Part shown: positions 1 through 64,000 of the stretch, one piece after another
How the letters are laid out: each line of letters opens with the position of its first letter
How positions within the stretch are numbered: the first letter of the stretch is position 1
NCBI GenBank assembly: GCA_004298385.1
Contig: SCTX01000138.1
Span: 1-64,000 of the forward strand
Direction of reading: 5' to 3'
DNA from: Betaproteobacteria bacterium
GTDB lineage: Bacteria; Pseudomonadota; Gammaproteobacteria; Burkholderiales; SG8-39
Length of the DNA stretch: 64,000 bases
Notes under the pieces: generated by a model
Databases searched by the model: none
What the model was told of the DNA's origin: nothing
Seen by the model: the letters and a program-made list of their open reading frames with translations, nothing else
Position numbers and translations under genes: made by a program

Positions 1-1006
1 GCGCGGCGCAGACGAGCGCGGCGCTGCCGGAGAGCGCTTTGCTCACCGCGTGAAATACGAACTGGTGGATGGCGCGCGCATCGCGGAACCGCACCTCGGT
101 CTTGGCCGGGTGCACGTTCACGTCCACGCCCAGCGGATCGAGTTCGAGGAACAGCACGTAGGCCGCATGGCGATCGCCGTGCAGCAGGTCCTGGTAGGCC
201 TGGCGCAGCGCATGCGCGAGCAGTTTGTCGCGCACGAAGCGGCCGTTGACGAATACGAACTGCGCGTCGCGCGACGCGCGCGAGAATGCGGGCGAGCCGG
301 CAAGGCCGGAAAGCCGCAGACCGGAGGCGTTCTCGTCGAGCGCGCGCGCCGCGCCGGCGAATTCATCGCCCGCCACGGCGGCAATGCGCCGCGCGGCAGC
401 GCCCGCCGGCAGATGCGAGATCACCCGGCCGTTGTGCTTGAGGGTGAACGCGACCTCGGGCCGGGACAGCGCGATGCGCTTGTACACGTCCTCGCAATGG
501 CCGAACTCGGTCGCCTCGGTGCGCAGGAACTTGCGCCGCGCCGGGGTGTTGAAATACAGGTCGTTCACTTCGACGCTGGTGCCCCGCGGATGCGCCGCGG
601 GCTGGACGCCGCCCGCCGCGCCGCCCTCGGCGCGCAAGCTCCACGCGTGTGCCGCTTCCTCGCTGCGGGTAGTCAGCGCGACGCGCGCGACCGACGCGAT
701 CGAGGCCAGCGCCTCGCCGCGAAAACCGAGCGAACGCACCTGTTCGAGATCGTCGAGGCTGGCGATCTTGCTGGTGGCGTGGCGCGCGAACGCCAGAGGC
801 AGGTCCTCCGCGTCCATGCCGCCGCCGTTGTCGCTGACCTTCAACTGCTTGACGCCGCCCTGCGTCAGGCTGACGCTGACCTCGTCGGCGCCGGCGTCGA
901 GGCTGTTCTCCAGCAGCTCCTTCAGCACCGAGGCCGGGCGTTCCACCACTTCGCCGGCTGCGATCTGACTGATAAGGGTGTCCGGAAGGAGGCGAATCGA
1001 GGGCAT
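1..1006 (-). CDS. mutL: DNA mismatch repair protein MutL (N-terminal part, cut by window edge)
   Basis: This is the GHKL-type ATPase that couples MutS mismatch recognition to downstream repair. Reading the minus strand from the ATG at 1006 gives 335 codons without a stop, so the C-terminal dimerisation domain lies outside the window. The N-terminus shows the family motifs in order: [20 protein letters not shown] near residues 15-35, DNGGGM near 60 and [11 protein letters not shown] near 95. Further on [10 protein letters not shown] and the [13 protein letters not shown] block near residue 310 are characteristic of MutL. It is divergent from the DedA gene across about 105 bp. Identification is secure; only the missing C-terminus limits it. 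Confidence 0.95.
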
Positions 1007-1111
1007 GGCGGCGCTTTTCTTGGGCACTCAAGTATACCGGGAACAAATCGCACTTGCGGTAAGATACCGCCTGATTTTTTGCAGTCTGGAACGACCAACC
1101 GAAGGGGTTTG

Positions 1112-1795
1112 ATGGAACTGCTGCTGTTCTTCTGGGATCTGCTGGTCAATCTGGACAAGCACCTCGCCAGCCTGCTCGCGCAGTACGGCGTCTGGGTGTA
1201 TCTGCTTCTTTTCCTGATCGTGTTCTGCGAGACCGGCCTGGTGGTGACGCCGTTCCTGCCCGGCGATTCCCTGCTGTTCATCGCCGGTGCGCTGACGGCG
1301 CCGGGCGGCGGCGCCGGTCAGCTCGATCTCCTCACGCTGAACCTCCTGCTGATCGCGGCGGCGGTGCTCGGCAACACCACCAACTACTGGATCGGCCGCT
1401 ATTTCGGGCCCAAGGTATTCGGCTGGGAGGATTCGCGCTTTTTCAACCGCCGCGCATTCGACAAGGCCCACGGCTTCTACGAGCGCCATGGCGGAAAAAC
1501 CATCGTCATCACGCGCTTCCTGCCGATCCTGCGCACCTTCGCGCCTTTCGTTGCCGGGGTGGCGCAGATGACACACGCGCGCTTCCAGGCGTACAACGTC
1601 TCCGGCGGCGTGCTCTGGGTGACTTCGCTGTCGGTTGCGGGTTATCTGTTCGGCAATATCCCCTGGGTGCGGGACAATCTCACGCTGATCATCCTCACGC
1701 TGATCATCGTTCCCGGTCTGCCGGCGCTGGTGATGACGCTGCGCACCTGGCACGAGCAGCGCCGCGCCCGGCTGGCCGGAAGGGCTAATTCGTAG
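1112..1795 (+). CDS. DedA-family integral membrane protein
   Basis: A 227-residue inner-membrane protein of the DedA/VTT family, implicated in lipid flipping and membrane homeostasis (undecaprenyl phosphate or phospholipid translocation in characterised members). The sequence shows a hydrophobic segment at about 22-45, the family motif FCETGLVVTPFLPGDSLL at about 41-58, and the re-entrant loop signature RFLPILRTFAPFVAGVAQM at about 135-153, followed by two C-terminal membrane helices. I chose the ATG at 1112 because upstream sequence in the same frame is antisense to mutL. Its last 11 bases overlap the 3' end of the convergent amiC gene. The substrate in this organism is unknown. Confidence 0.9.
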   Translation: MELLLFFWDLLVNLDKHLASLLAQYGVWVYLLLFLIVFCETGLVVTPFLPGDSLLFIAGALTAPGGGAGQLDLLTLNLLLIAAAVLGNTTNYWIGRYFGPKVFGWEDSRFFNRRAFDKAHGFYERHGGKTIVITRFLPILRTFAPFVAGVAQMTHARFQAYNVSGGVLWVTSLSVAGYLFGNIPWVRDNLTLIILTLIIVPGLPALVMTLRTWHEQRRARLAGRANS

Positions 1796-3113
1796 TCTGG
1801 ATCGCCGCCAGCGTCGATTTCGCCAGCGGCGGATTCTTGGCGAAGTAGCGTTTGATGCCCTTGAAAATGGCCTGCGCCATTTTTTCCTGGTAGCCCTCGT
1901 CGTTCAGCCTGCGTTCCTCGTCCGGGTTGCTGATGAAGGCGGTCTCGACCAGAATCGACGGGACGTCGGGCGCCTTCAGCACGGCAAATCCGGCCTGCTC
2001 GACATGGTGCTTGTGCAGGGCGTTGACGCCGCCCAGTTCGGCCAGCACCGCCTTGCCCAGCTTGAGACTGTCGCTGATCTGCGCCGTCAGGCTCAGGTCG
2101 GCGAGCGTCATCGCCAGATAGCGGTCTTTCAGGTCGAGGTTGACCCCACCGATCAGGTCGGCGTCGTTCTCGCGCTTGGCCAGCCATTTCGCCGCGGTGC
2201 TGGTGGCGCCGCGCTCGGACAGGGCGAATACCGAGGAGCCGCGCGCATGCGGTTTGATGAAGGCGTCGGCGTGCACCGACACGAACAGGTCGGCCTGCAC
2301 CCTGCGCGCCTTTTGCACGCGCGCCTGCAGGGGGATGAAATAATCGCCGTCGCGGGTGAGCACGGCGCGCATATTGGGTTCGGCGTCGATAATGGACTTG
2401 AGCTTCCTCGCTATGGTGAGCGTCACGTGTTTCTCGCGGCTGCCTCCCCGGCCTTTGGCGCCCGGGTCCTCGCCGCCGTGCCCGGCGTCGACGACGATGG
2501 TCATCAGGCGCGCCACCACCGGTTTGCCCTTCGCGTCCGCTTCCGCTCTGGGCGCAGGCACGGCGGCCGGCGCGGGTTCGGGCGCCGCGGCTTTCGTTTC
2601 CGGTTTTTGCAGCAGCGCCATGAGCGGATCGGCCGGCACCAGCGGATAGACGTCCAGCACCAGGCGGTGGCCGTACTCGCCCACGGGCTTGAGCAGGAAG
2701 ATCTGCGGTTTGACCTCGGTCTTGAGCTCGAACACCAGACGCACCACGCCCGGTTTGTAGCGGCCAGCCCGCATCTGGCCGATATAGGGGTCGTTGGCCA
2801 GGATCTTGCCCGCAATCTCCTGCTGCACGCTCGGCAGGTCGACGTTTTCCAGGTCGAGCACCAGGCGCTCCGGGTTCTTTACCAGCAGCAATTCGTGCTG
2901 AATCGGCCGGTCCGCCTCGATGGTGATGCGCGTGTAGTCCTCGGCCGGCCAGACGCGCACCGCGCTGATGCGGTCAGCCGCGCCGCTGCCGCCGGCGAAA
3001 GCCAGCAGCGCAAGCGCCGTCGGAAACAGGCGATTGAAGCAGCGCGATAACGGCGGCGCGCCGCCGGAAGCGGGATGGTTCAGAGCGGCGTTTGCATCAG
3101 TCTGGATAAACAT
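1785..3113 (-). CDS. amiC: N-acetylmuramoyl-L-alanine amidase (AmiC type)
   Basis: A periplasmic zinc amidase that cleaves the lactyl-L-alanine bond of peptidoglycan to separate daughter cells. The 442 residues comprise an N-terminal hydrophobic export signal (LFPTALALLAFAGG near 30-42), an AMIN domain at about 48-155 that targets septal peptidoglycan, an Ala/Pro-rich linker, and an Amidase_3 catalytic domain from about 205. Zinc and catalytic residues are visible in VVDAGHGGEDPGA, REKHVTL, FVSVHADAF and ILVETAFISN. It overlaps the 3' end of tsaE by 34 bp and is co-directional with it, so tsaE-amiC is probably one transcript, an arrangement common in proteobacteria. The start at 3113 leaves a rather long pre-signal stretch, so a later start is possible. 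Confidence 0.93.
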   Translation of the reverse strand: MFIQTDANAALNHPASGGAPPLSRCFNRLFPTALALLAFAGGSGAADRISAVRVWPAEDYTRITIEADRPIQHELLLVKNPERLVLDLENVDLPSVQQEIAGKILANDPYIGQMRAGRYKPGVVRLVFELKTEVKPQIFLLKPVGEYGHRLVLDVYPLVPADPLMALLQKPETKAAAPEPAPAAVPAPRAEADAKGKPVVARLMTIVVDAGHGGEDPGAKGRGGSREKHVTLTIARKLKSIIDAEPNMRAVLTRDGDYFIPLQARVQKARRVQADLFVSVHADAFIKPHARGSSVFALSERGATSTAAKWLAKRENDADLIGGVNLDLKDRYLAMTLADLSLTAQISDSLKLGKAVLAELGGVNALHKHHVEQAGFAVLKAPDVPSILVETAFISNPDEERRLNDEGYQEKMAQAIFKGIKRYFAKNPPLAKSTLAAIQTTN

Positions 3114-3544
3114 GCTTTGCCACTTTCGGTTGCGGCGCGGATTTCTAGGTCACGCCCGTCGCCGGCGAATTCGAGCGCGATGTCGAGGTCCGCTGCGGGC
3201 AGCAGCCCGCCCGCCTTTTCCGGCCATTCGACCAGGCACACCGAGGTGTCGCTGAAGTATTCGCTGAAGCCGGCATCGCGCCATTCCTTTGGGTCGCGGA
3301 AACGATAAAAATCAAAGTGGTACAAGTTTAACCTAGAAACCGTATAAAGTTCAACTAGGGTATAGGTCGGGCTTTTTACCCGGCCCTGGAAGCCCAAGCC
3401 GCGCAACACGCCGCGCGCGAGTGTGGTCTTGCCGCTGCCGAGGTCGCCATGCAGATAGACGAACAGGCCTGGCTCGATCACCCGAGCCAGGCGCGCGCCG
3501 AGCGCGCGCGTCGCGGCTTCGTCGGGCAAATGCATTTTGAGCAT
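3080..3544 (-). CDS. tsaE: tRNA threonylcarbamoyladenosine biosynthesis ATPase TsaE
   Basis: TsaE is the ATPase of the TsaBDE complex that makes N6-threonylcarbamoyladenosine at position 37 of ANN-decoding tRNAs. The Walker A loop GDLGSGKTT is near residue 36 and is followed by the family block VKSPTYTLVE and by YHFDFYRF; the Walker B-like CLVEWPEKAG comes near residue 110. The frame is open upstream to ATGs at 3565 and 3574, which would overlap the start of queG. I favour 3544 because the text from there (MLKMHLPDEAATRALG) lines up with the normal start of TsaE proteins; none of the candidates has a convincing ribosome binding site. It overlaps amiC at the 3' end. Confidence 0.92.
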   Translation of the reverse strand: MLKMHLPDEAATRALGARLARVIEPGLFVYLHGDLGSGKTTLARGVLRGLGFQGRVKSPTYTLVELYTVSRLNLYHFDFYRFRDPKEWRDAGFSEYFSDTSVCLVEWPEKAGGLLPAADLDIALEFAGDGRDLEIRAATESGKACLSRLMQTPL

Positions 3545-3563
3545 GCTGTGGTTATGATTGGGC

Positions 3564-4628
3564 ATGTCCGACACTACGACGCATTGCGATTACGCCGCGC
3601 TCACCCGCGCGATTAAGGTCTGGGGGCGCGAACTCGGCTTCCAATCCGTGGGCATCGCCGATGTCGACCTCGCCGCCGCCGAAGCGGGCCTCGCCGCCTG
3701 GCTCGCGGCCGGGTTCCACGGCGAGATGGATTATATGGCAAGGTACGGTTTGAAACGCGCGCGCCCGGCTGAACTCCGTCCCGGCACCTTGAGGGTGATC
3801 AGTGCACGTATGAACTACCGACCGCAGGCCGCCGAGGCCTGGTCGGTGATCGGCTCCGCGCACAAAGCCTACATCGCGCGCTACGCCACCGGGCGCGATT
3901 ATCACAAGGTGCTGCGCCATCGTCTGCGCCGGCTGGCGCGGCGCATCGAGCGCGAAATCGGCGTCTTCGGCCACCGCGTCTATACCGACTCGGCGCCGGT
4001 GATGGAGGTCGAACTGGCGGCGCGCAGCGGCCTGGGCTGGCGCGGCAAGCACACGCTGCTGCTTTCGCGCGATGCCGGCTCGTATTTTTTCCTGGGTGAA
4101 ATCTACACCGACCTGCCGCTGCCGGCGGACGCGCCGGTCGCAGATCATTGCGGCAGTTGCAGCAAGTGCCTAGCCATCTGTCCCACCGGCGCCATCGTCG
4201 CCCCTTACCGGGTCGACGCAAGGCGCTGCATTTCCTATCTCACCATCGAGCTGAAAGGCGCCATTCCGCCGGAATTGCGCCCGCTCGTCGGCAATCGCGT
4301 CTATGGTTGCGACGACTGCCAGCTCGCCTGCCCCTGGAACCGCTACGCCGAAGTGAGCAGCGAGCCGGATTTCCGCGTGCGCCACGGTCTGGACGATGCC
4401 GAACTCGCGCACCTGTTCGCGTGGAGCGAGAGCCAGTTCCGCGAGCGCATGGCCGGCAGCGCCATCCACCGCATCGGTTTCGAACGCTGGTCGCGCAACC
4501 TCGCCGTGGGCCTGGGCAATGCGCCCACCAGTGCCGCCGCAGTCGCCGCACTGCGATCCCGCGCGGACGATCCGTCGCCGCTGGTGCGCGAGCACGTCGC
4601 CTGGGCGATGCAGCGCCACGGAATTTAG
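3564..4628 (+). CDS. queG: Epoxyqueuosine reductase
   Basis: QueG performs the last step of queuosine synthesis, reducing epoxyqueuosine in tRNA to queuosine with cobalamin and two [4Fe-4S] clusters. The 354-residue protein has the DUF1730 cobalamin-binding N-terminal half, a conserved RSGLGWRGKHTLLL block near residue 155, then the ferredoxin motif CGSCSKCLAICPTGA near residue 196 and the second half of the cluster ligands in YGCDDCQLACPWN near residue 250. The ATG at 3564 is preferred over a TTG at 3558. The gene is divergent from tsaE with almost no spacer, so the two promoters must overlap coding sequence. Confidence 0.96.
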   Translation: MSDTTTHCDYAALTRAIKVWGRELGFQSVGIADVDLAAAEAGLAAWLAAGFHGEMDYMARYGLKRARPAELRPGTLRVISARMNYRPQAAEAWSVIGSAHKAYIARYATGRDYHKVLRHRLRRLARRIEREIGVFGHRVYTDSAPVMEVELAARSGLGWRGKHTLLLSRDAGSYFFLGEIYTDLPLPADAPVADHCGSCSKCLAICPTGAIVAPYRVDARRCISYLTIELKGAIPPELRPLVGNRVYGCDDCQLACPWNRYAEVSSEPDFRVRHGLDDAELAHLFAWSESQFRERMAGSAIHRIGFERWSRNLAVGLGNAPTSAAAVAALRSRADDPSPLVREHVAWAMQRHGI

Positions 4629-4631
4629 CTG

Positions 4632-4880
4632 ATTGAGTTGCGATTTTCGAGCGGACGAGAAACCGTCCGCGCGGATCGTCGATTGCGCACGGACGAAAAA
4701 CCGTCCGCACGCAATCGACGATCTTGTATAAAAACAAACTCAAGCCGTTGTGGTTTTTTCCATAACCGTGATTTTGGTACGGATGGAGTTTATCCGTACC
4801 AAAATCACGGTTGGCGCGCGCAGCGCGCAAGTTCATTCGTCGCATGCGATCGTACTCAAGACGCCGTATATAATCCGACA
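4632..4880 (+). repeat. Dispersed structured repeat, copy 1
   Basis: The gap between queG and the next gene is filled by a multi-hairpin element shared with 47661-47910. In order: AGTTGCGAT; hairpin A at 4651-4670 (7-bp stem GCGGACG/CGTCCGC); hairpin B at 4674-4723 with a 14-bp outer stem (4674-4687 with 4710-4723), a CA/CA internal loop and a 6-bp inner stem; a spacer beginning TTGTATAAAAAC; hairpin C, a perfect 21-bp stem pairing 4764-4784 with 4792-4812 around a 7-nt loop; and a GC-alternating hairpin near 4814-4828. Comparison with copy 2 shows paired substitutions in stem C. No open reading frame here looks real. Function unknown; a mobile non-coding element or structured RNA are both possible. 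Confidence 0.85.
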
Positions 4881-4896
4881 GTATCCACGCTCCGCC

Positions 4897-5427
4897 ATGC
4901 GCCTGCACCAGCTCAAACTCGACTTCATCCCGGAACAGGACCGGCTGCTTTTGCGCGTCAGCACGGACAATCAGCTCGAGGTGCGCATGTGGCTGACGCG
5001 GCGCGCGCTGCGGCTACTGTGGCCGCTGCTGGTGCAGATGGTGCGCGCCTCGCCCGACGTCGCGCTGCAGAGCAACCCGGAAGCGCGCGACGCCTTGGTC
5101 GGCATGCAACGCGAGCGGGCGCTAAGCCGCGCCGATTTCACGAAAGCCTTCGAGGAGGCGCCGCGCGAGATGCCGCTAGGCGCCGAACCTATCCTTGTAG
5201 CGCGCATTCAGTCGACCAAGGACGACAGCGGCAACCAAGTTCTGGCCCTGCTGCCGCAGCGCGGACAGGGCATGCACTTGACCCTGGACAACACCCTGCT
5301 GCACTCTTTCTGCAAGCTGGTGCAAAACGCCGCGGCACAATCCGACTGGAATCTCGCGCTGGAATTGCCGGCGCTGCACTCCGCCATAAGCGCCGGCGAC
5401 GCGGCCGCACCGAAGACCCTGAACTAA
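4897..5427 (+). CDS. Conserved hypothetical protein
   Basis: A 176-residue soluble protein with no signal peptide or membrane segment. It starts MRLHQLKLDFIPEQDRLLLR and contains the block VRMWLTRRALRLLWPLL near residues 28-44; I have the impression of a betaproteobacterial family of unknown function with this motif, but I cannot name a domain. The C-terminal half is predicted to be mixed alpha/beta. The ATG at 4897 is chosen because sequence upstream in the same frame belongs to the structured repeat. It converges on the ABC-F gene with a 4-bp overlap of the stop codons. Coding potential is supported by length and by fitting exactly between its neighbours. Confidence 0.7.
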   Translation: MRLHQLKLDFIPEQDRLLLRVSTDNQLEVRMWLTRRALRLLWPLLVQMVRASPDVALQSNPEARDALVGMQRERALSRADFTKAFEEAPREMPLGAEPILVARIQSTKDDSGNQVLALLPQRGQGMHLTLDNTLLHSFCKLVQNAAAQSDWNLALELPALHSAISAGDAAAPKTLN

Positions 5428-7304
5428 TCGAGTTGCTCGAGTTCGGACTGCAGCGCCAGCCATTCTTCCTCGGCGCGCTCGAGTTCGAGGCGCAATGCCG
5501 CCTCGCGCAACAGCGCCGACTGCAGCTTTTCCTTGTCGGCATAGCTCTCGGGATCGGCCAGCCATAGGCCCAGGGGCTTGCGCTCGCGCTCGAGTTCGTC
5601 CATGCGCCGCTCGAGCTTGGCCAGGCGCTGCGTCAGCGGCTGCTTCTGCGCATAGCGCTGGTTGCGCGCCGCGGCTTCGTCGCGCTTTTGCTGTTTGCGC
5701 GTCGTCGCCGGCACCTCGCCGGCGTCCGCGCCCGCTTCGCGCTGCCGCAGCCAGTCGCGGTAATCGTCCAGATCGCCGTCGAAGGGCTGCACGCCGCCGT
5801 TGGCCAGCAGCCACAGGCTGTCGGCGGTGGTGCGCAGCAGGTGCCGGTCGTGCGATACCAGCATGATCGCGCCCTCGTACTCCTGCAGCGCCAGCGTGAG
5901 CGCATGGCGCATTTCCAGGTCGAGGTGGTTGGTCGGTTCGTCCAGCAGGATCAGATTGGGTCGCTGCCAAACCAGCAGCGCCAAGGCCAGCCTGGCTTTT
6001 TCGCCGCCGGAAAAAGGCGCCACCGGGGCGAGCGCCATGTCGCCGCGGAAATCGAAACCGCCGAGGAAATCGCGCAGTTCCTGCTCGCGCGTGCGCGGGT
6101 CGAGCCGCGCGAGATGCCGCAGCGGCGATTCGTCCGGCCGCAGCACTTCGATCTGGTGCTGGGCGAAGTAGCCGATGGCGAGGCCCTTGCCTTCGTGCCG
6201 CGTACCTGCGAGCGGGGCGAGCTTTCCCGCCAGCAGTTTGATCAGGGTCGATTTCCCGGCGCCGTTGCGGCCGAGGAGTCCGATGCGCGCGCCTGCGCCT
6301 ATGCTGAACTTGATGCCGGCGAGCACGGTGCGCGCGCCGTAGCCGGCGGCGGCGTCCTCCAGCGTGAGCAGGGGATCGGGACCGGCCAGGGGCTCGCGCA
6401 TGCGAAAGTCGAACGGTGTATCGACGTGCGCGGGCGAGATGACTTCCATGCGCGCCAACGCCTTGATCCGGCTCTGCGCCTGCCGCGCTTTGGTCGCCTT
6501 GGCGCGAAAGCGCTCGACATAGGAATGCAGGTGGGCGATCTCGCGCTGCTGCTTCTGGTAGGCCGCCTGCTGCTGCGACAATTGCATCGCGCGCTGCACT
6601 TCGAACGCGGAGTAATTGCCGGTATAGAGCTTCAGCCGGCACTGTTCGATCGCCAGGATGTGGCCGGCGGTGCCGTCGAGAAAATCCCGGTCGTGCGAAA
6701 TCGCGAGCAGCGTGCCTGGATAATCGCGCAGCCACTGTTCGAGCCAGATCACCGCATCCAGATCGAGGTGGTTCGTCGGTTCGTCGAGCAGCAGCAGGTC
6801 CGAGCGGCACATGAGGGCGCGCGCCAGTTTCAGGCGCATGCGCCAGCCGCCGGAAAAAGCATCGATTGCCTGCTCCTGCTCGGCTGCGGCGAACCCGAGG
6901 CCGTGCATCAGGCCGGCGGCGCGGCTGCGCGCGGCATAGCCGCCGGCGTGCTCGAACGCTTCGTACAAGGCGGCGAGGCGCTCGCCCTCGTCCTGTTCGT
7001 GCGCCTGGGCGAGCGCCTGCTCGAGTGCGCGCAGGGGTGCATCGCCATCGATGACGTAGTCGATCGCCGCCTGTGTGCCGGCCGGGACCTCCTGCGATAC
7101 ATGCGCGACCGCGAGCCGGCCAGGCAGTTCCAGATCACCCGCTTCCTGGTGCAGATCCCCGAGCAGCAGCGCGAACAGGCTCGACTTGCCGCTGCCGTTC
7201 GGCCCCACCACGCCGATCTTTTGGCCGGCGTGCAGAGTCAGGTCGATGCCTTCGAGCAGCAGCTTGCCGCCGCGCGCTAGCGTGAGTTGACGCAAAGTGA
7301 TCAT
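5424..7304 (-). CDS. yheS: ABC-F family ATPase (YheS-like)
   Basis: A soluble 626-residue protein with two ABC nucleotide-binding domains and no membrane segments, the hallmark of ABC-F factors that act on the ribosome (translation rescue or elongation). Walker A GPNGSGKSS is near residue 34, signature FSGGWRMRL near 149 and Walker B LLLLDEPTNHLD near 172. The second domain has GRNGAGKST near 345, FSGGEKARL near 430 and LILLDEPTNHLD near 452. The inter-domain linker (about 240-300) is rich in Arg/Gln and charged, as expected for the arm reaching toward the peptidyl-transferase centre. A C-terminal coiled coil covers about 545-626. This length and extension fit YheS rather than EttA. Confidence 0.9.
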   Translation of the reverse strand: MITLRQLTLARGGKLLLEGIDLTLHAGQKIGVVGPNGSGKSSLFALLLGDLHQEAGDLELPGRLAVAHVSQEVPAGTQAAIDYVIDGDAPLRALEQALAQAHEQDEGERLAALYEAFEHAGGYAARSRAAGLMHGLGFAAAEQEQAIDAFSGGWRMRLKLARALMCRSDLLLLDEPTNHLDLDAVIWLEQWLRDYPGTLLAISHDRDFLDGTAGHILAIEQCRLKLYTGNYSAFEVQRAMQLSQQQAAYQKQQREIAHLHSYVERFRAKATKARQAQSRIKALARMEVISPAHVDTPFDFRMREPLAGPDPLLTLEDAAAGYGARTVLAGIKFSIGAGARIGLLGRNGAGKSTLIKLLAGKLAPLAGTRHEGKGLAIGYFAQHQIEVLRPDESPLRHLARLDPRTREQELRDFLGGFDFRGDMALAPVAPFSGGEKARLALALLVWQRPNLILLDEPTNHLDLEMRHALTLALQEYEGAIMLVSHDRHLLRTTADSLWLLANGGVQPFDGDLDDYRDWLRQREAGADAGEVPATTRKQQKRDEAAARNQRYAQKQPLTQRLAKLERRMDELERERKPLGLWLADPESYADKEKLQSALLREAALRLELERAEEEWLALQSELEQLD

Positions 7305-7333
7305 TCGAGGCCGGAATTATTACTGCGGAAGAC

Positions 7334-7374
7334 GCGGAGGTGTTTCCTTATCGCGTTTCCTCTGCGACCTCCGC
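7334..7374. repeat. Intergenic inverted repeat
   Basis: The 137-bp gap between the ABC-F gene and the Trm112-like gene holds an inverted repeat: GCGGAGGT at 7334-7341 and ACCTCCGC at 7367-7374, in a run of text repeating GCGGA motifs. There is no T-run, so a terminator is unlikely. It may be a fragment of a dispersed repeat. Confidence 0.35.
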
Positions 7375-7441
7375 ACGCTCCGCGGTTAACCGCTGATTCA
7401 CCAAAGCAGGCACCTGCAGTGGCACTTCACGCGGACCGGCG

Positions 7442-7627
7442 TTAGGACTGAATTTCTTCGGCCGGATCGAGCTTGCGTGCCTCGTCTTCCAGCATCACCG
7501 GAATGCCGTCGCGTATCCCGAACGCCAGCCGGTCGGCTTTGCAGATGAGTTCCTGCTCGGCCTTGCGGTAGAGCAAAGGCCCTTTACAGATCGGGCACAC
7601 CAGGATGTCGAGCAGTCTTGAGTCCAT
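7442..7627 (-). CDS. ycaR: Trm112 family protein (UPF0434, YcaR-like)
   Basis: A 61-residue protein of the small Trm112/UPF0434 family. The start [20 protein letters not shown] carries the typical CPxCKGPL knuckle, followed by [21 protein letters not shown], the family's second signature. Only one CxxC pair is obvious plus a further Cys, so zinc binding may be incomplete. Bacterial members are encoded next to lpxK and kdsB; here it overlaps the end of lpxK by 44 bp in another frame, which strongly ties it to the lipid A operon. The precise biochemical role is not established. Confidence 0.92.
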
Positions 7628-8606
7628 TTAGCTTCGCCAGGATGAAATCGGAAAACGCCGGGGCCAGCTCGGCCTCGACCTCGAGCGCGTACCAGAACTC
7701 GCGCGCGAACGCTGCGCATTTTACCGCATCCTTCTCGGTCATAAGCAGCGCTTCGCAATCGCCGAAGTCCAGATCGCGCGCCGTGTACACGTGGTGATCG
7801 GGGAAAGCGTGGTTGACCGTCACCAGGCCCAAACGCGCCAGGTGATCGAAGAAGCGCTGCGGGTTGCCGATGCCGGCCACGGCGTGCACGCGCTTGCCCG
7901 CGAACGCCGCAGCCGGCGCGCTCGCTTCCGCCGCGGCCACGCGGCGGAAGCTGTCGCCGCGCAGGTCCATGCGAAAACACGGCTGATGTTTCCCGCAGGG
8001 AGCCGTGTTGGCGACCCAGGCATCCACGCGGCGCGACGCCGGCTCGCGTAGCGGCCCCGCAGGCAATAGAAAACCGTTGCCGATGCCGCGCGCATCCTCC
8101 ACCGCAATCTCGATATCGCGCGCGAGACGGTAGTGCTGCAGCCCGTCGTCGAGGATCAGCACATCGCATTCAGGATGGGCGGCGAGCAGGCCCGAGGCGG
8201 CCCGGACGCGTTCGGCCCCGATCCAAACCGGGCAGCCGCCACGACGCGCGAGCAATAGCGGCTCGTCGCCCACCACGTCGGCCGCGCTGGAAGCGGCAAC
8301 CTCCATGGGCGCCGCGGCACTGCCGCGGTAGCCGCGGCTGATAATGCCGGGTTTTCGTCCGTTTTTCTTCAGCATCGCGGCCAGCCAGAGAACCAGCGGC
8401 GTCTTGCCGGTTCCGCCTGCCACGATGTTGCCGACCACGATCACCGGCAGCGGCAGCCGCGCCGCCCGCAGGACGCCGCTGCCGTAAGCCAGCCGGCGCA
8501 GCGCCAGCAGCAGGCGGTAGGCGAGGCTCGCCGGCCACAACGCAAGCGACAGCGCGCTCAGGCGATACCAGTGCTGTTCGGGAAAGCTGGCTCCCACTTC
8601 ATGCAC
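7584..8606 (-). CDS. lpxK: Tetraacyldisaccharide 4'-kinase
   Basis: LpxK phosphorylates the 4' position of the lipid A disaccharide at the inner face of the inner membrane. The 340-residue protein has an amphipathic/hydrophobic N-terminus (about 15-40) for membrane association and then the P-loop [18 protein letters not shown] near residues 58-75, followed by ISRGYRG and [29 protein letters not shown] near 150-166 is a further conserved LpxK block, as is [10 protein letters not shown] near 288. It lies downstream of exbB-exbD and upstream of the Trm112-like gene, the usual proteobacterial operon. Its presence confirms a lipid A-bearing outer membrane. Confidence 0.95.
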
Positions 8607-8631
8607 TCCCGGCGGGGACCGTGGCCGCGGC

Positions 8632-9051
8632 TTACCTGGTTTGGGTCTGCGTGGCGAAGGAAATATGGCCGTAGCCGGCCAGCCGCGCCGCTTCCATGAT
8701 GTGGATCACCGACTGGTGGGTGGCATTGGAATCGGCGCTGATCACCACCACCGGATCCTTGAGCTCGCCCGCGGCGCGGCGCATCTCATCGGACAAGCCG
8801 GCCGCGTCGCGAAATACTACCGGCCTGCGGTTGAGGGTGTACTGCCCGCCGGCGTTGACGGTGATGTTGATTTCGTTGGGCCGCTCCAGTTGTTTCTGCG
8901 CATCGGCGCTGGGCAGGTTGATCTGCAACTCGGCGAACTTGGAATAGGTGGTGGTGATCATCAGGAAAATGAGAATGACCAGCAGCACGTCTATCAGCGG
9001 AATCAGATTGATCTCCAGGGCCTCCCTCGCCTGGAAGCGCTGGAAGTTCAT
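8632..9051 (-). CDS. exbD: Biopolymer transport protein ExbD/TolR
   Basis: A 139-residue ExbD/TolR-type stator subunit. One N-terminal membrane helix, INLIPLIDVLLVILIFLM at about 14-31, contains the essential proton-carrying Asp (in IPLIDVLL). The rest is the periplasmic domain, with DPVVVISADSNATHQSVI near residues 100-117. The start ATG overlaps the stop of exbB (ATGA), so translation is coupled. With ExbB it forms the proton-driven motor energising a TonB- or TolA-like partner; no tonB is nearby, so the partner is unknown. Position just before lpxK is typical for betaproteobacteria. Confidence 0.93.
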   Translation of the reverse strand: MNFQRFQAREALEINLIPLIDVLLVILIFLMITTTYSKFAELQINLPSADAQKQLERPNEINITVNAGGQYTLNRRPVVFRDAAGLSDEMRRAAGELKDPVVVISADSNATHQSVIHIMEAARLAGYGHISFATQTQTR

Positions 9052-9692
9052 ACCTTGTCCGAAGGCTGCTGCGACTTGGCGTCGAAGTCGAGGCGCTCGC
9101 CGTGCACCAGGTCCACCAGCTTGCTCGCCTGCTGCTCCATGTCGACCAGGAAGCTCTCGACCTTGGCGCGGAAATGGCGGTAGAAAATCATCGCCGGAAT
9201 CGCGACCACCAGGCCGAGCGCGGTGTTATAGAGCGCAACCGAAATGCCGTGCGCGAGCACCTGCGGGTTGGTGCCCGAAGGCGACTGCGAGCCGAAGATT
9301 TCGATCATACCCACCACCGTGCCGAACAAACCCATCAGCGGGGCGATCGTAGCGATGGTGCCCAGGGTGGTGAGAAAGCGCTCCAACTCGTGCGACACGG
9401 CATGCCCCGCCTCTTCGATCGCCTCCTTCATCACGTAGCGCGAACTCTTGTGGTTTCTCAGACCGGCCGCCAGCACCTGGCCCAGCGGCGAATCCTTGGC
9501 GAGTTGCTCCAGCATCCGCGCATTCACGCCGTGCTGCCTGTAGGCGTTGACTACCTTGCCGAACAAATCGGTTGGCACGATTTTTTCTTTGCGCAGCATC
9601 ATCAGGCGCTCGATAATCAAGGCTACCGCAATGATCGAGGCGATCAACAAAGGATAAACCGGCCAGCCCGCGGCGGTGATGAGCGCAAACAA
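9048..9692 (-). CDS. exbB: MotA/TolQ/ExbB proton channel family protein
   Basis: A 214-residue inner-membrane motor subunit. It has an N-terminal membrane helix at about 9-28, a large cytoplasmic loop, then two helices at about 105-130 (ATIAPLMGLFGTVVGMIEIF, the conserved pore segment) and about 150-172 (ISVALYNTALGLVVAIPAMI). These are the MotA/ExbB signatures. The C-terminus is cytoplasmic and ends in a charged tail. It is the first gene of the exbB-exbD-lpxK-Trm112 run, with the promoter presumably in the 436-bp gap upstream that also contains DnaA-box-like sites. Confidence 0.93.
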   Translation of the reverse strand: MFALITAAGWPVYPLLIASIIAVALIIERLMMLRKEKIVPTDLFGKVVNAYRQHGVNARMLEQLAKDSPLGQVLAAGLRNHKSSRYVMKEAIEEAGHAVSHELERFLTTLGTIATIAPLMGLFGTVVGMIEIFGSQSPSGTNPQVLAHGISVALYNTALGLVVAIPAMIFYRHFRAKVESFLVDMEQQASKLVDLVHGERLDFDAKSQQPSDKV

Positions 9693-10128
9693 TTAATCCT
9701 CCTCAAATTTTTTGCCGCCGTCACTTTAGCTTCTGCAGGACTTTTCAGCAAGGCTTACACGACGGACTTAAACGACAGGCCTACACGCCGGCTCATGCAG
9801 CGGCTGCGTCGTACCCGGCGTAGCCGCCCGACACGCGCGCCGTCGCACGCGAAGCGCGTTGTGCGACGCCGTTTTCAGACCCGCGCCGGGAGGCCCGAAT
9901 CGGGTTCAAAGCTTATCCACAATTTGTGTGGATAAAGCTGTGCATAGTTTGCCGGAAATGAACTTAAGTAGAATGCACAAAAGGCTTTTTTGCCGCTGCC
10001 CACAATTTAAACAGACTTTTTTCTCCTTTTTAAACAAGTCGTTACGAAATCTTCAGACGGGAGCAGTTTGCCCAATAAACGAGCAGTCCACGCGCAAGGC
10101 CTTGCTGTGGATAGTGTAATATCCAGAC
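9693..10128. other. 436-bp intergenic region between exbB and xseA
   Basis: Divergent promoter region. The exbB-proximal part has GC-rich text including an imperfect dyad around GCACGCGAAGCGCGTTGTGC (about 9846-9866). The middle has two perfect inverted DnaA boxes at 9913-9935. From about 9990 to 10050 the sequence is AT-rich (runs of T and A), and a third near-consensus box TGTGGATAG lies at 10106-10114, just before xseA. No protein-coding gene is evident. Confidence 0.6.
9913..9935. promoter_or_regulatory. Inverted pair of perfect DnaA boxes
   Basis: TTATCCACA at 9913-9921 and its reverse complement TGTGGATAA at 9927-9935 are separated by 5 bp. Both match the E. coli DnaA-box consensus exactly. 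A one-mismatch box lies at 10106-10114. DnaA binding is inference; there is no dnaA or dnaN in the window, so this need not be the replication origin. Confidence 0.6.
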
Positions 10129-11487
10129 ATGCCTTCAGAGCCAGATTTGACGCGGGTTTCCAGCCCCTTCCCTGCGGAGATCCTCACGGTTTCCGCGTTG
10201 GCGCGAAGCGTGCGCGATCTGCTCGAACATCGCTATCCGCTCGCGTGGGTGGCCGGCGAAATTTCCAATTGCGTCCGCGCCAAGTCCGGGCATCTGTATT
10301 TCTCCCTCAAGGACGAACTAGCGCAGGTGCGCTGCGTCATGTTCCGCAACCGCGGCCAATATCTCGACTGGGAGCCGCGCGAGGGACTCAGGGTGGAAGT
10401 GCGCGCGCTGGTCACCTTGTACGAGGCGCGCGGCGATTTCCAGCTCAACGTGGAATCCATGCGCCGCGCCGGACAGGGCGCCCTGTTCGAAGCCTTTCTG
10501 AGACTGCGCGACAAACTGGAGAAGGAAGGGCTGTTTGACGCTGCGCACAAGAAGCCGCTGCCCTTCTATCCGCGGCGCATCGGCATCGTAACCTCGCTGC
10601 AGGCCGCGGCATTGCGCGACGTGCTGACGACGCTGGCGCGCCGCAATCCTTCCATTCCCGTCATCGTTTATCCGGCGCAGGTGCAGGGCGAAGGCGCGGT
10701 GCAGCAGCTCGCGGCGGCGATTGCCGCCGCCGCAAGTCGCAATGAATGCGACGTCCTGATCCTCTGCCGCGGCGGCGGCTCGATCGAGGACCTGTGGGCC
10801 TTCAACGACGAAGGACTGGCGCGCGCGATCCACGCCTGTCCCATTCCGCTGCTGACCGGAATCGGCCATGAAACCGACTTTACCATCGCCGAATTCGTCG
10901 CCGACCGGCGTGCCGCCACCCCGACTGCCGCGGCCGAACTGGCGAGCCCGGCGCGCGCCGATCTGATCGCCCGCATCACCGCTTTGCGCGCGGGCCTGAG
11001 CGGCCGCGCTGCGCGCAAGATCGAAGACAGCATGCAACAGGTCGACCAACTGCTCCGGCGCATGGTGCATCCGGGGCAAAAGCTGCAAAACCAGCGCGAC
11101 CTGCTGGCGCAACTCACTCAACGGCTGCGCACCGCCTGCGCGCGTGTGCTGGAGCGGCAGCGCTGGCAATTGCTCGACCTAAACCAGCGCCAGCGCGCCG
11201 CCTTGCCGCCTCTGCCCGAATGGAACCGGCGCGTCGCCGCGGCGCGCGCGCGCCTGGCACTGGCATGGCGCAATCGCATCGAGCATGCCGAGGCCGAGAT
11301 GCGTGCGCTCGGCGCGCACCTCGCTCACCTCGACCCGCGAGCGGTGCTGCAACGGGGCTACAGCGTGGTCCGCGATAGCTCGGGCGCCATCCTGCGCAGC
11401 GCCGGCACACTCTCGCCGGGCGACGCGGTCGATATCACGTTCTCGCAAGGAGGCGCGGAGGCACGCGTCGTGCGCACGCGCCGCTAG
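10129..11487 (+). CDS. xseA: Exodeoxyribonuclease VII large subunit
   Basis: XseA is the catalytic subunit of ExoVII, which degrades single-stranded DNA from either end, with several XseB small subunits. The 452-residue protein has the N-terminal OB fold (about 17-110, with LTVSALARSVRDLLE and WVAGEISN), the catalytic domain with RIGIVTS and DVLILCRGGGSIEDLWAFNDE near residues 205-225, and GIGHETDFTIAEFVADRRAATPTAAAE near 243-269, followed by the long coiled-coil region and a C-terminal segment containing LQRGYSVVRD. The ATG at 10129 is the natural start. xseB is not in the window. Confidence 0.95.
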   Translation: MPSEPDLTRVSSPFPAEILTVSALARSVRDLLEHRYPLAWVAGEISNCVRAKSGHLYFSLKDELAQVRCVMFRNRGQYLDWEPREGLRVEVRALVTLYEARGDFQLNVESMRRAGQGALFEAFLRLRDKLEKEGLFDAAHKKPLPFYPRRIGIVTSLQAAALRDVLTTLARRNPSIPVIVYPAQVQGEGAVQQLAAAIAAAASRNECDVLILCRGGGSIEDLWAFNDEGLARAIHACPIPLLTGIGHETDFTIAEFVADRRAATPTAAAELASPARADLIARITALRAGLSGRAARKIEDSMQQVDQLLRRMVHPGQKLQNQRDLLAQLTQRLRTACARVLERQRWQLLDLNQRQRAALPPLPEWNRRVAAARARLALAWRNRIEHAEAEMRALGAHLAHLDPRAVLQRGYSVVRDSSGAILRSAGTLSPGDAVDITFSQGGAEARVVRTRR

Positions 11488-11595
11488 GCTGCCGCAGCGG
11501 CACCGGGCAGCGGCGGCGTGTGCTAAACTTCAAGTGGTCATCCGGAGGCCGCTCCTCGGCGGCCGATCTAGATCAACATAAATGGAGGTCTTCAA

Positions 11596-12177
11596 ATGGG
11601 CGCAATTTTCCAGTCGCTGGGACGCAGTATCGCCGCGGGTGTAGTCCTCGTCATAGTCCTTATTCTCGCCGTCGGTACGGGAATCCATTACGACCATGCC
11701 TGGGGCGCGTTCCTCGTGCGCTGGCTGCACGTCATCTCGGGCGTGATGTGGGTCGGCCTGCTCTGGTACTTCAACTTCGTGCAGATTCCGTCCATGCCGA
11801 AAATACCGGACGAGCAGAAACCGGCGATAGGCAAGGTCATCGCGCCGACCGCATTGTTCTGGTTCCGCTGGGCCGCGCTCGCCACCGTCGTCACCGGCCT
11901 GCTCCTCGCCGGGATGAACGGCTATATCGGCGCGCTGCTCACCTTTGCGCGCCCGTTCACCGCCATTGCGATCGGCATGTGGCTCGGACTGATCATGGCG
12001 TTCAACGTCTGGTTCATCATCTGGCCCAACCAGAAGAAAGCACTCGGCATCGTGGCGGTTGAAGCGGACGCCAAGGCCAAGGCCGCGCGCCTGGCGATGC
12101 TCACCTCGCGCTTCAATACCATGCTGTCGATTCCGATGCTCTACTGCATGGTGGCGCAGCAGAACGGCGGCCTGTAA
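11596..12177 (+). CDS. Urate hydroxylase PuuD-like membrane protein
   Basis: A 193-residue integral membrane protein with four or five helices (about 11-30, 38-58, 85-108, 118-142, 172-190). WLHVISGVMWVGLLWYFNFVQIP near residues 43-65 and FRWAALATVVTGLLL near 90-104 resemble the membrane N-terminal domain of PuuD-type urate oxidases. Characterised PuuD proteins carry a C-terminal cytochrome c domain that is missing here, so this is the stand-alone membrane form, and urate oxidation should not be assumed. A strong ribosome binding site (GGAGG) precedes the ATG. No purine catabolism genes are nearby. Confidence 0.7.
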   Translation: MGAIFQSLGRSIAAGVVLVIVLILAVGTGIHYDHAWGAFLVRWLHVISGVMWVGLLWYFNFVQIPSMPKIPDEQKPAIGKVIAPTALFWFRWAALATVVTGLLLAGMNGYIGALLTFARPFTAIAIGMWLGLIMAFNVWFIIWPNQKKALGIVAVEADAKAKAARLAMLTSRFNTMLSIPMLYCMVAQQNGGL

Positions 12178-12256
12178 TCAGCCCACCCGGCACTAAGGAA
12201 AGGGGCCCGTTCGGACCCCCTGTTTCACATTATGCGCCCCGCCGGTGGCATAATGA

Positions 12257-12283
12257 AAAAGGCAGGGATGAACCCTGCCTTTT
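12257..12283. terminator. Bidirectional intrinsic terminator
   Basis: The stem GGCAGGG/CCCTGCC (12261-12267 and 12273-12279) has a 5-nt loop and is flanked by AAAA on one side and TTTT on the other, so it can serve both the PuuD-like gene and the convergent Ala/Lys-rich gene. A second GC-rich hairpin lies at about 12202-12219. Confidence 0.75.
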
Positions 12284-12297
12284 GACAAGAAGCGAAA

Positions 12298-12525
12298 TTA
12301 CTTCGCGGCTTTTTTGGCTTTCTTACCTTTGCCTTTTTTGGCTTTGGGCGCTTCGGCCTTGGCTTTGGCTTCGGCTTTGGGGGCTTCGGCTTTGGCAGCC
12401 GGAGCAGCCGGAGCAGCAGCCGGGGTCGCCGGGGTGGCGGGCGTGGCGGGTTTAGCTTGCGCAAAAGCGGTAGCGCTCGCAGCGGCGAACAGGGTAGCAA
12501 CCAGGGCGGAGATCAGCTTGTTCAT
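12298..12525 (-). CDS. Secreted Ala/Pro/Lys-rich small protein
   Basis: A 75-residue protein starting at the ATG at 12525, which has a good ribosome binding site (GAGAGGAA) upstream. Residues 1-22 (MNKLISALVATLFAAASATAFAQ) form a clear Sec signal peptide with an AFA-Q cleavage site. The mature part is only about 50 residues of low complexity: repeats of KPATPATPATPAAAP, then AKAEAPKAEAKAKAEAPKAK and a basic tail KKGKGKKAKKAAK. It resembles small periplasmic Ala/Lys-rich proteins and superficially the histone H1-like tails, but the signal peptide argues for export. Its function is unknown. Confidence 0.7.
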   Translation of the reverse strand: MNKLISALVATLFAAASATAFAQAKPATPATPATPAAAPAAPAAKAEAPKAEAKAKAEAPKAKKGKGKKAKKAAK

Positions 12526-12738
12526 GGATATTCCTCTCGATAGTTGAAGGTGGGCGACAGGCAAGAAATTGCGATGTCACCGGCAATAACGCCGACCGAG
12601 GCACCGTGGTTGACAAGCGATATCCAGTTTTCGGGCACGGCCGTTTCGCGCCAGAGCCCAGGGGCGAGGCCCCCTAGCGTCCATGGCCCTACCCCGCCCG
12701 GTGTATCAGGCGCAGCGTCGGGTGCCCGATCTTAGCGC

Positions 12739-14046
12739 TCAGGCGGCCTTGATTTGCTTGGCCGTGTCGAAGAACTGCTCGTCTTCGGTCGATCCGTGCA
12801 AGGCCGTGGTCGAGGACTTGCCGCCCTGCACCACCTGGGTCACATCGTCGAAATAGCTGGTGCCGACTTCGCGCTGGTGCTTGACGGCGGTGAAGCCCTT
12901 TTCGGCCGCCGCGAACTCCTTTTGCTGCAGCTCGACGAAGGCGGTCATGTTGTTGCGCGCGTAGCCGTACGCAAGCTCGAACATCGAGTAGTTGAGCGCA
13001 TGGAACCCTGCCAGGGTGATGAACTGGAACTTGTAGCCCATGGCGCCGAGTTCGCGCTGGAACTTGGCGATGGTAGCGTCGTCGAGGTTGCGCTTCCAGT
13101 TGAACGAGGGCGAGCAGTTGTAGGCAAGCATCTTGCCAGGGTATTTGCTGCGCACGCCTTCGGCGAATTTTTTGGCGAAATCCAGATCCGGAGTGCCGGT
13201 TTCGCACCAAACCATATCGGCATATTCGGCGTAGGCAATGCCGCGCGACAAGGCCTGCTCGAAGCCGTTCTTGACGCGGTAAAAGCCCTCGGCGGTACGC
13301 TCACCGGTAAGGAACGGCTTATCGTTTTCGTCGATATCGGAGGTGACCAGGTTGGCCGCCTCGGCATCGGTACGCGCCAGCACGACCGTAGGCACACCCA
13401 TGATGTCGGCGGCGAGCCGCGCGGCCACGAGCTTCTGCACCGCCTCCTGCGTAGGCACCAGTACCTTCCCGCCCATGTGGCCGCATTTCTTCACCGAAGC
13501 GAGTTGATCTTCGAAGTGCACACCGGCGGCGCCCGCCTCGATCATGGCGCGCATGAGTTCATGGGCATTGAGCACTCCGCCGAATCCCGCTTCGGCGTCG
13601 GCCACGATGGGCGCGAAGAAATCGATATCGCCCCTGCCTTCCATGTGCTGGATCTGATCGGCGCGCGCCAGCGCATTGTTGATCCGTTTCACCACCGTGG
13701 GCACGCTGGTTGCGGCGTACAGCGACTGGTCCGGATACATGGAAAGACTGTCGTTGGCATCCGCCGCCACCTGCCAGCCCGACAGGTAGATTGCGGGAAC
13801 CCCGGCTTTCACCTGCTGCATCGCCTGGTTGCCGGTGACCGCGCCGAGCGAGTTGACGAACGGCATCTCCCGCGTCATCTTCCACAACTTCTCCGCGCCG
13901 CGCTTGGCCAGTGTGTATTCGATCTGCACCGAACCGCGCAAGCGGTACACGTCTTCCGCGGCGTAACCGCGCTTGACGCCCTTCCAGCGCGGATTCTCGG
14001 CCCAATCTTTCTTGATCTTGGCAATTTCCTGCTCTCGACGATTCAT
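12739..14046 (-). CDS. aceA: Isocitrate lyase
   Basis: Splits isocitrate to glyoxylate and succinate, the first step of the glyoxylate bypass. The 435-residue length is that of the bacterial enzyme. The active-site loop carries [18 protein letters not shown] near residues 190-207 with the catalytic Cys; other family blocks are [20 protein letters not shown] near 90, [15 protein letters not shown] near 145, RTDAEAANL near 230 and [11 protein letters not shown] near 310. I chose the ATG at 14046 ([15 protein letters not shown]), which has GAGAGGAAA upstream; the frame stays open further but that text is not conserved in character. It is divergent from icd across 563 bp, so the two enzymes competing for isocitrate share a control region. 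No malate synthase is in view. Confidence 0.97.
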
Positions 14047-14609
14047 GATTTCCTCTCGAAAAAAGTTTATTGGCAGAGCGCACCTTGCGCCTGGATTATA
14101 TTGGCGGACGAAAAGACCCGATTGGGTGAGAGACTCTCGCCTTCCCGCCATGCGTCGCCCTGTTTGGACGCGCCACATCTGACGGCACGGGATCGTAGCC
14201 GGCCGCCTGCCAGGTCATCGACGCGGTTGGCATCGGCCCGGTCTGAAAACACGGAAGTCGCGCTCCCGCACGATCAACTGTTTCAGCATATCGATGTTAT
14301 TGGTGCTACGCAACACAAAAAATAAATACATTAAAATTCAATAAAACAACTGACTAAAGATATATTCGATCAAATTCTCCGTATTGCGAACGTTCGTTTC
14401 ACGAAATTGGTGCATGGCCGCAATTCGCTCCCGCGCAGACTTGCAAGCAGCGGTTAAACCCTGCTGTGAACCAGAGTAAAATATTAGTGTGATTATACAC
14501 ATGTCGTGTATCATATATAAGATATAAGAGTTGTCAACCCCCCCTTTCCCGGTTGTCGTCCCCCTCCAATTCTATCCCTTTCAATTCCATCCCTTTCAGA
14601 GGAGTTCCC
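14047..14609. promoter_or_regulatory. Shared aceA/icd control region
   Basis: A 563-bp gap, AT-rich from about 14310 to 14535. It includes a short perfect dyad ATACAC-N5-GTGTAT at 14495-14511, followed by TATATAAGATATAAG that could supply a -10 element for icd. Just before icd a 15-bp unit (CAATTCTATCCCTTT, then CAATTCCATCCCTTT) is repeated in tandem at about 14566-14597, ending in the AGAGGAG ribosome binding site. No gene was seen. Operator function is inferred. Confidence 0.5.
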
Positions 14610-15872
14610 ATGGCCAGCTACAAGCACATCAAAGTCCCGGGCATAGGCGAAAAAATCCGCGTCCGGCCGGATAATTCCCTTGAGGTACCCGACCAGCCGA
14701 TTATTCCCTACATCGAGGGCGATGGGACCGGCGTCGACATTACTCCGGTCATGATCAAGGTGGTCGATGCGGCGGTGGCCAAGGCTTACGCCGGCAAGCG
14801 CAAAATCTCGTGGATGGAAATGTACGCCGGCGGGAAATCGTGCAAGGTGTACGGTGAAAACGTCTGGCTGCCGGACGAAACCTTGGAGATTTCCAAGGAG
14901 TACGTGGTGTCGATCAAGGGGCCGCTCACCACACCTGTCGGCGGCGGCATCCGCTCCATCAACGTGGCGCTGCGCCAGCAGCTCGACCTTTACGTCTGCC
15001 TGAGGCCGGTGCGTTACTTCCCCGGCGTGCCCAGCCCGGTCAAGGAGCCGGAAAAGACCGACATGGTCATCTTCCGCGAGAATGCGGAGGACATCTACGC
15101 CGGCATCGAATGGGCGGCAGAGACCCCAGAGGCGAAGAAGGTGATCGATTTCCTGATCAACGAAATGAAGGTCAAAAAGATCCGCTTCCCCGCGACTTCG
15201 GCAATCGGCATCAAGCCGGTTTCACGCGAGGGCAGCGAGCGGTTGATCCGGAAGGCGTTCCAGTACGCGATCGACAACAAGCGCAAGTCGGTCACACTGG
15301 TGCACAAGGGCAATATCCAGAAATTCACCGAAGGCGCATTCCGCGATTGGGGCTATGCGCTGGCACAAAGGGAGTTCGATGCCAAGCTGATCGACGGCGG
15401 TCCGTGGGCCAGCTACAAGAACCCCAAGAACGGCCAGGAGATCGTGGTTAAAGACGTAATTACCGACGCCTTCCTGCAGCAGATTCTGCTGCGTCCGGCA
15501 GAATATGACGTGATCGCCACGCTTAACCTGAACGGCGACTACATCTCCGACGCCCTGGCGGCGCAAGTGGGCGGCATCGGCATCGCCCCCGGCGCCAACA
15601 TGTCCGACACCATAGCCATGTTCGAAGCCACCCACGGCACCGCGCCGAAATACGCGGGCAAGGACTATGTCAATCCGGGCTCGGAGATCCTCTCCGCCGA
15701 GATGATGCTGCGCCACATGGGCTGGGCCGAAGCCGCGAATCTGATCATCAAAGCGATGGGCGAGGCAATCAAAGCCAAGACTGTGACCTACGACTTTGCG
15801 CGCCTCATGACCGGCGCGAAGCAGGTGTCGTGCTCCGGCTTTGGCCAGGTCTTGATCGAACACATGCGCTAA
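14610..15872 (+). CDS. icd: Isocitrate dehydrogenase (NADP+)
   Basis: Oxidatively decarboxylates isocitrate to 2-oxoglutarate in the TCA cycle. At 420 residues it is the E. coli-type homodimeric enzyme. Substrate contacts are visible in IEGDGTG near residue 35, [23 protein letters not shown] with the regulatory Ser near 110-132, and [13 protein letters not shown] near 155. The metal/cofactor part appears as [19 protein letters not shown] near 310 and [13 protein letters not shown] near 345. The ATG at 14610 follows AGAGGAG. The phosphorylatable Ser loop suggests control by an AceK kinase/phosphatase encoded elsewhere, in keeping with the adjacent isocitrate lyase. Confidence 0.96.
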
Positions 15873-15925
15873 CCGCAGTGCATTTCGGCGCCAGCGCGGT
15901 CCCGCTCGCCCGGGCGCGAAAGGAA

Positions 15926-15960
15926 AACGGCCGCAGGCACAACGCCTGCGGCCGTTCTTG
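15926..15960 (+). terminator. icd intrinsic terminator
   Basis: A strong hairpin (AACGGCCGCAGGC / GCCTGCGGCCGTT, 5-nt loop) at 15926-15956 followed by CTTGTT. The rest of the gap to clpS (15961-16249) contains no supported gene; a promoter for clpS-clpA must lie in it but no clear consensus was found. Confidence 0.85.
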
Positions 15961-16249
15961 TTATTTCGTCCGCGGCAAAGAAACCTCCTTGCCCCGCCGC
16001 TGGCGTGAACACGGCTTTTCCGCTACCGCGAACCGGACCCGCGCCGCGCCAGCATGATCGAACGCGCCGCCTGCGGGAGTATTGCGCCGCACCGTGACAG
16101 CGATTAGGATTACACTCAACGAATGAGCTTTCTCTGGCGATTTTCGGGCGATAATGCAACGTCAGGCGAAACGCCGCGGCGCGCGTTATAGTCCAAAGTA
16201 AATTGACTGAGCGAAAAATCTGGCATAGTGTCTAGGTGGGTGGGCGAGC

Positions 16250-16557
16250 ATGGCAAACCGGGCGCGTGAAGGCACCGTCTTAGAGGCGAAAAAGGCCAAG
16301 GTCAAGCCGCCGCCGCTGTTCAAGGTGATGTTGTTGAATGACGACTATACGCCGATGGAATTCGTGGTCGTGGTGCTGCAAACATTCTTCAGCCTGAGCC
16401 GCGAACAGGCGACGCAGGTGATGCTGAAAGTGCACCGGGAAGGCATGGGGGTATGCGGCGTCTACCCGAAGGACGTCGCCTTAACCAAGGTAGAGCAGGT
16501 GGGCAGCTTCGCCCGCCAGCATCAACATCCGCTTCAATGCGTGATGGAGGAAACTGA

Positions 16558-16561
<4 letters not shown>
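16250..16561 (+). CDS. clpS: ATP-dependent Clp protease adaptor ClpS
   Basis: ClpS delivers N-end-rule substrates to ClpAP. The 103-residue protein has a flexible N-terminal extension and then the core with [16 protein letters not shown] near residues 25-40, which forms the N-degron pocket, and [21 protein letters not shown] near 57-77. The stop overlaps the start of clpA (ATGA), giving translational coupling with its partner. Confidence 0.97.
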
Positions 16562-18837
<2,276 letters not shown>

Positions 18838-18856
18838 AGAACTAGCCACGCCGGAG

Positions 18857-18882
18857 AAAGGCCGCCGCGCGCGGCCTTTTTT
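18857..18882 (+). terminator. clpA intrinsic terminator
   Basis: The stem GGCCGC/GCGGCC with a CGCGC-type loop is preceded by AAA and followed by TTTTTT, 20 bp after the clpA stop. Confidence 0.9.
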
Positions 18883-19012
18883 CCCCCTGCGGATTCGGCT
18901 GATGGCCCGGTAAGCCGTGAGCCGTACTTGACAGCTCGGAATCCCAAGGGGAAACTGGAAAAAAAGAAGAACACAAGCATCGCCACAGCACTCAAAGGAA
19001 GGAGATCCGTAA

Positions 19013-19318
19013 ATGGAAAAAATGCGCGTTACCTTATTGGCTGCCGCATTCATTGGCAGCGGACTGGCGCTACCCGCAAGCGCCCAGGATGCCAACATCG
19101 GCCGCAATCTCGCCGCAAGCTGCGTCACTTGCCACGGCAAGAACGCGACCCGCACCGGAACCCTGGACGGCATGCCGAAAAACGAGTTGATGCAGACAAT
19201 GAAGGATTTCAAATCCGGCGCCAGACCCGCAACGCTCATGCACCAGTTGTCCAAGGGCTACACCGACCAGCAGGTGGAGCTGATCGGGGAGTATTTCTCG
19301 AAACAGAAAGCCAAGTAG
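19013..19318 (+). CDS. fccA: Cytochrome c subunit of flavocytochrome c (sulfide dehydrogenase type)
   Basis: A 101-residue periplasmic class I monoheme cytochrome c. Residues 1-24 form a Sec signal peptide (ending PASAQ), and the heme attachment site CVTCH is at residues 37-41. A Met for the sixth ligand may be in TLDGMPKNEL or further on. It has a strong GGAAGGAGAT ribosome binding site. It lies 9 bp upstream of the FAD-binding partner, so the pair makes a typical flavocytochrome c: electrons from sulfide pass from FAD to this heme and on to the respiratory chain. Monoheme subunits are known in the FccA/SoxE families. Confidence 0.88.
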   Translation: MEKMRVTLLAAAFIGSGLALPASAQDANIGRNLAASCVTCHGKNATRTGTLDGMPKNELMQTMKDFKSGARPATLMHQLSKGYTDQQVELIGEYFSKQKAK

Positions 19319-19327
19319 GGGGAAATC

Positions 19328-20614
19328 ATGGCTCACGCATACAATCGACGCGATTTCATCAAGCTCCTTGCCGCCGGCGCCGCGACCGGCACCTTGGCCG
19401 GTTGCGCCACCACGCCCGAAGTGCAGAAGCCGATCGGCCGCGTAATCGTGATCGGCGGCGGCTACGGTGGCGCGACCGCTGCAAAATACATCCGCATGTG
19501 GTCGGGCGGGCGCATCGAGGTATTCCTGATCGACCGCAGCGCCGAGTTCGTCTCCTGCCCGATGTCCAATCTGGTGCTGGGCGGCAGCAAGAAGATCCAG
19601 GACATCACCATGAGCTACGCCAAGCTGCGCGAATACGGCGTGCAGGTGTTGCGCGACGAAGTCACGAGCATCGATACCGCCAAGAAAAAGGTCGTGCTCA
19701 CCCGAATCCAGGATCTGTCCTATGACCGGCTGGTACTCTCGCCGGGCATCGATTTCATGTACGAGCAGATACCGGGCCTCAACCATGCCGATGCGCAGAA
19801 GAAAGTCCTGCACGCCTGGAAAGCCGGGCCGGAAACGGTGGCGCTGAGAAAGCAACTGGAGGAAATGCGCGACGGCGGCACCTACATTCTCTCGATCCCC
19901 AAGGCGCCCTACCGCTGCCCGCCCGGACCTTACGAGCGCGCCTGCCAGGTGGCGTCATACTTCAAGCAGTCCAAGCCGAAATCCAAGGTGCTCATCCTGG
20001 ACGGCAACGAGGACATCGTGTCGAAGAAAGGGCTGTTCCTGAAAGCCTGGGGCGACCGCTACAAGGGCATCATCGAGTACCGCAACAATCAGGAGGCCAA
20101 GGACATCGATCTGGCCACCATGACGGTCAAGACCGACTTCGACTCCTTCAAAGGCGATGTGCTCAACGTGCTTCCGCCGCAGAAGGCGGCCGGCATCGCC
20201 GCCAAGGCGCGGGTGATCACGGCAAACAACCGCTGGTGCGGCGTGGACTGGCTCACCATGCAGTCGACCGCCAACCCGGACATCCATGTGCTGGGCGATG
20301 CGACGCTGTCGGCGCCGCTCATGCCCAAATCGGGCGCGATGGCCAACCAGCATGCCAAAGTGTGCGCCGCGGGTGTGCTTGCGCTCATGACAGGTCAGCC
20401 GGTAAACCAGACGCCGATGATGATCAATACCTGCTACAGCTTCGTCAGCGACAAGGAAGCGGTGCATGTCGCCTCGGTGCACAGCTATGACACCAAGGAC
20501 AAGACGCTCAAGACGGTGCCGGGTTCGGGCGGCCTGTCGACAGCCGCGAGCGAGCTGGAGGCAATGTACGGCTGGGCCTGGGCGCAGAATATCTGGGCCG
20601 ACATGCTCGGCTGA
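19328..20614 (+). CDS. fccB: Flavocytochrome c sulfide dehydrogenase, FAD subunit (FccB/SoxF type)
   Basis: A 428-residue exported flavoprotein. The N-terminus NRRDFIKLLAAGAATGTLAGC is a Tat signal (RRDFIK) ending in a possible lipobox-like Cys. The FAD fingerprint VIVIGGGYGGATAAKYI is near residues 38-54. EFVSCPMSNLVLGG near 78-91 holds the Cys expected to bind FAD covalently, and Cys residues in YRCPPGPYER (near 200) and INTCYSF (near 370) are placed as the redox disulfide of the FccB/SQR family. The late block HVLGDATLSAPLMPKSGAMANQHAKV is the C-terminal FAD-contact segment. No other sulfur oxidation gene is adjacent. Sulfide is the likely substrate; other thiols cannot be excluded. Confidence 0.9.
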   Translation: MAHAYNRRDFIKLLAAGAATGTLAGCATTPEVQKPIGRVIVIGGGYGGATAAKYIRMWSGGRIEVFLIDRSAEFVSCPMSNLVLGGSKKIQDITMSYAKLREYGVQVLRDEVTSIDTAKKKVVLTRIQDLSYDRLVLSPGIDFMYEQIPGLNHADAQKKVLHAWKAGPETVALRKQLEEMRDGGTYILSIPKAPYRCPPGPYERACQVASYFKQSKPKSKVLILDGNEDIVSKKGLFLKAWGDRYKGIIEYRNNQEAKDIDLATMTVKTDFDSFKGDVLNVLPPQKAAGIAAKARVITANNRWCGVDWLTMQSTANPDIHVLGDATLSAPLMPKSGAMANQHAKVCAAGVLALMTGQPVNQTPMMINTCYSFVSDKEAVHVASVHSYDTKDKTLKTVPGSGGLSTAASELEAMYGWAWAQNIWADMLG

Positions 20615-20673
20615 GCGCCCGTGGCATGCGAGGCGTTGTTGAGACGCCGTAAATAAATCTAGCTCCGGCCCTC

Positions 20674-21123
20674 CTATCCCTTGCCGGTGCTGCCGAACCC
20701 GCCGGCGCCGCGTTCGCTCGCAGCGAAGTCCTCGACTACGTCGAGCTTCACCTGCAGTACCGGTACCACCACAAGCTGGGCGATGCGCTCCATCGGCTTG
20801 AGGGTGAACGCGCCGGCGCCGCGATTCCACAGCGAGACGAATATCTGCCCCTGGTAGTCCGAATCGATCAACCCGACCAGGTTGCCGAGCACGATGCCGT
20901 GCTTGTGTCCCAGCCCGGAGCGCGGCAAAACGATGGCTGCTAGCCCCGGGTCGGCGAGATGGATGGCAATGCCGCTGGGTATGAGCTCGGTCGCGCCGGG
21001 CGCGAGTTCGATCGGCTGGTCGATGCAGGCGCGCAAGTCGAGACCGGCGGCGCCGGCAGTAGCATAGTGCGGCAGCTTGTCCTTGAGCCGCGGATCGAGA
21101 ATTTTGACATCGATTTGTTGCAT
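20674..21123 (-). CDS. dut: Deoxyuridine 5'-triphosphate nucleotidohydrolase
   Basis: Hydrolyses dUTP to dUMP, keeping uracil out of DNA and feeding dTMP synthesis. The 149-residue trimeric-type enzyme shows motif 1 [10 protein letters not shown] near residue 27, motif 2 [15 protein letters not shown] near 70, motif 3 [17 protein letters not shown] near 86, motif 4 [10 protein letters not shown] near 115 and the C-terminal P-loop-like motif 5 [13 protein letters not shown]. It lies just downstream of coaBC on the same strand, the common proteobacterial order. Confidence 0.97.
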
Positions 21124-21206
21124 GTCGGATATATTGAATCAACCGCCAAGGACGCAAAGGAAAAACAGGAAAAGGGGTTCCTTGGCGTGTTGGCGGCTAG
21201 AGTTTT

Positions 21207-22397
21207 TTATTTCTTCGGCAACAGCTTGGCGATATGGGCGATGAGGGCCCGCGCGAGCACCATTTTAGGCGCGCGCGGAAGTTCGTGCTTGCCCTGGTCG
21301 TCGAACAGGATTAACTGATTGTCGTCGGCGCCGAAGGCGTGCTGGGCGAGATTGGCGGCGAGCAGCGGCACTTTCTTGCGCCGGCGTTTGGCGTCGGCAT
21401 AGGCCTCCAGATTCTCCGTCTCGGCGGCGAAGCCGACGCAGAACGGCGGCCTCCTGCGCGCGGCCACGGTGCCGAGGATGTCAGGATTGGGCTGCAGTTG
21501 CAGCGTCATTTCGCCGGTTCCCTTCTTCAGCTTGTGTCCCTTCGCTTCCTTGGGCCGGTAATCGGCGACCGCGGCGACGCCGATGAACACGTCGGCCTTG
21601 GCCACTCGCGCCATGACCGCGTCATACATCTCCTGCGCGCTGGAAACATCGATACGCTCCAGGCCCCGCGGCGGCGCCAAGGCGGTCGGTCCGCTCAGCA
21701 GCGTGACCGCGGCGCCCGCGTCGCGCGCCGCGCGCGCCACCGCATAGCCCATTTTCCCGGAGCTGGTATTGGTGATCCCGCGCACTGTGTCGATAGGCTC
21801 GAGTGTCGGCCCGGCCGTGACCAGCACGCGCTTGCCGGCGAGCAGTTTCGGCTGGAAGCAGGCATCGATCTCCTCGAAGATTTCCACCGCCTCGAGCATG
21901 CGCCCCATGCCGACTTCGCCGCAGGCCTGGTCGCCGCTCGCGGGCCCGAGGATGGCAATGCCATCGGCGCGCAATCGCGCGAGGTTGCGCTGCGTCGCCG
22001 GATTGCCCCACATCTGCAGGTTCATCGCCGGCGCGGCCAGCAGCGGACACTCTCGCGCCAGACACAGAGTGGAGAGCAGGTCATCGCAAAGACCCAGCGC
22101 AAGCTTGGCGAGGAAATCGGCGCTGGCCGGGGCGACGACGATGGCGTCGCAGCCGCGCGACAACTCGATGTGGGCCATGTTGTTGGGCACGCTCGCGTCC
22201 CACAGGTCGGTATGCACCGGATTGCCGGAAAGCGCCTGCATGGTTACCGGCGTAATGAAGCGGCAGGCCGCCTCGGTCATCACCACCCGAACTTCCGCGC
22301 CCGCCTGCGCAAGCAATCGGGTCAGCTCGGCCGCTTTGTAGGCGGCGATCCCGCCGGAGAGCCCCAGCAGGATGCGCTTACCTTTGAGTTCGGTCAT
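21207..22397 (-). CDS. coaBC: Bifunctional phosphopantothenoylcysteine decarboxylase/phosphopantothenate-cysteine ligase
   Basis: Carries out two successive steps of coenzyme A synthesis. The N-terminal FMN-dependent CoaC half (about 1-185) begins with GKRILLGLSGGIAAYKAAEL and has the active-site region AHIELSRGCDAIVVAPASA near 75-93 and PAMNLQMW near 120. The CoaB half (about 188-396) contains VLVTAGPTLEPIDTVRGITN with SSGKMGYAVA near 195-225 and AAVADYRPKEAKGHKLKKG near 275. I chose the ATG at 22397 (MTELKGKRI); the frame stays open to 22430 but that text does not fit the family. Between coaBC and dut is a short repeat-like dyad (GCCAAGG...CCTTGGC, about 21143-21187). Confidence 0.95.
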   Translation of the reverse strand: MTELKGKRILLGLSGGIAAYKAAELTRLLAQAGAEVRVVMTEAACRFITPVTMQALSGNPVHTDLWDASVPNNMAHIELSRGCDAIVVAPASADFLAKLALGLCDDLLSTLCLARECPLLAAPAMNLQMWGNPATQRNLARLRADGIAILGPASGDQACGEVGMGRMLEAVEIFEEIDACFQPKLLAGKRVLVTAGPTLEPIDTVRGITNTSSGKMGYAVARAARDAGAAVTLLSGPTALAPPRGLERIDVSSAQEMYDAVMARVAKADVFIGVAAVADYRPKEAKGHKLKKGTGEMTLQLQPNPDILGTVAARRRPPFCVGFAAETENLEAYADAKRRRKKVPLLAANLAQHAFGADDNQLILFDDQGKHELPRAPKMVLARALIAHIAKLLPKK

Positions 22398-22459
22398 CGA
22401 AATCGGCCATTTGGCGTTAAATAGGAGCATTGATTTTACGCCAATTGAGGGGGCAGTAA

Positions 22460-23134
22460 ATGGCCATTACCGACTGGCCGGAGTTGGAGCGGCCGAGAGA
22501 AAAATTGCTGCAACTGGGGCCGGCTAGCTTGTCCGACGCCGAGTTGCTGGCCATTTTTCTCCGCACCGGCGCGCGCGGCAAGAGCGCGGTCGACCTGGCG
22601 CGTGAACTGCTCGTGCGTTGCGGCGGCCTCGGCGCCTTGTTCGCCGCCAAACGCGCTGAACTGGCCGGCCTGCCGGGTCTGGGCAACGCCAAATTTTCAC
22701 AGTTGCAGGCGGTGCTGGAAATGGCCCGCCGCGCGCTTGCCGAAACGCTGCGTTCGAGCGACGCTCTCGGCTCCCCCGGCGCCGTGCGCGACTTTCTGCG
22801 CCTCACGCTGTCCAAGCACGAGCGCGAGGTATTTCTTGCCGTAATGCTGGACGCCCAGAACCGGGTGTTAGCCTGCGAGGAGCTGTTCCGCGGCACGCTG
22901 ACCCAGACCAGCGTCTATCCGCGCGAAGTGGTCAAATGCGCCCTGGAGCGCAACGCCGCCGCGGTGATTTTTGCGCACAACCATCCTTCGGGCGTAGCCG
23001 AGCCCAGCCATGCCGATCAGGTGCTGACGCAGTCGCTCAAGCAGGCCTTGGCCCTGGTGGACATCAAGGTCCTGGATCATTTCATCGTGGCAGGCAACTC
23101 GGCGCTTTCCTTCGCCGAGCGCGGGTTGATCTAA
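22460..23134 (+). CDS. radC: RadC family JAB1/MPN domain protein
   Basis: A 224-residue RadC protein, now regarded as a JAMM-type metalloprotease-like family of uncertain function rather than a proven recombinational repair factor. The N-terminal helix-hairpin-helix part is at about 30-85 ([20 protein letters not shown]) and the JAMM metal site [14 protein letters not shown] at about 173-186, completed by an upstream Glu. It is divergent from coaBC and is followed by copy a of a dispersed repeat and then rpmB-rpmG, the normal proteobacterial order radC-rpmB-rpmG. Confidence 0.95.
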
Positions 23135-23136
23135 GA

Positions 23137-23196
23137 GGCCGTTTCAGAATTGCCGAAGCGGCCCCTGACTTACGGGAGCATGGGGGGATGCGCCCC
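23137..23196 (+). repeat. GCCGTTTC dispersed repeat, copy a
   Basis: A 60-bp element directly after the radC stop: a hairpin GCCGTTTC/GAAGCGGC (one T-G pair), CCCTGACT, then GGGAGCATGGGGGGATGCGCCCC with its own G/C-run hairpin. It matches 50879-50938 and, reversed, 33097-33157. It separates radC from the promoter of rpmB. Confidence 0.8.
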
Positions 23197-23284
23197 TGCG
23201 CCTCTGCCCTTCACTGAATTTCCGCTTGAAATTCCGCGGGATAGTAGCGTATAATTCGCGCTTTTCCGAATCCGGAGTACCGCC

Positions 23285-23518
23285 ATGGCACGTGTATGCC
23301 AAGTAACCGGCAAGAAGCCGATGGCTGGACACAACGTGTCCCACGCCAACAACAGAACGAATCGCCGCTTTCTGCCCAATTTGCACTATCGCCGTTTCTG
23401 GGTCGAGAGCGAAAACCGCTGGATCAACCTGCGTGTGTCCGCCAACGGGCTGCGCACCATCGACAAGAAAGGCATAGACGCGGTTCTGAAAGAACTGCGC
23501 GCTAAAGGGGAGATTTAG
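23285..23518 (+). CDS. rpmB: 50S ribosomal protein L28
   Basis: A 77-residue L28: [20 protein letters not shown] is the family start and [15 protein letters not shown] follows near residue 29. It is encoded 2 bp before rpmG as one operon. The -10 region TATAAT-like sequence (GCGTATAATTCGCG) at about 23247-23255 is probably its promoter. Confidence 0.98.
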
Positions 23519-23520
23519 TC

Positions 23521-23676
23521 ATGCGTGATAAGATCAAACTGGAATCGACCGCCGGCACCGGCCATTTTTACACCACGACCAAGAACAAGCGCACCATGCC
23601 GGACAAGATGGAAATCATCAAATTCGATCCCAAGGTGCGCAGGCATGTGGTCTATAAAGAGACCAAGCTGAAGTAA
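23521..23676 (+). CDS. rpmG: 50S ribosomal protein L33
   Basis: A 51-residue L33: [20 protein letters not shown], then [20 protein letters not shown] and a C-terminal VVYKETKLK. The Cys residues of zinc-binding L33 forms are absent, so this is the C-minus paralogue common in proteobacteria. It lies 2 bp after rpmB and is followed by a strong terminator. Confidence 0.98.
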
Positions 23677-23691
23677 CCGTACCGGAGTCTT

Positions 23692-23726
23692 AATGAAACA
23701 GGCCGCTCATGCGGCCTGTTTCATTT
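23692..23726. terminator. Bidirectional terminator after rpmG
   Basis: A 13-bp stem (TGAAACAGGCCGC / GCGGCCTGTTTCA, loop TCAT) followed by TTTT on the plus strand; it can also serve the convergent desaturase gene. Confidence 0.9.
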
Positions 23727-24919
23727 TAGGCGTAGCAGCGCAGCCTAATAGAGAACTCCTCCAGTTGCCGGATGCCGCTCGCCTCGGCGCGGCGGCACCA
23801 GTCCTGCAACTGCTTCAGCAGTTGCTCGCGCGAGGCATTGGAACGCTCCCACAGCGCCGCCAGTTCCCGACGCATGGAATAGACCGTCCACAGTTTCTCG
23901 CTCTTGGCCAGAGCCTCTGCCAGCCTGGCGCGCTCCTCGCAGCACAATTGCTTCTCGTCGCGATTGAGCCAGCGCTTCAGGTCCCTCAGCAATTGCGCGT
24001 CCCGGGGCGCAAAGCGGCGCAGCACGCGCAATTCCTCGGCGTAGGTGTGCTTGAGCGACTTGGCGTATTTCGCCAACACATCATAGCGGTAGGTGATTAC
24101 GGCCTGCAGCGTATCCAGATCGGCCACCGGCTTCGCCTGGGTGAATCGCGGCCTGGGCGCGACCTTCCTGACTTGGGCCAGCCCCAGCATGTCGAGGATA
24201 CGGATATACATCCAGCCGATGTCGAACTCGTACCATCTGTTGGAGAGCTTGGCCGATGAGCCGAAGGCGTGGTGGTTGTTGTGCAACTCCTCCCCGCCGA
24301 TCAGTATGCCCAGGGGGAAAATATTGGTGCTGGCGTCGATCGTCGACCAATTGCGGTAACCCCAATAGTGGCCGATGCCGTTGATCACGCCCGCCGCCCA
24401 GAACGGGATCCAGACAATCTGCGTCGCCAATATCAGGAGTCCCGGCACGATGCCGAAAAAGATGATGTCGATCAGGCCCATGACAATCAGACCGAGGTAA
24501 GAGCGCCTGCTGTAGACATTGCGCTCCAACCAGTCATCCGGCGTGCCGTGGCCATATCGCTCCAGCGTCTCCTTTTTATGCGCTTCCTTTACGTAAAGGA
24601 ATACCCCGCCCCAGAGCACGCGGTTGATGCCGTAAATCTGCGGGCTGTGCGGATCATCGGAGGTCTCGCACTTGGCATGGTGCTTGCGGTGGACGGCCGC
24701 CCACTCCTTGGTCACCATGCCGGTGGTCAAAAACAACCAAAAGCGAAAGAAATGACTGGCGAGCGGATGCAGATCGAGCGCGCGGTGGGCCTGGTGGCGG
24801 TGCAGGAAAATGGTTACGGCCGCAATGGTGATATGCGTCAACGCCAAGGCAACGGCGATGAGACCCCACCAGGGCAAATCGAACAGTCCAGAAAAAAACA
24901 CTAGATCCCCCGAATTCAC
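23726..24919 (-). CDS. Membrane fatty acid desaturase (acyl-CoA delta-9 type)
   Basis: A 397-residue membrane di-iron desaturase. The three His boxes are HRHQAH near residue 41, HRKHH near 78 and HNNHH near 216. Hydrophobic segments flank them at about 12-35, 60-75, 140-165 and 170-190. The arrangement is that of stearoyl/acyl-CoA desaturases introducing a cis double bond into saturated acyl chains at the membrane. The C-terminal 150 residues are an unusually long charged, Arg/Glu-rich helical extension (RRFAPRDAQLLRDLKRW and on) after the catalytic domain. It converges on rpmG. Confidence 0.9.
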   Translation of the reverse strand: MNSGDLVFFSGLFDLPWWGLIAVALALTHITIAAVTIFLHRHQAHRALDLHPLASHFFRFWLFLTTGMVTKEWAAVHRKHHAKCETSDDPHSPQIYGINRVLWGGVFLYVKEAHKKETLERYGHGTPDDWLERNVYSRRSYLGLIVMGLIDIIFFGIVPGLLILATQIVWIPFWAAGVINGIGHYWGYRNWSTIDASTNIFPLGILIGGEELHNNHHAFGSSAKLSNRWYEFDIGWMYIRILDMLGLAQVRKVAPRPRFTQAKPVADLDTLQAVITYRYDVLAKYAKSLKHTYAEELRVLRRFAPRDAQLLRDLKRWLNRDEKQLCCEERARLAEALAKSEKLWTVYSMRRELAALWERSNASREQLLKQLQDWCRRAEASGIRQLEEFSIRLRCYA

Positions 24920-24967
24920 GAAGTGGGACGGAATTCTACGTCAATTTCCGCAAACGGCAATGGATAT

Positions 24968-26254
24968 TCAGGCGATTCGACTGGAGACGCCACCCGCGCC
25001 GTGCAATACCCGCACCTCCCTTTGCGGATACGGGATCTCGATGCCGGCTTCCTGAAAAGCGTGCCAGACGGCGAGGTTGAGCTCCGAGCGGAGGTTGAGC
25101 ATGCCGCTCTCGGGATCGTCGATCCAGACCCCCAGCTCGAGTTCGATGCCGCTGTCGGCAAAGCGCGCCAGGAACGCCTTCGCCGGCGGGTCGGCGAGCA
25201 CGCGCGGGTGCTTCAACGCCGCCGCCTCCATCAGCCGCATGGCATGCTCCGGATCGACCTTGTAGCCGACCTGGACCTGGATCGCCAGCCGGATCTGCCG
25301 GTTTGAATACGAATGGTTCTGCACCGTCGTGGTGATCAGCATCTCGTTGGGTATGATAGCTTCGCGCCCATCGAAGGCGCGCACCACCACGTAGCGCGTG
25401 GTGATGTCTTTTACTTCGCCATAGAAGTTGTCCGCCGTGATCAAGTCGCCGATGCGGATCGAGCGGTCGAGCAGGATGATGAAACCGCTGACGTAGTTGC
25501 TGGCGATTTTCTGCAGGCCGAAACCCAGGCCCACGCCGATGGCGCCGCCGAATACCGACAACACCGTGAGGTCGATTCCCACCAGCGGCAGGACCATGAG
25601 CACGGCGACGAGGACCAGCAGCGACCTGGCCAGGCGCGCGAACACCACGCGCAGGCTGGAGTGCAGCGATTCGGCGCGCATCAGCCGCGCCTCGATGGCG
25701 CCGGAGAGCCACAGCGCCGCAAGCAGGGTGATCACGACCCAGAACAATCCCTGCAACACCAGCCACAGCGAGAACTTCTGCTTGCCAATATGGAAAGTGA
25801 TTTCTTCGAAAAAATCGGTCACTTCCGGCAGCAGGCCGGAGACGTGCAGCACCAACCCTCCCCACACCAGCACTGCGATGGCTCTCTCGAAAGTGCGCAC
25901 GATGCTGCCCCGCGCGAACACGTGGCGCAGCAAATAGAAGAAAAAGCGCACCAGCAGCAGCGACACGAGCAGCGGCACGAATAGCCGCAACAAATCGACC
26001 TCGATCCAGCGTTTGAGCAGGCTGATGCTCACCATCAGCGGGATCAGCGCGACGACGGGGAACAGGATGCGCCTCAAGCCGCCGACGCCAAACTTCCAGA
26101 TGCCGTCGGCCTCGACGCGGTCGAGGCGCAGCGCCCGGCCCGCGGCCCAGGCAAGCACCGAGCAGGCGAGCAGGATCGCGATCTGCCATGCGACCTCGGG
26201 GTCGTGCAAATCGATCCAGGCCTTTTGCAGCAGGTTACCGAAGGGTTCTTTCAT
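24968..26254 (-). CDS. MscS-type mechanosensitive ion channel
   Basis: A 428-residue inner-membrane channel. About five or six hydrophobic segments fill residues 20-225; the last is the pore helix region LTVLSVFGGAIGVGLGFGLQ near 230-249, Gly/Ala-rich as in MscS TM3. The beta domain follows with FIILLDRSIRIGDLITADNF and the VKDITTRYVVVRAFDGREAIIPN block near 285-307, then the C-terminal alpha/beta domain. It is larger than the E. coli 286-residue MscS, with extra N-terminal helices. The start overlaps the stop of the phospholipase D-like gene (ATGA), so they form an operon. Confidence 0.92.
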   Translation of the reverse strand: MKEPFGNLLQKAWIDLHDPEVAWQIAILLACSVLAWAAGRALRLDRVEADGIWKFGVGGLRRILFPVVALIPLMVSISLLKRWIEVDLLRLFVPLLVSLLLVRFFFYLLRHVFARGSIVRTFERAIAVLVWGGLVLHVSGLLPEVTDFFEEITFHIGKQKFSLWLVLQGLFWVVITLLAALWLSGAIEARLMRAESLHSSLRVVFARLARSLLVLVAVLMVLPLVGIDLTVLSVFGGAIGVGLGFGLQKIASNYVSGFIILLDRSIRIGDLITADNFYGEVKDITTRYVVVRAFDGREAIIPNEMLITTTVQNHSYSNRQIRLAIQVQVGYKVDPEHAMRLMEAAALKHPRVLADPPAKAFLARFADSGIELELGVWIDDPESGMLNLRSELNLAVWHAFQEAGIEIPYPQREVRVLHGAGGVSSRIA

Positions 26255-26838
26255 TGTGCGGCGTAGGGCAAGGCCTCGGCGAAGTGCCGCCTCCAGTTGG
26301 CGGCGTAGGCATTCGCGATGTCAGGGTTGTGGCGCAGGATCAGCACGTTCTCGGCGTTTTTGTATTGCGCGGCGTAAGTCCAATTGTAACTCCCGGTAAT
26401 GACCGCCGCATCCGCCGTGCCGGCGTCGATGACCATCACCTTGTTGTGCGCGCTCTGGTAGCGCAGCTCCAGCATCACCGGGATGCCCGCCTGGACCAGC
26501 TCGGGGATGCGACTCGCCTCGCCGCTGAAGGTCTGCTCGCGGTCCGCCATGACTTGCACGTCCACACCGCGCTTCTTGGCTGCCATCAATGCGTTCGCCA
26601 GCGTGCGGCTGGTGAAACTGAAGGCCTGCACCAGAATCTGATGTTTTGCCCGGCGAATGCCGTCGGCGATCAGGCCTTCCGCATTGTCCCAGGGCGTGAA
26701 AGCGACCTGCACCGTGCCCTGCGCCGGCAATGCCGGCGGCGCTTGGCTAACCGGGAATGACCCGGGTGCCCACACGGGAATCTGCGCCCCGGCCGTGCAA
26801 GCATATAACAGAGCGAGCCCGAGTAGCGCCCGTCTCAT
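26251..26838 (-). CDS. Exported phospholipase D-like protein (single HKD motif)
   Basis: A 195-residue protein with an N-terminal signal peptide (MRRALLGLALLYACTAGAQ) and one PLD catalytic motif HNKVMVIDAGTADAAVITGSYNWT near 129-152. One HKD motif per chain indicates a homodimer like the Nuc/EndA endonucleases. The sequence IRRAKHQILVQAFSFTSRTLANAL near 62-85 is the N-terminal strand-helix of the fold. It probably cleaves nucleic acid or phosphodiester lipids in the periplasm; the substrate is not evident. It is translationally coupled to the downstream MscS channel. Confidence 0.88.
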   Translation of the reverse strand: MRRALLGLALLYACTAGAQIPVWAPGSFPVSQAPPALPAQGTVQVAFTPWDNAEGLIADGIRRAKHQILVQAFSFTSRTLANALMAAKKRGVDVQVMADREQTFSGEASRIPELVQAGIPVMLELRYQSAHNKVMVIDAGTADAAVITGSYNWTYAAQYKNAENVLILRHNPDIANAYAANWRRHFAEALPYAAQ

Positions 26839-26921
26839 TTAGCCGCCTCCTTTCGAGTATCTCCTGGCCAAGGATCGCACTGTCGGCGTCCGGCGGCAAT
26901 CGCGGCCGGTCGCATCCCCGC

Positions 26922-28178
26922 TCATGCCGCCTTCTTCGCCAGCAGCGCCCCGAAAAAACCGTCGGTGCCGTGCAGGTGGGGCGCGAGACGCAGGGTTTCC
27001 CCGGTATCGAGCGCGATACGCTGCTGCGCCAAAGCGGCGTTGGCCGGCCGCAGCTCGAACTGCGCGTGCGTCGCCAGAAATGACTCCACCACCTGTGCAT
27101 TCTCTTCATCGAGCAGGCTGCAGGTCGCGTACAGCATCAACCCGCCCGGCTTCACCAACTTGGCTGCCGCAGCCAGGATAACTTGCTGCGTTGCGCGGCG
27201 CGCCGACAAAGTCTCTTCGTCCTGGCGCCACTTGAGATCGGGATTGCGCCGCAGCGTCCCCAAGCCGGTGCAGGGCGCGTCCACCAGCACTCGATCGAGC
27301 TTGCCCGCGAGACGCTTCAGCCGCGCGTCGTTTTCGCTCGCGATCCATTGCGGATGCACATTGGAAAGGCCGGAGCGCGCCAGGCGCGGCTTTAAGACCG
27401 CGAGGCGCTTTTCCGAAATATCGAAGGCATACAATCTGCCGCTCCCGCGCATCATCGCCCCAAGCGCCAGAGTTTTGCCGCCGGCGCCGGCGCAGAAATC
27501 CGCCACCATCTCGCCGCGGCGGGGCGCGAGCAACTGGCACAGGAGCTGGCTGCCCTCGTCCTGAATTTCGATCGCGCCCGCCAGAAACAGCGGGTGCCGA
27601 TTGATTTGCGGCTTGCCCTCCAGGCGCACGCCCACCGGCGAATAAGGCGTCGCCCGCGCGGCGATACCCTCGGCCGCCAGACGCGAGAGCACCGCCTCGC
27701 GCTCGGCCTTGTGCAGGTTGACGCGCAGATCGAGGGGCGCGCTCTGCTGCAGGCTTTGCGCCAGCGCCAGCAGTTCCTCTTCACCGTATTGCCGCTGCAG
27801 CTTTGCCAGCAGCCAATCAGGAAAATCGCAGCGCACGGCAAGCGAATTGTCTTCCGCCCGCGCCTTGAGATCGGCCAGCCAGCCGCGTTCCCTAGTCTTC
27901 AGTGCCGTGTCGAGTTCGCGCAGGCTCAGGCCGCGCAGCCTGATGAGCGCCGCCAGCACCAGGCTGCGCGGATCGCGTCCCGCCGCCAGCGTTTCCAGCA
28001 GGCGCAAGCGGCGCAGGACGGCGAACACGGTATCGGCGACGAAGGCGCGGTCCTGCTGGCCGAGGATCGGGTGAGCGCGCAAATAGCGCGATACCACCGC
28101 GTCCGCCGGGTGCTTGAATTCGAGCACCGCGGTAAGCGCGGCCACGGTGTGATCCAGCAGGGGGCGGGGTAAGGGCAT
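26922..28178 (-). CDS. rsmB: 16S rRNA (cytosine-C5)-methyltransferase RsmB-like
   Basis: A 418-residue SAM-dependent m5C methyltransferase of the RsmB/RsmF (NOL1/NOP2/Sun) family, which in E. coli methylates C967 of 16S rRNA. The N-terminal 130 residues are a NusB-like RNA-binding domain. Then come the SAM site VADFCAGAGGKTLALGAMM near 231, the two catalytic Cys motifs DAPCTGLGTLRRNPD near 300 and LYATCSLLDEEN near 355. The gene usually sits with fmt/def; here it is next to a DUF3108 gene and purN, as in several betaproteobacteria. RsmB rather than RsmF is favoured by the NusB-like domain. Confidence 0.9.
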   Translation of the reverse strand: MPLPRPLLDHTVAALTAVLEFKHPADAVVSRYLRAHPILGQQDRAFVADTVFAVLRRLRLLETLAAGRDPRSLVLAALIRLRGLSLRELDTALKTRERGWLADLKARAEDNSLAVRCDFPDWLLAKLQRQYGEEELLALAQSLQQSAPLDLRVNLHKAEREAVLSRLAAEGIAARATPYSPVGVRLEGKPQINRHPLFLAGAIEIQDEGSQLLCQLLAPRRGEMVADFCAGAGGKTLALGAMMRGSGRLYAFDISEKRLAVLKPRLARSGLSNVHPQWIASENDARLKRLAGKLDRVLVDAPCTGLGTLRRNPDLKWRQDEETLSARRATQQVILAAAAKLVKPGGLMLYATCSLLDEENAQVVESFLATHAQFELRPANAALAQQRIALDTGETLRLAPHLHGTDGFFGALLAKKAA

Positions 28179-28210
28179 GGTTCAGCTTGCCGGCGCGCGC
28201 GCGGCGAGCA

Positions 28211-28912
28211 CTAGTTGCCGATGCGCGTCAGCACCTGGTCCATGCGCGCGCCGTCTTTCTCGATGACCAGAATGCGCACCGGCAGGTAATCGCGGCTGCT
28301 GGCGAACCAGATCTCCGTGCCTTTGTCGTCCGTGCTGTCGCGCTGCTTCACCAAGTGCACGGTTTCCAGCTCGCCTGCCGGGGTCTTCAGCGCTTCCCTT
28401 CCGGCCACGTTATATTGAAATCGGGTCAGGCCCTTGCCATCGGTCAGGGTAACCTTGATCTCCTTGCCCGGCTTCAACTCGGGCGAATGCTGAAACGCAA
28501 AGTTGTAGAGAAAGCTCAGCCGATCCTGCAGCGGCGGCGCCATGTTGGTGGTCTCGCTCTTGCCGTCATGCTCCTGCGTCAGGGTTTTTCTGGCCCAGTC
28601 GAATCGGGCTACGGTAGCCGGCTTGTCCCCGCGCTGGTCGCGGTATTCCAGCGGCCGCAGACCTGTGCTAGTGACCTCGCCGCGGCACCAACGCTTGGCG
28701 GCGCCGCGGTAGAGCAGCGCTCCAATACCCTTGCCGCGGACTTCGGAACTCAGCGAAAAACGCTTGCCGTCGTGCTCGAGCACCTCGGTCAACTCGGCCG
28801 CGACCACGCCGTTGTAACTGACGTCGTAGATCAGGCTCAGTCTGTGCGGCGGCTGCGCCGCGCACGCGCCGGCGAAGATGCAGGCGACGACAAAGGCAAG
28901 ATATTTGCTCAC
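28211..28912 (-). CDS. DUF3108 domain protein, exported
   Basis: A 233-residue protein with a signal peptide (MSKYLAFVVACIFAGACAAQ; the Cys may be a lipobox). The mature part fits DUF3108: LSLIYDVSYNGVVAAELTEVLEHDG at about 25-50, WCRGEVTSTGLRPLEYRDQRGDK near 78-100, and near the C-terminus EIWFASSRDYLPVRILVIEKDG. The fold is expected to be a beta-barrel-like periplasmic domain of unknown role. It overlaps the end of purN by 4 bp (ATGA) and is co-directional, an association seen in other betaproteobacteria. Confidence 0.88.
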   Translation of the reverse strand: MSKYLAFVVACIFAGACAAQPPHRLSLIYDVSYNGVVAAELTEVLEHDGKRFSLSSEVRGKGIGALLYRGAAKRWCRGEVTSTGLRPLEYRDQRGDKPATVARFDWARKTLTQEHDGKSETTNMAPPLQDRLSFLYNFAFQHSPELKPGKEIKVTLTDGKGLTRFQYNVAGREALKTPAGELETVHLVKQRDSTDDKGTEIWFASSRDYLPVRILVIEKDGARMDQVLTRIGN

Positions 28913-29523
28913 GGAGCGTACAACTGTTGGGGATGATCCCCCTTAACGCGCACCACCCCGCTTTCGATGACCAGGTTCCCGTCGAGGAACCAGCGCGCCG
29001 CTTGCGGGTAAATTCGATGCTCCTCGGCCAGAACGCGCGCGGCGAGCCTGGCTTCATCATCGTGAGGAAACACCGGCACCGCCGCCTGGATCACGATGGG
29101 GCCGTGATCGAGCTGCGCGGTGACAAAATGAACGGTGGCGCCATGCAGTTTCACCCCCGCGGCGAGCGCCCGCGCGTGCGTGTCGAGCCCCGGGAATGCG
29201 GGCAGCAGAGACGGATGGATGTTGAGCAGCCGGCCCTGGTAATGCAGCGCGAAACCCTCGGTGAGTATGCGCATGAAACCGGCCAGCGCCACCAGGTCGG
29301 GGCGAAAACCATCGATCGCCTGCGCCAGCGCCGCGTCGAATGCCTCGCGCGTGGCGTAGTCGCGGTGCGAGACGACGGCGGTAGCGATGCCGCGGCCGGC
29401 GGCATACGCCAGCCCGGCAGCGTCGGCGCGGTTGCTGATCACCGCCGCCACCGGCAAGCCGGCTTCGACCATGGCCTGCATATTGCTGCCGCGGCCGGAA
29501 ATCAGGATGACGATGCGCTTCAT
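28909..29523 (-). CDS. purN: Phosphoribosylglycinamide formyltransferase
   Basis: Transfers the formyl group from 10-formyl-THF to GAR in purine synthesis. The 204-residue enzyme shows VILISGRGSNMQAM near residues 4-17, AGFMRILTEGF near 85, the catalytic HPSLLPAFPGLDTHARAL near 107-124 and GATVHFVTAQLDHGPII near 132-148. It is the first gene of the purN-DUF3108 pair. Confidence 0.97.
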   Translation of the reverse strand: MKRIVILISGRGSNMQAMVEAGLPVAAVISNRADAAGLAYAAGRGIATAVVSHRDYATREAFDAALAQAIDGFRPDLVALAGFMRILTEGFALHYQGRLLNIHPSLLPAFPGLDTHARALAAGVKLHGATVHFVTAQLDHGPIVIQAAVPVFPHDDEARLAARVLAEEHRIYPQAARWFLDGNLVIESGVVRVKGDHPQQLYAP

Positions 29524-29685
29524 GGCGTCATTTTAGAGCCAAAAGACCCAGGCGCCACGGCAAGCTTGACCGATAGCACCGCCTTCCCCCGCGCCCGCTA
29601 CCGCCTGACTTGCGCATCGAAAGTGGACGCAGTGAACGAATTCCCGCGAACCGTCGGACATCGTCAATCGCCTCGCCTGAACAAC

Positions 29686-29856
29686 ATGGGCGCGCCCAGC
29701 GCGGAGGATCTCGCGTGGATGGCACGCATAGCGCCTGCGCGAACGCGTGTGCCCAAGGGGGACATTCGCTACCGGAATATGCAGGAGGCCGACGCGGACT
29801 GGAAACGCTGGCAGGCCGGCGCCATCAGCGATTCAACTGAGGCTCAAACAAAATGA
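29686..29856 (+). CDS. Small hypothetical protein
   Basis: A 56-residue frame from the ATG at 29686: MGAPSAEDLAWMARIAPART, then VPKGDIRYRNMQEADADWKR, then a short tail ending in Lys. It looks protein-like (amphipathic helix, acidic/aromatic pattern) and is not antisense to a gene except for its last 32 bases, which overlap the 3' end of the PIN toxin gene. A GTG at 29632 would extend it. I do not recognise the family; the motif resembles small proteins seen beside toxin genes but I cannot confirm that. Function unknown. Confidence 0.4.
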   Translation: MGAPSAEDLAWMARIAPARTRVPKGDIRYRNMQEADADWKRWQAGAISDSTEAQTK

Positions 29857-30223
29857 TCCAGGCGTCGCGCGGCGAGACGATACGCATCGAACCGGACTTG
29901 CTCCACTCGAGCAAGCGCTTGTCGCCGGTCGCGAACAGGTCGGCGCCGCCAGCCACCGCGGCTGCGACCAGACGGGCGTCGCTGTCCTTGCGCGGCTCCG
30001 CGACATCCGCCAACTGGATGGCCTCGCTGAACATTTCCCGCGCCAAAGCGATTTCTTGTAGCGAAAACCTGAGCTTGCGGGCAAACACCGACGCCAGTTC
30101 CCTCCACACCAATTCGCTGCCCAGTACCTCATGGCCGGCAAATAGCCGCTTCAACAGTCCATCGCACAGCCCAGGAGACGCGATCGCGCTTACCCAGACG
30201 TTGGTATCGACGAAAACCCTCAT
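29825..30223 (-). CDS. PIN-domain toxin (VapC-like)
   Basis: A 132-residue PIN-domain ribonuclease of the COG1569 type. The acidic metal ligands are visible: Asp in MRVFVDTNVWVSAI near residue 6, Glu in ELVWRELASVF near 40, and Asp in DSDARLVAAAVAGGADLFATGDKRLL near 80-99. Such toxins cleave tRNA or other RNA and are neutralised by the partner encoded just upstream, whose stop overlaps this start (ATGA). This supports a functional toxin-antitoxin pair. Confidence 0.88.
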   Translation of the reverse strand: MRVFVDTNVWVSAIASPGLCDGLLKRLFAGHEVLGSELVWRELASVFARKLRFSLQEIALAREMFSEAIQLADVAEPRKDSDARLVAAAVAGGADLFATGDKRLLEWSKSGSMRIVSPRDAWIILFEPQLNR

Positions 30224-30438
30224 GAAACGTCGCGAAAGATATCTTCCTCCGTCAACCAGCCGATTCGACGCGCGCGCGGAATCGCGACGACGCGCAACGC
30301 ATCAAGTCGTTCGCGAAAAATCTTGCCGCGCAAGGCTTCGCGCACGACTTCGCTGCGCGTCTTGCCGCTCAGCTTGCATATCGCTTTCAGGTCTTGCGCT
30401 TCCTTTTCCGAAAGCCGCACCGTCAGGGTGGTTTGCAT
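30220..30438 (-). CDS. Ribbon-helix-helix antitoxin
   Basis: A 72-residue DNA-binding antitoxin. The ribbon is MQTTLTVRLSEKEAQDLKAI and the helix-turn-helix is CKLSGKTRSEVVREALRGKI, the CopG/RHH pattern. The C-terminal tail (RRIGWLTEEDIFRDVS) would wrap the PIN toxin. A GGGAGG ribosome binding site lies upstream, as does a near-perfect palindrome at 30454-30470 that could be its autoregulatory operator. Confidence 0.88.
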   Translation of the reverse strand: MQTTLTVRLSEKEAQDLKAICKLSGKTRSEVVREALRGKIFRERLDALRVVAIPRARRIGWLTEEDIFRDVS

Positions 30439-30453
30439 GATGCCTCCCTTGCT

Positions 30454-30470
30454 GTATCACAATGTAATAC
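30454..30470. promoter_or_regulatory. Candidate RHH antitoxin operator
   Basis: GTATCACAATGTAATAC, an inverted repeat with one mismatch in eight pairs, 16 bp upstream of the antitoxin start. The TGTAATAC half-site is of the type bound by CopG/RHH antitoxins (inference). Confidence 0.5.
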
Positions 30471-30674
30471 TAAGGTTAGCATGAACCGGCCTGCTGTTCC
30501 AGACTACATACTCGGCAGTGCTACTCAGGAATCGGTAACTTGGAAAACACCGGATCCCTACTCCATGCGGGTTTCACAGGCATTTTCGTCGTCTAAATCG
30601 CAGGCTACTGAGTAATTGATGATCGAATCCGCCCGCGACCGCCTGTTGCGAGGACGGCTTCATGCGTTGGCGCT

Positions 30675-31286
30675 TCAGCGCGCCGCCTTCAACGCGGCTG
30701 CGACACGGGCAACGCGCTTCCCCTGGAATCGCGCCACCTCGAGGTCGTCGGCGCCGGGCAATGCGCCATTTCCGCCCGAAACCGAGGATGCGCCATACGG
30801 CGTCCCGGCTTTGAACAATGCGGGGTCGGCATAGCCGGTCGGCACCAGGATCAGGCCGAGGTGCGCCATCGGCGCATACAGCGCTGTGATGGTCATTTCG
30901 TTGCCTCCGTGCAGGGTCGAAGTGGATGCGAACGCCGAGCCGGCCTTGCCTACGAGCGCGCCCTTGAACCACAACCCGCCCAAGCTGTCGATGTAGGCCT
31001 TGAGTTCAGCCGTCATGCTGCCGAAACGGGTCGGCGTGCCGAACACGATGGCATCGGCCCACTCGGCATCGGCTGCGGTCGGCGCCTGGTAGAGCGCATT
31101 CATGCGCTTGGCGCCTTCGAGCCAACCGGGCGCCGTCTTCATTACCTCTTCGCCGACGAACTCGCGCGCGCGGCGCAGCCGCACCTCGGCACCCTCGGCC
31201 ATGGCACCCTCGGCGATGGCCTTGGCCAGCGCTTCGGTCACGCCGCCGCGGGAATAAAAAGCGATCAGTACATGGGTCGTCATCAT
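30675..31286 (-). CDS. wrbA: NAD(P)H:quinone oxidoreductase WrbA
   Basis: A 203-residue flavodoxin-like quinone reductase. FMN-binding loop VLIAFYSRGGVTEALAKAIA at about 6-25, the middle loop DAIVFGTPTRFGSMTAELKAYIDS near 83-106, and the third FMN loop FASTSTLHGGNEMTI near 123-137 are all as in WrbA. It reduces quinones by two electrons to avoid semiquinone formation. It lies downstream of the pirin-like gene on the same strand; the pair may be part of one oxidative-stress operon controlled by the divergent LysR regulator. Confidence 0.95.
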   Translation of the reverse strand: MMTTHVLIAFYSRGGVTEALAKAIAEGAMAEGAEVRLRRAREFVGEEVMKTAPGWLEGAKRMNALYQAPTAADAEWADAIVFGTPTRFGSMTAELKAYIDSLGGLWFKGALVGKAGSAFASTSTLHGGNEMTITALYAPMAHLGLILVPTGYADPALFKAGTPYGASSVSGGNGALPGADDLEVARFQGKRVARVAAALKAAR

Positions 31287-31315
31287 TGCTCTCCCGGTTG
31301 TCTATGAAATGTCGT

Positions 31316-32014
31316 TCATGCCAAATCGAACAGGATCACTTCAGCCTGCTCGCCGTTCTCAAACACCATCCCGGCCACGCCGCTCGCCTTGAGCGCATCG
31401 CCCGCTTCCAGCGGCCGGCCATTTACCTTCAGCTTGCCGCGCGCCACATGCACATACCCTTTACGCGCGGGATCAAGCTTGTGCTTAATGCGCTCGGCGC
31501 CGTCGAGCAGCGCTGCATAGATTGCCGCATTTTGATGGATCAGCACCGAAGCTTCGCGCGCGTCGCCGGAGGCGATCAGGCGCAGGCGGCCGCGCTTGGA
31601 CGCGGCATCGAAATGCTTCTGCTCATAGCTCGGCCGGATGCCGGTGACATTGGGTTCGATCCAGATCTGCAGGAAGTGCGTCACGCTGTCCTTGGAATGG
31701 TTGTACTCCGAATGCAGCACCCCCTTGCCCGCGCTCATGCGCTGGACGTCCCCGGGAACGATACTGGAACCGTTGCCCATGTTGTCCTCGTGCGCCAGCG
31801 CGCCGTCGAGCACGTAACTGATGATTTCCATATCGCGGTGGCCGTGGGTGCCGAAGCCGCTGCCGGGGAGGATGCGGTCCTCGTTGATCACGCGCAGGCT
31901 GCCGAATCCCATGTGCTCGGGATCGTGATAGCCGGCGAAGGAAAAGGTATGGAAAGACTTCAGCCAGCCGTGGTCGGCGTAACCGCGCTCATTGCTCTTG
32001 CGAACCTGTAGCAT
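31316..32014 (-). CDS. Pirin family protein
   Basis: A 232-residue bicupin of the pirin family. The N-terminal signature HTFSFAGYHDPEHMGFGSLRV is near residues 22-42 and the metal site GFGTHGHRDMEIISYVLDGAL with its His/Glu ligands near 54-73; SAGKGVLHSEYN near 93-104 supplies further ligands. Bacterial pirins have quercetinase activity in some species and are often regulated by a divergent LysR. The ATG at 32014 is used because upstream codons come from a 9-bp tandem repeat. It is divergent from the LysR gene at 32160. Confidence 0.93.
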   Translation of the reverse strand: MLQVRKSNERGYADHGWLKSFHTFSFAGYHDPEHMGFGSLRVINEDRILPGSGFGTHGHRDMEIISYVLDGALAHEDNMGNGSSIVPGDVQRMSAGKGVLHSEYNHSKDSVTHFLQIWIEPNVTGIRPSYEQKHFDAASKRGRLRLIASGDAREASVLIHQNAAIYAALLDGAERIKHKLDPARKGYVHVARGKLKVNGRPLEAGDALKASGVAGMVFENGEQAEVILFDLA

Positions 32015-32028
32015 GCTAGTCTTCCATT

Positions 32029-32060
32029 TGATAGTTCTGATAGTTCTGATAGTTCTGATA
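32029..32060. repeat. 9-bp tandem repeat in the pirin leader
   Basis: The unit TGATAGTTC occurs three times in a row with a partial fourth copy, between the pirin start and the operator. Copy-number variation here would change promoter spacing (inference). Confidence 0.8.
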
Positions 32061-32105
32061 TTTTGAATCATTGACTGGGATAGTAAACTTGTAATTGTCG
32101 GAATA

Positions 32106-32138
32106 AAATCGAATAAATTTCATATAATTATTCGATTT
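32106..32138. promoter_or_regulatory. Palindromic operator between pirin and lysR genes
   Basis: Two perfect 11-bp inverted arms, AAATCGAATAA (32106-32116) and TTATTCGATTT (32128-32138), separated by 11 bp. The position between a LysR gene and its divergent target, and the T-N11-A character, fit a LysR binding site (inference). Confidence 0.75.
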
Positions 32139-32159
32139 AATTGAATATCTATTCCCGAG

Positions 32160-33065
32160 ATGAAACTGACCCTGGATGGATTGCAGGTCATGGACGCGAT
32201 CGAGCGCCTGGGCAGCTTCGCCGCGGCAGCGGCCGAACTGCACCGCGTGCCCTCCGCTCTTACCTATACGGTGCAAAAACTGGAGCAGGATCTGGACGTG
32301 ATCCTGTTCGATCGCAGCGGCCATCGCGCCCGGCTGACGCCCGCAGGGCAGGAACTGATGGAGCAAGGCCGACACCTGCTGCGCGCCGCCGGCGAATTGG
32401 AATGCCGCGTGAAGCGCGTCGCCACCGGCTGGGAGACGGAGCTGCGCATCGTGCTCGACATCATGATCCCGGCAGTGCGGTTGTTTCCGCTGATCGCGGA
32501 GTTCTACGCCGAGGAATCGGGCACCCGCCTACGTCTCGCGCACGAGGTGCTCGCCGGCACTTGGGATGCGCTGGTGTCGGGACGGGCCGAACTGGCCTTG
32601 GGCGTATCGGGTGAAGTACCGGCGGGCGGCGGCTATGCCATTCGCATGCTGGGCTACAAGGATTTCGTGTTCGCTGTCGCCCCCGCCCATCCCCTGGCCG
32701 CACTGTCCGAGCCGCTCAAGCATGAACAGATTCTCGCCTACCGCGCCGTCGCCATCGGCGACAGCTCGCGCAAGCTACCGCCTCGCTCCGTGGGCCTCTT
32801 GACCGGTCAGGATGTGCTCACCGTCTCCGACCTGGCTACGAAGGTGGCGGCGCAGGTCGCGGGCCTGGGCTGCGGCTATTTGCCCGCGCATGCCGCCGCG
32901 CCGCTCGTCAAGGCAAAGCGCCTGGTGGTGAAAGAGGTGGAGGAAATCAAGCCCGCCGGCAACCTCTACTACGCCTGGCGCTCGCGCGAGAAAGGCAAGG
33001 CGCTACGCTGGTTTCTCAAGCGCCTGGAAAATCAGGACGTGCGGGCTTCGCTGCTGCGTTACTGA
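32160..33065 (+). CDS. LysR family transcriptional regulator
   Basis: A 301-residue LysR regulator: N-terminal winged HTH (LDGLQVMDAIERLGSFAAAA and then VPSALTYTVQKLEQDL) in residues 4-50, linker helix, and a substrate-binding domain from about 92. It is divergent from the pirin gene with an extensive palindrome in between, so it very likely controls pirin and perhaps wrbA, as in the YhaJ/PirR-like arrangements. The effector is unknown. Copy c of the GCCGTTTC repeat follows its 3' end. Confidence 0.93.
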   Translation: MKLTLDGLQVMDAIERLGSFAAAAAELHRVPSALTYTVQKLEQDLDVILFDRSGHRARLTPAGQELMEQGRHLLRAAGELECRVKRVATGWETELRIVLDIMIPAVRLFPLIAEFYAEESGTRLRLAHEVLAGTWDALVSGRAELALGVSGEVPAGGGYAIRMLGYKDFVFAVAPAHPLAALSEPLKHEQILAYRAVAIGDSSRKLPPRSVGLLTGQDVLTVSDLATKVAAQVAGLGCGYLPAHAAAPLVKAKRLVVKEVEEIKPAGNLYYAWRSREKGKALRWFLKRLENQDVRASLLRY

Positions 33066-33081
33066 AACCGGATCCTAGGAA

Positions 33082-33157
33082 CTCATCGCAAAATGAGGGG
33101 GATACATCCCCTCATGCTCCCCTAGGTCAAGAGCCGTTTCCGCAATTTTGAAACGGC
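33082..33157 (-). repeat. GCCGTTTC dispersed repeat, copy c (reversed)
   Basis: On the minus strand: GCCGTTTC-N9-GAAACGGC hairpin (33133-33157), TCTTGACC, then GGGGAGCATGAGGGGATG and CCCC, followed by a CTCAT...ATGAG dyad (33082-33096). It matches 23137-23196 and 50879-50938 but in the opposite direction. It sits between the convergent lysR and DUF1499 genes and may act as a terminator for both. Confidence 0.8.
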
Positions 33158-33159
33158 TT

Positions 33160-33573
33160 TTAAACTTTCGCCTGCGCCAGCTTCGCGCGTATGGATTCGA
33201 TGCGCTCGCGGTTGACGCCGAAATCGCGTCTCCCCAGACGCGACGCCGAGCGCACATGGATGACGCCGGCTTTTTCGTCCAGGTAGAACTCGGTGTCGTC
33301 GACAAAACCCATCAGCTTGCTGGTGAATTCGGCGTAGAGATAGTTCGGTCCCGATTGCGCCACCTTGACGCGCGGCATGCCGCTTACGATGTCGTGCAGC
33401 GTTTCCCAGGCCTTGCGCGCGTCGCCCCGGTAGCGCAGGGGTTCGATGTAGTGCCCAGGATCGGCATTTTTGTCGATTTGGCTGTTGACGTTGTTGGGCG
33501 TGCGCTTGGGTGGCGCCAGGCGAGCGTCGTGCACACCCAGATTGTCCGGCCGCGTGCCGCTGAATAATCCCAT
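33160..33573 (-). CDS. DUF1499 domain protein; true start probably upstream at a non-standard codon
   Basis: From the ATG at 33573 this gives 137 residues with a DUF1499 domain: MGLFSGTRPDNLGVHDARLA, HYIEPLRYRGDARKAWETL near 41-59, and FTSKLMGFVDDTEFYLDEKA near 83-102. In the same frame, upstream codons to the trxA stop (33655-33574) encode RASNRLLRVAVVLGALVALI and more, a strong membrane anchor of the kind DUF1499 proteins have, but there is no ATG, GTG or TTG in it. An ATC at 33654-33652 is preceded by GAGGG at ideal spacing, within the trxA end. The anchor is probably translated from that rare start or by coupling to trxA. DUF1499 function is unknown. Confidence 0.8.
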   Translation of the reverse strand: MGLFSGTRPDNLGVHDARLAPPKRTPNNVNSQIDKNADPGHYIEPLRYRGDARKAWETLHDIVSGMPRVKVAQSGPNYLYAEFTSKLMGFVDDTEFYLDEKAGVIHVRSASRLGRRDFGVNRERIESIRAKLAQAKV

Positions 33574-33657
33574 GGGTGCTCCGATAGCGATGATTAGCGC
33601 AACGAGCGCGCCAAGTACGACTGCAACGCGCAGCAGCCTGTTTGAAGCTCTGATCGC

Positions 33658-34026
33658 CTAGCCCTCGGCGCAGCGCTCGGCGATCTCCCGATGCACGGCG
33701 GGCATGTCGACGCCCTTGGCCTGGGTGATCACCTGCTCCAGCGCCGCCGCTGGCAGCGAACCCGCCTCGGCGTAGAGAATCACGTTCTCGCGGAACACCA
33801 TCAGGGTCGGGATGGAGCGGATATTGAAGGCGCCCGCGACTTCCTGCTCCTCCTCGGTGTTGACTTTGGCGAACACCACGTCGGCGTGCTGTTCGGAGGC
33901 CTGCTCGAAGGTCGGCGCGAAGGCTCGACACGGCCCGCACCAGGGTGCCCAGAAATCGACGATCACCACATCGTTGCCGCCGACGACCTGCTCGAAATTG
34001 TCCTTGGTGAGGTCTACGGTTGCCAT
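33658..34026 (-). CDS. trxA: Thioredoxin
   Basis: A 122-residue thioredoxin with VIVDFWAPWCGPCRAFAPTF near residues 21-40; the WCGPC redox site is intact. VAGAFNIRSIPTLMVFRENV near 63-82 holds the conserved cis-Pro (IPT). It is about 12 residues longer than E. coli TrxA because of a C-terminal helical tail (GVDMPAVHREIAERCAEG). The downstream DUF1499 frame begins directly after its TAG stop, in the same reading frame. Confidence 0.95.
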   Translation of the reverse strand: MATVDLTKDNFEQVVGGNDVVIVDFWAPWCGPCRAFAPTFEQASEQHADVVFAKVNTEEEQEVAGAFNIRSIPTLMVFRENVILYAEAGSLPAAALEQVITQAKGVDMPAVHREIAERCAEG

Positions 34027-34086
34027 GCGCTTCTCCCGATAGATCTCCGAAATTATATCAGGGCGGCGTGGGCGGCCGCCGCTGCG

Positions 34087-34941
34087 CTACTCCAGCGTTG
34101 CCAGAAAAGCCGCGATCGCCCGCCAGTAATCCGGCTCGCCGGCGAGGCTGTCGTGGTCGGCCGGGCGGATTTCGCGCCATTGCCTGGGCCCGCCCCATGC
34201 CGCGTACAAGCGCTCGGAGTGCGGCCGCGGAATGACGCGATCCCCGCTCGCGACCAGGCACAACAGCGGCGCCTTGATGCCCGGCGCACGCGACAGCGAA
34301 TCGAAGCGGTGCTTGAGCATCAGGCTTATCGGCAGGAAAGGATAGACGCCCTTGGCCACGCTCTCGACACTGTCGTAAGGCGAAACCAGGATCACCCCCG
34401 CCACCGGCCGCTGGGAGGCAAGATAAACGGCGACGCCGCTGCCCAGGCTGCGCCCCATCACGGCGACGCGGCCGGCACCGGCACGCCTGGCGGCATAGTC
34501 GTAAATTTGCAGAGCATCGGCAAACAGTACGGCCTCGCCCGGCCTGCCTTCACTCCTGCCGTAACCGCGGTAATTGACGAGCAGCAGGGACCAGCCGGCG
34601 TATCGGCCTGCGCTCGAGGCGAGCCAGGACACTTCCTCCGCGTTGCCGCCGAAATAGATCAGCAGCGGCGCGGGCGTTTGCGTCGGCGCCGCCTTCACCA
34701 GCCAGCCGTGCAGCCTCACCTGGTCCGCCATAACCAGGCTCACTTCCTCGATCGCCGCGCCCGGATTGGCTTGCAGCGGATCCTGGGTGAGCGGCTGGGG
34801 AAAGAAAATCAGCCGCTCCTGCAAGAAATAGATCAGCACCGGGAAACCCAGCGCGACGCAAGCGGCGAGTTTGAGCCAGTCGAGCAGCTTGACTTTGGTC
34901 TTGGGTTGCAATGCGGCCCCGAATCGACGGATGACCAGCAT
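34087..34941 (-). CDS. Membrane-anchored alpha/beta hydrolase
   Basis: A 284-residue hydrolase of the BEM46/ABHD13-like group. A membrane helix lies at about 23-43 (LKLAACVALGFPVLIYF), followed by QERLIFFPQPL, the family's hallmark start. The nucleophile elbow GRSLGSG is near residue 162, the Asp is expected in LLCLVASGDRVIPRPHSERL near 228-247, and the His in RPADHDSLAG near 260. NYRGYGRSEGRPGE near 123-136 is the oxyanion region. Substrate unknown. It is divergent from gluQ. Confidence 0.88.
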   Translation of the reverse strand: MLVIRRFGAALQPKTKVKLLDWLKLAACVALGFPVLIYFLQERLIFFPQPLTQDPLQANPGAAIEEVSLVMADQVRLHGWLVKAAPTQTPAPLLIYFGGNAEEVSWLASSAGRYAGWSLLLVNYRGYGRSEGRPGEAVLFADALQIYDYAARRAGAGRVAVMGRSLGSGVAVYLASQRPVAGVILVSPYDSVESVAKGVYPFLPISLMLKHRFDSLSRAPGIKAPLLCLVASGDRVIPRPHSERLYAAWGGPRQWREIRPADHDSLAGEPDYWRAIAAFLATLE

Positions 34942-34996
34942 ATTCTATCGGCGACGCCGGGGACACCGCCAGCTGATTGTTGCTTACAATCGTCCT

Positions 34997-35890
34997 ATGA
35001 ACCATTACCGTGGCCGATTCGCGCCGTCACCCACCGGCCCACTGCACTTCGGCTCGCTGGTCGCGGCGGTGGGTAGCTATCTGGAGGCGAAAAGCCGCGG
35101 CGGCGCGTGGCTGCTGCGCATGGAAGACCTCGATCCGCCGCGCGAGCAACCGGGCGCGGCCGAGCGGATACTGCGCACGCTCGAAGCCTGCGGCATGGGC
35201 TGGGACGGCGAAATCATGTACCAGAGCAAACGCAGCGCAGCCTATCGCGCCGCGCTGGCCCGCCTGGAAGCGCAGGACATGGTCTATCCCTGCGCCTGCA
35301 CTCGACGCGAAATCGTAGACTCGGCGCTGGGCCCGGATGGTGCGCTCATCTACCCCGGCACCTGCCGCGATGGCCTCGCGCCAGGAAAAACGCCGCGCGC
35401 CATCCGTGTGCGCGTCGGCCATGAAACGATCGAGTTCGAAGACACCGTTCAGGGAAAGGTACGCCAGGATCTCGCCGCCGAAGTCGGCGACTTCGTGCTG
35501 CTCCGCGCCGATGGGCTGTACGCCTACCAGTTGGCCGTGGTGGTCGATGATACAGAGCAGGGGATCACCGACGTCGTGCGCGGCGCCGACCTGCTCGATT
35601 CGACGCCGCGGCAGATATACCTTCAACGTCTGCTCGGCCTGCCCACTCCGCATTACCTGCACCTGCCTGCGGCGGTGAATGCCGCCGGAGAAAAACTCTC
35701 CAAGCAGACGCGGGCGGCGCCGGTGGATGAGCGCGATCCGGTACCCGCGCTGGCGCAAGCCATGAAATTTCTCGGCCAGGCGCCTTTAGGCGACCTGTGC
35801 CGCGCGCCGCTTGCCGAATTCTGGGAATGGGCGCTCGCGAATTGGGATGCGCAGCGCATCGCGCGCGTGCGCAGCTTGCCTGCGCCTTAA
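34997..35890 (+). CDS. gluQ: Glutamyl-Q tRNA(Asp) synthetase
   Basis: Ligates glutamate to queuosine at position 34 of tRNA(Asp). The 297-residue protein is a truncated GluRS-like catalytic domain. RGRFAPSPTGPLHFGSLVAA near residues 5-24 contains the HIGH-type motif (PLHFGSL), and KLSKQTRA near 230 is the KMSKS-type loop. RMEDLDPPREQPG near 42-54 is typical, and YPCACTRREI near 98 holds part of the zinc site. The ATG at 34997 is the family start. With queG in the same window this shows that queuosine is made and further modified. Confidence 0.95.
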   Translation: MNHYRGRFAPSPTGPLHFGSLVAAVGSYLEAKSRGGAWLLRMEDLDPPREQPGAAERILRTLEACGMGWDGEIMYQSKRSAAYRAALARLEAQDMVYPCACTRREIVDSALGPDGALIYPGTCRDGLAPGKTPRAIRVRVGHETIEFEDTVQGKVRQDLAAEVGDFVLLRADGLYAYQLAVVVDDTEQGITDVVRGADLLDSTPRQIYLQRLLGLPTPHYLHLPAAVNAAGEKLSKQTRAAPVDERDPVPALAQAMKFLGQAPLGDLCRAPLAEFWEWALANWDAQRIARVRSLPAP

Positions 35891-36101
35891 GATTCGTATT
35901 GAAATCGAAAAAGCCAACTTGAATGTCCTTCGAATTCGACGAGAGGGCGCTCGACCCTGAGCCGACATTTAGGCTTTCCGAAAGCAGACGTTCAACGTTC
36001 AGTATGGGTGTCGGCGCGGGTCGAATTTCGAGCGAGGACGGAAGCCCCGACTTCTTCGCTTCTGCAAACGCCGCAACTGCAACAGTGCAGGAGAGAAAGA
36101 C

Positions 36102-36121
36102 ACCCCGAACTATCTCGGGGT
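36102..36121 (-). terminator. Possible terminator between gluQ and the DUF1990 gene
   Basis: Stem ACCCCGA/TCGGGGT with a 6-nt loop lies just downstream of the DUF1990 stop; the minus-strand sequence after it is GTCTTTCTC, a weak U-rich tract. The rest of the gap from 35891 holds no gene I can support. Confidence 0.5.
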
Positions 36122-36129
36122 CTCCAAAT

Positions 36130-36708
36130 TTAGATGGCAGTGGCGCGTGCCATTGCCGCGTGCGATTCTTTGGCGAAGCGCTTCTGCAACTGCCGCACGA
36201 TAGGGTAGCCGAGGCGCGACAGAAGCTGATCCGGCCGAGAAAATGCGCAAACATGGTACCAGACCGAATCATCCGCGCGATGCCATTCGACCGTGAATCG
36301 TTCTTCCCCTGAGAGAATGTGCCCAGGCAAGGTTCCCAGAGCGAAGCCGAATCTTTCCACGTCCCCTTTGTCCTCCACCGTATAGACGATGCGGCAAAAG
36401 TTCAGATTCCAGACGCCAAGAAACCTTGCGGAAATTCCTATGCTCGTGCCTGCCGCGATCGGCGGTGCAGACGGGTACAGCCTCACCCAACCAAGATGGA
36501 ACATTTCCCAACGCCGCAAAGCGGCTTTGGCACGTTCATAGCCGGCTGCGCCGCGGCCAAGCAGTGCACGGTGCCGATCAGCAAGATAGCCGATTGGGAA
36601 GACCGGGTTCTCCAACGCGCCGACTTCCGCGTACGAATAAGGGGCGCTAGACAACTGGGCGAGGCGTTCGCAAATGGCGCCGTCGCCCGGGGTCGTGAAC
36701 ACAAACAA
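36130..36708 (-). CDS. DUF1990 domain protein
   Basis: A 192-residue soluble protein fitting DUF1990 (YndJ-like): YAEVGALENPVFPIGYLADR near residues 26-45, then a Lys/Arg-rich helix, WVRLYPSAPPIAAGTSIGIS near 74-93, and a beta-rich middle including NFCRIVYTVEDKGDVERFGF near 103-122. The C-terminus has RLGYPIVRQLQKRFAKESHA, a family feature. Function is not established. GC content is a little lower than neighbouring genes, so it may be a later arrival. Confidence 0.8.
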   Translation of the reverse strand: MFVFTTPGDGAICERLAQLSSAPYSYAEVGALENPVFPIGYLADRHRALLGRGAAGYERAKAALRRWEMFHLGWVRLYPSAPPIAAGTSIGISARFLGVWNLNFCRIVYTVEDKGDVERFGFALGTLPGHILSGEERFTVEWHRADDSVWYHVCAFSRPDQLLSRLGYPIVRQLQKRFAKESHAAMARATAI

Positions 36709-36793
36709 GAAGACTCCTTTGCGCCCCGTTTTTCTTGCTTGCTGGCGGGGCGGTCATTCGCAATTCTATCGTAGCTTGCCGCGGCCGTGAACT

Positions 36794-38527
36794 TCAGAAC
36801 TCGCGCGCACCGGGCCGCGGACGCGGCGTGAGATATCCGCAGGGGCACAGCTCAATGCACTTGCCGCAGGCTTCGCAGCACTCCAGGCCCAGGGAAAAAT
36901 ACCGCCCGGGACTGACCTGCTGCAGTTTCGTAAAGCCCCCGGCATTGCAGAACATGAAGCACTGCTCGCAGCCAAAGCACGATCCACAGGAAAAGCAGCG
37001 GGATACTTCATCGAGAAACGCCGTCTCGCCGATCGTCTGTTGAACTTCCATGTCGGGTTGCGCCAGACGTGCGACAACGGCTTTGTAGGGCGAGGTCGAC
37101 CGCGGCATTGCCGGGTAGCGGTCCGGTTTCGCCGACGCGCGCGGTGCGACAGCGCTCGTTGAGTTCGATTGTGCCGGCAGTCCGCGCAACTGCCGATGCA
37201 CCGCCTCGGCAGCCTGCCGCCCTTGCGCGATGGCCAAACCTGCAATACCCGGCCCCAACGCATCCCCGCCCGCCCAGAATCCCTGGCCAAGCGCTCCGTG
37301 CGATCCTGCTTCAATCCAGATTTTTCCTGTTCGGATCTCGCCCAGGCCCTCCCAGTCGGGCTCCTGCGACACCGCGGCAATCACCGCGCTTGCGGGAATA
37401 TCATGCTCCGATCCGTCGATCGGAATGGGTTTTCGGCGTCCGGATCCGTCCGGCGCGCCGAGTTCCATCCGCTGTATCCGCACTGAACGGATCTTTCCGC
37501 CTTCCCGTTCGATCGCGACCGGTGCCACCAGGTAGGCAATCTCCACGCCCTCTGCCAGTGCGTCATCGATCTCGGTTTCGATCGCGGGCATTTCCTTGCG
37601 CGTCCTCCGGTACAACACGGCCACCTTCGCGCCGGTGCGGCGCGCTGAACGCGCCGCATCCATCGCCGTGTTGCCGCCGCCGACGACGACGACCTGTTCG
37701 CCAAGCTCAAGCGTACCGCCGCGATTCAGCACCGACAGGAAGTCGGTGCCGGACCATACTCCGGCGCCCTCCTCACCGGCAATACCGAGCTTTATCCCCG
37801 CGCCCGCGCCGATGCCGATGAAAACCACGTCGTGCAGATCGCGGAGCTGTCGCACCGAAATGTCGCGCCCTATCGCTGTGTTGAACCTCAGCTCGACGCC
37901 AAGATCGAGAATTCTTTGGATTTCGGCGCCGAGCACCGCTTCGGGCAACCGGTACTGCGGAATGCCGAAGTACAGCATTCCGCCCGCCTTATCCTGTTTT
38001 TCATAGACCGTGACGCGATAGCCGCGTCGCGCCATTTGATACGCAAAGGAAAGTCCCGCCGGCCCCGCGCCGATCACGCCGACCGACTCGCTCCAGCTGC
38101 GGCGATCGGCCATCGGAAGCGTCAGTTTGCGATGCAGACCCCAGTCGCCGAGGAAACGTTCCAGCGCGTTGATCGATACCGCGCCATCCTTGTCGCGTCG
38201 GTTGCAAGCAGCCTCGCAGGGATGCGGGCAAATGCGCCCCAGCGTCGCGGGAAAAGGGTTTACCGCCGCGACCATATTCCACGCCTGGGTGTAGGCGTTG
38301 ACATTGGAGAGCCCTAGTTTCCCGCGCTGCGCAATCAGCGCAATCCATTCGCGTGCATCGGTGCCGCTCGCGCAAGCCTCACTGCATGGTGGCGCTTTGA
38401 GCTGTTGCTCGGGTTGCACCAGCGCCTGTTGCAACGCCGTGCTCGATGGCGTCACGCCCATGTCCGCGTGTTCCCGCTGCGGCCGCGCGCCGCGTTCCAA
38501 CACCCCGTTGCCAATTCGCGATTTCAT
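36794..38527 (-). CDS. Iron-sulfur NAD(P)H flavoprotein, glutamate synthase small-subunit-like with C-terminal ferredoxin
   Basis: A 577-residue cytoplasmic oxidoreductase. The N-terminal Fer4_20 domain (about 25-130) has CSEACASGTD and RICPHPCEAACNRR cluster ligands. FAD and NAD(P) Rossmann folds follow: VGVIGAGPAGLSFAYQMARR near 147-166 and VVVVGGGNTAMDAARSARR near 280-298. The end carries an 8-Cys-type ferredoxin part, CFSCGSCFGCEQCFMFC and CCEACGKCIELCPCGYL, enough for two [4Fe-4S] clusters. The plan matches DsrL/NfnB/GltD-type proteins that move electrons between NAD(P)H and a protein partner. The ATG at 38527 has GGAAGAG upstream. It is the last gene of a three-gene operon with a cyclic-nucleotide-binding protein and an FAD oxidoreductase. 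The partner and substrate are unknown. Confidence 0.88.
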   Translation of the reverse strand: MKSRIGNGVLERGARPQREHADMGVTPSSTALQQALVQPEQQLKAPPCSEACASGTDAREWIALIAQRGKLGLSNVNAYTQAWNMVAAVNPFPATLGRICPHPCEAACNRRDKDGAVSINALERFLGDWGLHRKLTLPMADRRSWSESVGVIGAGPAGLSFAYQMARRGYRVTVYEKQDKAGGMLYFGIPQYRLPEAVLGAEIQRILDLGVELRFNTAIGRDISVRQLRDLHDVVFIGIGAGAGIKLGIAGEEGAGVWSGTDFLSVLNRGGTLELGEQVVVVGGGNTAMDAARSARRTGAKVAVLYRRTRKEMPAIETEIDDALAEGVEIAYLVAPVAIEREGGKIRSVRIQRMELGAPDGSGRRKPIPIDGSEHDIPASAVIAAVSQEPDWEGLGEIRTGKIWIEAGSHGALGQGFWAGGDALGPGIAGLAIAQGRQAAEAVHRQLRGLPAQSNSTSAVAPRASAKPDRYPAMPRSTSPYKAVVARLAQPDMEVQQTIGETAFLDEVSRCFSCGSCFGCEQCFMFCNAGGFTKLQQVSPGRYFSLGLECCEACGKCIELCPCGYLTPRPRPGAREF

Positions 38528-38559
38528 TCCGACTCTTCCACCTGACACCGGCCGAAAAG

Positions 38560-39093
38560 CTAGGCCGGGCTGGGCGAGGCCGCAACGGCTCCTCGCCTTT
38601 CCGCGTCCCTTCTCCGATTGCCACCCGAACGTCTGTCCTTGGTGACACGCCGGTCCGTTCGATTGCGGCGTTCGATCCGCCGCTCCGCGTCCGTCAAGGC
38701 CAGAGTGTCTTGGCTCCTCGCTACGCCGCCTGGTTGCAACTCGGCGATCTCTCCGCTCAATCTGCGTATGCGGCGGGACATCATGCGCACCAGATTGAAA
38801 GCAAGGGAGGGGTCTTCCTGGACACGGCGCAAGAACGTTTTCTTGTCGACGGTCAGCACCCGAACTTCACCCAGCGCGCGCACGGTAGCGGAACGCGCCT
38901 CACGCTCGAAAATCGCCATCTCGCCGAAGATCTCACCCTCTTCAAGTACGGCCACACGCACATCCCCGTCCTTTCCACGCCGGACGACCTCGATCTGCCC
39001 CTTCTGGATGGCGAACATGCAGTCGCCGGAATCCCCCTGCCTGACGATTATTGCGCCATCCGCGTAGGTCTTGCCCAGGCTACCCGAATTCAT
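38560..39093 (-). CDS. Cyclic nucleotide-binding domain protein (no HTH)
   Basis: A 177-residue protein with one cNMP-binding (CAP-ED) domain: YADGAIIVRQGDSGDCMFAI near residues 10-29, GEIFGEMAIFEREARSATVR near 52-71, the phosphate-binding cassette type, then VLTVDKKTFLRRV. The helical C-terminus lacks a helix-turn-helix and ends in an Arg-rich tail (RRIERRNRTDRRVTKDRR and on) that may bind nucleic acid or a protein partner. The start overlaps the FAD gene stop (ATGA). Being locked between two redox enzymes it is likely an allosteric or regulatory subunit rather than a transcription factor; this is inference. Confidence 0.87.
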   Translation of the reverse strand: MNSGSLGKTYADGAIIVRQGDSGDCMFAIQKGQIEVVRRGKDGDVRVAVLEEGEIFGEMAIFEREARSATVRALGEVRVLTVDKKTFLRRVQEDPSLAFNLVRMMSRRIRRLSGEIAELQPGGVARSQDTLALTDAERRIERRNRTDRRVTKDRRSGGNRRRDAERRGAVAASPSPA

Positions 39094-40505
39094 CTCGCGC
39101 CCTCCTTCATGCCTTTGCGTTCGGTCCGTAACAAATTCGCGGCAAGCAGGTTCCACGTCAGCCGCAGCGGAAAAACCGGGTGAAACGTGCGCAGCAGTAT
39201 TTCCTTGTACGGGGCGCTTCCGGTGAACACGTCCCACAACACACTGCTCATGAGCCGGTTCTTTCCTGCGTCCCGCTGTTCCCGCGCGATCATCCGCAAC
39301 ACGCCTCGCCGCAGGAAGCGCAGATTCTGGATCAAGGTCGTCACCCCGAAGATCAGTCTTGCGATCCGGTTGTCCCGTATCAGCGCCCGGCATTCCGGCC
39401 AGAAGCCTTTCTCGAAATCGGCCTTGGATATTCCATGGAATACAGCGGTCCTGGCGGCTGCCTTGGCGGTGCGGTAGGCGGAACCGATCCCGTCCTTGAA
39501 CAGGCGGTTGACGCCGCTGTCGCCGACCCACACGATACGGTCCGCAAAGGGTCGCACCGCAGCGCGCACATTGATCCGCGGGAAGCAGTGGCACGCCGGG
39601 GTCGGCACCAAAGTGTCCGGAAAACATGCCTTCACTTCATCGCTGGCAAGAAACGATTCGATCAGTTGTTCGTCCACGTCTTCGCCAAGCAGGCAGAGCG
39701 TAGCGTAGTCGCCTTTGGGGATCAGCGCCGCGAATTCGAGCCGCGGAATGTCGAGCAGGAATACGTGCATCGAGTTGCCGAGCCACTGCCTGATCGTGGC
39801 CTGGCCGAGATGAAACTCGCAAATGAATGCCCGCAGCGTGCCTGGCGACTGGTAGTCCATGGCTGGACTATTCAACTGCTCCAGAATTTGACTGTTGACG
39901 CCCGTCGCGACTGCCAGCAGCTCATAGGTCGCCATATCGCCGTCAGCGGTCCGGATCTGCGGCATGCCGTGATTCCAGTCGAACCCGGTCACCAGCTTGC
40001 GCACTATCTTGGCGCCTACGGTCGCCGACAGGTCGAGAAGGTGGCGATCGAATCCAGCGATAGCGACCGGTTCGGATTGTTTCGGCCCGTTGCCCCGGTA
40101 GACCGCGGCGATACGCATTTCCTGCAGGGGCGTCTCGATCTGGACCTGCCCGACGTCGGTATGCAGGACGTAGGATTCGATGCCCCGTTGCACTACTGTT
40201 GGCGGCAGATTGATGCCTTCGGTTGCCAGCAGTTGAACCAGCGACTCGGAAACCACGCCCCCACAGTGGTTGCAGCCGGCGGGCCCGCAGCGGTCGAAGA
40301 GCCGCGGCTCGTAGATATCGACCGAAATATGCAGGCCAGCGGACTCGGCCATCCTGAACAGGAAATAGGCGAAGAACGAGCCGGCGGGGCCGCCTCCGAT
40401 CACACCGATTCTGGAACCGTCCGCAAGCGCGAGCTGCCCCTCTTGCTCCTCGAAATAGGAGGCAAGATTGTCTTGTTGACGTGCGCCCCTGGCGGTCGGT
40501 CTCAT
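39090..40505 (-). CDS. FAD-dependent oxidoreductase (geranylgeranyl reductase/FixC-like)
   Basis: A 471-residue flavoprotein. The dinucleotide fold IGVIGGGPAGSFFAYFLFR is near residues 33-51. A Cys cluster, RLFDRCGPAGCNHCGGVVSE near 67-86, is diagnostic of a subgroup of GGR-like oxidoreductases. The second FAD contact is WVGDSGVNRLFKDGIGSAYR near 325-344, and the C-terminal about 100 residues are helical and basic. ATG at 40505 (MRPTARG) is preferred over 40562. It is the first gene of the redox operon, overlapping the cNMP-binding gene. Its substrate is unknown; the family reduces isoprenoids or passes electrons to quinones. Upstream is the region with FNR-type dyads. Confidence 0.87.
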   Translation of the reverse strand: MRPTARGARQQDNLASYFEEQEGQLALADGSRIGVIGGGPAGSFFAYFLFRMAESAGLHISVDIYEPRLFDRCGPAGCNHCGGVVSESLVQLLATEGINLPPTVVQRGIESYVLHTDVGQVQIETPLQEMRIAAVYRGNGPKQSEPVAIAGFDRHLLDLSATVGAKIVRKLVTGFDWNHGMPQIRTADGDMATYELLAVATGVNSQILEQLNSPAMDYQSPGTLRAFICEFHLGQATIRQWLGNSMHVFLLDIPRLEFAALIPKGDYATLCLLGEDVDEQLIESFLASDEVKACFPDTLVPTPACHCFPRINVRAAVRPFADRIVWVGDSGVNRLFKDGIGSAYRTAKAAARTAVFHGISKADFEKGFWPECRALIRDNRIARLIFGVTTLIQNLRFLRRGVLRMIAREQRDAGKNRLMSSVLWDVFTGSAPYKEILLRTFHPVFPLRLTWNLLAANLLRTERKGMKEGAR

Positions 40506-41122
40506 CTCTCGCTTTCCAGTCAGCCGGCATAACCGTCCGGCGCGACTCAGATGACCCGGCAATATCGGCCCCTGGCGCCTGCAAGTTCAAACTGCGCGCA
40601 GGCCGGAAGTTCCAATAGTACCGCGCCGGGTCCACCCGGTCGTAACAGCGGACACGCTCCTCATGCTTGATCTTGGGGTCAAGTTAGAGGCAAGTATGTT
40701 AAGGGTCTTGACGGGGTATATTGATCCAGGTCAAGGACCGATCCGTCTGGCGACGCAGCAATTCGAAAAATCCCCGGATCGGCGCGCTTTCCTGTGAACA
40801 TACCGGCTTACCTGGCCTGGGTCGCATATTTCCCGTCCCTTCCGTCGTCCGCAAGCGGGCGGCACCGACGCAGCTTTTCTCCGAGGGCGGTCATTCATGC
40901 GACTGCTCAAGTCACATCCTGCGACCAATGGCGGGGGCGCGTGGACTTGCTGTAGCGTCGCTATGCTTGACGCGGCCCATAGGCGAGGCGCAATGTACGA
41001 TCCGGTCACCTGCAGATGTCGAGAATGGTTCCGATCGGCGACGCCAGTCCCGGGCACAGGGCAAAGCAACGGTAAGCCAGAGACCGGCTAATAATCTGCG
41101 CCGTAATCGAGGAGCAAAGGCG
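40506..41122. promoter_or_regulatory. Divergent control region with FNR/CRP-type dyads
   Basis: A 617-bp gap between the redox operon and the CBS-domain gene. TTGATCCAGGTCAA at 40722-40735 fits the FNR/ANR/DNR consensus TTGAT-N4-ATCAA with one mismatch. A related dyad, TTGATCTTGGGGTCAA at 40667-40682, has spacing two bases too long. A -35-like TTGACG lies at 40709. No gene is evident in the remaining 390 bp, although open frames run through it. Confidence 0.5.
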
Positions 41123-41704
41123 ATGGGAAAGCACTTTTCTAGATCGGGCACGGCTGTCGTTCTGTCACTGCTTTCCCCAGCAGTGTTTGCGCAGCAGGAG
41201 GATCTGCGGACGATGATTGTTGGCAAACTGCCGGTATACGCGCTCATCGCGATTGTGATCGCGGTCATCGTCAGCGTCTATTTCATGAGATTACGAGACA
41301 GGCGCAGAACCCCGTTGAGCAGGGTATTTCGGGAACTCGATGCAACCCACTTCGTCAGCCCAGATACCTCGGTCGCGACCTGCGTGCGCACAATGACCGC
41401 CGAGCAAATCGGCGCCCTGATCGTCATGGAAGGGGAAAGGTTGATAGGCATCTTCACGGAGCGGGATGCGTTGAACAAAGTACTGGCAACCGGCCTTGAT
41501 CCGATCGGCACGAAAGTCTCCGACGTGATGACGAAGGATCCACACTGCATTCCTCCGTCGACGACCGTCGGCGAGGCAATGGAGTTGGTCACCGGGCGTC
41601 GGTTCCGGCACCTGCCGATTGTGGAAAACGGGAAGGTACTCGCCCTTGTTTCCAGCGGTGATCTCACACACTGGCTGGTGAAAGGCCAGAAGGGAAATGT
41701 GTAA
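41123..41704 (+). CDS. Membrane-anchored tandem CBS-domain protein
   Basis: A 193-residue protein. Residues 1-23 form a signal-like hydrophobic stretch (SGTAVVLSLLSPAVFA), and a second helix at about 36-54 (LPVYALIAIVIAVIVSVYF) anchors it. Two CBS motifs follow: HFVSPDTSVATCVRTMTAEQ near 75-94 and DPHCIPPSTTVGEAMELVTG near 137-156, ending in a RHLPIVENGKVLALVSSGDL strand-loop. CBS pairs bind adenine nucleotides and act as energy or redox sensors. The ATG at 41123 has GAGGAG upstream. It faces the redox operon across the region with FNR-type dyads. Role is inferred. Confidence 0.85.
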   Translation: MGKHFSRSGTAVVLSLLSPAVFAQQEDLRTMIVGKLPVYALIAIVIAVIVSVYFMRLRDRRRTPLSRVFRELDATHFVSPDTSVATCVRTMTAEQIGALIVMEGERLIGIFTERDALNKVLATGLDPIGTKVSDVMTKDPHCIPPSTTVGEAMELVTGRRFRHLPIVENGKVLALVSSGDLTHWLVKGQKGNV

Positions 41705-41982
41705 CAGCCTGTTGTCGCCTCTCCCGCGCAGTCTGCGGATGACGACTTTGGAGAGTGAAACCGGAGGGTCGCTGGCCGGGAGCGCCGATTGCCTCTGTCC
41801 GCTGATAGCGGACGATGGAAAATATCCGTCGCTGAAATCGGATACCGCACAATTCGTTTTGCAAAGGCGCCGCGACATAATAAATTGCACCTATTTATTG
41901 GCGTCGGCCGTGAGCGAGCCTATGCGTTTCTACCGTTCCGGAAAATAAAGTAGTCAGTTTAATTTGGCGCGATGCCTAAGGG

Positions 41983-42903
41983 TCACCGGCGCTTGGAGCC
42001 CAGCGCAGCAATCGAACCCGGCGGCAGCATCACCGTGGCGAGCGCCAGCAGCACTAGCCCGAGCGCCGCGTAGTCCTGCCAGTGCGGCCGCTCGGAGAGC
42101 ACCAGCATGCCGCTGAACACCCCGACTACCGGTATCATCAGCGTCGACAACGAAGACACGCCCACCGGCACCGAGGCGACGATCTTGTACCAGGCCCAAT
42201 TGCAGATCACGAATGCGACCAGGATATTGTAGGCGAGCGCAACGGCGGGCCACAGCGTCAGCGGGTGCAGCCGATCGAGCTCGAATGCGAACGCGCCGGC
42301 GTAAATCGGAACGCCGCCGAGCAGCAATTGCCAGGCGGTGAGCGAGGTGACGGGCAGGTCGACGGGGTAGCGCTTCATCAACACCGTGCCGATCGCCCAA
42401 CTGAGCGCGCCGCCCAGCATCAGCAGGGCGCCCTTGGGCGCCGCCTGTACCGCCCGCAGTTCATTCGACAGCAGCAGCAGCATGGCGGCCATTCCCAGGA
42501 CGAGGCCGAGGATGCGGCGCGCGCTCAGGCGTTCGTTCAACAGCCAAGCCGAGAGCAGCACGCCCCACAAGGGCATGGTGAAAGCCAGGATCGCCGCGCG
42601 GCCGGAGGACATGTAGCCTATGCCGTATACGGTACAGAGGCTCCAGCCGGTGATGTTGAACAGCGCAATCAGCAGCAGCCTGCCCCACTGGCCTCGCGGC
42701 ACCCGCAGCGGCAGGCGCGCGTACGCGGCAACGGCGAACAAGCCCGCCGCGCCGCCCAGCACGCACACGCCGCGAAAACTGAGCGCCGGAACTTCGGTGA
42801 GCGCCAGCTTGATCATGGGCCAGTTGAACCCCCAGCCCAGGGTGAGCGCCACCAGCACCCACAGGATCGAAGCCGGAAACTCCTGGCGCCCCCGCCGGTT
42901 CAA
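41983..42903 (-). CDS. EamA-family (DMT) transporter
   Basis: A 306-residue inner-membrane protein with about ten hydrophobic helices arranged as two EamA repeats; the repeat centres appear as LTLGWGFNWPMIKLALTEVP near residues 18-37 and ALSWAIGTVLMKRYPVDLPV near 155-174. It probably exports a metabolite such as an amino acid; the substrate cannot be told from sequence. The 278 bp before it (41705-41982) contain nothing I can support. Confidence 0.88.
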   Translation of the reverse strand: MNRRGRQEFPASILWVLVALTLGWGFNWPMIKLALTEVPALSFRGVCVLGGAAGLFAVAAYARLPLRVPRGQWGRLLLIALFNITGWSLCTVYGIGYMSSGRAAILAFTMPLWGVLLSAWLLNERLSARRILGLVLGMAAMLLLLSNELRAVQAAPKGALLMLGGALSWAIGTVLMKRYPVDLPVTSLTAWQLLLGGVPIYAGAFAFELDRLHPLTLWPAVALAYNILVAFVICNWAWYKIVASVPVGVSSLSTLMIPVVGVFSGMLVLSERPHWQDYAALGLVLLALATVMLPPGSIAALGSKRR

Positions 42904-42976
42904 GCTGTTTCCCCCGCTTGTAACGCAATTTCGCCGGCGAGGACGACGGCGAATGCGTTCGTCCCGGACTCAGCCT

Positions 42977-43408
42977 TCATGCGGATCCTGCCACAGCATC
43001 AATGAGCGCCGGCATGGCGCTCGACGATGTCAGGCGCAAACGGCACCGCCCTGCGCGTGTCGGTGGTGCACTCCGACCGGTTCGGTCGAGGCCACTTCCG
43101 CGCCGCTCGTCGTACATGCGATGCAGGAAGCGCATCGTTTTCGGCTTCATCTCGAGCAACTCCGAGGTGACGCGAATCAGCGCGCCCGCGTGCAGTTCCC
43201 GCTGGTACAGGGTGCGCTGCTCGACCGCCGCCATGCCGCGCCGGTTTTGCTTGAGATAGCCCGGCGTCATTCCGAGGGCGGCAAACAGGTGCCAGGTGGC
43301 GGCGTCGAAGCACGCAGTATAGAACTGCACGTTCATGTGATCCATGTGATCGATCTGCCAGGGATAGAAAACACCTCGATAAGTCTCGATCTCGGCTTCG
43401 ACAGACAT
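42977..43408 (-). CDS. Acyl-CoA thioesterase (hotdog fold), C-terminus disturbed
   Basis: The N-terminal 95 residues are a good thioesterase: YRGVFYPWQIDHMDHMNVQF near 9-28 (WxxDHMDHMN catalytic loop) and RRGMAAVEQRTLYQRELHAG near 56-75. After YDERR the continuous frame turns into Ser/Arg-rich text without family character. The missing conserved text is present in the other two minus-strand frames: AEVASTEPVGVH, then TDTRRAVPFAPDIVER, and the original frame resumes at MPALIDAVAG. Three +1 shifts near 43103, 43065 and 43016 restore the family sequence with no net change. This is either a base-calling/assembly problem or a decaying gene. A strong AAGGAGGAGG ribosome binding site precedes the ATG. 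Confidence 0.75.
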   Translation of the reverse strand: MSVEAEIETYRGVFYPWQIDHMDHMNVQFYTACFDAATWHLFAALGMTPGYLKQNRRGMAAVEQRTLYQRELHAGALIRVTSELLEMKPKTMRFLHRMYDERRGSGLDRTGRSAPPTRAGRCRLRLTSSSAMPALIDAVAGSA

Positions 43409-43419
43409 GCCCTCCTCCT

Positions 43420-43557
43420 TCAGACCATTTTCTGCGGGAGGCCCTGCTCCACCGCCTGGTCCAGGATCAGGGGCAGGCGCTTATCGCGGCGCGGGATGTG
43501 TACGGTTTGGGCCATCGGGTCGGGACCGTTAATAAAAAATACTGCCATTGGCTTCAT
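43420..43557 (-). CDS. Possible small protein upstream of the thioesterase
   Basis: A 45-residue frame: MKPMAVFFINGPDPMAQTVH, then IPRRDKRLPLILDQAVEQGL, ending PQKMV. It ends 11 bp before the thioesterase start on the same strand and has a GGGGAAAA upstream. The composition is protein-like, but I do not recognise a family, and it may be the remnant of a longer gene. The remainder of the 394-bp gap up to 43802 shows nothing else. Confidence 0.3.
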   Translation of the reverse strand: MKPMAVFFINGPDPMAQTVHIPRRDKRLPLILDQAVEQGLPQKMV

Positions 43558-43802
43558 AAACCATTTTCCCCTGCCGGTCAACGTTTCCCGAGTCATTCGC
43601 ATATGCGGTTCGCGATTGGGTGGAACCGGGTTGGCGCCCTCGTTTTCCCGGTTCTCCGACTGCGCGCAGGGCAAACCGCTTCATGGCGGCAGTGACGAAG
43701 GTAAAATATTGTGAAACAGACCTACCCGCCCCCTCCGCCGGCGCATAATTGCCCGATCGACTTCTATGCCTTTTCTTCGCACTGCCCCTTATGGAAAGGA
43801 CC

Positions 43803-44753
43803 ATGCGAACTTTCAGCGCGGTGGCAGAAAAGCGCGACGAATGCAATAGACGCGCGCGAATCGGCATCCCCCGGGCAAGCCCGGCACGCGCCGCCGCTCG
43901 CGCTTTGATCGCGCGCCTCGCGCAGCGTTGTCTCAAACGCTACCAAGCCGTTGGCCTTGCCGGAATCGGCGCGACCTTCGCCCTGGCCGCAGCCGGCGTG
44001 CACGCGGATTCGATAAAAATCGGCGGCACCGGTACCGGTCTGGGGGCGATGAAGTTGATGGCGCAGGAATTCAATAAATCCAGGTCTGATGCGCAACTGA
44101 TCATCACCCCCAGTCTGGGCAGTACCGGCGCGATCAGGGCGGTGCTCGCCGGCGGGGTGGATATCGGCATCAGCGCGCGGCCCGTAAGCCCGGAAGAGAA
44201 ACATCAGGGCGCCTCGTCACGGGCCTATGCGCGAACGCCGTTTGTGATCGCCACTGGGGCGAAGAACAAGGGCGCCGGCTTGACCCTGCCCGAACTCGTA
44301 GAAATCTATTCTGGCAAAGTCACGCGCTGGCCCGATGGGAGCCTTATACGCCTCGTCGTGCGTCCCGCGGCCGACGCCGACACCATTGCGATGAGAGCGT
44401 TCTCGGCGGAGATGGACGGCGCGATCACCGCGGCCCTGGCGAGAAAAGGCCTGAGGATGGCCGATACCGACCAGGACAACGCCGATGCGCTGGAACAACT
44501 CCCGGGCTCGCTGGGCACAACGACGCTGACTCAAATCGTAACGGAAAGCCGTGCCCTAAGACCGCTGGCCCTGGACGGGGTGACGCCCACGCTGCAGTCC
44601 CTGACCGCGGGACGCTATCGCTACTTCAAGACCCTGCATCTGGTCACCGCCCGCGATCCCTCGCCGCTGGCAAAGGACTTTGTCGCATTCATCCGCTCGC
44701 CCGCGGGCCAGGCGGTGCTCGCCAGGAGCGGCAATTTGGCGCTTCAGGAATAA
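43803..44753 (+). CDS. PstS-like periplasmic substrate-binding protein
   Basis: A 316-residue exported binding protein. A long basic N-terminus precedes an internal hydrophobic segment ending AAAGVHA near residue 78, so the signal is unusually far inside the protein. The mature part starts DSIKIGGTGTGLGAMKLMAQ, then has PSLGSTGAIRAVLAGGVDIG near 115-134 (oxyanion-binding loops of PstS-like proteins) and VIATGAKNKGAGLTLPELVE near 158-177. No transporter genes are adjacent; instead an 8-bp gap leads to a membrane diguanylate cyclase. It probably acts as a sensory partner reporting phosphate or another anion. The start at 43803 follows GGAAAGGA. Confidence 0.82.
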   Translation: MRTFSAVAEKRDECNRRARIGIPRASPARAAARALIARLAQRCLKRYQAVGLAGIGATFALAAAGVHADSIKIGGTGTGLGAMKLMAQEFNKSRSDAQLIITPSLGSTGAIRAVLAGGVDIGISARPVSPEEKHQGASSRAYARTPFVIATGAKNKGAGLTLPELVEIYSGKVTRWPDGSLIRLVVRPAADADTIAMRAFSAEMDGAITAALARKGLRMADTDQDNADALEQLPGSLGTTTLTQIVTESRALRPLALDGVTPTLQSLTAGRYRYFKTLHLVTARDPSPLAKDFVAFIRSPAGQAVLARSGNLALQE

Positions 44754-44761
44754 GTCATCCG

Positions 44762-46522
44762 ATGTCTATCGCCGACATCGCTCTGGCAAGAACCCTCCGG
44801 CTGATCGCCGCAGCCATTGCAATTATCGTCGCGGTTTCCCTGCCGCTGGGTTACTGGCTGGTAGTCTACAGCTTCGCGGCAGAAGCGGCTGCCAACGATG
44901 CCGCGGCCCTGGCCGAGCTTGTGACCCAGAGAATCAATGCCGACCCCGAATTGTGGCGCTTTGAGATCCCCAGGCTGGACGCCATCGTTGCCGCCCGTAC
45001 CGGCACCGGCGGCTTACCGGAGAAGCATTTCATCCTGGATGAGCGCGGCGCCGTGCTGGTCCAAGACGGGGAGAACCTCTCCCGCCCGATCCTGACCCGC
45101 TCGGCGCCGCTGCTTGATTCGGGTACGGTTGTTGGCCGGTTTGTGACCAGCCGTTCCCTGGTTCCGCTGTTACAAGATACCGCACTGGTGGCCCTGTTCG
45201 GGTTGGTGCTTGCGCTGGCTGTCTACATCAGCCTGAGCTTGCTGCCCTTGCGCGCGCTCACGCGCGTACTGGGCGCGCTCCGCCAGGAACGCGAACGCCT
45301 GCGGGCGATCGTGGACCACGCGGTGGAGGGGATTATCACCTTCGATCTGCAAGGAAAACTGCAGTCCTTGAACCCGGCGGCAGAACGTATGTTCGACTAC
45401 GGCAGCGCCGAAGTCCTTGGTCGCAGCGCCGGCGACCTGCTGCCCGAAATTGATTTGGCCGGCGCCGGTCTGCCGGACGGAAAATCGTATCTCGGCAAAC
45501 TGGAAACTCTCGGCCGACGCAAGGACGGCACCGACTTTCCGATCGAGCTTGCGCTCAGCCAGGCGATGCTGGAAGGCAAGCCCCATTTAATCGCCATCGC
45601 GCACGACATCACCGTGCGCAAGCAGGCCGAACAGGCCTTGCGCGATAGCGCGGAGGAACTGCGCCTGTTCGCCGACAACGTTCCGGCCATGACCGTCTCT
45701 TATGACGAGAACCTACATTGCCGCTTCGCCAACAAGGCGTTCGCCGAGTTTTTCGGTTTTACCGTCGAGAACATTCTCGGCAAGCACCTGCGAGAGGTGG
45801 CCGGGGAGGATGCTTACCGGGAGATCGAAGGCCATTCTATCAAGGTGCTGCAGGGACATCCGGTCACTTACCAAAGGACGCGCAAGCTTGCAAACGGCGA
45901 GTCCCGCTACCTCGAGGTCAAGGTTCTCCCGCATACCGGAGACCAAGGGCGGGTCTTGGGCCTTTTTGCGGTGATCATCGACATCACCGAACACAAGCTG
46001 GCGGAGGAGCGCATCTGGCGTGTCGCGCATCAGGACAGCCTCACCGGCCTGCCGAACCGCATGCTGTTCAACGACCGGCTGGATCAGGCGATTAGCCTTG
46101 CCAAACGCGACTCGCGCCAGTTCGCGCTGCTGTACCTCGACCTCGACCGGTTCAAGCCGGTGAATGACAGCCTGGGACACACTGCCGGCGATGAGCTGTT
46201 GCAAGCCGTTGCCGTGAGAATCCGGCAACAGGTACGCGAATCCGACACGGTGGCGCGCGTCGGCGGCGACGAATTCACCGTGATCCTGCCCGATATCGCC
46301 AAGCGCGAGGAAGCGGAAACCGTCGCCAAGAAAATCATTGCCGCTGTTGCCGCGCCGTTCCAACTCGGCAGTCGGACGCAGAGCGTCGGCATCGGCACCA
46401 GTATCGGCATCGCGCTCTATCCGACGGACGCACGAGACACGGACGCGCTGGTCAAGGCGGCCGATGCCGCCATGTACCGCGCCAAGCAAGTGGGGAGCAG
46501 CTATCGGTTTTTCGCGGCGTAG
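44762..46522 (+). CDS. Membrane diguanylate cyclase with PAS domains
   Basis: A 586-residue sensor that makes cyclic di-GMP. Two membrane helices (about 12-35 and 140-165) bracket a periplasmic domain of about 100 residues. Then come two PAS domains: the first around DHAVEGIITFDLQGKLQSLN near 187-206, the second around CRFANKAFAEFFGFTVENIL near 319-338, each followed by PAC-like text. The GGDEF domain covers about 425-586, with DSLTGLPNRMLFNDRL and the intact active site RVGGDEFTVILP near 498-509; there is no EAL domain. Next to a PstS-like binding protein with an 8-bp gap, it is likely to sense a periplasmic anion through it. An RxxD inhibitory site was not seen where expected. Confidence 0.93.
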   Translation: MSIADIALARTLRLIAAAIAIIVAVSLPLGYWLVVYSFAAEAAANDAAALAELVTQRINADPELWRFEIPRLDAIVAARTGTGGLPEKHFILDERGAVLVQDGENLSRPILTRSAPLLDSGTVVGRFVTSRSLVPLLQDTALVALFGLVLALAVYISLSLLPLRALTRVLGALRQERERLRAIVDHAVEGIITFDLQGKLQSLNPAAERMFDYGSAEVLGRSAGDLLPEIDLAGAGLPDGKSYLGKLETLGRRKDGTDFPIELALSQAMLEGKPHLIAIAHDITVRKQAEQALRDSAEELRLFADNVPAMTVSYDENLHCRFANKAFAEFFGFTVENILGKHLREVAGEDAYREIEGHSIKVLQGHPVTYQRTRKLANGESRYLEVKVLPHTGDQGRVLGLFAVIIDITEHKLAEERIWRVAHQDSLTGLPNRMLFNDRLDQAISLAKRDSRQFALLYLDLDRFKPVNDSLGHTAGDELLQAVAVRIRQQVRESDTVARVGGDEFTVILPDIAKREEAETVAKKIIAAVAAPFQLGSRTQSVGIGTSIGIALYPTDARDTDALVKAADAAMYRAKQVGSSYRFFAA

Positions 46523-46948
46523 GGGCACCGAGCTCGGTTAAGGGCGGCAGGCGCGCGATTGCCTCTGCGCGGCTGGTGGGTTTCGATCGGAATCGGCGCT
46601 TATATCAAGCCCGGCCCTGCCGGCCGATTCGTGCGGCAAAACGCCGAAAAAATACGCCCACGTTGACCCGCCCGAGGGCAGACAGTCGCTTAGGTTTATC
46701 CAACTATATGATATATATATATTTAATTGAATTCGACTGGGGCGCTTTCGTCCCAAGAATAATATAACACCCTGATTTAAATATATTTTGTGCAACACAT
46801 CAAACAAATATATTATTTTTAAAAAAATACTTGACAGGCAGTTAGTTGAGTGTAGAATTCAATTTGTTGCAGTGCAATATTTTCGCGGTTATGAAGCGAT
46901 TGCACCCGAAATTGCCGGACCTGTTAAATAACTTTTTGGAGACTGAAA
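46523..46948. other. 426-bp AT-rich phasin upstream region
   Basis: AT-rich from about 46680 to 46860 with a TATATATATATA run near 46708. It contains a good sigma70 promoter (46831-46858) and two TGC-dyads: TGTGCAACACA near 46789-46799 and TTGCAGTGCAA at 46867-46877. No gene was found. The dyads resemble sites for the PHA regulator PhaR (inference). Confidence 0.5.
46831..46858 (+). promoter_or_regulatory. Sigma70-type promoter of the phasin gene
   Basis: TTGACA at 46831-46836 and TAGAAT at 46853-46858, 16 bp apart, about 90 bp upstream of the phasin start. The dyad TTGCAGTGCAA at 46867-46877 lies at the start of the transcript and is a plausible repressor site. Confidence 0.65.
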
Positions 46949-47491
46949 ATGTACGCGACCCCTGAACAATTTGCCGCCGGCAATAAAGCCAGCGTAGATG
47001 CTCTTTTTACCATCGCCAATGCCCAGTTCGCCGCGTTCGAGCGTCTGTCGGCGCTGAACTTCAACACCATCAAAGCCACGTTTGAAGACGGCGTCAACCA
47101 AGCCAAGGCGCTGCTGTCGGTCAAGGATGCGCAAGAGCTCCTCAACCTGAGCGCAGCCGCGGCGCAGCCGGCCCTGGAAAAAGCGATTGCCTATTCGCGC
47201 AATGTGTACGAAGTGGCGACCCAGACCCAGGCCGAGGTCACGAAGCTGGCCGAAACCCAGGCCGCAGAAATGAACAAGACCGTCGTCTCGCTGCTGGACA
47301 AGCTGACCAAGAACGCGCCCGCCGGTTCGGACGTCGCCGTAGCCGCGGTCAAATCCGCCATGGCCGCCGCCAACTCGGCCTACGACAGCTTCGCCAAAGT
47401 GGTGAAACAAGCGACCGACATGGCCGAAGCCAATGTTACCGCCGCCACCGCGACCGTGGTGAAAGAAGCCAGCAAGAAGAAAGCTGCCTAA
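46949..47491 (+). CDS. phaP: Phasin family protein
   Basis: A 180-residue Ala/Lys-rich helical protein that coats polyhydroxyalkanoate granules. The start MYATPEQFAAGNKASVDALF is typical, followed by FAAFERLSALNFNTIKATFE near 28-47 and an amphipathic helical core to about 160, ending in KKKAA. It has a strong GGAGA ribosome binding site and its own promoter, and is followed by an intrinsic terminator, so it is a single-gene unit. No PHA synthase is in the window. Confidence 0.92.
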   Translation: MYATPEQFAAGNKASVDALFTIANAQFAAFERLSALNFNTIKATFEDGVNQAKALLSVKDAQELLNLSAAAAQPALEKAIAYSRNVYEVATQTQAEVTKLAETQAAEMNKTVVSLLDKLTKNAPAGSDVAVAAVKSAMAAANSAYDSFAKVVKQATDMAEANVTAATATVVKEASKKKAA

Positions 47492-47570
47492 GCTTTCTTC
47501 AAGGAAACGCTGGCAGCTTCTCCTCCTCCTTTGCTGTCAGCGGCCCCGAGCGCAGGCTCGGGGCAAACTA

Positions 47571-47600
47571 AACCCCGGGCTCAGACCCGGGGTTCTTTTT
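47571..47600 (+). terminator. Phasin terminator
   Basis: Stem AACCCCGGG/CCCGGGGTT with a 6-nt loop followed by CTTTTT. A second GC-rich hairpin (GCCCCGAGC/GCTCGGGGC) lies just before at about 47543-47563. Confidence 0.9.
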
Positions 47601-47660
47601 GTCTGGAACCGGGCAAAATCCATCGCGACAGTACTATACGTGGCGGCTCAACTCCCGCCC

Positions 47661-47910
47661 CCATTGTTGCAAAGTTGCGATGTTGCGCGGACGAAAAACC
47701 GTCCGCGCGGATCGCCGATTGCGCACGGATGAAAAAGCCATCTGTGCGCAATCGACGATCTTGTATAAAAACACCCCAAGCCGTTGTTGCTTTTCAAAAT
47801 AACCGTGTTTTCTGTACGGATGCCTTTTATCCGTACAGAAAGCACGGTTGGCGCGCGCAGCGCGCAAGTCCGCTCGCGGCATGCGACAGCATTTGAGAGA
47901 CCATATATAG
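47661..47910 (+). repeat. Dispersed structured repeat, copy 2
   Basis: Second copy of the element at 4632-4880. AAGTTGCGAT is followed by hairpin A (47685-47708, 9-bp stem), hairpin B (47710-47760), the same TTGTATAAAAAC spacer, hairpin C (47801-47821 paired with 47829-47849, 20 Watson-Crick pairs plus one G-T), and the same GC-alternating hairpin. Differences from copy 1 in stem C are G-C to T-A, T-A to C-G, and A-T to T-G, so pairing is kept. It lies between the phasin terminator and the Hsp20-Lon operon; the rest of that gap (47492-48027) holds no gene. Confidence 0.85.
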
Positions 47911-48027
47911 CTTCCGGGCTCAAAGCTTGTTTTAAGAATGCACCGCCCGCATATAAATCATGACCGGGATCAAGGGGACGGCGGCGGCGCGGTCCATGCT
48001 ATCCCAAACAAATGGGGAATGCTGACT

Positions 48028-48428
48028 ATGCGATCGCGCGATCCGAGATCGTGGATGTGGGCGGAGGCACTGGAACTGTTGCAGGACGCCGAGCGGCTGC
48101 AACGCCAGTTCTTCCAGGTCGGCGCGCTTCACGGCGCGCCGTGCTGGGAGCCGCCCGTCGATCTATATGAGAATGGCAATGAACTGAGGCTGCTGGTGGC
48201 ATTGCCCGGCGTCACCCCGCAGCAACTCGAAGTCGTGCTTGCGCCGAGCCTGATCATCGTACGGGGCGAGCGCTCTTTTCCCACGAATTCACGGCGCGCC
48301 GCCATCCATCGCCTGGAAATCCCCTACGGACGTTTCGAACGCCGCGTAGCCCTGCCCGCGGGCCAGTTCGAGCTCATCGAACGGCGGCTGGAGCATGGCT
48401 GCCTGGTGCTGGAATTGCGCCGCCTGAC

Positions 48429-48432
<4 letters not shown>
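48028..48432 (+). CDS. Hsp20/alpha-crystallin family protein
   Basis: A 134-residue small heat-shock-like protein. The alpha-crystallin domain spans about 40-130: PPVDLYENGNELRLLVALPG, then LIIVRGERSFPTNSRRAAIH, then PYGRFERRVALPAGQFELIE and a closing LEHGCLVLELRR strand. The C-terminal I-X-I motif is absent. The ATG at 48028 is favoured by GGGGA upstream; 48019 is an alternative. The stop overlaps the lon start (ATGA), so a holdase and a protease are made together. This is the less typical of the two Hsp20 proteins here. Confidence 0.85.
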
Positions 48433-50876
<2,444 letters not shown>

Positions 50877-50878
50877 GC

Positions 50879-50938
50879 GGCCGTTTCGGAATTACCGAAA
50901 CGGCGCCTGACCTGGGGGCGCGTGGGGGGACGCGCCCC
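50879..50938 (+). repeat. GCCGTTTC dispersed repeat, copy b
   Basis: Directly after the lon stop: perfect 10-bp hairpin GCCGTTTCGG/CCGAAACGGC (50880-50904, loop AATTA), then CGCCTGACCTGGGGG and a GTGGGGGGACGCGCCCC dyad. It is about 80% identical by eye to copy a at 23137-23196. Confidence 0.85.
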
Positions 50939-50944
50939 GAAGGT

Positions 50945-51052
50945 CTCGGTCCCGCTTCCTCGGTCCCGCTTCCTCGGTCCCGCTTCCTCGGTCCCGCTTC
51001 CTCGGTCCCGCTTGACGGGAGACGGGAGACGGGAGACGGGAGACGGGAGACG
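50945..51052 (+). repeat. 14-bp and 7-bp minisatellites after lon
   Basis: CTCGGTCCCGCTTC is repeated four times plus 13 of 14 bases (50945-51013), then GACGGGA five times plus four bases (51014-51052). A single unexpanded copy of the same junction lies near 51838-51872 beyond hsp20. The rest of the gap to 51288 holds a fragment of the GCCGTTTC element (51061-51090) and the hsp20 leader, and no gene. Confidence 0.9.
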
Positions 51053-51288
51053 TAAAAATCGCCTTGGGGGGATATCCCCTCATTTCGTATCGAGATCCGA
51101 GACCGACCGAGATTTTGATTATTGTCACGATCCAAAACCGGGGAGCGGGTAGGCTGATTGTAGAAGTTCGAGACTCGGCTCAGGCTCAGCGGCGAGCATC
51201 GATCGACGCGTGGCGTCCGCCGTCTCGACCTCGAATAGCGCGGGATCAAGCGGTACCCGCTTTTTTCAACAGAGAAAGGAGCTCAATC

Positions 51289-51735
51289 ATGGGAAATCTC
51301 ACTCGTTGGAACCCATTCGGCGAAATGGCGCGTTTCGATCCCTTGCGGGACATGAACGACTATTTCAAGGGCTTCATGCTGCGGCCCGTGTTCCAGGACC
51401 TTGAAGCCGAACCCGAGATCAAACTCGAGATAGCGGAAGCGGACAAAGCCTATACGGTCAAGGCGGATGTCCCCGGCGTGAACAAAGAGGATATCCAGGT
51501 ATCGATCGACGGCAACCAGGTTTCCATCAGCGCCGAAGTCAAACACGAAAAAGAGGAAAAAGAGGGCAAGAAGCTGGTCCGCAGCGAGCGCTACTACGGC
51601 AAGCAATTCCGCAGCTTCACCCTCGCCCACGACATCGACGAAGCCAAATCGGAAGCCGAGTACCACGATGGCGTACTGAAGCTGACCCTGCCGAAAAAAG
51701 CCGGCGCCGAAACCAAGAAATTGGCTATCAAATAA
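51289..51735 (+). CDS. Small heat shock protein Hsp20
   Basis: A 148-residue alpha-crystallin protein. The N-terminal arm is MGNLTRWNPFGEMARFDPLR; the domain covers about 45-140 with IKLEIAEADKAYTVKADVPG, VNKEDIQVSIDGNQVSISAE and FRSFTLAHDIDEAKSEAEYH. LTLPKKAGAETKKLAIK closes the protein. The ATG at 51289 has GAAAGGAG upstream. It follows the Hsp20-lon pair but is separated from it by 412 bp of repeats, so it likely has its own promoter. Confidence 0.95.
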   Translation: MGNLTRWNPFGEMARFDPLRDMNDYFKGFMLRPVFQDLEAEPEIKLEIAEADKAYTVKADVPGVNKEDIQVSIDGNQVSISAEVKHEKEEKEGKKLVRSERYYGKQFRSFTLAHDIDEAKSEAEYHDGVLKLTLPKKAGAETKKLAIK

Positions 51736-51760
51736 GGGCATCTCTAATCATCCCAATGAT

Positions 51761-51820
51761 GTCATTTCGAGCGAAGCGGGGAATCTGCTTTTCATAGGAC
51801 GCAAGAAGCAGATTCCTCGG
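51761..51820 (+). repeat. Dispersed hairpin repeat (TTTCGAGCGAAG type)
   Basis: CATTTCGAGCGAAGCGGGGA leads into an 11-bp inverted repeat GGAATCTGCTT (51780-51790) and AAGCAGATTCC (51806-51816). This sequence type recurs in many unrelated bacterial genomes as a short dispersed repeat and creates spurious frames. Confidence 0.65.
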
Positions 51821-51833
51821 ACCTGCGCCCCGG

Positions 51834-52133
51834 AGGTCTCGATCCCCCTTCCTCGGTCCCGCTTGACGGGAGAGGGGAAAGTCCCCTTGGGGGGCAAGGC
51901 GGTCGGGTGGAAAGGGAAGCGTCTCACCCCTTCCCCAGTGCCCCCTTGTTCCTTTTTGGTTCAGCGGCGCCTTGGCCAGCGAGCGCCCAGCCGCGCCCGG
52001 GCAGTGTCGCGCCGGGCGGGTTGTCAAGCTATTGAGTTTTACGCAATAATGAACGCGGGATCCGTTGCAAAATGATTTTTGCAACCGGCCGATCTAGGGG
52101 CGCATGAGAGCAGGCATCCCCTGATTTCGTAAC
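51834..52133. repeat. Repeat-rich intergenic tail between hsp20 and mct
   Basis: Contains one copy of the lon-hsp20 minisatellite junction (about 51838-51872), a GTCCCCTTGGGGGGC dyad, and near 52092-52133 a decayed match to the 3' half of the GCCGTTTC element (CTAGGGGCGCATGAG ... CATCCCCTGATTTCG). No gene was seen in the 419-bp gap. Confidence 0.55.
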
Positions 52134-52154
52134 ATACTCTCTTAGGGCGGTGGT

Positions 52155-53399
52155 ATGACTCACGATTTTCTGGGCCGGCTGCGCGTTGTCGAAAGTTCCG
52201 CTTTCATCGCCGCCCCGCTCGCGGGGCTGACGCTGTCGCAGTTCGGCGCCGACGTGATCCGCGTCGACATGATCGGCGGCGGCATCGACTATGGCCGCCT
52301 GCCGCTGATGCCCTCCGGGCGCAGTCTATATTGGACCGGATTGAACAAGGGCAAGCGCTCGATCGCAATCGACATCCGCCGGCCGCAGGGCCGCGAATTG
52401 GTGCGCGCGCTGGCCACCGCGCCCGGCGTGGACGCGGGCGTGCTGCTCACCAACATCAGCACTTCCTGGCTCGCGCACGAATCGCTCGCCACGCTGCGCC
52501 CCGACATTGTGACCTGCACCATCCAGGGAAATGGCGACGGTTCGACCGCCGTCGATTACACCGTCAACTGTGCCACGGGCTACCCTGCCATCACCGGCGG
52601 CGCCACACCGAGCGCGCCGGTCAATCATGTGCTGCCGGCGTGGGATATCGCCTGCGCTTACCAGGCGGCGTTTGCAGTGCTCGCCGCGGTGCACCGGCGC
52701 CGCAGCAGCGGCCAGGGGGCGGAACTTCGCATCGCGCTGTCGGACATTGCGTTCTCGATGCTGTCGCACCTGGGCGTAACCGCGGAGGTGGAACTCCTGC
52801 ATCAGGAACGCCCGTCGATCGGCAATCACATCTACGGCGCGTTCGGACGCGACTTCGGCACGTCCGATGGTCGGCGCGTCATGGTGGCCGCAGTCTCGTC
52901 CGGCCAATGGACGGGGCTGGTCAAGGCTTGCGCCATCGAGCATGAGATCAGCGCACTCGAAGCTTCGCTGCGACTGGACCTCTCGCGCGAGTCCGGGCGC
53001 TTCGCGGCGCGCGATGCGATCGCCGCGCTGCTCGAGCCCTGGTTCGCGGCGCGGGATCTGCGCGAGGTGGCGCAAGCGCTGGACGCGCACGGCGTCTGCT
53101 GGGGGCAATACCGCAGCGTGCCCGAATTGCTGGCGCACGATGCCCGCGCCAGCCTGGCCAACCCGATCTTCGAGCAGATCGACACGCCGGGCGTCGGTCG
53201 CCACATGGCGGCCGGTTCGCCGGTGCGTGTCGGCGGCAGCGCGCGTGCCGCGACCCGGCCCGCCCCGCTTCTGGGCGCGGACACCGACGAAGTCCTGCAC
53301 CAGGTGTTGGGCCTGGACAGCGGCGCCATCGGGCGATTGCACGACGCAGGCGTCGTCGCCGGCCCCGAACGCGACCCGACGCTCGCACCCGGGCCCTGA
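52155..53399 (+). CDS. mct: CaiB/BaiF CoA-transferase family, probable 2-methylfumaryl-CoA isomerase
   Basis: A 414-residue family III CoA-transferase. LRVVESSAFIAAPLAGLTLS near 9-28, QFGADVIRVDMIGGGIDYGR near 29-48 and GLNKGKRSIAIDIRRPQGRE near 64-83 closely match what I recall of Mct from the Chloroflexus 3-hydroxypropionate bicycle, which moves CoA intramolecularly in mesaconyl-CoA. YGAFGRDFGTSDGRRVM near 222-238 and the C-terminal GRLHDAGVVAGPERD also agree. The catalytic Asp expected near residue 170 may be in PAWDIACAYQ. The companion genes (malyl-CoA lyase, mesaconyl-CoA hydratases) are not adjacent. Function as Mct is likely but the pathway context is missing. Confidence 0.82.
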   Translation: MTHDFLGRLRVVESSAFIAAPLAGLTLSQFGADVIRVDMIGGGIDYGRLPLMPSGRSLYWTGLNKGKRSIAIDIRRPQGRELVRALATAPGVDAGVLLTNISTSWLAHESLATLRPDIVTCTIQGNGDGSTAVDYTVNCATGYPAITGGATPSAPVNHVLPAWDIACAYQAAFAVLAAVHRRRSSGQGAELRIALSDIAFSMLSHLGVTAEVELLHQERPSIGNHIYGAFGRDFGTSDGRRVMVAAVSSGQWTGLVKACAIEHEISALEASLRLDLSRESGRFAARDAIAALLEPWFAARDLREVAQALDAHGVCWGQYRSVPELLAHDARASLANPIFEQIDTPGVGRHMAAGSPVRVGGSARAATRPAPLLGADTDEVLHQVLGLDSGAIGRLHDAGVVAGPERDPTLAPGP

Positions 53400-53555
53400 C
53401 GCCGCTCGACGCGCTGCTTCGCGGCGCCGGACTTCGGCAGACTCGCCTTGCGGTTTATGACGATCCGAACCTCGCGCGGACGAACAATGCTCAGCCGGCT
53501 TGACAGTATCAAGTGATGCCGGCGTCAGTCACGCGGAAGAACGCCTCCAGGTTGG

Positions 53556-56387
53556 ATGAGACAAATGAAAAAAAACGGAATGAAATCCACGCCGACAAAG
53601 CCGGCCGATGGCGCCGACCGCACGCTGGACGTGCTGCATTTCGAGCGCGACTCGCTCGGCGCCATCTTTGCGCCGAAGAGCGTCGCCGTGATCGGCGCGA
53701 CCGAAAAAGTAGGCCGTGTCGGTCGGACCGTGCTGTGGAACCTCATCAGTAATCCGTTTGGCGGCACCGTCTATCCGGTCAACAAGCGGCACAAGCAGGT
53801 GCTGGGCATCAGGGCCTATGCGGACGTCGCCCGCGTGCCCGAGACTATCGATCTGGCCGTGATCGTCACCCCCGCCCCAACGGTGCCCGGTGTCGTCAGC
53901 GAGTGCGTCGCGGCCGGAGTGAAAAGCGCGATCATCATCTCGGCTGGGTTCAAGGAGGCGGGCGCCGCGGGCGCCGCACTGGAACGGAGAATCGCCGAGA
54001 CGGCGCGCGGCAAGTTGCGTCTCATCGGCCCGAATTGCCTCGGCGTGATGCGCCCCGTGGCGCATCTGAACGCAACCTTTGCGAGCGCGATGGCGCGCGC
54101 CGGCACGGTCGGCTTCATCAGCCAGAGCGGCGCGCTGCTTACTGCCGTGCTTGACTGGAGTTTCCGCGAAAACGTCGGCTTCAGCGCATGCGTTTCCGTC
54201 GGCTCGATGCTCGATGTTAACTGGGGCGACCTGATCAACTTTCTCGGCGACGATCCGCATACGCACAGCATCATGATTTACATGGAGTCCATCGGCGATG
54301 CGCGCTCTTTCATCTCCGCCGCGCGCGAAGTCGCGCTGACCAAGCCGATCATCGCGATCAAGGCGGGGCGCACGGCGGCCGCGGCGAAGGCCGCCGCTTC
54401 GCACACCGGCGCGCTCGCCGGCAGCGACGACGTGCTCGACGCGGTGTTCCGCCGCTGCGGCGTGTTGCGCGTCAACTCCATCTCCGACCTGTTCCACATG
54501 GCCGAGGTGCTGGCAAAGCAGCCGCGCCCCTCCGGCCCGCGCCTGAGCATCGTCACCAACGCCGGCGGACCGGGCGTGCTCGCCACCGACACCTTGATCG
54601 CCCTCGGCGGGGAACTGGCCGATCTGTCCGAACCGACGATGCGCGCGCTCGACCAGGTGCTGCCGCCGCACTGGAGCCACGGCAACCCGATCGACATCCT
54701 CGGCGACGCCGACCCGGAACGCTACGCGCAAGTACTCGAAATCGCCGCAAAGGATCCGAACAGCGACGGCCTGCTGGTGGTGCTCACGCCGCAGGCGATG
54801 ACCGATCCGACCGAAACGGCCAAGCGTTTGACGGCGTTCGCCGTAACGCCGGGCAAGCCGGTGCTCGCGAGCTGGATGGGCGGCAAGGATGTGGTCGCGG
54901 GCGAGGCGATTCTCAACCAGGCGAACATACCGACCTTCGGCTATCCGGACACGGCGGCGCGCACCTTCACCCTGATGGATCGCTACGCCTATAACCTGCG
55001 CGGCCTGTACGAAACACCGACGCTGGTGGAAGCCGAGACGGAGGCGGCGCCGGACCGCGCGCAGGCACGGCAGTTCATCCTGGACGCGCGCAATTCCGGC
55101 CGCAGCTTGCTGACCGAGTTCGAGTCGAAGCAACTGCTCGCAGCCTATCGCATCCCGACCGTGCCGACGCGCATTGCCGCGAGCGAAGACGAAGCGGTGC
55201 AATGCGCCGCCGCCATCGGCTTCCCCGTCGTGCTCAAGCTCGATTCGCAGACCATCACGCACAAGACCGAAGTCGGCGGCGTGCAGTTGAACCTCGCCGA
55301 TGCCGACGCGGTGCGACGCGCCTACCGCGCGATCGAATCCGGGGCAAAGGCCGCGCGTGAACCGTGTTTGCGAGGCGTCAAGCACTTTCTCGGCGTGAGC
55401 GTGCAGCCGATGGTCAAACTCGAAGGCTACGAGCTGATTGTCGGCAGCAGCATCGACGCGCAATTCGGTCCGGTGCTGCTGTTCGGCGCGGGCGGGCAGT
55501 TGGTCGAGGTGTTCCGCGACCGCGCGCTCGCCCTGCCGCCGCTCAACACCACGCTGGCGCGGCGCATGATGGAACAAACGACGATCTACAAGGCGCTCAA
55601 AGGCGTGCGCGGACGCGCGAGCGTCGACCTCGACGCGCTGGCGCGATTGCTGGTGCGGTTTGGCCAACTGGTCGTCGAGCAGCCCTGGATCAAGGAGATC
55701 GACATCAACCCGCTGCTGGCGGCCCCCTCCCCGGGCGCGTCGCCGCCGGCGGGCGAGCCGGGCGCCGCGGGACTCATCGCGCTCGATGCGCGCATTGTCT
55801 TGCACGCGCCGGACATCCGCGAAGACCAATTGCCCCGACTCTCCATTCGCCCTTACCCGGCGCAATACGCGTCCGCATGGACGTCCAAAGCCGGCATGCC
55901 GGTCGGCATTCGCCCCATCCGCCCGGAAGACGAGCCGATGATGGTGAAGTTCCATGCGACCCTGTCCGAGGAAAGCGTGTACATGCGCTACTTCCATTAC
56001 ATTCAGTACAACCAGCGCGTCGCGCACGAACGCCTGACGCGCCTGTGCTTTATCGATTACGACCGCGAGATGGCGCTGGTCGCGGAGCGCAAAGACCCCA
56101 ACACGGGCGAGAACGCCATCCTCGCGATCGGGCGCTTGAGCAAACTGCACCAGAGCGCGGAAGCGGAATTCGCGATTCTGATCAGCGACGCCTACCAGGG
56201 ACAGGGATTCGGCGTCGAGCTGTTGCGCCGACTGGTCGAGATCGGGCGCGACGAAAAGCTGGAACGCATCGTCGCCACCATTCTCGCCGACAACGTCGCC
56301 ATGCAGCACGTTGCGCGCAAGATCGGTTTCAAACTGAAGCGGGTTGAATCGGAGTTCCATGCGGAGCTGGATCTGTCCAGACCCTGA
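53556..56387 (+). CDS. Acyl-CoA synthetase (NDP-forming) / GNAT acetyltransferase fusion
   Basis: A 943-residue fusion. Residues about 30-500 contain the CoA-binding and ligase domains of ADP-forming acyl-CoA synthetases ([48 protein letters not shown], and [20 protein letters not shown] with the conserved His). About 515-735 is an ATP-grasp domain ([20 protein letters not shown]). The C-terminal part (about 775-940) is a GNAT acetyltransferase ([20 protein letters not shown] and the following [20 protein letters not shown]). This is the PatZ/Pka plan; such proteins acetylate and silence acyl-CoA synthetases. An intact His may mean that ligase activity is retained. It follows mct by 156 bp on the same strand. 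Confidence 0.92.
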
Positions 56388-56410
56388 TACCCATGCGCAA
56401 AGGAGTGTCC

Positions 56411-56540
56411 CCGTTGTTGCACAGTTGCGATTTGGCGAGCACGCAAGACCATCGGCGGACATAGGAGGATACATCGAGCTGCGGTGATCGGGCTTGCGCG
56501 GACGGCTTCTCGTCCGCGCAATACCGCAACTCGGCAACGC
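56411..56540 (+). repeat. Dispersed structured repeat, diverged or partial copy 3
   Basis: GTTGTTGCACAGTTGCGAT at the start matches the entry into copies 1 and 2. Then comes an 11-bp perfect hairpin TTGCGCGGACG/CGTCCGCGCAA (56494-56521, loop GCTTCT), which corresponds to hairpin A. The block AGTTGCG (56424-56430) can also pair with CGCAACT (56525-56531), closing the whole unit. Hairpins B and C are missing. Confidence 0.6.
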
Positions 56541-56600
56541 CGAGGGGCGCGATTTAGGCCGCCAGGCACGGCGACGGCTCGACTCTGGTACCTTTCGACC

Positions 56601-57866
56601 ATGTCCCAATCCGAATTCCGCTTCAGGCTTTTCTCCCCGCGCCGCGACCGCACGGCGGCGATGCCGTTCATCATGCTGACGGCGCTGATCGACATGGTGT
56701 CGATCGGCCTGATCATTCCCGTGTTGCCGGCATTGGTCGGGAGCTTCACCGGCTCGCAGGCGGATCAGGCCTTCTGGTATGGCGTGGTGACGTTTGCCTT
56801 CAGCCTGGCGAACTTTTTCGCTGCACCGATCCTGGGCGCGCTCTCGGACAAGCACGGCCGCCGGCCGGTGCTGCTGCTCGGGTTCTGCGGCCTGGCGCTG
56901 AGCTTCTTCGCCACCGCGTTATCGACCGCCCTGTGGATGCTAATTGCCGTGCGCCTGGTGAGCGGCGCGATGCAGTCCAACCTGGCCGTCGCCAACGCCT
57001 ATGTCGCCGATATCACCCCGCCTGAAGAGCGGGCGAAGCGATTCGGCATGCTCGGGGCGATGTTCGGCGTGGGCTTCATCCTCGGGCCGGTGATGGGCGG
57101 CCTGTTGGGCGCGATCGATCTTCGTCTTCCGTTCTTCGTCGCCGGCGGTCTTGCCTTGCTCAATCTGCTCTACGGCTATTTCGTGCTGCCTGAGTCGCTG
57201 AGCGCGGAGCGCCGGCATGCATTCGACTGGAGCGCCGCGAATCCGGCCGCAGCGCTGCGCGCTCTGGCACAGTTGAAGGGCGCGGGACGGCTGGCTGCGG
57301 TGGTTGCGTGCAGCGGGCTGGCGCAGTTCCTGCTCTACACTTGCTGGGTGCTGTACACGACGTTCAAGTTCGGCTGGGGGCCGCTGGAGAACGGCTGGTC
57401 GCTCGCGGCGGTCGGCCTCATTTCGGCGATTGCGCAGGGCCTGCTGCTCGGGCGTCTGCTCAAGCGCTTCAGCCCGCAACGGCTGGCCGTGCTCGGGCTG
57501 GTGTCGTCCACGCTCGCCTACGCGATGTGGGGGGCGGCCACCCAGGGCTGGATGATGTTCGCGATCATCTTCCTCAACCTGCTCGGCGCCACGGTTTCGG
57601 CTGCGATCCAGAGCATTATCTCGGGCGCCGCGGACGCGCGCAGCCAGGGCAAGACCCTCGGCGCGGTGAGCGGCCTGAACAGCCTGATGGCGGTGATTGC
57701 CCCGGTGATCGGCGCGCCGCTGCTGGTGATGGTTTCGCACCTGGACCAGGGTAACTGGCGTATCGGCACGCCGCTCTATTTCTGCGCCCTGCTGCAGGCG
57801 GCGGCGCTGGCGCTGGCAGTTTCGCACTTCCGTCAGCAGCGCCGCGCGCGGCTCGGCGCTGCGTAA
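56601..57866 (+). CDS. MFS transporter, TetA-like
   Basis: A 421-residue 12-helix major facilitator. [16 protein letters not shown] near 80-95 is the loop 2-3 signature motif (GxLSDxxGRRPxLL), and [21 protein letters not shown] near 117-137 continues the TetA/DHA1 pattern; [19 protein letters not shown] near 149-167 is the antiporter motif C type. It probably exports a drug or metabolite by proton antiport. The ATG at 56601 is chosen because sequence upstream in the frame belongs to the repeat. Confidence 0.9.
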
Positions 57867-57889
57867 CCCGGCCCGTCCGCACCAGCCAA

Positions 57890-58528
57890 TCAGCCGTCAT
57901 GGCGGTAGGTGCCGGAACCGTGCGCTGCAGCTCTGAACTCCGGCAGCAACTCCGCCTGGGACGAGAACTCGCACAAGGTCGGGTAGGCGGCGGCAATGAC
58001 CACTTCAGGGAGCATCATTTGCGTGAAGTACCACGTGACAGCCGCGGTTACTCCCGCTTGGTTGATTGTGTTGCGGGTAAGCGCAAACGGTTTGCGACGA
58101 AATTCCAATTCGAGCGCCGCGTATGCAGCCAGAAGCTGCCCCGTCACTCGTGCTACCCAGGGCTCGTGCTGCTTCTCGGCGGGCCGGAGGCTGCGTTCGT
58201 AGATGATCTGAACGCTCTTCTCGCATGCGGCGAGGGCGAGGCCGATCACGCGCAGGACGTGCTGGCGCTCCGCGATACCCGCGGGCATGAGACTCCTGCG
58301 CGGCGCAGCGAGCGTTTCGGCGTAATCGAGTATCAGCGTTGAATCCATGAGGACTTCGCCGTCATCGCAGACGAGCGAAGGCGCCTTGACGACAGGATTG
58401 ATCTGCTGAAACTGCGCGAACGTGCTGAACACGGAAATGGACCGGTGCTCGAAGCGCAGGTCGAGAAGTTGCAAAGAGACCGCCACGCGGCGAACGTAGG
58501 GCGAATCAAGCATTCCGATAAGTTGCAC
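57890..58528 (-). CDS. Glutathione S-transferase-like protein
   Basis: A 212-residue protein starting at GTG 58528, which has GCAGGAGAAACC upstream. The thioredoxin-fold N-terminal domain has QLIGMLDSPYVRRVAVSLQL near residues 2-21 (Ser in the active-site loop position), NPVVKAPSLVCDDGEVLMDS near 50-69 with the cis-Pro, followed by STLILDYAE. The helical C-terminal domain begins near 85. The frame stays open upstream to 58726 but that sequence is not GST-like. Glutathione transfer or dehalogenation is possible; the substrate is unknown. It converges on the MFS gene with a 23-bp gap. Confidence 0.85.
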   Translation of the reverse strand: MQLIGMLDSPYVRRVAVSLQLLDLRFEHRSISVFSTFAQFQQINPVVKAPSLVCDDGEVLMDSTLILDYAETLAAPRRSLMPAGIAERQHVLRVIGLALAACEKSVQIIYERSLRPAEKQHEPWVARVTGQLLAAYAALELEFRRKPFALTRNTINQAGVTAAVTWYFTQMMLPEVVIAAAYPTLCEFSSQAELLPEFRAAAHGSGTYRHDG

Positions 58529-58709
58529 GGTTTCTCCTGCTTGGGCTGACGGGTTTGGGACAGACGCAACGGTCCGTGCGCCGACTTGCTGGTGTGCCAT
58601 GCCCGGCGCACATCGTCCTGGTGAACGGCGGGCCAGCACGATGGAATCGAATGGCACGGCCGCTTTGGCCCGTCCGTTCCACCTATAGTTGGGCGTCATT
58701 TCACAAGGC

Positions 58710-59009
58710 CTACGATTTGTGAGCATCTCGAAACGCTTTCAATACAGCATTCATGCGCGTCTGGTAACCAGCCCCTTGTTCCCTGAACCAAGCGAGCACA
58801 TCTTCATCCACGCGCAATGCAATCTGCGCTTTACGCGATGGAAGTGGCAATCCGCGATGGGCTACCGCGCTAGCCCAATCTGTAGGCGAGGTGCGTGGAG
58901 CGTCTTTCGTAAATTTGATCTCGCGATCCGACATCGCAGCGAGCTTTGCCCAATTTGTCTTTCCTTTAACGCCGCTTCCGGTAGTAACGCGCCCAGTTTT
59001 TCTCTTCAT
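58710..59009 (-). CDS. brnA: BrnA family antitoxin
   Basis: A 99-residue antitoxin of the BrnTA system. TNWAKLAAMSDREIKFTKDA near residues 18-37 and APRTSPTDWASA precede the DNA-binding part KAQIALRVDEDVLAWFREQG near 60-79, which is followed by YQTRMNAVLKAFRDAHK, the BrnA ribbon-helix-helix. It overlaps the 3' end of brnT by 44 bp. BrnA neutralises BrnT and represses their shared promoter. Confidence 0.92.
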   Translation of the reverse strand: MKRKTGRVTTGSGVKGKTNWAKLAAMSDREIKFTKDAPRTSPTDWASAVAHRGLPLPSRKAQIALRVDEDVLAWFREQGAGYQTRMNAVLKAFRDAHKS

Positions 59010-59253
59010 GAGTTTCTGCCTTTCTGGCCGAAATAAGATGAGGAATGTCGCCTTCTTCGCCGCGCGGGGTCCATACCACGAATAAGGCTACGCCATTGAC
59101 AATTCCAACGCTTTGGTAGCGGCGCTCTCCATAGGAGTCCCGCACGTCCTCCCGCGTCAACAGGTCGCCACCAAAGAAATCCTCCAGGTCCGCGAAGTCG
59201 ATGCCGTGATCTTTCAGATTGCGGCGGCGCTTCGTTTCATCCCAGGTGATCAT
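58966..59253 (-). CDS. brnT: BrnT family toxin
   Basis: A 95-residue RelE-fold ribonuclease toxin. The start MITWDETKRRRNLKDHGIDF carries the BrnT signature (WDxxKxxxNxxKHGIxF, here DHG rather than KHG), FFGGDLLTREDVRDSYGERR near 27-46 and HLISARKAETHEEKNWARYY near 71-90 the closing strand-helix with RKA. It is transcribed first, with brnA overlapping its end, the standard brnTA order. A palindromic operator lies 9 bp upstream. Confidence 0.93.
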   Translation of the reverse strand: MITWDETKRRRNLKDHGIDFADLEDFFGGDLLTREDVRDSYGERRYQSVGIVNGVALFVVWTPRGEEGDIPHLISARKAETHEEKNWARYYRKRR

Positions 59254-59261
59254 GCGGATGA

Positions 59262-59285
59262 TTGTAGATGCAAGTGCATATACAA
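59262..59285. promoter_or_regulatory. Candidate BrnA operator
   Basis: A 24-bp near-perfect palindrome in front of brnT: TTGTA-N-ATGCA-NN-TGCAT-N-TACAA. Ten base pairs match on either side. BrnA-family proteins repress their own promoter, so this is its probable site (inference). Confidence 0.65.
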
Positions 59286-59405
59286 TGCAAGAGCGGCATT
59301 TCAGGCGTCAGGGATACACCGAAGCCCCCCCTTGATGCCCAACGTCATGGTCAGCGGCGCCGACAGGCGTCCGCACCAATGAATAGTTGGGTCTCAAGCT
59401 TTGGC

Positions 59406-59801
59406 TCATAAACCGCGATACCAAAATGCGGCAACGAGTACCGTAAAGCCCAAAAGAATTGCAAACAACGCCGTTCGCATGGACCACCGCATTTGCCAAA
59501 GGTCGGAACCGGCAAGCTCAATATGAGATCGTGCCCGCTCAGGTTCTCCCTTCTTCGCCGCGGCATGCCCCTTCACATCCCACATTTTATAGTCATGCTT
59601 CCAATATGCTGCCAAGACGGCTGCTAGTAGCGCGACGATCATTGCAGTAAGAAAGAAAAGGTACGGAAGTTTGCCAGCAAAGCGAATGATGGTTTCCGCT
59701 TGAGACAAGCCTCCAACGACCGAACCGCCCGATACAGCCTGAAGCACGCCTACCAGGAACGATTCATTGGCAAAGAGAACTTCGCGATCTGTTTGTGCCA
59801 T
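59406..59801 (-). CDS. Hypothetical membrane protein
   Basis: A 131-residue protein with two hydrophobic helices: about 45-67 (LPYLFFLTAMIVALLAAVLAA) and about 108-128 (TALFAILLGFTVLVAAFWY). Between them is a cytoplasmic-looking segment, YWKHDYKMWDVKGHAAAKKG and on. The N-terminal 40 residues are soluble. It resembles no family I can name; two-helix proteins of this type are sometimes toxin- or phage-defence-associated, but there is no direct evidence here. Confidence 0.6.
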   Translation of the reverse strand: MAQTDREVLFANESFLVGVLQAVSGGSVVGGLSQAETIIRFAGKLPYLFFLTAMIVALLAAVLAAYWKHDYKMWDVKGHAAAKKGEPERARSHIELAGSDLWQMRWSMRTALFAILLGFTVLVAAFWYRGL

Positions 59802-60162
59802 TCGCTATGCTCGGTATGTGACCCTCGGGACCCAACAAGAAGTCGCCCCCCTAAAAGGGGCCTTATAAGACTCCAAAAGCGGGGTCGAGCACGGCCAGCT
59901 TACGCTCAAGCCATTGTTTCCTCAACCAGGGTGAACGGGATAGGCACCTGCGCACTCGCACGATATAGGCACCACTGGGGTATCGTCGCCCCCGTACGTC
60001 TCGATCGCCCTTCCGGGAAAAGACCCCGCCTCTTCGGGTGGTCCCTATTTGCGGTCTCCCACCTCGGGGAACATATACGCATTTGACGGCATGGGAATCC
60101 TGACTTACCGTGCTAACCGAGAAGCCGACCCGCAACGTCGCGTAGACAAGAAAGGAGCGCGC
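59802..60162. other. 361-bp intergenic region without a gene
   Basis: Contains short GC-rich dyads such as GCCCC-TAAAA-GGGGC-like text near 59847-59862 and repeated C/G runs around 59990-60065. No gene, RNA fold or promoter consensus that I can support. Confidence 0.4.
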
Positions 60163-61023
60163 ATGGACCAGCGAATCATCGATCTCTACGATGAATACAC
60201 GCACGCGCCGCTCGAGCGGCGCGTGTTCATCAAGCGCCTTACGGCGCTGGCCGGCAGCACCGCCGGGGCGATGGCGGCGCTGCCGCTGTTGGAAAGCAAC
60301 TATGCGTTCGCCGCCACGGTGCCGCCGAACGACGCGCGCATCGAAGCGGGCCAAGTGGCCTATGCGGGCGCTTCGGGCGCCATCCGCGCCTATCGCGCCA
60401 GGCCGAAGGGCGTGGCGAAGCTGCCCGCTGTCGTCGTAATCCACGAGAACCGCGGGCTCACGCCGCACATCGAAGACGTGGCGCGCAGAGCCGCGATCGA
60501 GGGCTTCGTCGTGCTTGCGCCCGACCTGCTCTCCCCTTTGGGCGGCGCGCCCGCCGACGAGGATGCCGCGCGGCAACTGTTCGCCAAGGTCAATCCCGCC
60601 ACCGCCCTTGCGGACCTGGTCGCGGGGGTATCCTACCTCAAGACCAGCGCGGATGTCTCTGGCAAGATCGGCTGCATCGGCTTTTGCTGGGGCGGGGGCA
60701 TGGCCAATAATCTCGCGGTGAACCTGCCCGAGCTCGCCGCGGCGGTGCCGTTCTACGGCATCCAGCCTGCCACTGCCGACGTGCCGAAGATCAGGGCGAA
60801 GCTGCTGCTGCACTACGCTTCCAACGACGATCGCGTCAACGCCGGCGTCCCCGCTTACGAGGCGGCGCTGAAGGCCGCGGGCCTGAGCTACACCAAGCAT
60901 GTGTACGAAGGCACCCAGCACGCCTTTCACAACGACACGGCCGGCGCCCGCTACAATAAGGAAGCCGCCGAGCTCGCCTGGCGCCGCACGGTCGAGTTTC
61001 TGCGCGCCACGCTCGGGGCCTGA
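60163..61023 (+). CDS. Dienelactone hydrolase family protein, exported
   Basis: A 286-residue alpha/beta hydrolase. The N-terminal segment includes RRVFIKRLTALAGSTAGAMA, a Tat-type signal (RRVFIK), ending about residue 50. The nucleophile Cys is in IGCIGFCWGGGMANNLAV near 168-185, the Asp in YASNDDRVNAG near 217 and the His in YEGTQHAFHNDT near 250, the usual DLH triad. VVIHENRGLTPHIEDVARR near 88-106 is the conserved N-terminal block. It may open lactones in aromatic degradation, but no such pathway is nearby. The ATG at 60163 has AAAGGAG upstream. Confidence 0.92.
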   Translation: MDQRIIDLYDEYTHAPLERRVFIKRLTALAGSTAGAMAALPLLESNYAFAATVPPNDARIEAGQVAYAGASGAIRAYRARPKGVAKLPAVVVIHENRGLTPHIEDVARRAAIEGFVVLAPDLLSPLGGAPADEDAARQLFAKVNPATALADLVAGVSYLKTSADVSGKIGCIGFCWGGGMANNLAVNLPELAAAVPFYGIQPATADVPKIRAKLLLHYASNDDRVNAGVPAYEAALKAAGLSYTKHVYEGTQHAFHNDTAGARYNKEAAELAWRRTVEFLRATLGA

Positions 61024-61079
61024 GCCTCGCGCGAGCGCGCAGGTTAGCGCCCGGCGGGGGTCGGAAAAGTGCAAGCCAA

Positions 61080-61925
61080 TCAGCGCTTGAACAGCCGTTC
61101 CGCGTTGCGGAAAGCGATCTTCTCGGCCACGCTCCGCGGCAACTGCGCCAACCAGGTTCGATAGCCGGCCATGATGTCGCCGTAGCTGTCCCATCGTTGG
61201 CTGATCCAGGTGTCGGAGCCGAGCAGGAAGCGGTCGGGATAACGCTCGAACAACCGCTTCCATTCCGGTGTCAGCTTGCCGCTATCGGTGATGCCGTAGC
61301 GGTAAGACAGCTCGCACCACAGGGCCGGATAGCGCTCGAGGTAAGCGGCGACTTTCTCCGCTGTCGTGGAAAAGCCCGTGTGCGCCCAGATGATCCGGGC
61401 TTTCGGGTCGTGGGCGAACAGAATCTCCAGCGCCTCGTCGTCGGCATGGGCATGCAAATAGAGGTTTCTTTCCACGGCGAAATCGACGGTGCGCTTGACC
61501 CATTTGGTCGCAGCCGCCTTGCCCGAGAGATGGAATTCGCCGACGCCGACGTAGTAGCCGCGCTGGTACTCGGTTTCGATCAGATCCTGAATCGCCGGAT
61601 CGTCCATCCAAGTCTGGATATCGGCGCGCACGCGGTAGGGCCGGATGAACGGCACCACCCACAGGTCCTTCGGTTTGGCTTCCACCAGCGCGCGCGTGCC
61701 GTCGTTGGGCCGGCTGGTGGCCAGTATGCCGGTGACGTTCTGCTCACGAAAAAGAGCCAATACCTTCTCCAACGGAAAATGCGGCGCCGGCTCCCAATTG
61801 TAGTGCAGGTGGGCGTCAAAGATGGGCAGTGGGGCGGGATCGGCGGCGGGGGCCGCCGCTATCGCGAGCAGCATCACGAAGAAAACATGGCGGCTGCGAA
61901 GCAGCGAGAGCATGGGGTGACTCAT
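61080..61925 (-). CDS. Exported amidohydrolase family protein
   Basis: A 281-residue TIM-barrel metal-dependent hydrolase. A signal peptide occupies residues 1-28. FDAHLHYNWEP near 36-46 is the metal-binding HxH, YVGVGEFHLSG near 125-135 and LYLHAHADDEALEIL near 155-169 supply a Glu and a His, ARIIWAHTGFSTTAEKVAAY near 175-194 the next His, and FLLGSDTWISQRW near 233-245 the closing Asp. The set fits amidohydrolase_2-type enzymes (decarboxylases or lactonases). Substrate unknown. It is convergent with the dienelactone hydrolase gene. Confidence 0.88.
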   Translation of the reverse strand: MSHPMLSLLRSRHVFFVMLLAIAAAPAADPAPLPIFDAHLHYNWEPAPHFPLEKVLALFREQNVTGILATSRPNDGTRALVEAKPKDLWVVPFIRPYRVRADIQTWMDDPAIQDLIETEYQRGYYVGVGEFHLSGKAAATKWVKRTVDFAVERNLYLHAHADDEALEILFAHDPKARIIWAHTGFSTTAEKVAAYLERYPALWCELSYRYGITDSGKLTPEWKRLFERYPDRFLLGSDTWISQRWDSYGDIMAGYRTWLAQLPRSVAEKIAFRNAERLFKR

Positions 61926-62062
61926 GGCGTTGCTCCGGAAAGGCCGGTGGAGCGGCGAGCTTACCCGGTTTTTTTGCCGGGCGAAAGCCGGCGCCGGCAG
62001 CGCCCGCTTCGTATCGAGCCGGCGCTCCCGATATCGGCACGAAGCGCGCGCTATGAGCGGCG

Positions 62063-62953
62063 CTATTTCTTGGCCGATTCCGCCGGCTTGGCTTCTTGCG
62101 TCCGGTCGGACGCGGGTGCGGGCGCCTGCACTATCTCGATCTTTGCCTTGGCCTTCATCTCGTCGAACAGCTTTTTCAGGTTCTGCTGCTGCACTTGCTG
62201 CGTCAACGCGGGCTTGATTTGCTCCAATGGTTGGACCTGCCGCGGGCGGGAATCTTCCAGCAGTATCACGTGATAGCCGAATTGTGACTTGACCGGCTCG
62301 TCGGTGAATTGGCCTTTGGCCAGCCGGGCAACCGCCGCGCCGAATTCCGGAACCATGCCGCGCGGATCGAACCAGCCCAGATCGCCTCCATTGGCTTTGG
62401 AGCCGCGGTCTTTGGATTTTTCCTTGGCCAGCGATTCAAACGCTTTCGGGTTCTTCTTCAGTCTGGCGACGATGTCCTTGGCCTCGGCTTCGCTCTCGAC
62501 CAGGATATGGCGCGCCTTGTACTCGCTGCCGCTTGTCTGGGTCTTGATCTTTTCGTACTCGGCATTCAGCATATCGTCGCTGACGGCATTGTTCTTGAGG
62601 TAGTCCTGCACGAAAGCGTCGATCAGGATGGATTGCCTGCCGAGTTCGATCCGGTCCGATACTTCGGGCACCTTGTCCAATCCCTTTTTGACCGCTTCTT
62701 GAGTAATGATGACCTGCATTGCCAGGTTGTCAATGAATGTCTTGCGCGCCTCGGCGCCGGCCGGCCGGCCCAGGTCAGTGCGCTGCTTGAGCATCATGCC
62801 GACGAGGTGCTCGCTGATGGGGGTCCCGTTCACGGTCGCGGCGATGGGATGCTTGGCCGATCCGGCGACCGAGGGCGAGTCGCTGGAACTGCACGCGGCC
62901 AGCGCCAGCAGGGAAACACTGCTTGCCAGCAGAAGTCGGGACTTGATAAACAT
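62063..62953 (-). CDS. Peptidyl-prolyl cis-trans isomerase lipoprotein (parvulin, EpsD-like)
   Basis: A 296-residue periplasmic chaperone. The N-terminus RLLLASSVSLLALAACSSSD is a lipoprotein signal with the lipobox LAAC at residues 17-20. A SurA-like helical part follows, then one parvulin domain at about 140-235: YKARHILVESEAEAKDIVAR, GGDLGWFDPRGMVPEF and FGYHVILLEDSR. The C-terminal helix and an Ala/Pro/Lys tail close it. It matches the PrsA/EpsD group; EpsD proteins help exopolysaccharide systems, but none is nearby. It probably assists folding of exported proteins. Confidence 0.9.
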   Translation of the reverse strand: MFIKSRLLLASSVSLLALAACSSSDSPSVAGSAKHPIAATVNGTPISEHLVGMMLKQRTDLGRPAGAEARKTFIDNLAMQVIITQEAVKKGLDKVPEVSDRIELGRQSILIDAFVQDYLKNNAVSDDMLNAEYEKIKTQTSGSEYKARHILVESEAEAKDIVARLKKNPKAFESLAKEKSKDRGSKANGGDLGWFDPRGMVPEFGAAVARLAKGQFTDEPVKSQFGYHVILLEDSRPRQVQPLEQIKPALTQQVQQQNLKKLFDEMKAKAKIEIVQAPAPASDRTQEAKPAESAKK

Positions 62954-63040
62954 CTTTGTATTTTCCTATTGAAATGGGTTGGCTAAAGCAGCAAGTGCGA
63001 TAAGGTATTCATTTCCGCTGCCAGTTTGAGTTTACGCCAT

Positions 63041-63062
63041 GGGTAGAAGGCGGATTCTACCC
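63041..63062. repeat. Inverted repeat between the mutase operon and the parvulin gene
   Basis: GGGTAGAA/TTCTACCC, 8-bp stem with a 6-nt loop. No U-run follows on either strand, so a terminator is only possible. Confidence 0.35.
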
Positions 63063-63126
63063 GCGATTGGACGGTCGGAGAGCATGTGCCCGACTTCGAC
63101 GATCTCGATGCCTGAGGGCGGGCCGC

Positions 63127-63543
63127 TCATGCGAGGGCGCGCGCCAGCTCGGCTATCATCTGCGCCAGCGGCATATCGTTGGTGAAGACTCCCTTGACCC
63201 CCGCCGCAAGCAGTCCCGCGGCATCTTCCGGCGGAATGGCGCCGCCGACGAACACGGGGATGTCGCCGACGCCGGCGGCAACGAGCCCGTCGAGCACCTC
63301 GCGGGCGAGTTCCTTGTGGCTGCCCGACAGGATCGACAGGCCGACCGCCGCAACGTCCTCGTCCGCCGCCACGCGCACGATGAATGCGGGCGACTTGCGC
63401 AGTCCGGTGTAGATCACTTCCGCTCCGGCATCGCGCAGCGCCAAGGCGATCACCTTGGCGCCAGAGTCGTGCCCGTCGAGCCCCGGCTTGGCGACGAGGA
63501 TGCGTTTGCCCGCCAAGGAGCCCGGGCCGACGACGGAGCTCAT
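63127..63543 (-). CDS. Cobalamin-binding small subunit of an acyl-CoA mutase
   Basis: A 138-residue stand-alone B12-binding domain. KRILVAKPGLDGHDSGAKVI near residues 13-32 carries the DxHxxG motif whose His coordinates cobalt; VGLSILSGSHKELAREVLDG near 69-88 and IPVFVGGAIPPEDAAGLLAA near 96-115 complete the flavodoxin-like fold. It overlaps the mutase large subunit (ATGA), forming a two-gene enzyme. Such split mutases include methylmalonyl-CoA, isobutyryl-CoA and 2-hydroxyisobutyryl-CoA mutases; the sequence here does not decide between them. Confidence 0.9.
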   Translation of the reverse strand: MSSVVGPGSLAGKRILVAKPGLDGHDSGAKVIALALRDAGAEVIYTGLRKSPAFIVRVAADEDVAAVGLSILSGSHKELAREVLDGLVAAGVGDIPVFVGGAIPPEDAAGLLAAGVKGVFTNDMPLAQMIAELARALA

Positions 63544-64000
63544 AGGGACACCGGTTCCTGGAACTCGCCCCAGCAGCGCTTCAGGCGGTCCACCATTTCG
63601 CCGACGGTTGCGTACGCATGGCAGCATTCGATCAGCAGCGGCATCAGATTGCGCGTATCCGCCGCGGCCGCGGCTTCGACAGCGGCAAGGGAGCGCTCGA
63701 CGCGCGCCGCGTCGCGCACGCGCTTGAGCTCGGCGTGTTTGGCCAGCACGCGCGCCGAGATTTGCGGATCGAGCCGGAACACTTCGCCGTAGCTGTCGGC
63801 CTGCGCTTCCCGGCGGAACTGGTTCTGCCCCACGACGATGCGCTCGCCCCGGTCGGTCTCTTCCTTCTTCCGCTTCGCGCGCACGGCGATGCGCCGTTGC
63901 AGCCAGCCGTCTTCGATCGCCTTTACCACGCCGCCATAGGCGTCGATCTCGCCCATCACTTCGAGCATCCCCTGCTCCATGCGTTCGGTGAGCCATTCGA
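63540..64000 (-). CDS. Acyl-CoA mutase large subunit (C-terminal part, cut by window edge)
   Basis: About 153 C-terminal residues of the catalytic subunit of a cobalamin-dependent acyl-CoA mutase; the N-terminal part lies beyond 64000. MEQGMLEVMGEIDAYGGVVK, GWLQRRIAVRAKRKKEETDR and GERIVVGQNQFRR are typical of the MCM family's C-terminal barrel region, and RNLMPLLIECCHAYATVGEM is the usual end. The last codons overlap the B12-subunit start. With the substrate-determining Tyr/Phe/Ile pocket residues out of view, methylmalonyl- versus isobutyryl-type specificity cannot be told. Confidence 0.9.
   Translation of the reverse strand, partial: EWLTERMEQGMLEVMGEIDAYGGVVKAIEDGWLQRRIAVRAKRKKEETDRGERIVVGQNQFRREAQADSYGEVFRLDPQISARVLAKHAELKRVRDAARVERSLAAVEAAAAADTRNLMPLLIECCHAYATVGEMVDRLKRCWGEFQEPVSL

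Follow-up and report, generated by a model that had tools for sequence, protein, structure and literature searches.

Modular hairpin repeats with covarying stems and features of small mobile DNA in Burkholderiales

Two copies of a four-hairpin repeat and their empty sites

The window analyzed here, positions 1 to 64,000 of contig SCTX01000138.1 from a Betaproteobacteria bacterium (genome G000; L-numbers denote individual loci that we fetched), holds two copies of a short repeat. Copy 1 (4633..4870, + strand) begins within a few bases of a queG-type gene's stop codon; it lacks the left terminus, and its left boundary is placed to within a few bases beside the upstream stop codon TAG (4626-4628). 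Copy 2 (47637..47907, + strand) is a complete element of 271 bp with terminal inverted repeats (TIRs), and lies downstream of a phasin gene and its intrinsic terminator. This terminator, at 47571-47594 and directly 5' of copy 2, is present in aligned relatives too. The original prediction described both copies as lying just upstream of genes, which is true but incomplete, since both also follow an upstream gene.

Comparison of 4632-4880 with 47634-47912 showed that the predicted repeat pair is real, with both copies in the same orientation and identical at 189 of 243 aligned positions. Folding confirmed the hairpin order A-B-C-D in each (z = -9.44 for copy 1 and -9.35 for copy 2, against 200 shuffles). 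The parts of copy 1, all on the + strand, are hairpin A at 4651..4670, placed by the fold and the covariation alignment; hairpin B at 4674..4723, with about 22 pairs and an A-type loop; hairpin C at 4764..4812, also of about 22 pairs, whose tip is, family-wide, the reverse complement of the B tip; hairpin D at 4814..4828, a nearly invariant GC stem; and the right terminus (..GACGCCGTATA) plus TA at 4853..4872, located by end comparison. In copy 2, again on the + strand, the fold places hairpins A, B, C and D at 47685..47708, 47710..47760, 47801..47849 and 47851..47865, and end comparison places the left TIR (TACGTGGCG..) at 47637..47660 and the right TIR at 47885..47907. Copy 2 thus extends further left than first described, with its terminal repeat beginning at 47637. 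It is flanked by TA dinucleotides at 47635-47636 and 47908-47909 (no strand assigned), which are putative halves of a target duplication by analogy with another copy, L010. All three differences claimed between the copies in stem C were found, at pairs 8 (A-T to T-G), 12 (T-A to C-G) and 13 (G-C to T-A); the last two are full compensations, and the change at pair 8 yields a wobble.

We compared these sites with their orthologs in related genomes, and found copies present in some and absent from others. G000 and G008 carry copy 1 at its site, as does G001 as far as its contig reaches. In nine genomes the two flanks are just 6 to 37 bp apart, in G011 they enclose 129 bp of different sequence, and in G004 only one flank was found. 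Copy 2 is present in G000 and G011 and absent from G003, G005, G009, G010 and G013, in all of which both flanks were found, with the region too divergent for a clean junction. The clearest junction comes from L010, which is absent from G011, G005 and G004. The filled site in G000 reads GAC-TA-element-TA-GAATCC, and the empty sites read GAC-TA-AGATTC in G005, GAC-CA-AGATTC in G011 and GAC-CA-AAATTC in G004. L010 therefore looks to have inserted at a duplicated TA, a reading that concerns one copy and in which two of the three empty sites carry CA. Five other candidates for TA duplication (L156, L011, L050, L016 and L009) gave no clean case. At L016 (G000:C115), comparison with G011 gave no simple alignment, and what borders the element there seems to have been repeated or rearranged.

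A dispersed family with exchangeable ends

The repeat is far more numerous than the two copies originally noted: BLAST returned 71 matches in G000, partial and palindromic self-matches counted, and 45 copies from this genome could be aligned with their flanks. Nor is it confined to one assembly, as each of the 14 genomes of the genus that we searched contains at least one match. Of 27 genera sampled by DNA similarity, one other genus gave a weak match, and a covariance model of the B-C-D core detected it in 20 of 80 genomes, patchily distributed over 8 of 26 genera of the bacterial family. By this model G000 holds at least 36 core copies, and each of six genomes holds at least 36. The exact core pattern occurs in at least 99 stretches of named assemblies, and among the matches listed for it, 99 of 99 titles read Burkholderiales, Betaproteobacteria or Proteobacteria bacterium. 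Searches of plasmid and phage collections gave no match to the element, and searches of viral contigs gave no match to the exact core pattern. We regard this hairpin-repeat family as new, our literature searches having returned no published description of it.

Gene context was counted with a home-made gene caller, after clusters shorter than 100 bp had been excluded. None of 164 clusters lies wholly within a gene. Setting aside the 36 clusters with no near neighbor on one side, 128 have both neighbors within 400 bp, and these neighbors are codirectional in 83 cases, convergent in 38 and divergent in 7. Divergent pairs are rarer at clusters than among neighboring gene pairs in the window (7/128 versus 9/58, p = 0.04, with the same home-made caller). 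A stop codon lies within 60 nt of 113 of the 128 clusters, and copies occur in either orientation relative to genes.

The element type found in the window is bounded by imperfect TIRs of about 25 bp, with end logos [CT]TATACGTGGCGACTTAAAT on the left and ATTTAAGACGCCGTATATA[GA] on the right. We counted 480 distinct matches, with fragments among them; 54 extend to the left end, 77 to the right end and 31 to both, and most full matches are 270-280 bp long. Within G000, 13 left and 9 right end matches were detected at up to 3 mismatches in 20. We looked for longer coding elements at the end matches outside the aligned places in G000, and all were internally deleted copies. Internal deletions also mark L187, L155 and L156; L187 is missing the tip of hairpin C, yet what is left still forms a perfect hairpin. 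Another locus, L025, carries two elements end to end at 1490-1982, the first without a left end.

The hairpins also occur in other arrangements: C-D by itself, either carrying the right end or lacking it; arrays of the form C-D-spacer-A-B, with a tip spacing of 154; and a type with a spacing of 109. These other element types lack the window-type terminal repeats. A related repeat type, C-D-GGTTTTGGCAAAACC-A-B, is present at L260, L267, L269, L271 and L272. Sequence like GGCCGCAACCAAAATGACAAAAACATTCGCG borders the repeats in L260, L267, L271 and L272, and adjoins hairpin C in L276. In G089, a genome of another genus, the core carries either the TIR ends or a second, unrelated end pair. The second type, with ends like CTAGCCAAATATATTTG.. 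and ..GGTCGGCTGACTGACCGTCGA, was seen at L300, L302-L304, L307, L309-L311, L313, L316 and L318, and each of its ends seems, by eye, capable of forming a small hairpin of its own. The same core with different ends implies that the core outlives its ends. Given the quite different ends in another genus, movement of the core may depend on something other than the terminal repeats.

Covariation of the stems and what could cause it

The original prediction had named further copies lacking covariation above background as its refuting test. We aligned 80 copies over 54 pairs (4315 cells) and found that covariation held: 226 cells are changed on both sides, compared with 50.2 after shuffling and 7 to 21 in slid controls. 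Standard pairs fill 98.4% of cells versus 93.4% when shuffled, and 23 pairs show double changes versus 11.0. The variation is located in B and C; double changes are absent from every pair of hairpins A and D, so covariation says nothing on the pairing of these two. At 9 of the 22 pairs in stem C, each of the four Watson-Crick types was seen in two or more of 224 C hairpins.

B and C represent a single unit present in two opposite directions, with loops of opposite polarity. Their tips share the motif CGGATG-AAAAGCN-CATCCG in opposite directions, and this motif occurs at 77 places in G000 at up to 2 mismatches, compared with 0 for a reversed control. Loop polarity is kept across the family, with T-type loops in 195 of 199 C hairpins (2 inverted, 2 unclear) and A-type loops in 131 of 142 B hairpins (11 unclear, none T-type).

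Very stable folding, strong covariation and a position often just 3' of stop codons would all be expected of a structured RNA (a 3' UTR, leader element or small RNA), in which a transcript of one strand folds and serves the host at each place. Selection on one transcript strand predicts that G-T should exceed A-C among one-sided changes. Among rare one-sided changes, those found in at most 3 copies, the ratio of G-T to A-C is 21:20 in C and 18:17 in B, a symmetry that reveals no single selected RNA strand. When all one-sided cells are counted with the loop-closing pair excluded, C has 79 G-T and 32 A-C, and B has 38 and 97. The counts for C, taken alone, would fit a selected strand too. Most of the all-cell bias is supplied by pairs 15-16 (with G-T in 40 cells of C and A-C in 62 of B), and these recurrent changes indicate opposite strands in B and C; the loop-closing pair adds 97 G-T to 22 A-C in C, and 10 G-T in B. 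Opposite biases are expected of inverted copies of one unit on opposite strands, not of one RNA. Copies in both orientations relative to genes, the terminator that precedes copy 2, and sites that are empty in relatives also argue against a host RNA, and no Rfam family was matched at its gathering score. The sub-threshold matches were to miRNA models and Actino-pnp (best E 6.6e-07, 36.7 bits versus a gathering score of 90), and we attribute them to chance, since a long perfect hairpin can fit such models. The RNA or leader option of the original prediction is thus disfavored on orientation, on the symmetry of rare changes and on Rfam, and we consider it very unlikely.

To follow changes at fixed places, we compared G000 with G011 at 28 shared places, of which 24 passed filters, giving 801 pairs. 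There were 34 paired double changes, 3 other double changes and 64 one-sided changes (20 G-T, 18 A-C and 26 others). For 25 of the 34 paired doubles, some other copy is closer in linker and tail than the ortholog is; for 2 the ortholog is the match, and 7 fall at places outside the linker comparison. We therefore make no claim of in-place concerted change, since these 25 lie where linker and tail are closer to another copy. The same 25 favor gene conversion or recombination among copies, which would redistribute ready-made hairpin modules, so that covariation would record the versions moved. The exchange of ends and arrangements seen across the family also fits such shuffling, which is compatible with reading the repeats as mobile DNA. 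Shuffling makes no new paired versions, yet 9 of the 22 pairs in stem C occur in all four Watson-Crick forms, and we view gene conversion as a possible but somewhat unlikely explanation of the covariation.

Five strict ortholog pairs (L008, L019, L022, L049 and window copy 2), few and little diverged and with copy 2 tied with another copy, showed 16 one-sided changes and 2 double ones over 215 pairs. Conversely, in listed examples where copies resemble each other in linker and tail, both sides of stem C can differ at 3 to 5 pairs with 0 one-sided differences. Single copies seem to decay in place, and paired differences seem to distinguish separate copies, a pattern that fits selection among spreading copies plus module exchange. 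Compensation may also arise late, given how few and how little diverged the strict pairs are.

The both-sided differences without one-sided ones, together with the symmetry of rare mismatches, are also what mutation without selection might produce if template switching between the palindrome arms kept the stems paired with no function involved. Template switching between arms has been proposed for RNA hairpins, with inverted loops named among its marks (PMC8794818). Inverted loops are rare in our set, 2 of 199 in C and 0 of 142 in B, and constant arm-to-arm repair fits less well for this reason. The excess of one-sided changes in the strict ortholog pairs likewise counts against template switching, and we think it unlikely to account for the pairing.

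Probable mobile DNA and its likeness to known systems

We judge it probable (roughly 0.6) that these repeats are small non-autonomous mobile elements making up a modular family, REPIN/BIME- or MITE-like, and that their hairpins matter as DNA. The original prediction had offered a REPIN/MITE-like element with hairpins recognized by a transposase. Its mobile, non-autonomous part is supported by dispersal, empty sites, terminal repeats and one TA duplication; a hairpin-reading partner was not found among the Y1 and DDE_3/IS630-type loci of the genus. Y1_Tnp genes occur at 21 loci in 11 of the 14 genomes, and none of these RAYT-type loci is flanked by copies; one has a copy in its fetched flanks, on one side only. 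With 1 of 21 Y1 loci near a copy, we rejected RAYT mobilization. G002 holds at least 36 core copies, yet has no Y1 match in an assembly that is 89% complete. In G000, a lone transposase gene of the Y1 type (RAYT-like), L175 (G000:C14), has no element copy in its fetched flanks; several genomes of the genus contain Y1 genes of about this length. We also rejected an IS630 partner: G000 has no DDE_3 genes, and none of 12 IS630-type loci, in 7 of the 14 genomes, carries the element ends at up to 5 mismatches of 19.

In the mechanism we propose, the core would consist of REP-like hairpins, with A and B in one direction and C inverted, followed by the small GC hairpin D. In the window type, this core would sit within the imperfect TIRs and enter TA sites. 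Spread would be MITE-like, with a putative enzyme moving the element in trans and the hairpins forming in single-stranded or extruded DNA during movement. Copies with broken hairpins would leave fewer descendants, and stem sequence would be free to drift while both arms match. We infer that the putative enzyme would read the hairpins, and that selection during spread would keep the stems paired. A more specific version, which we hold to be rather doubtful, is that the enzyme would read the long-hairpin shape and loop polarity and not the stem sequence, so that stems would drift under a pairing-only constraint while several unrelated sets of ends carry the core.

The family offers a strong natural case of RNA-style covariation in apparent mobile DNA, and covariation alone is therefore no proof of a functional RNA. 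It also provides many hairpins that keep both their pairing and their loop polarity, at sites both filled and empty, which lets selection, template switching and gene conversion be separated as causes of compensatory change.

Several features recall REPINs and BIMEs: an inverted pair of related hairpins whose tips carry one motif in opposite directions with opposite loop polarity, many copies, mosaic arrays, a location on the 3' side of genes, and presence or absence between relatives. The intergenic setting, with codirectional or convergent neighbors (83 and 38 of 128), likewise resembles that of REPIN/RAYT systems. The REP definition in PMC3733652 calls for a GTAG or CGTC tag, conserved and unpaired, at one hairpin end and stems of 5-13 bp. 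The stems of our element, at about 22 bp, are longer than this range, no RAYT is flanked by copies, and one element type has TIRs with TA. Inspection by eye of the 80-copy consensus revealed no unpaired GTAG or CGTC tag, CGTC appearing only inside paired stems. Because both the tag and the RAYT association were sought and neither was found, we do not class the family as REPINs.

MITEs of the IS630/Tc1-mariner type have a TA target and terminal inverted repeats and lack a transposase gene; our element likewise has such repeats and no transposase gene, and its target may also be TA. It differs in that none of the 12 IS630-type loci of the genus carries its ends, and we know of no such MITE with a comparable hairpin core. 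We qualify the MITE label because no partner turned up among the DDE_3/IS630-type and Y1 loci of the genus, and one copy alone gave a clean duplication.

The starts of the TIRs may resemble those of Correia elements. Correia elements (CREE/nemis) of Neisseria are described as short and non-coding, with inverted-repeat ends and a target duplication but no established mechanism of mobilization, and as falling into length classes of 104-108 and 153-157 bp (PMC2649163). Our element is similar in being short and non-coding with inverted-repeat ends, and differs in its length of about 271 bp. It is further set apart by its several internal hairpins, its other hosts and the exchangeability of the ends around its core.
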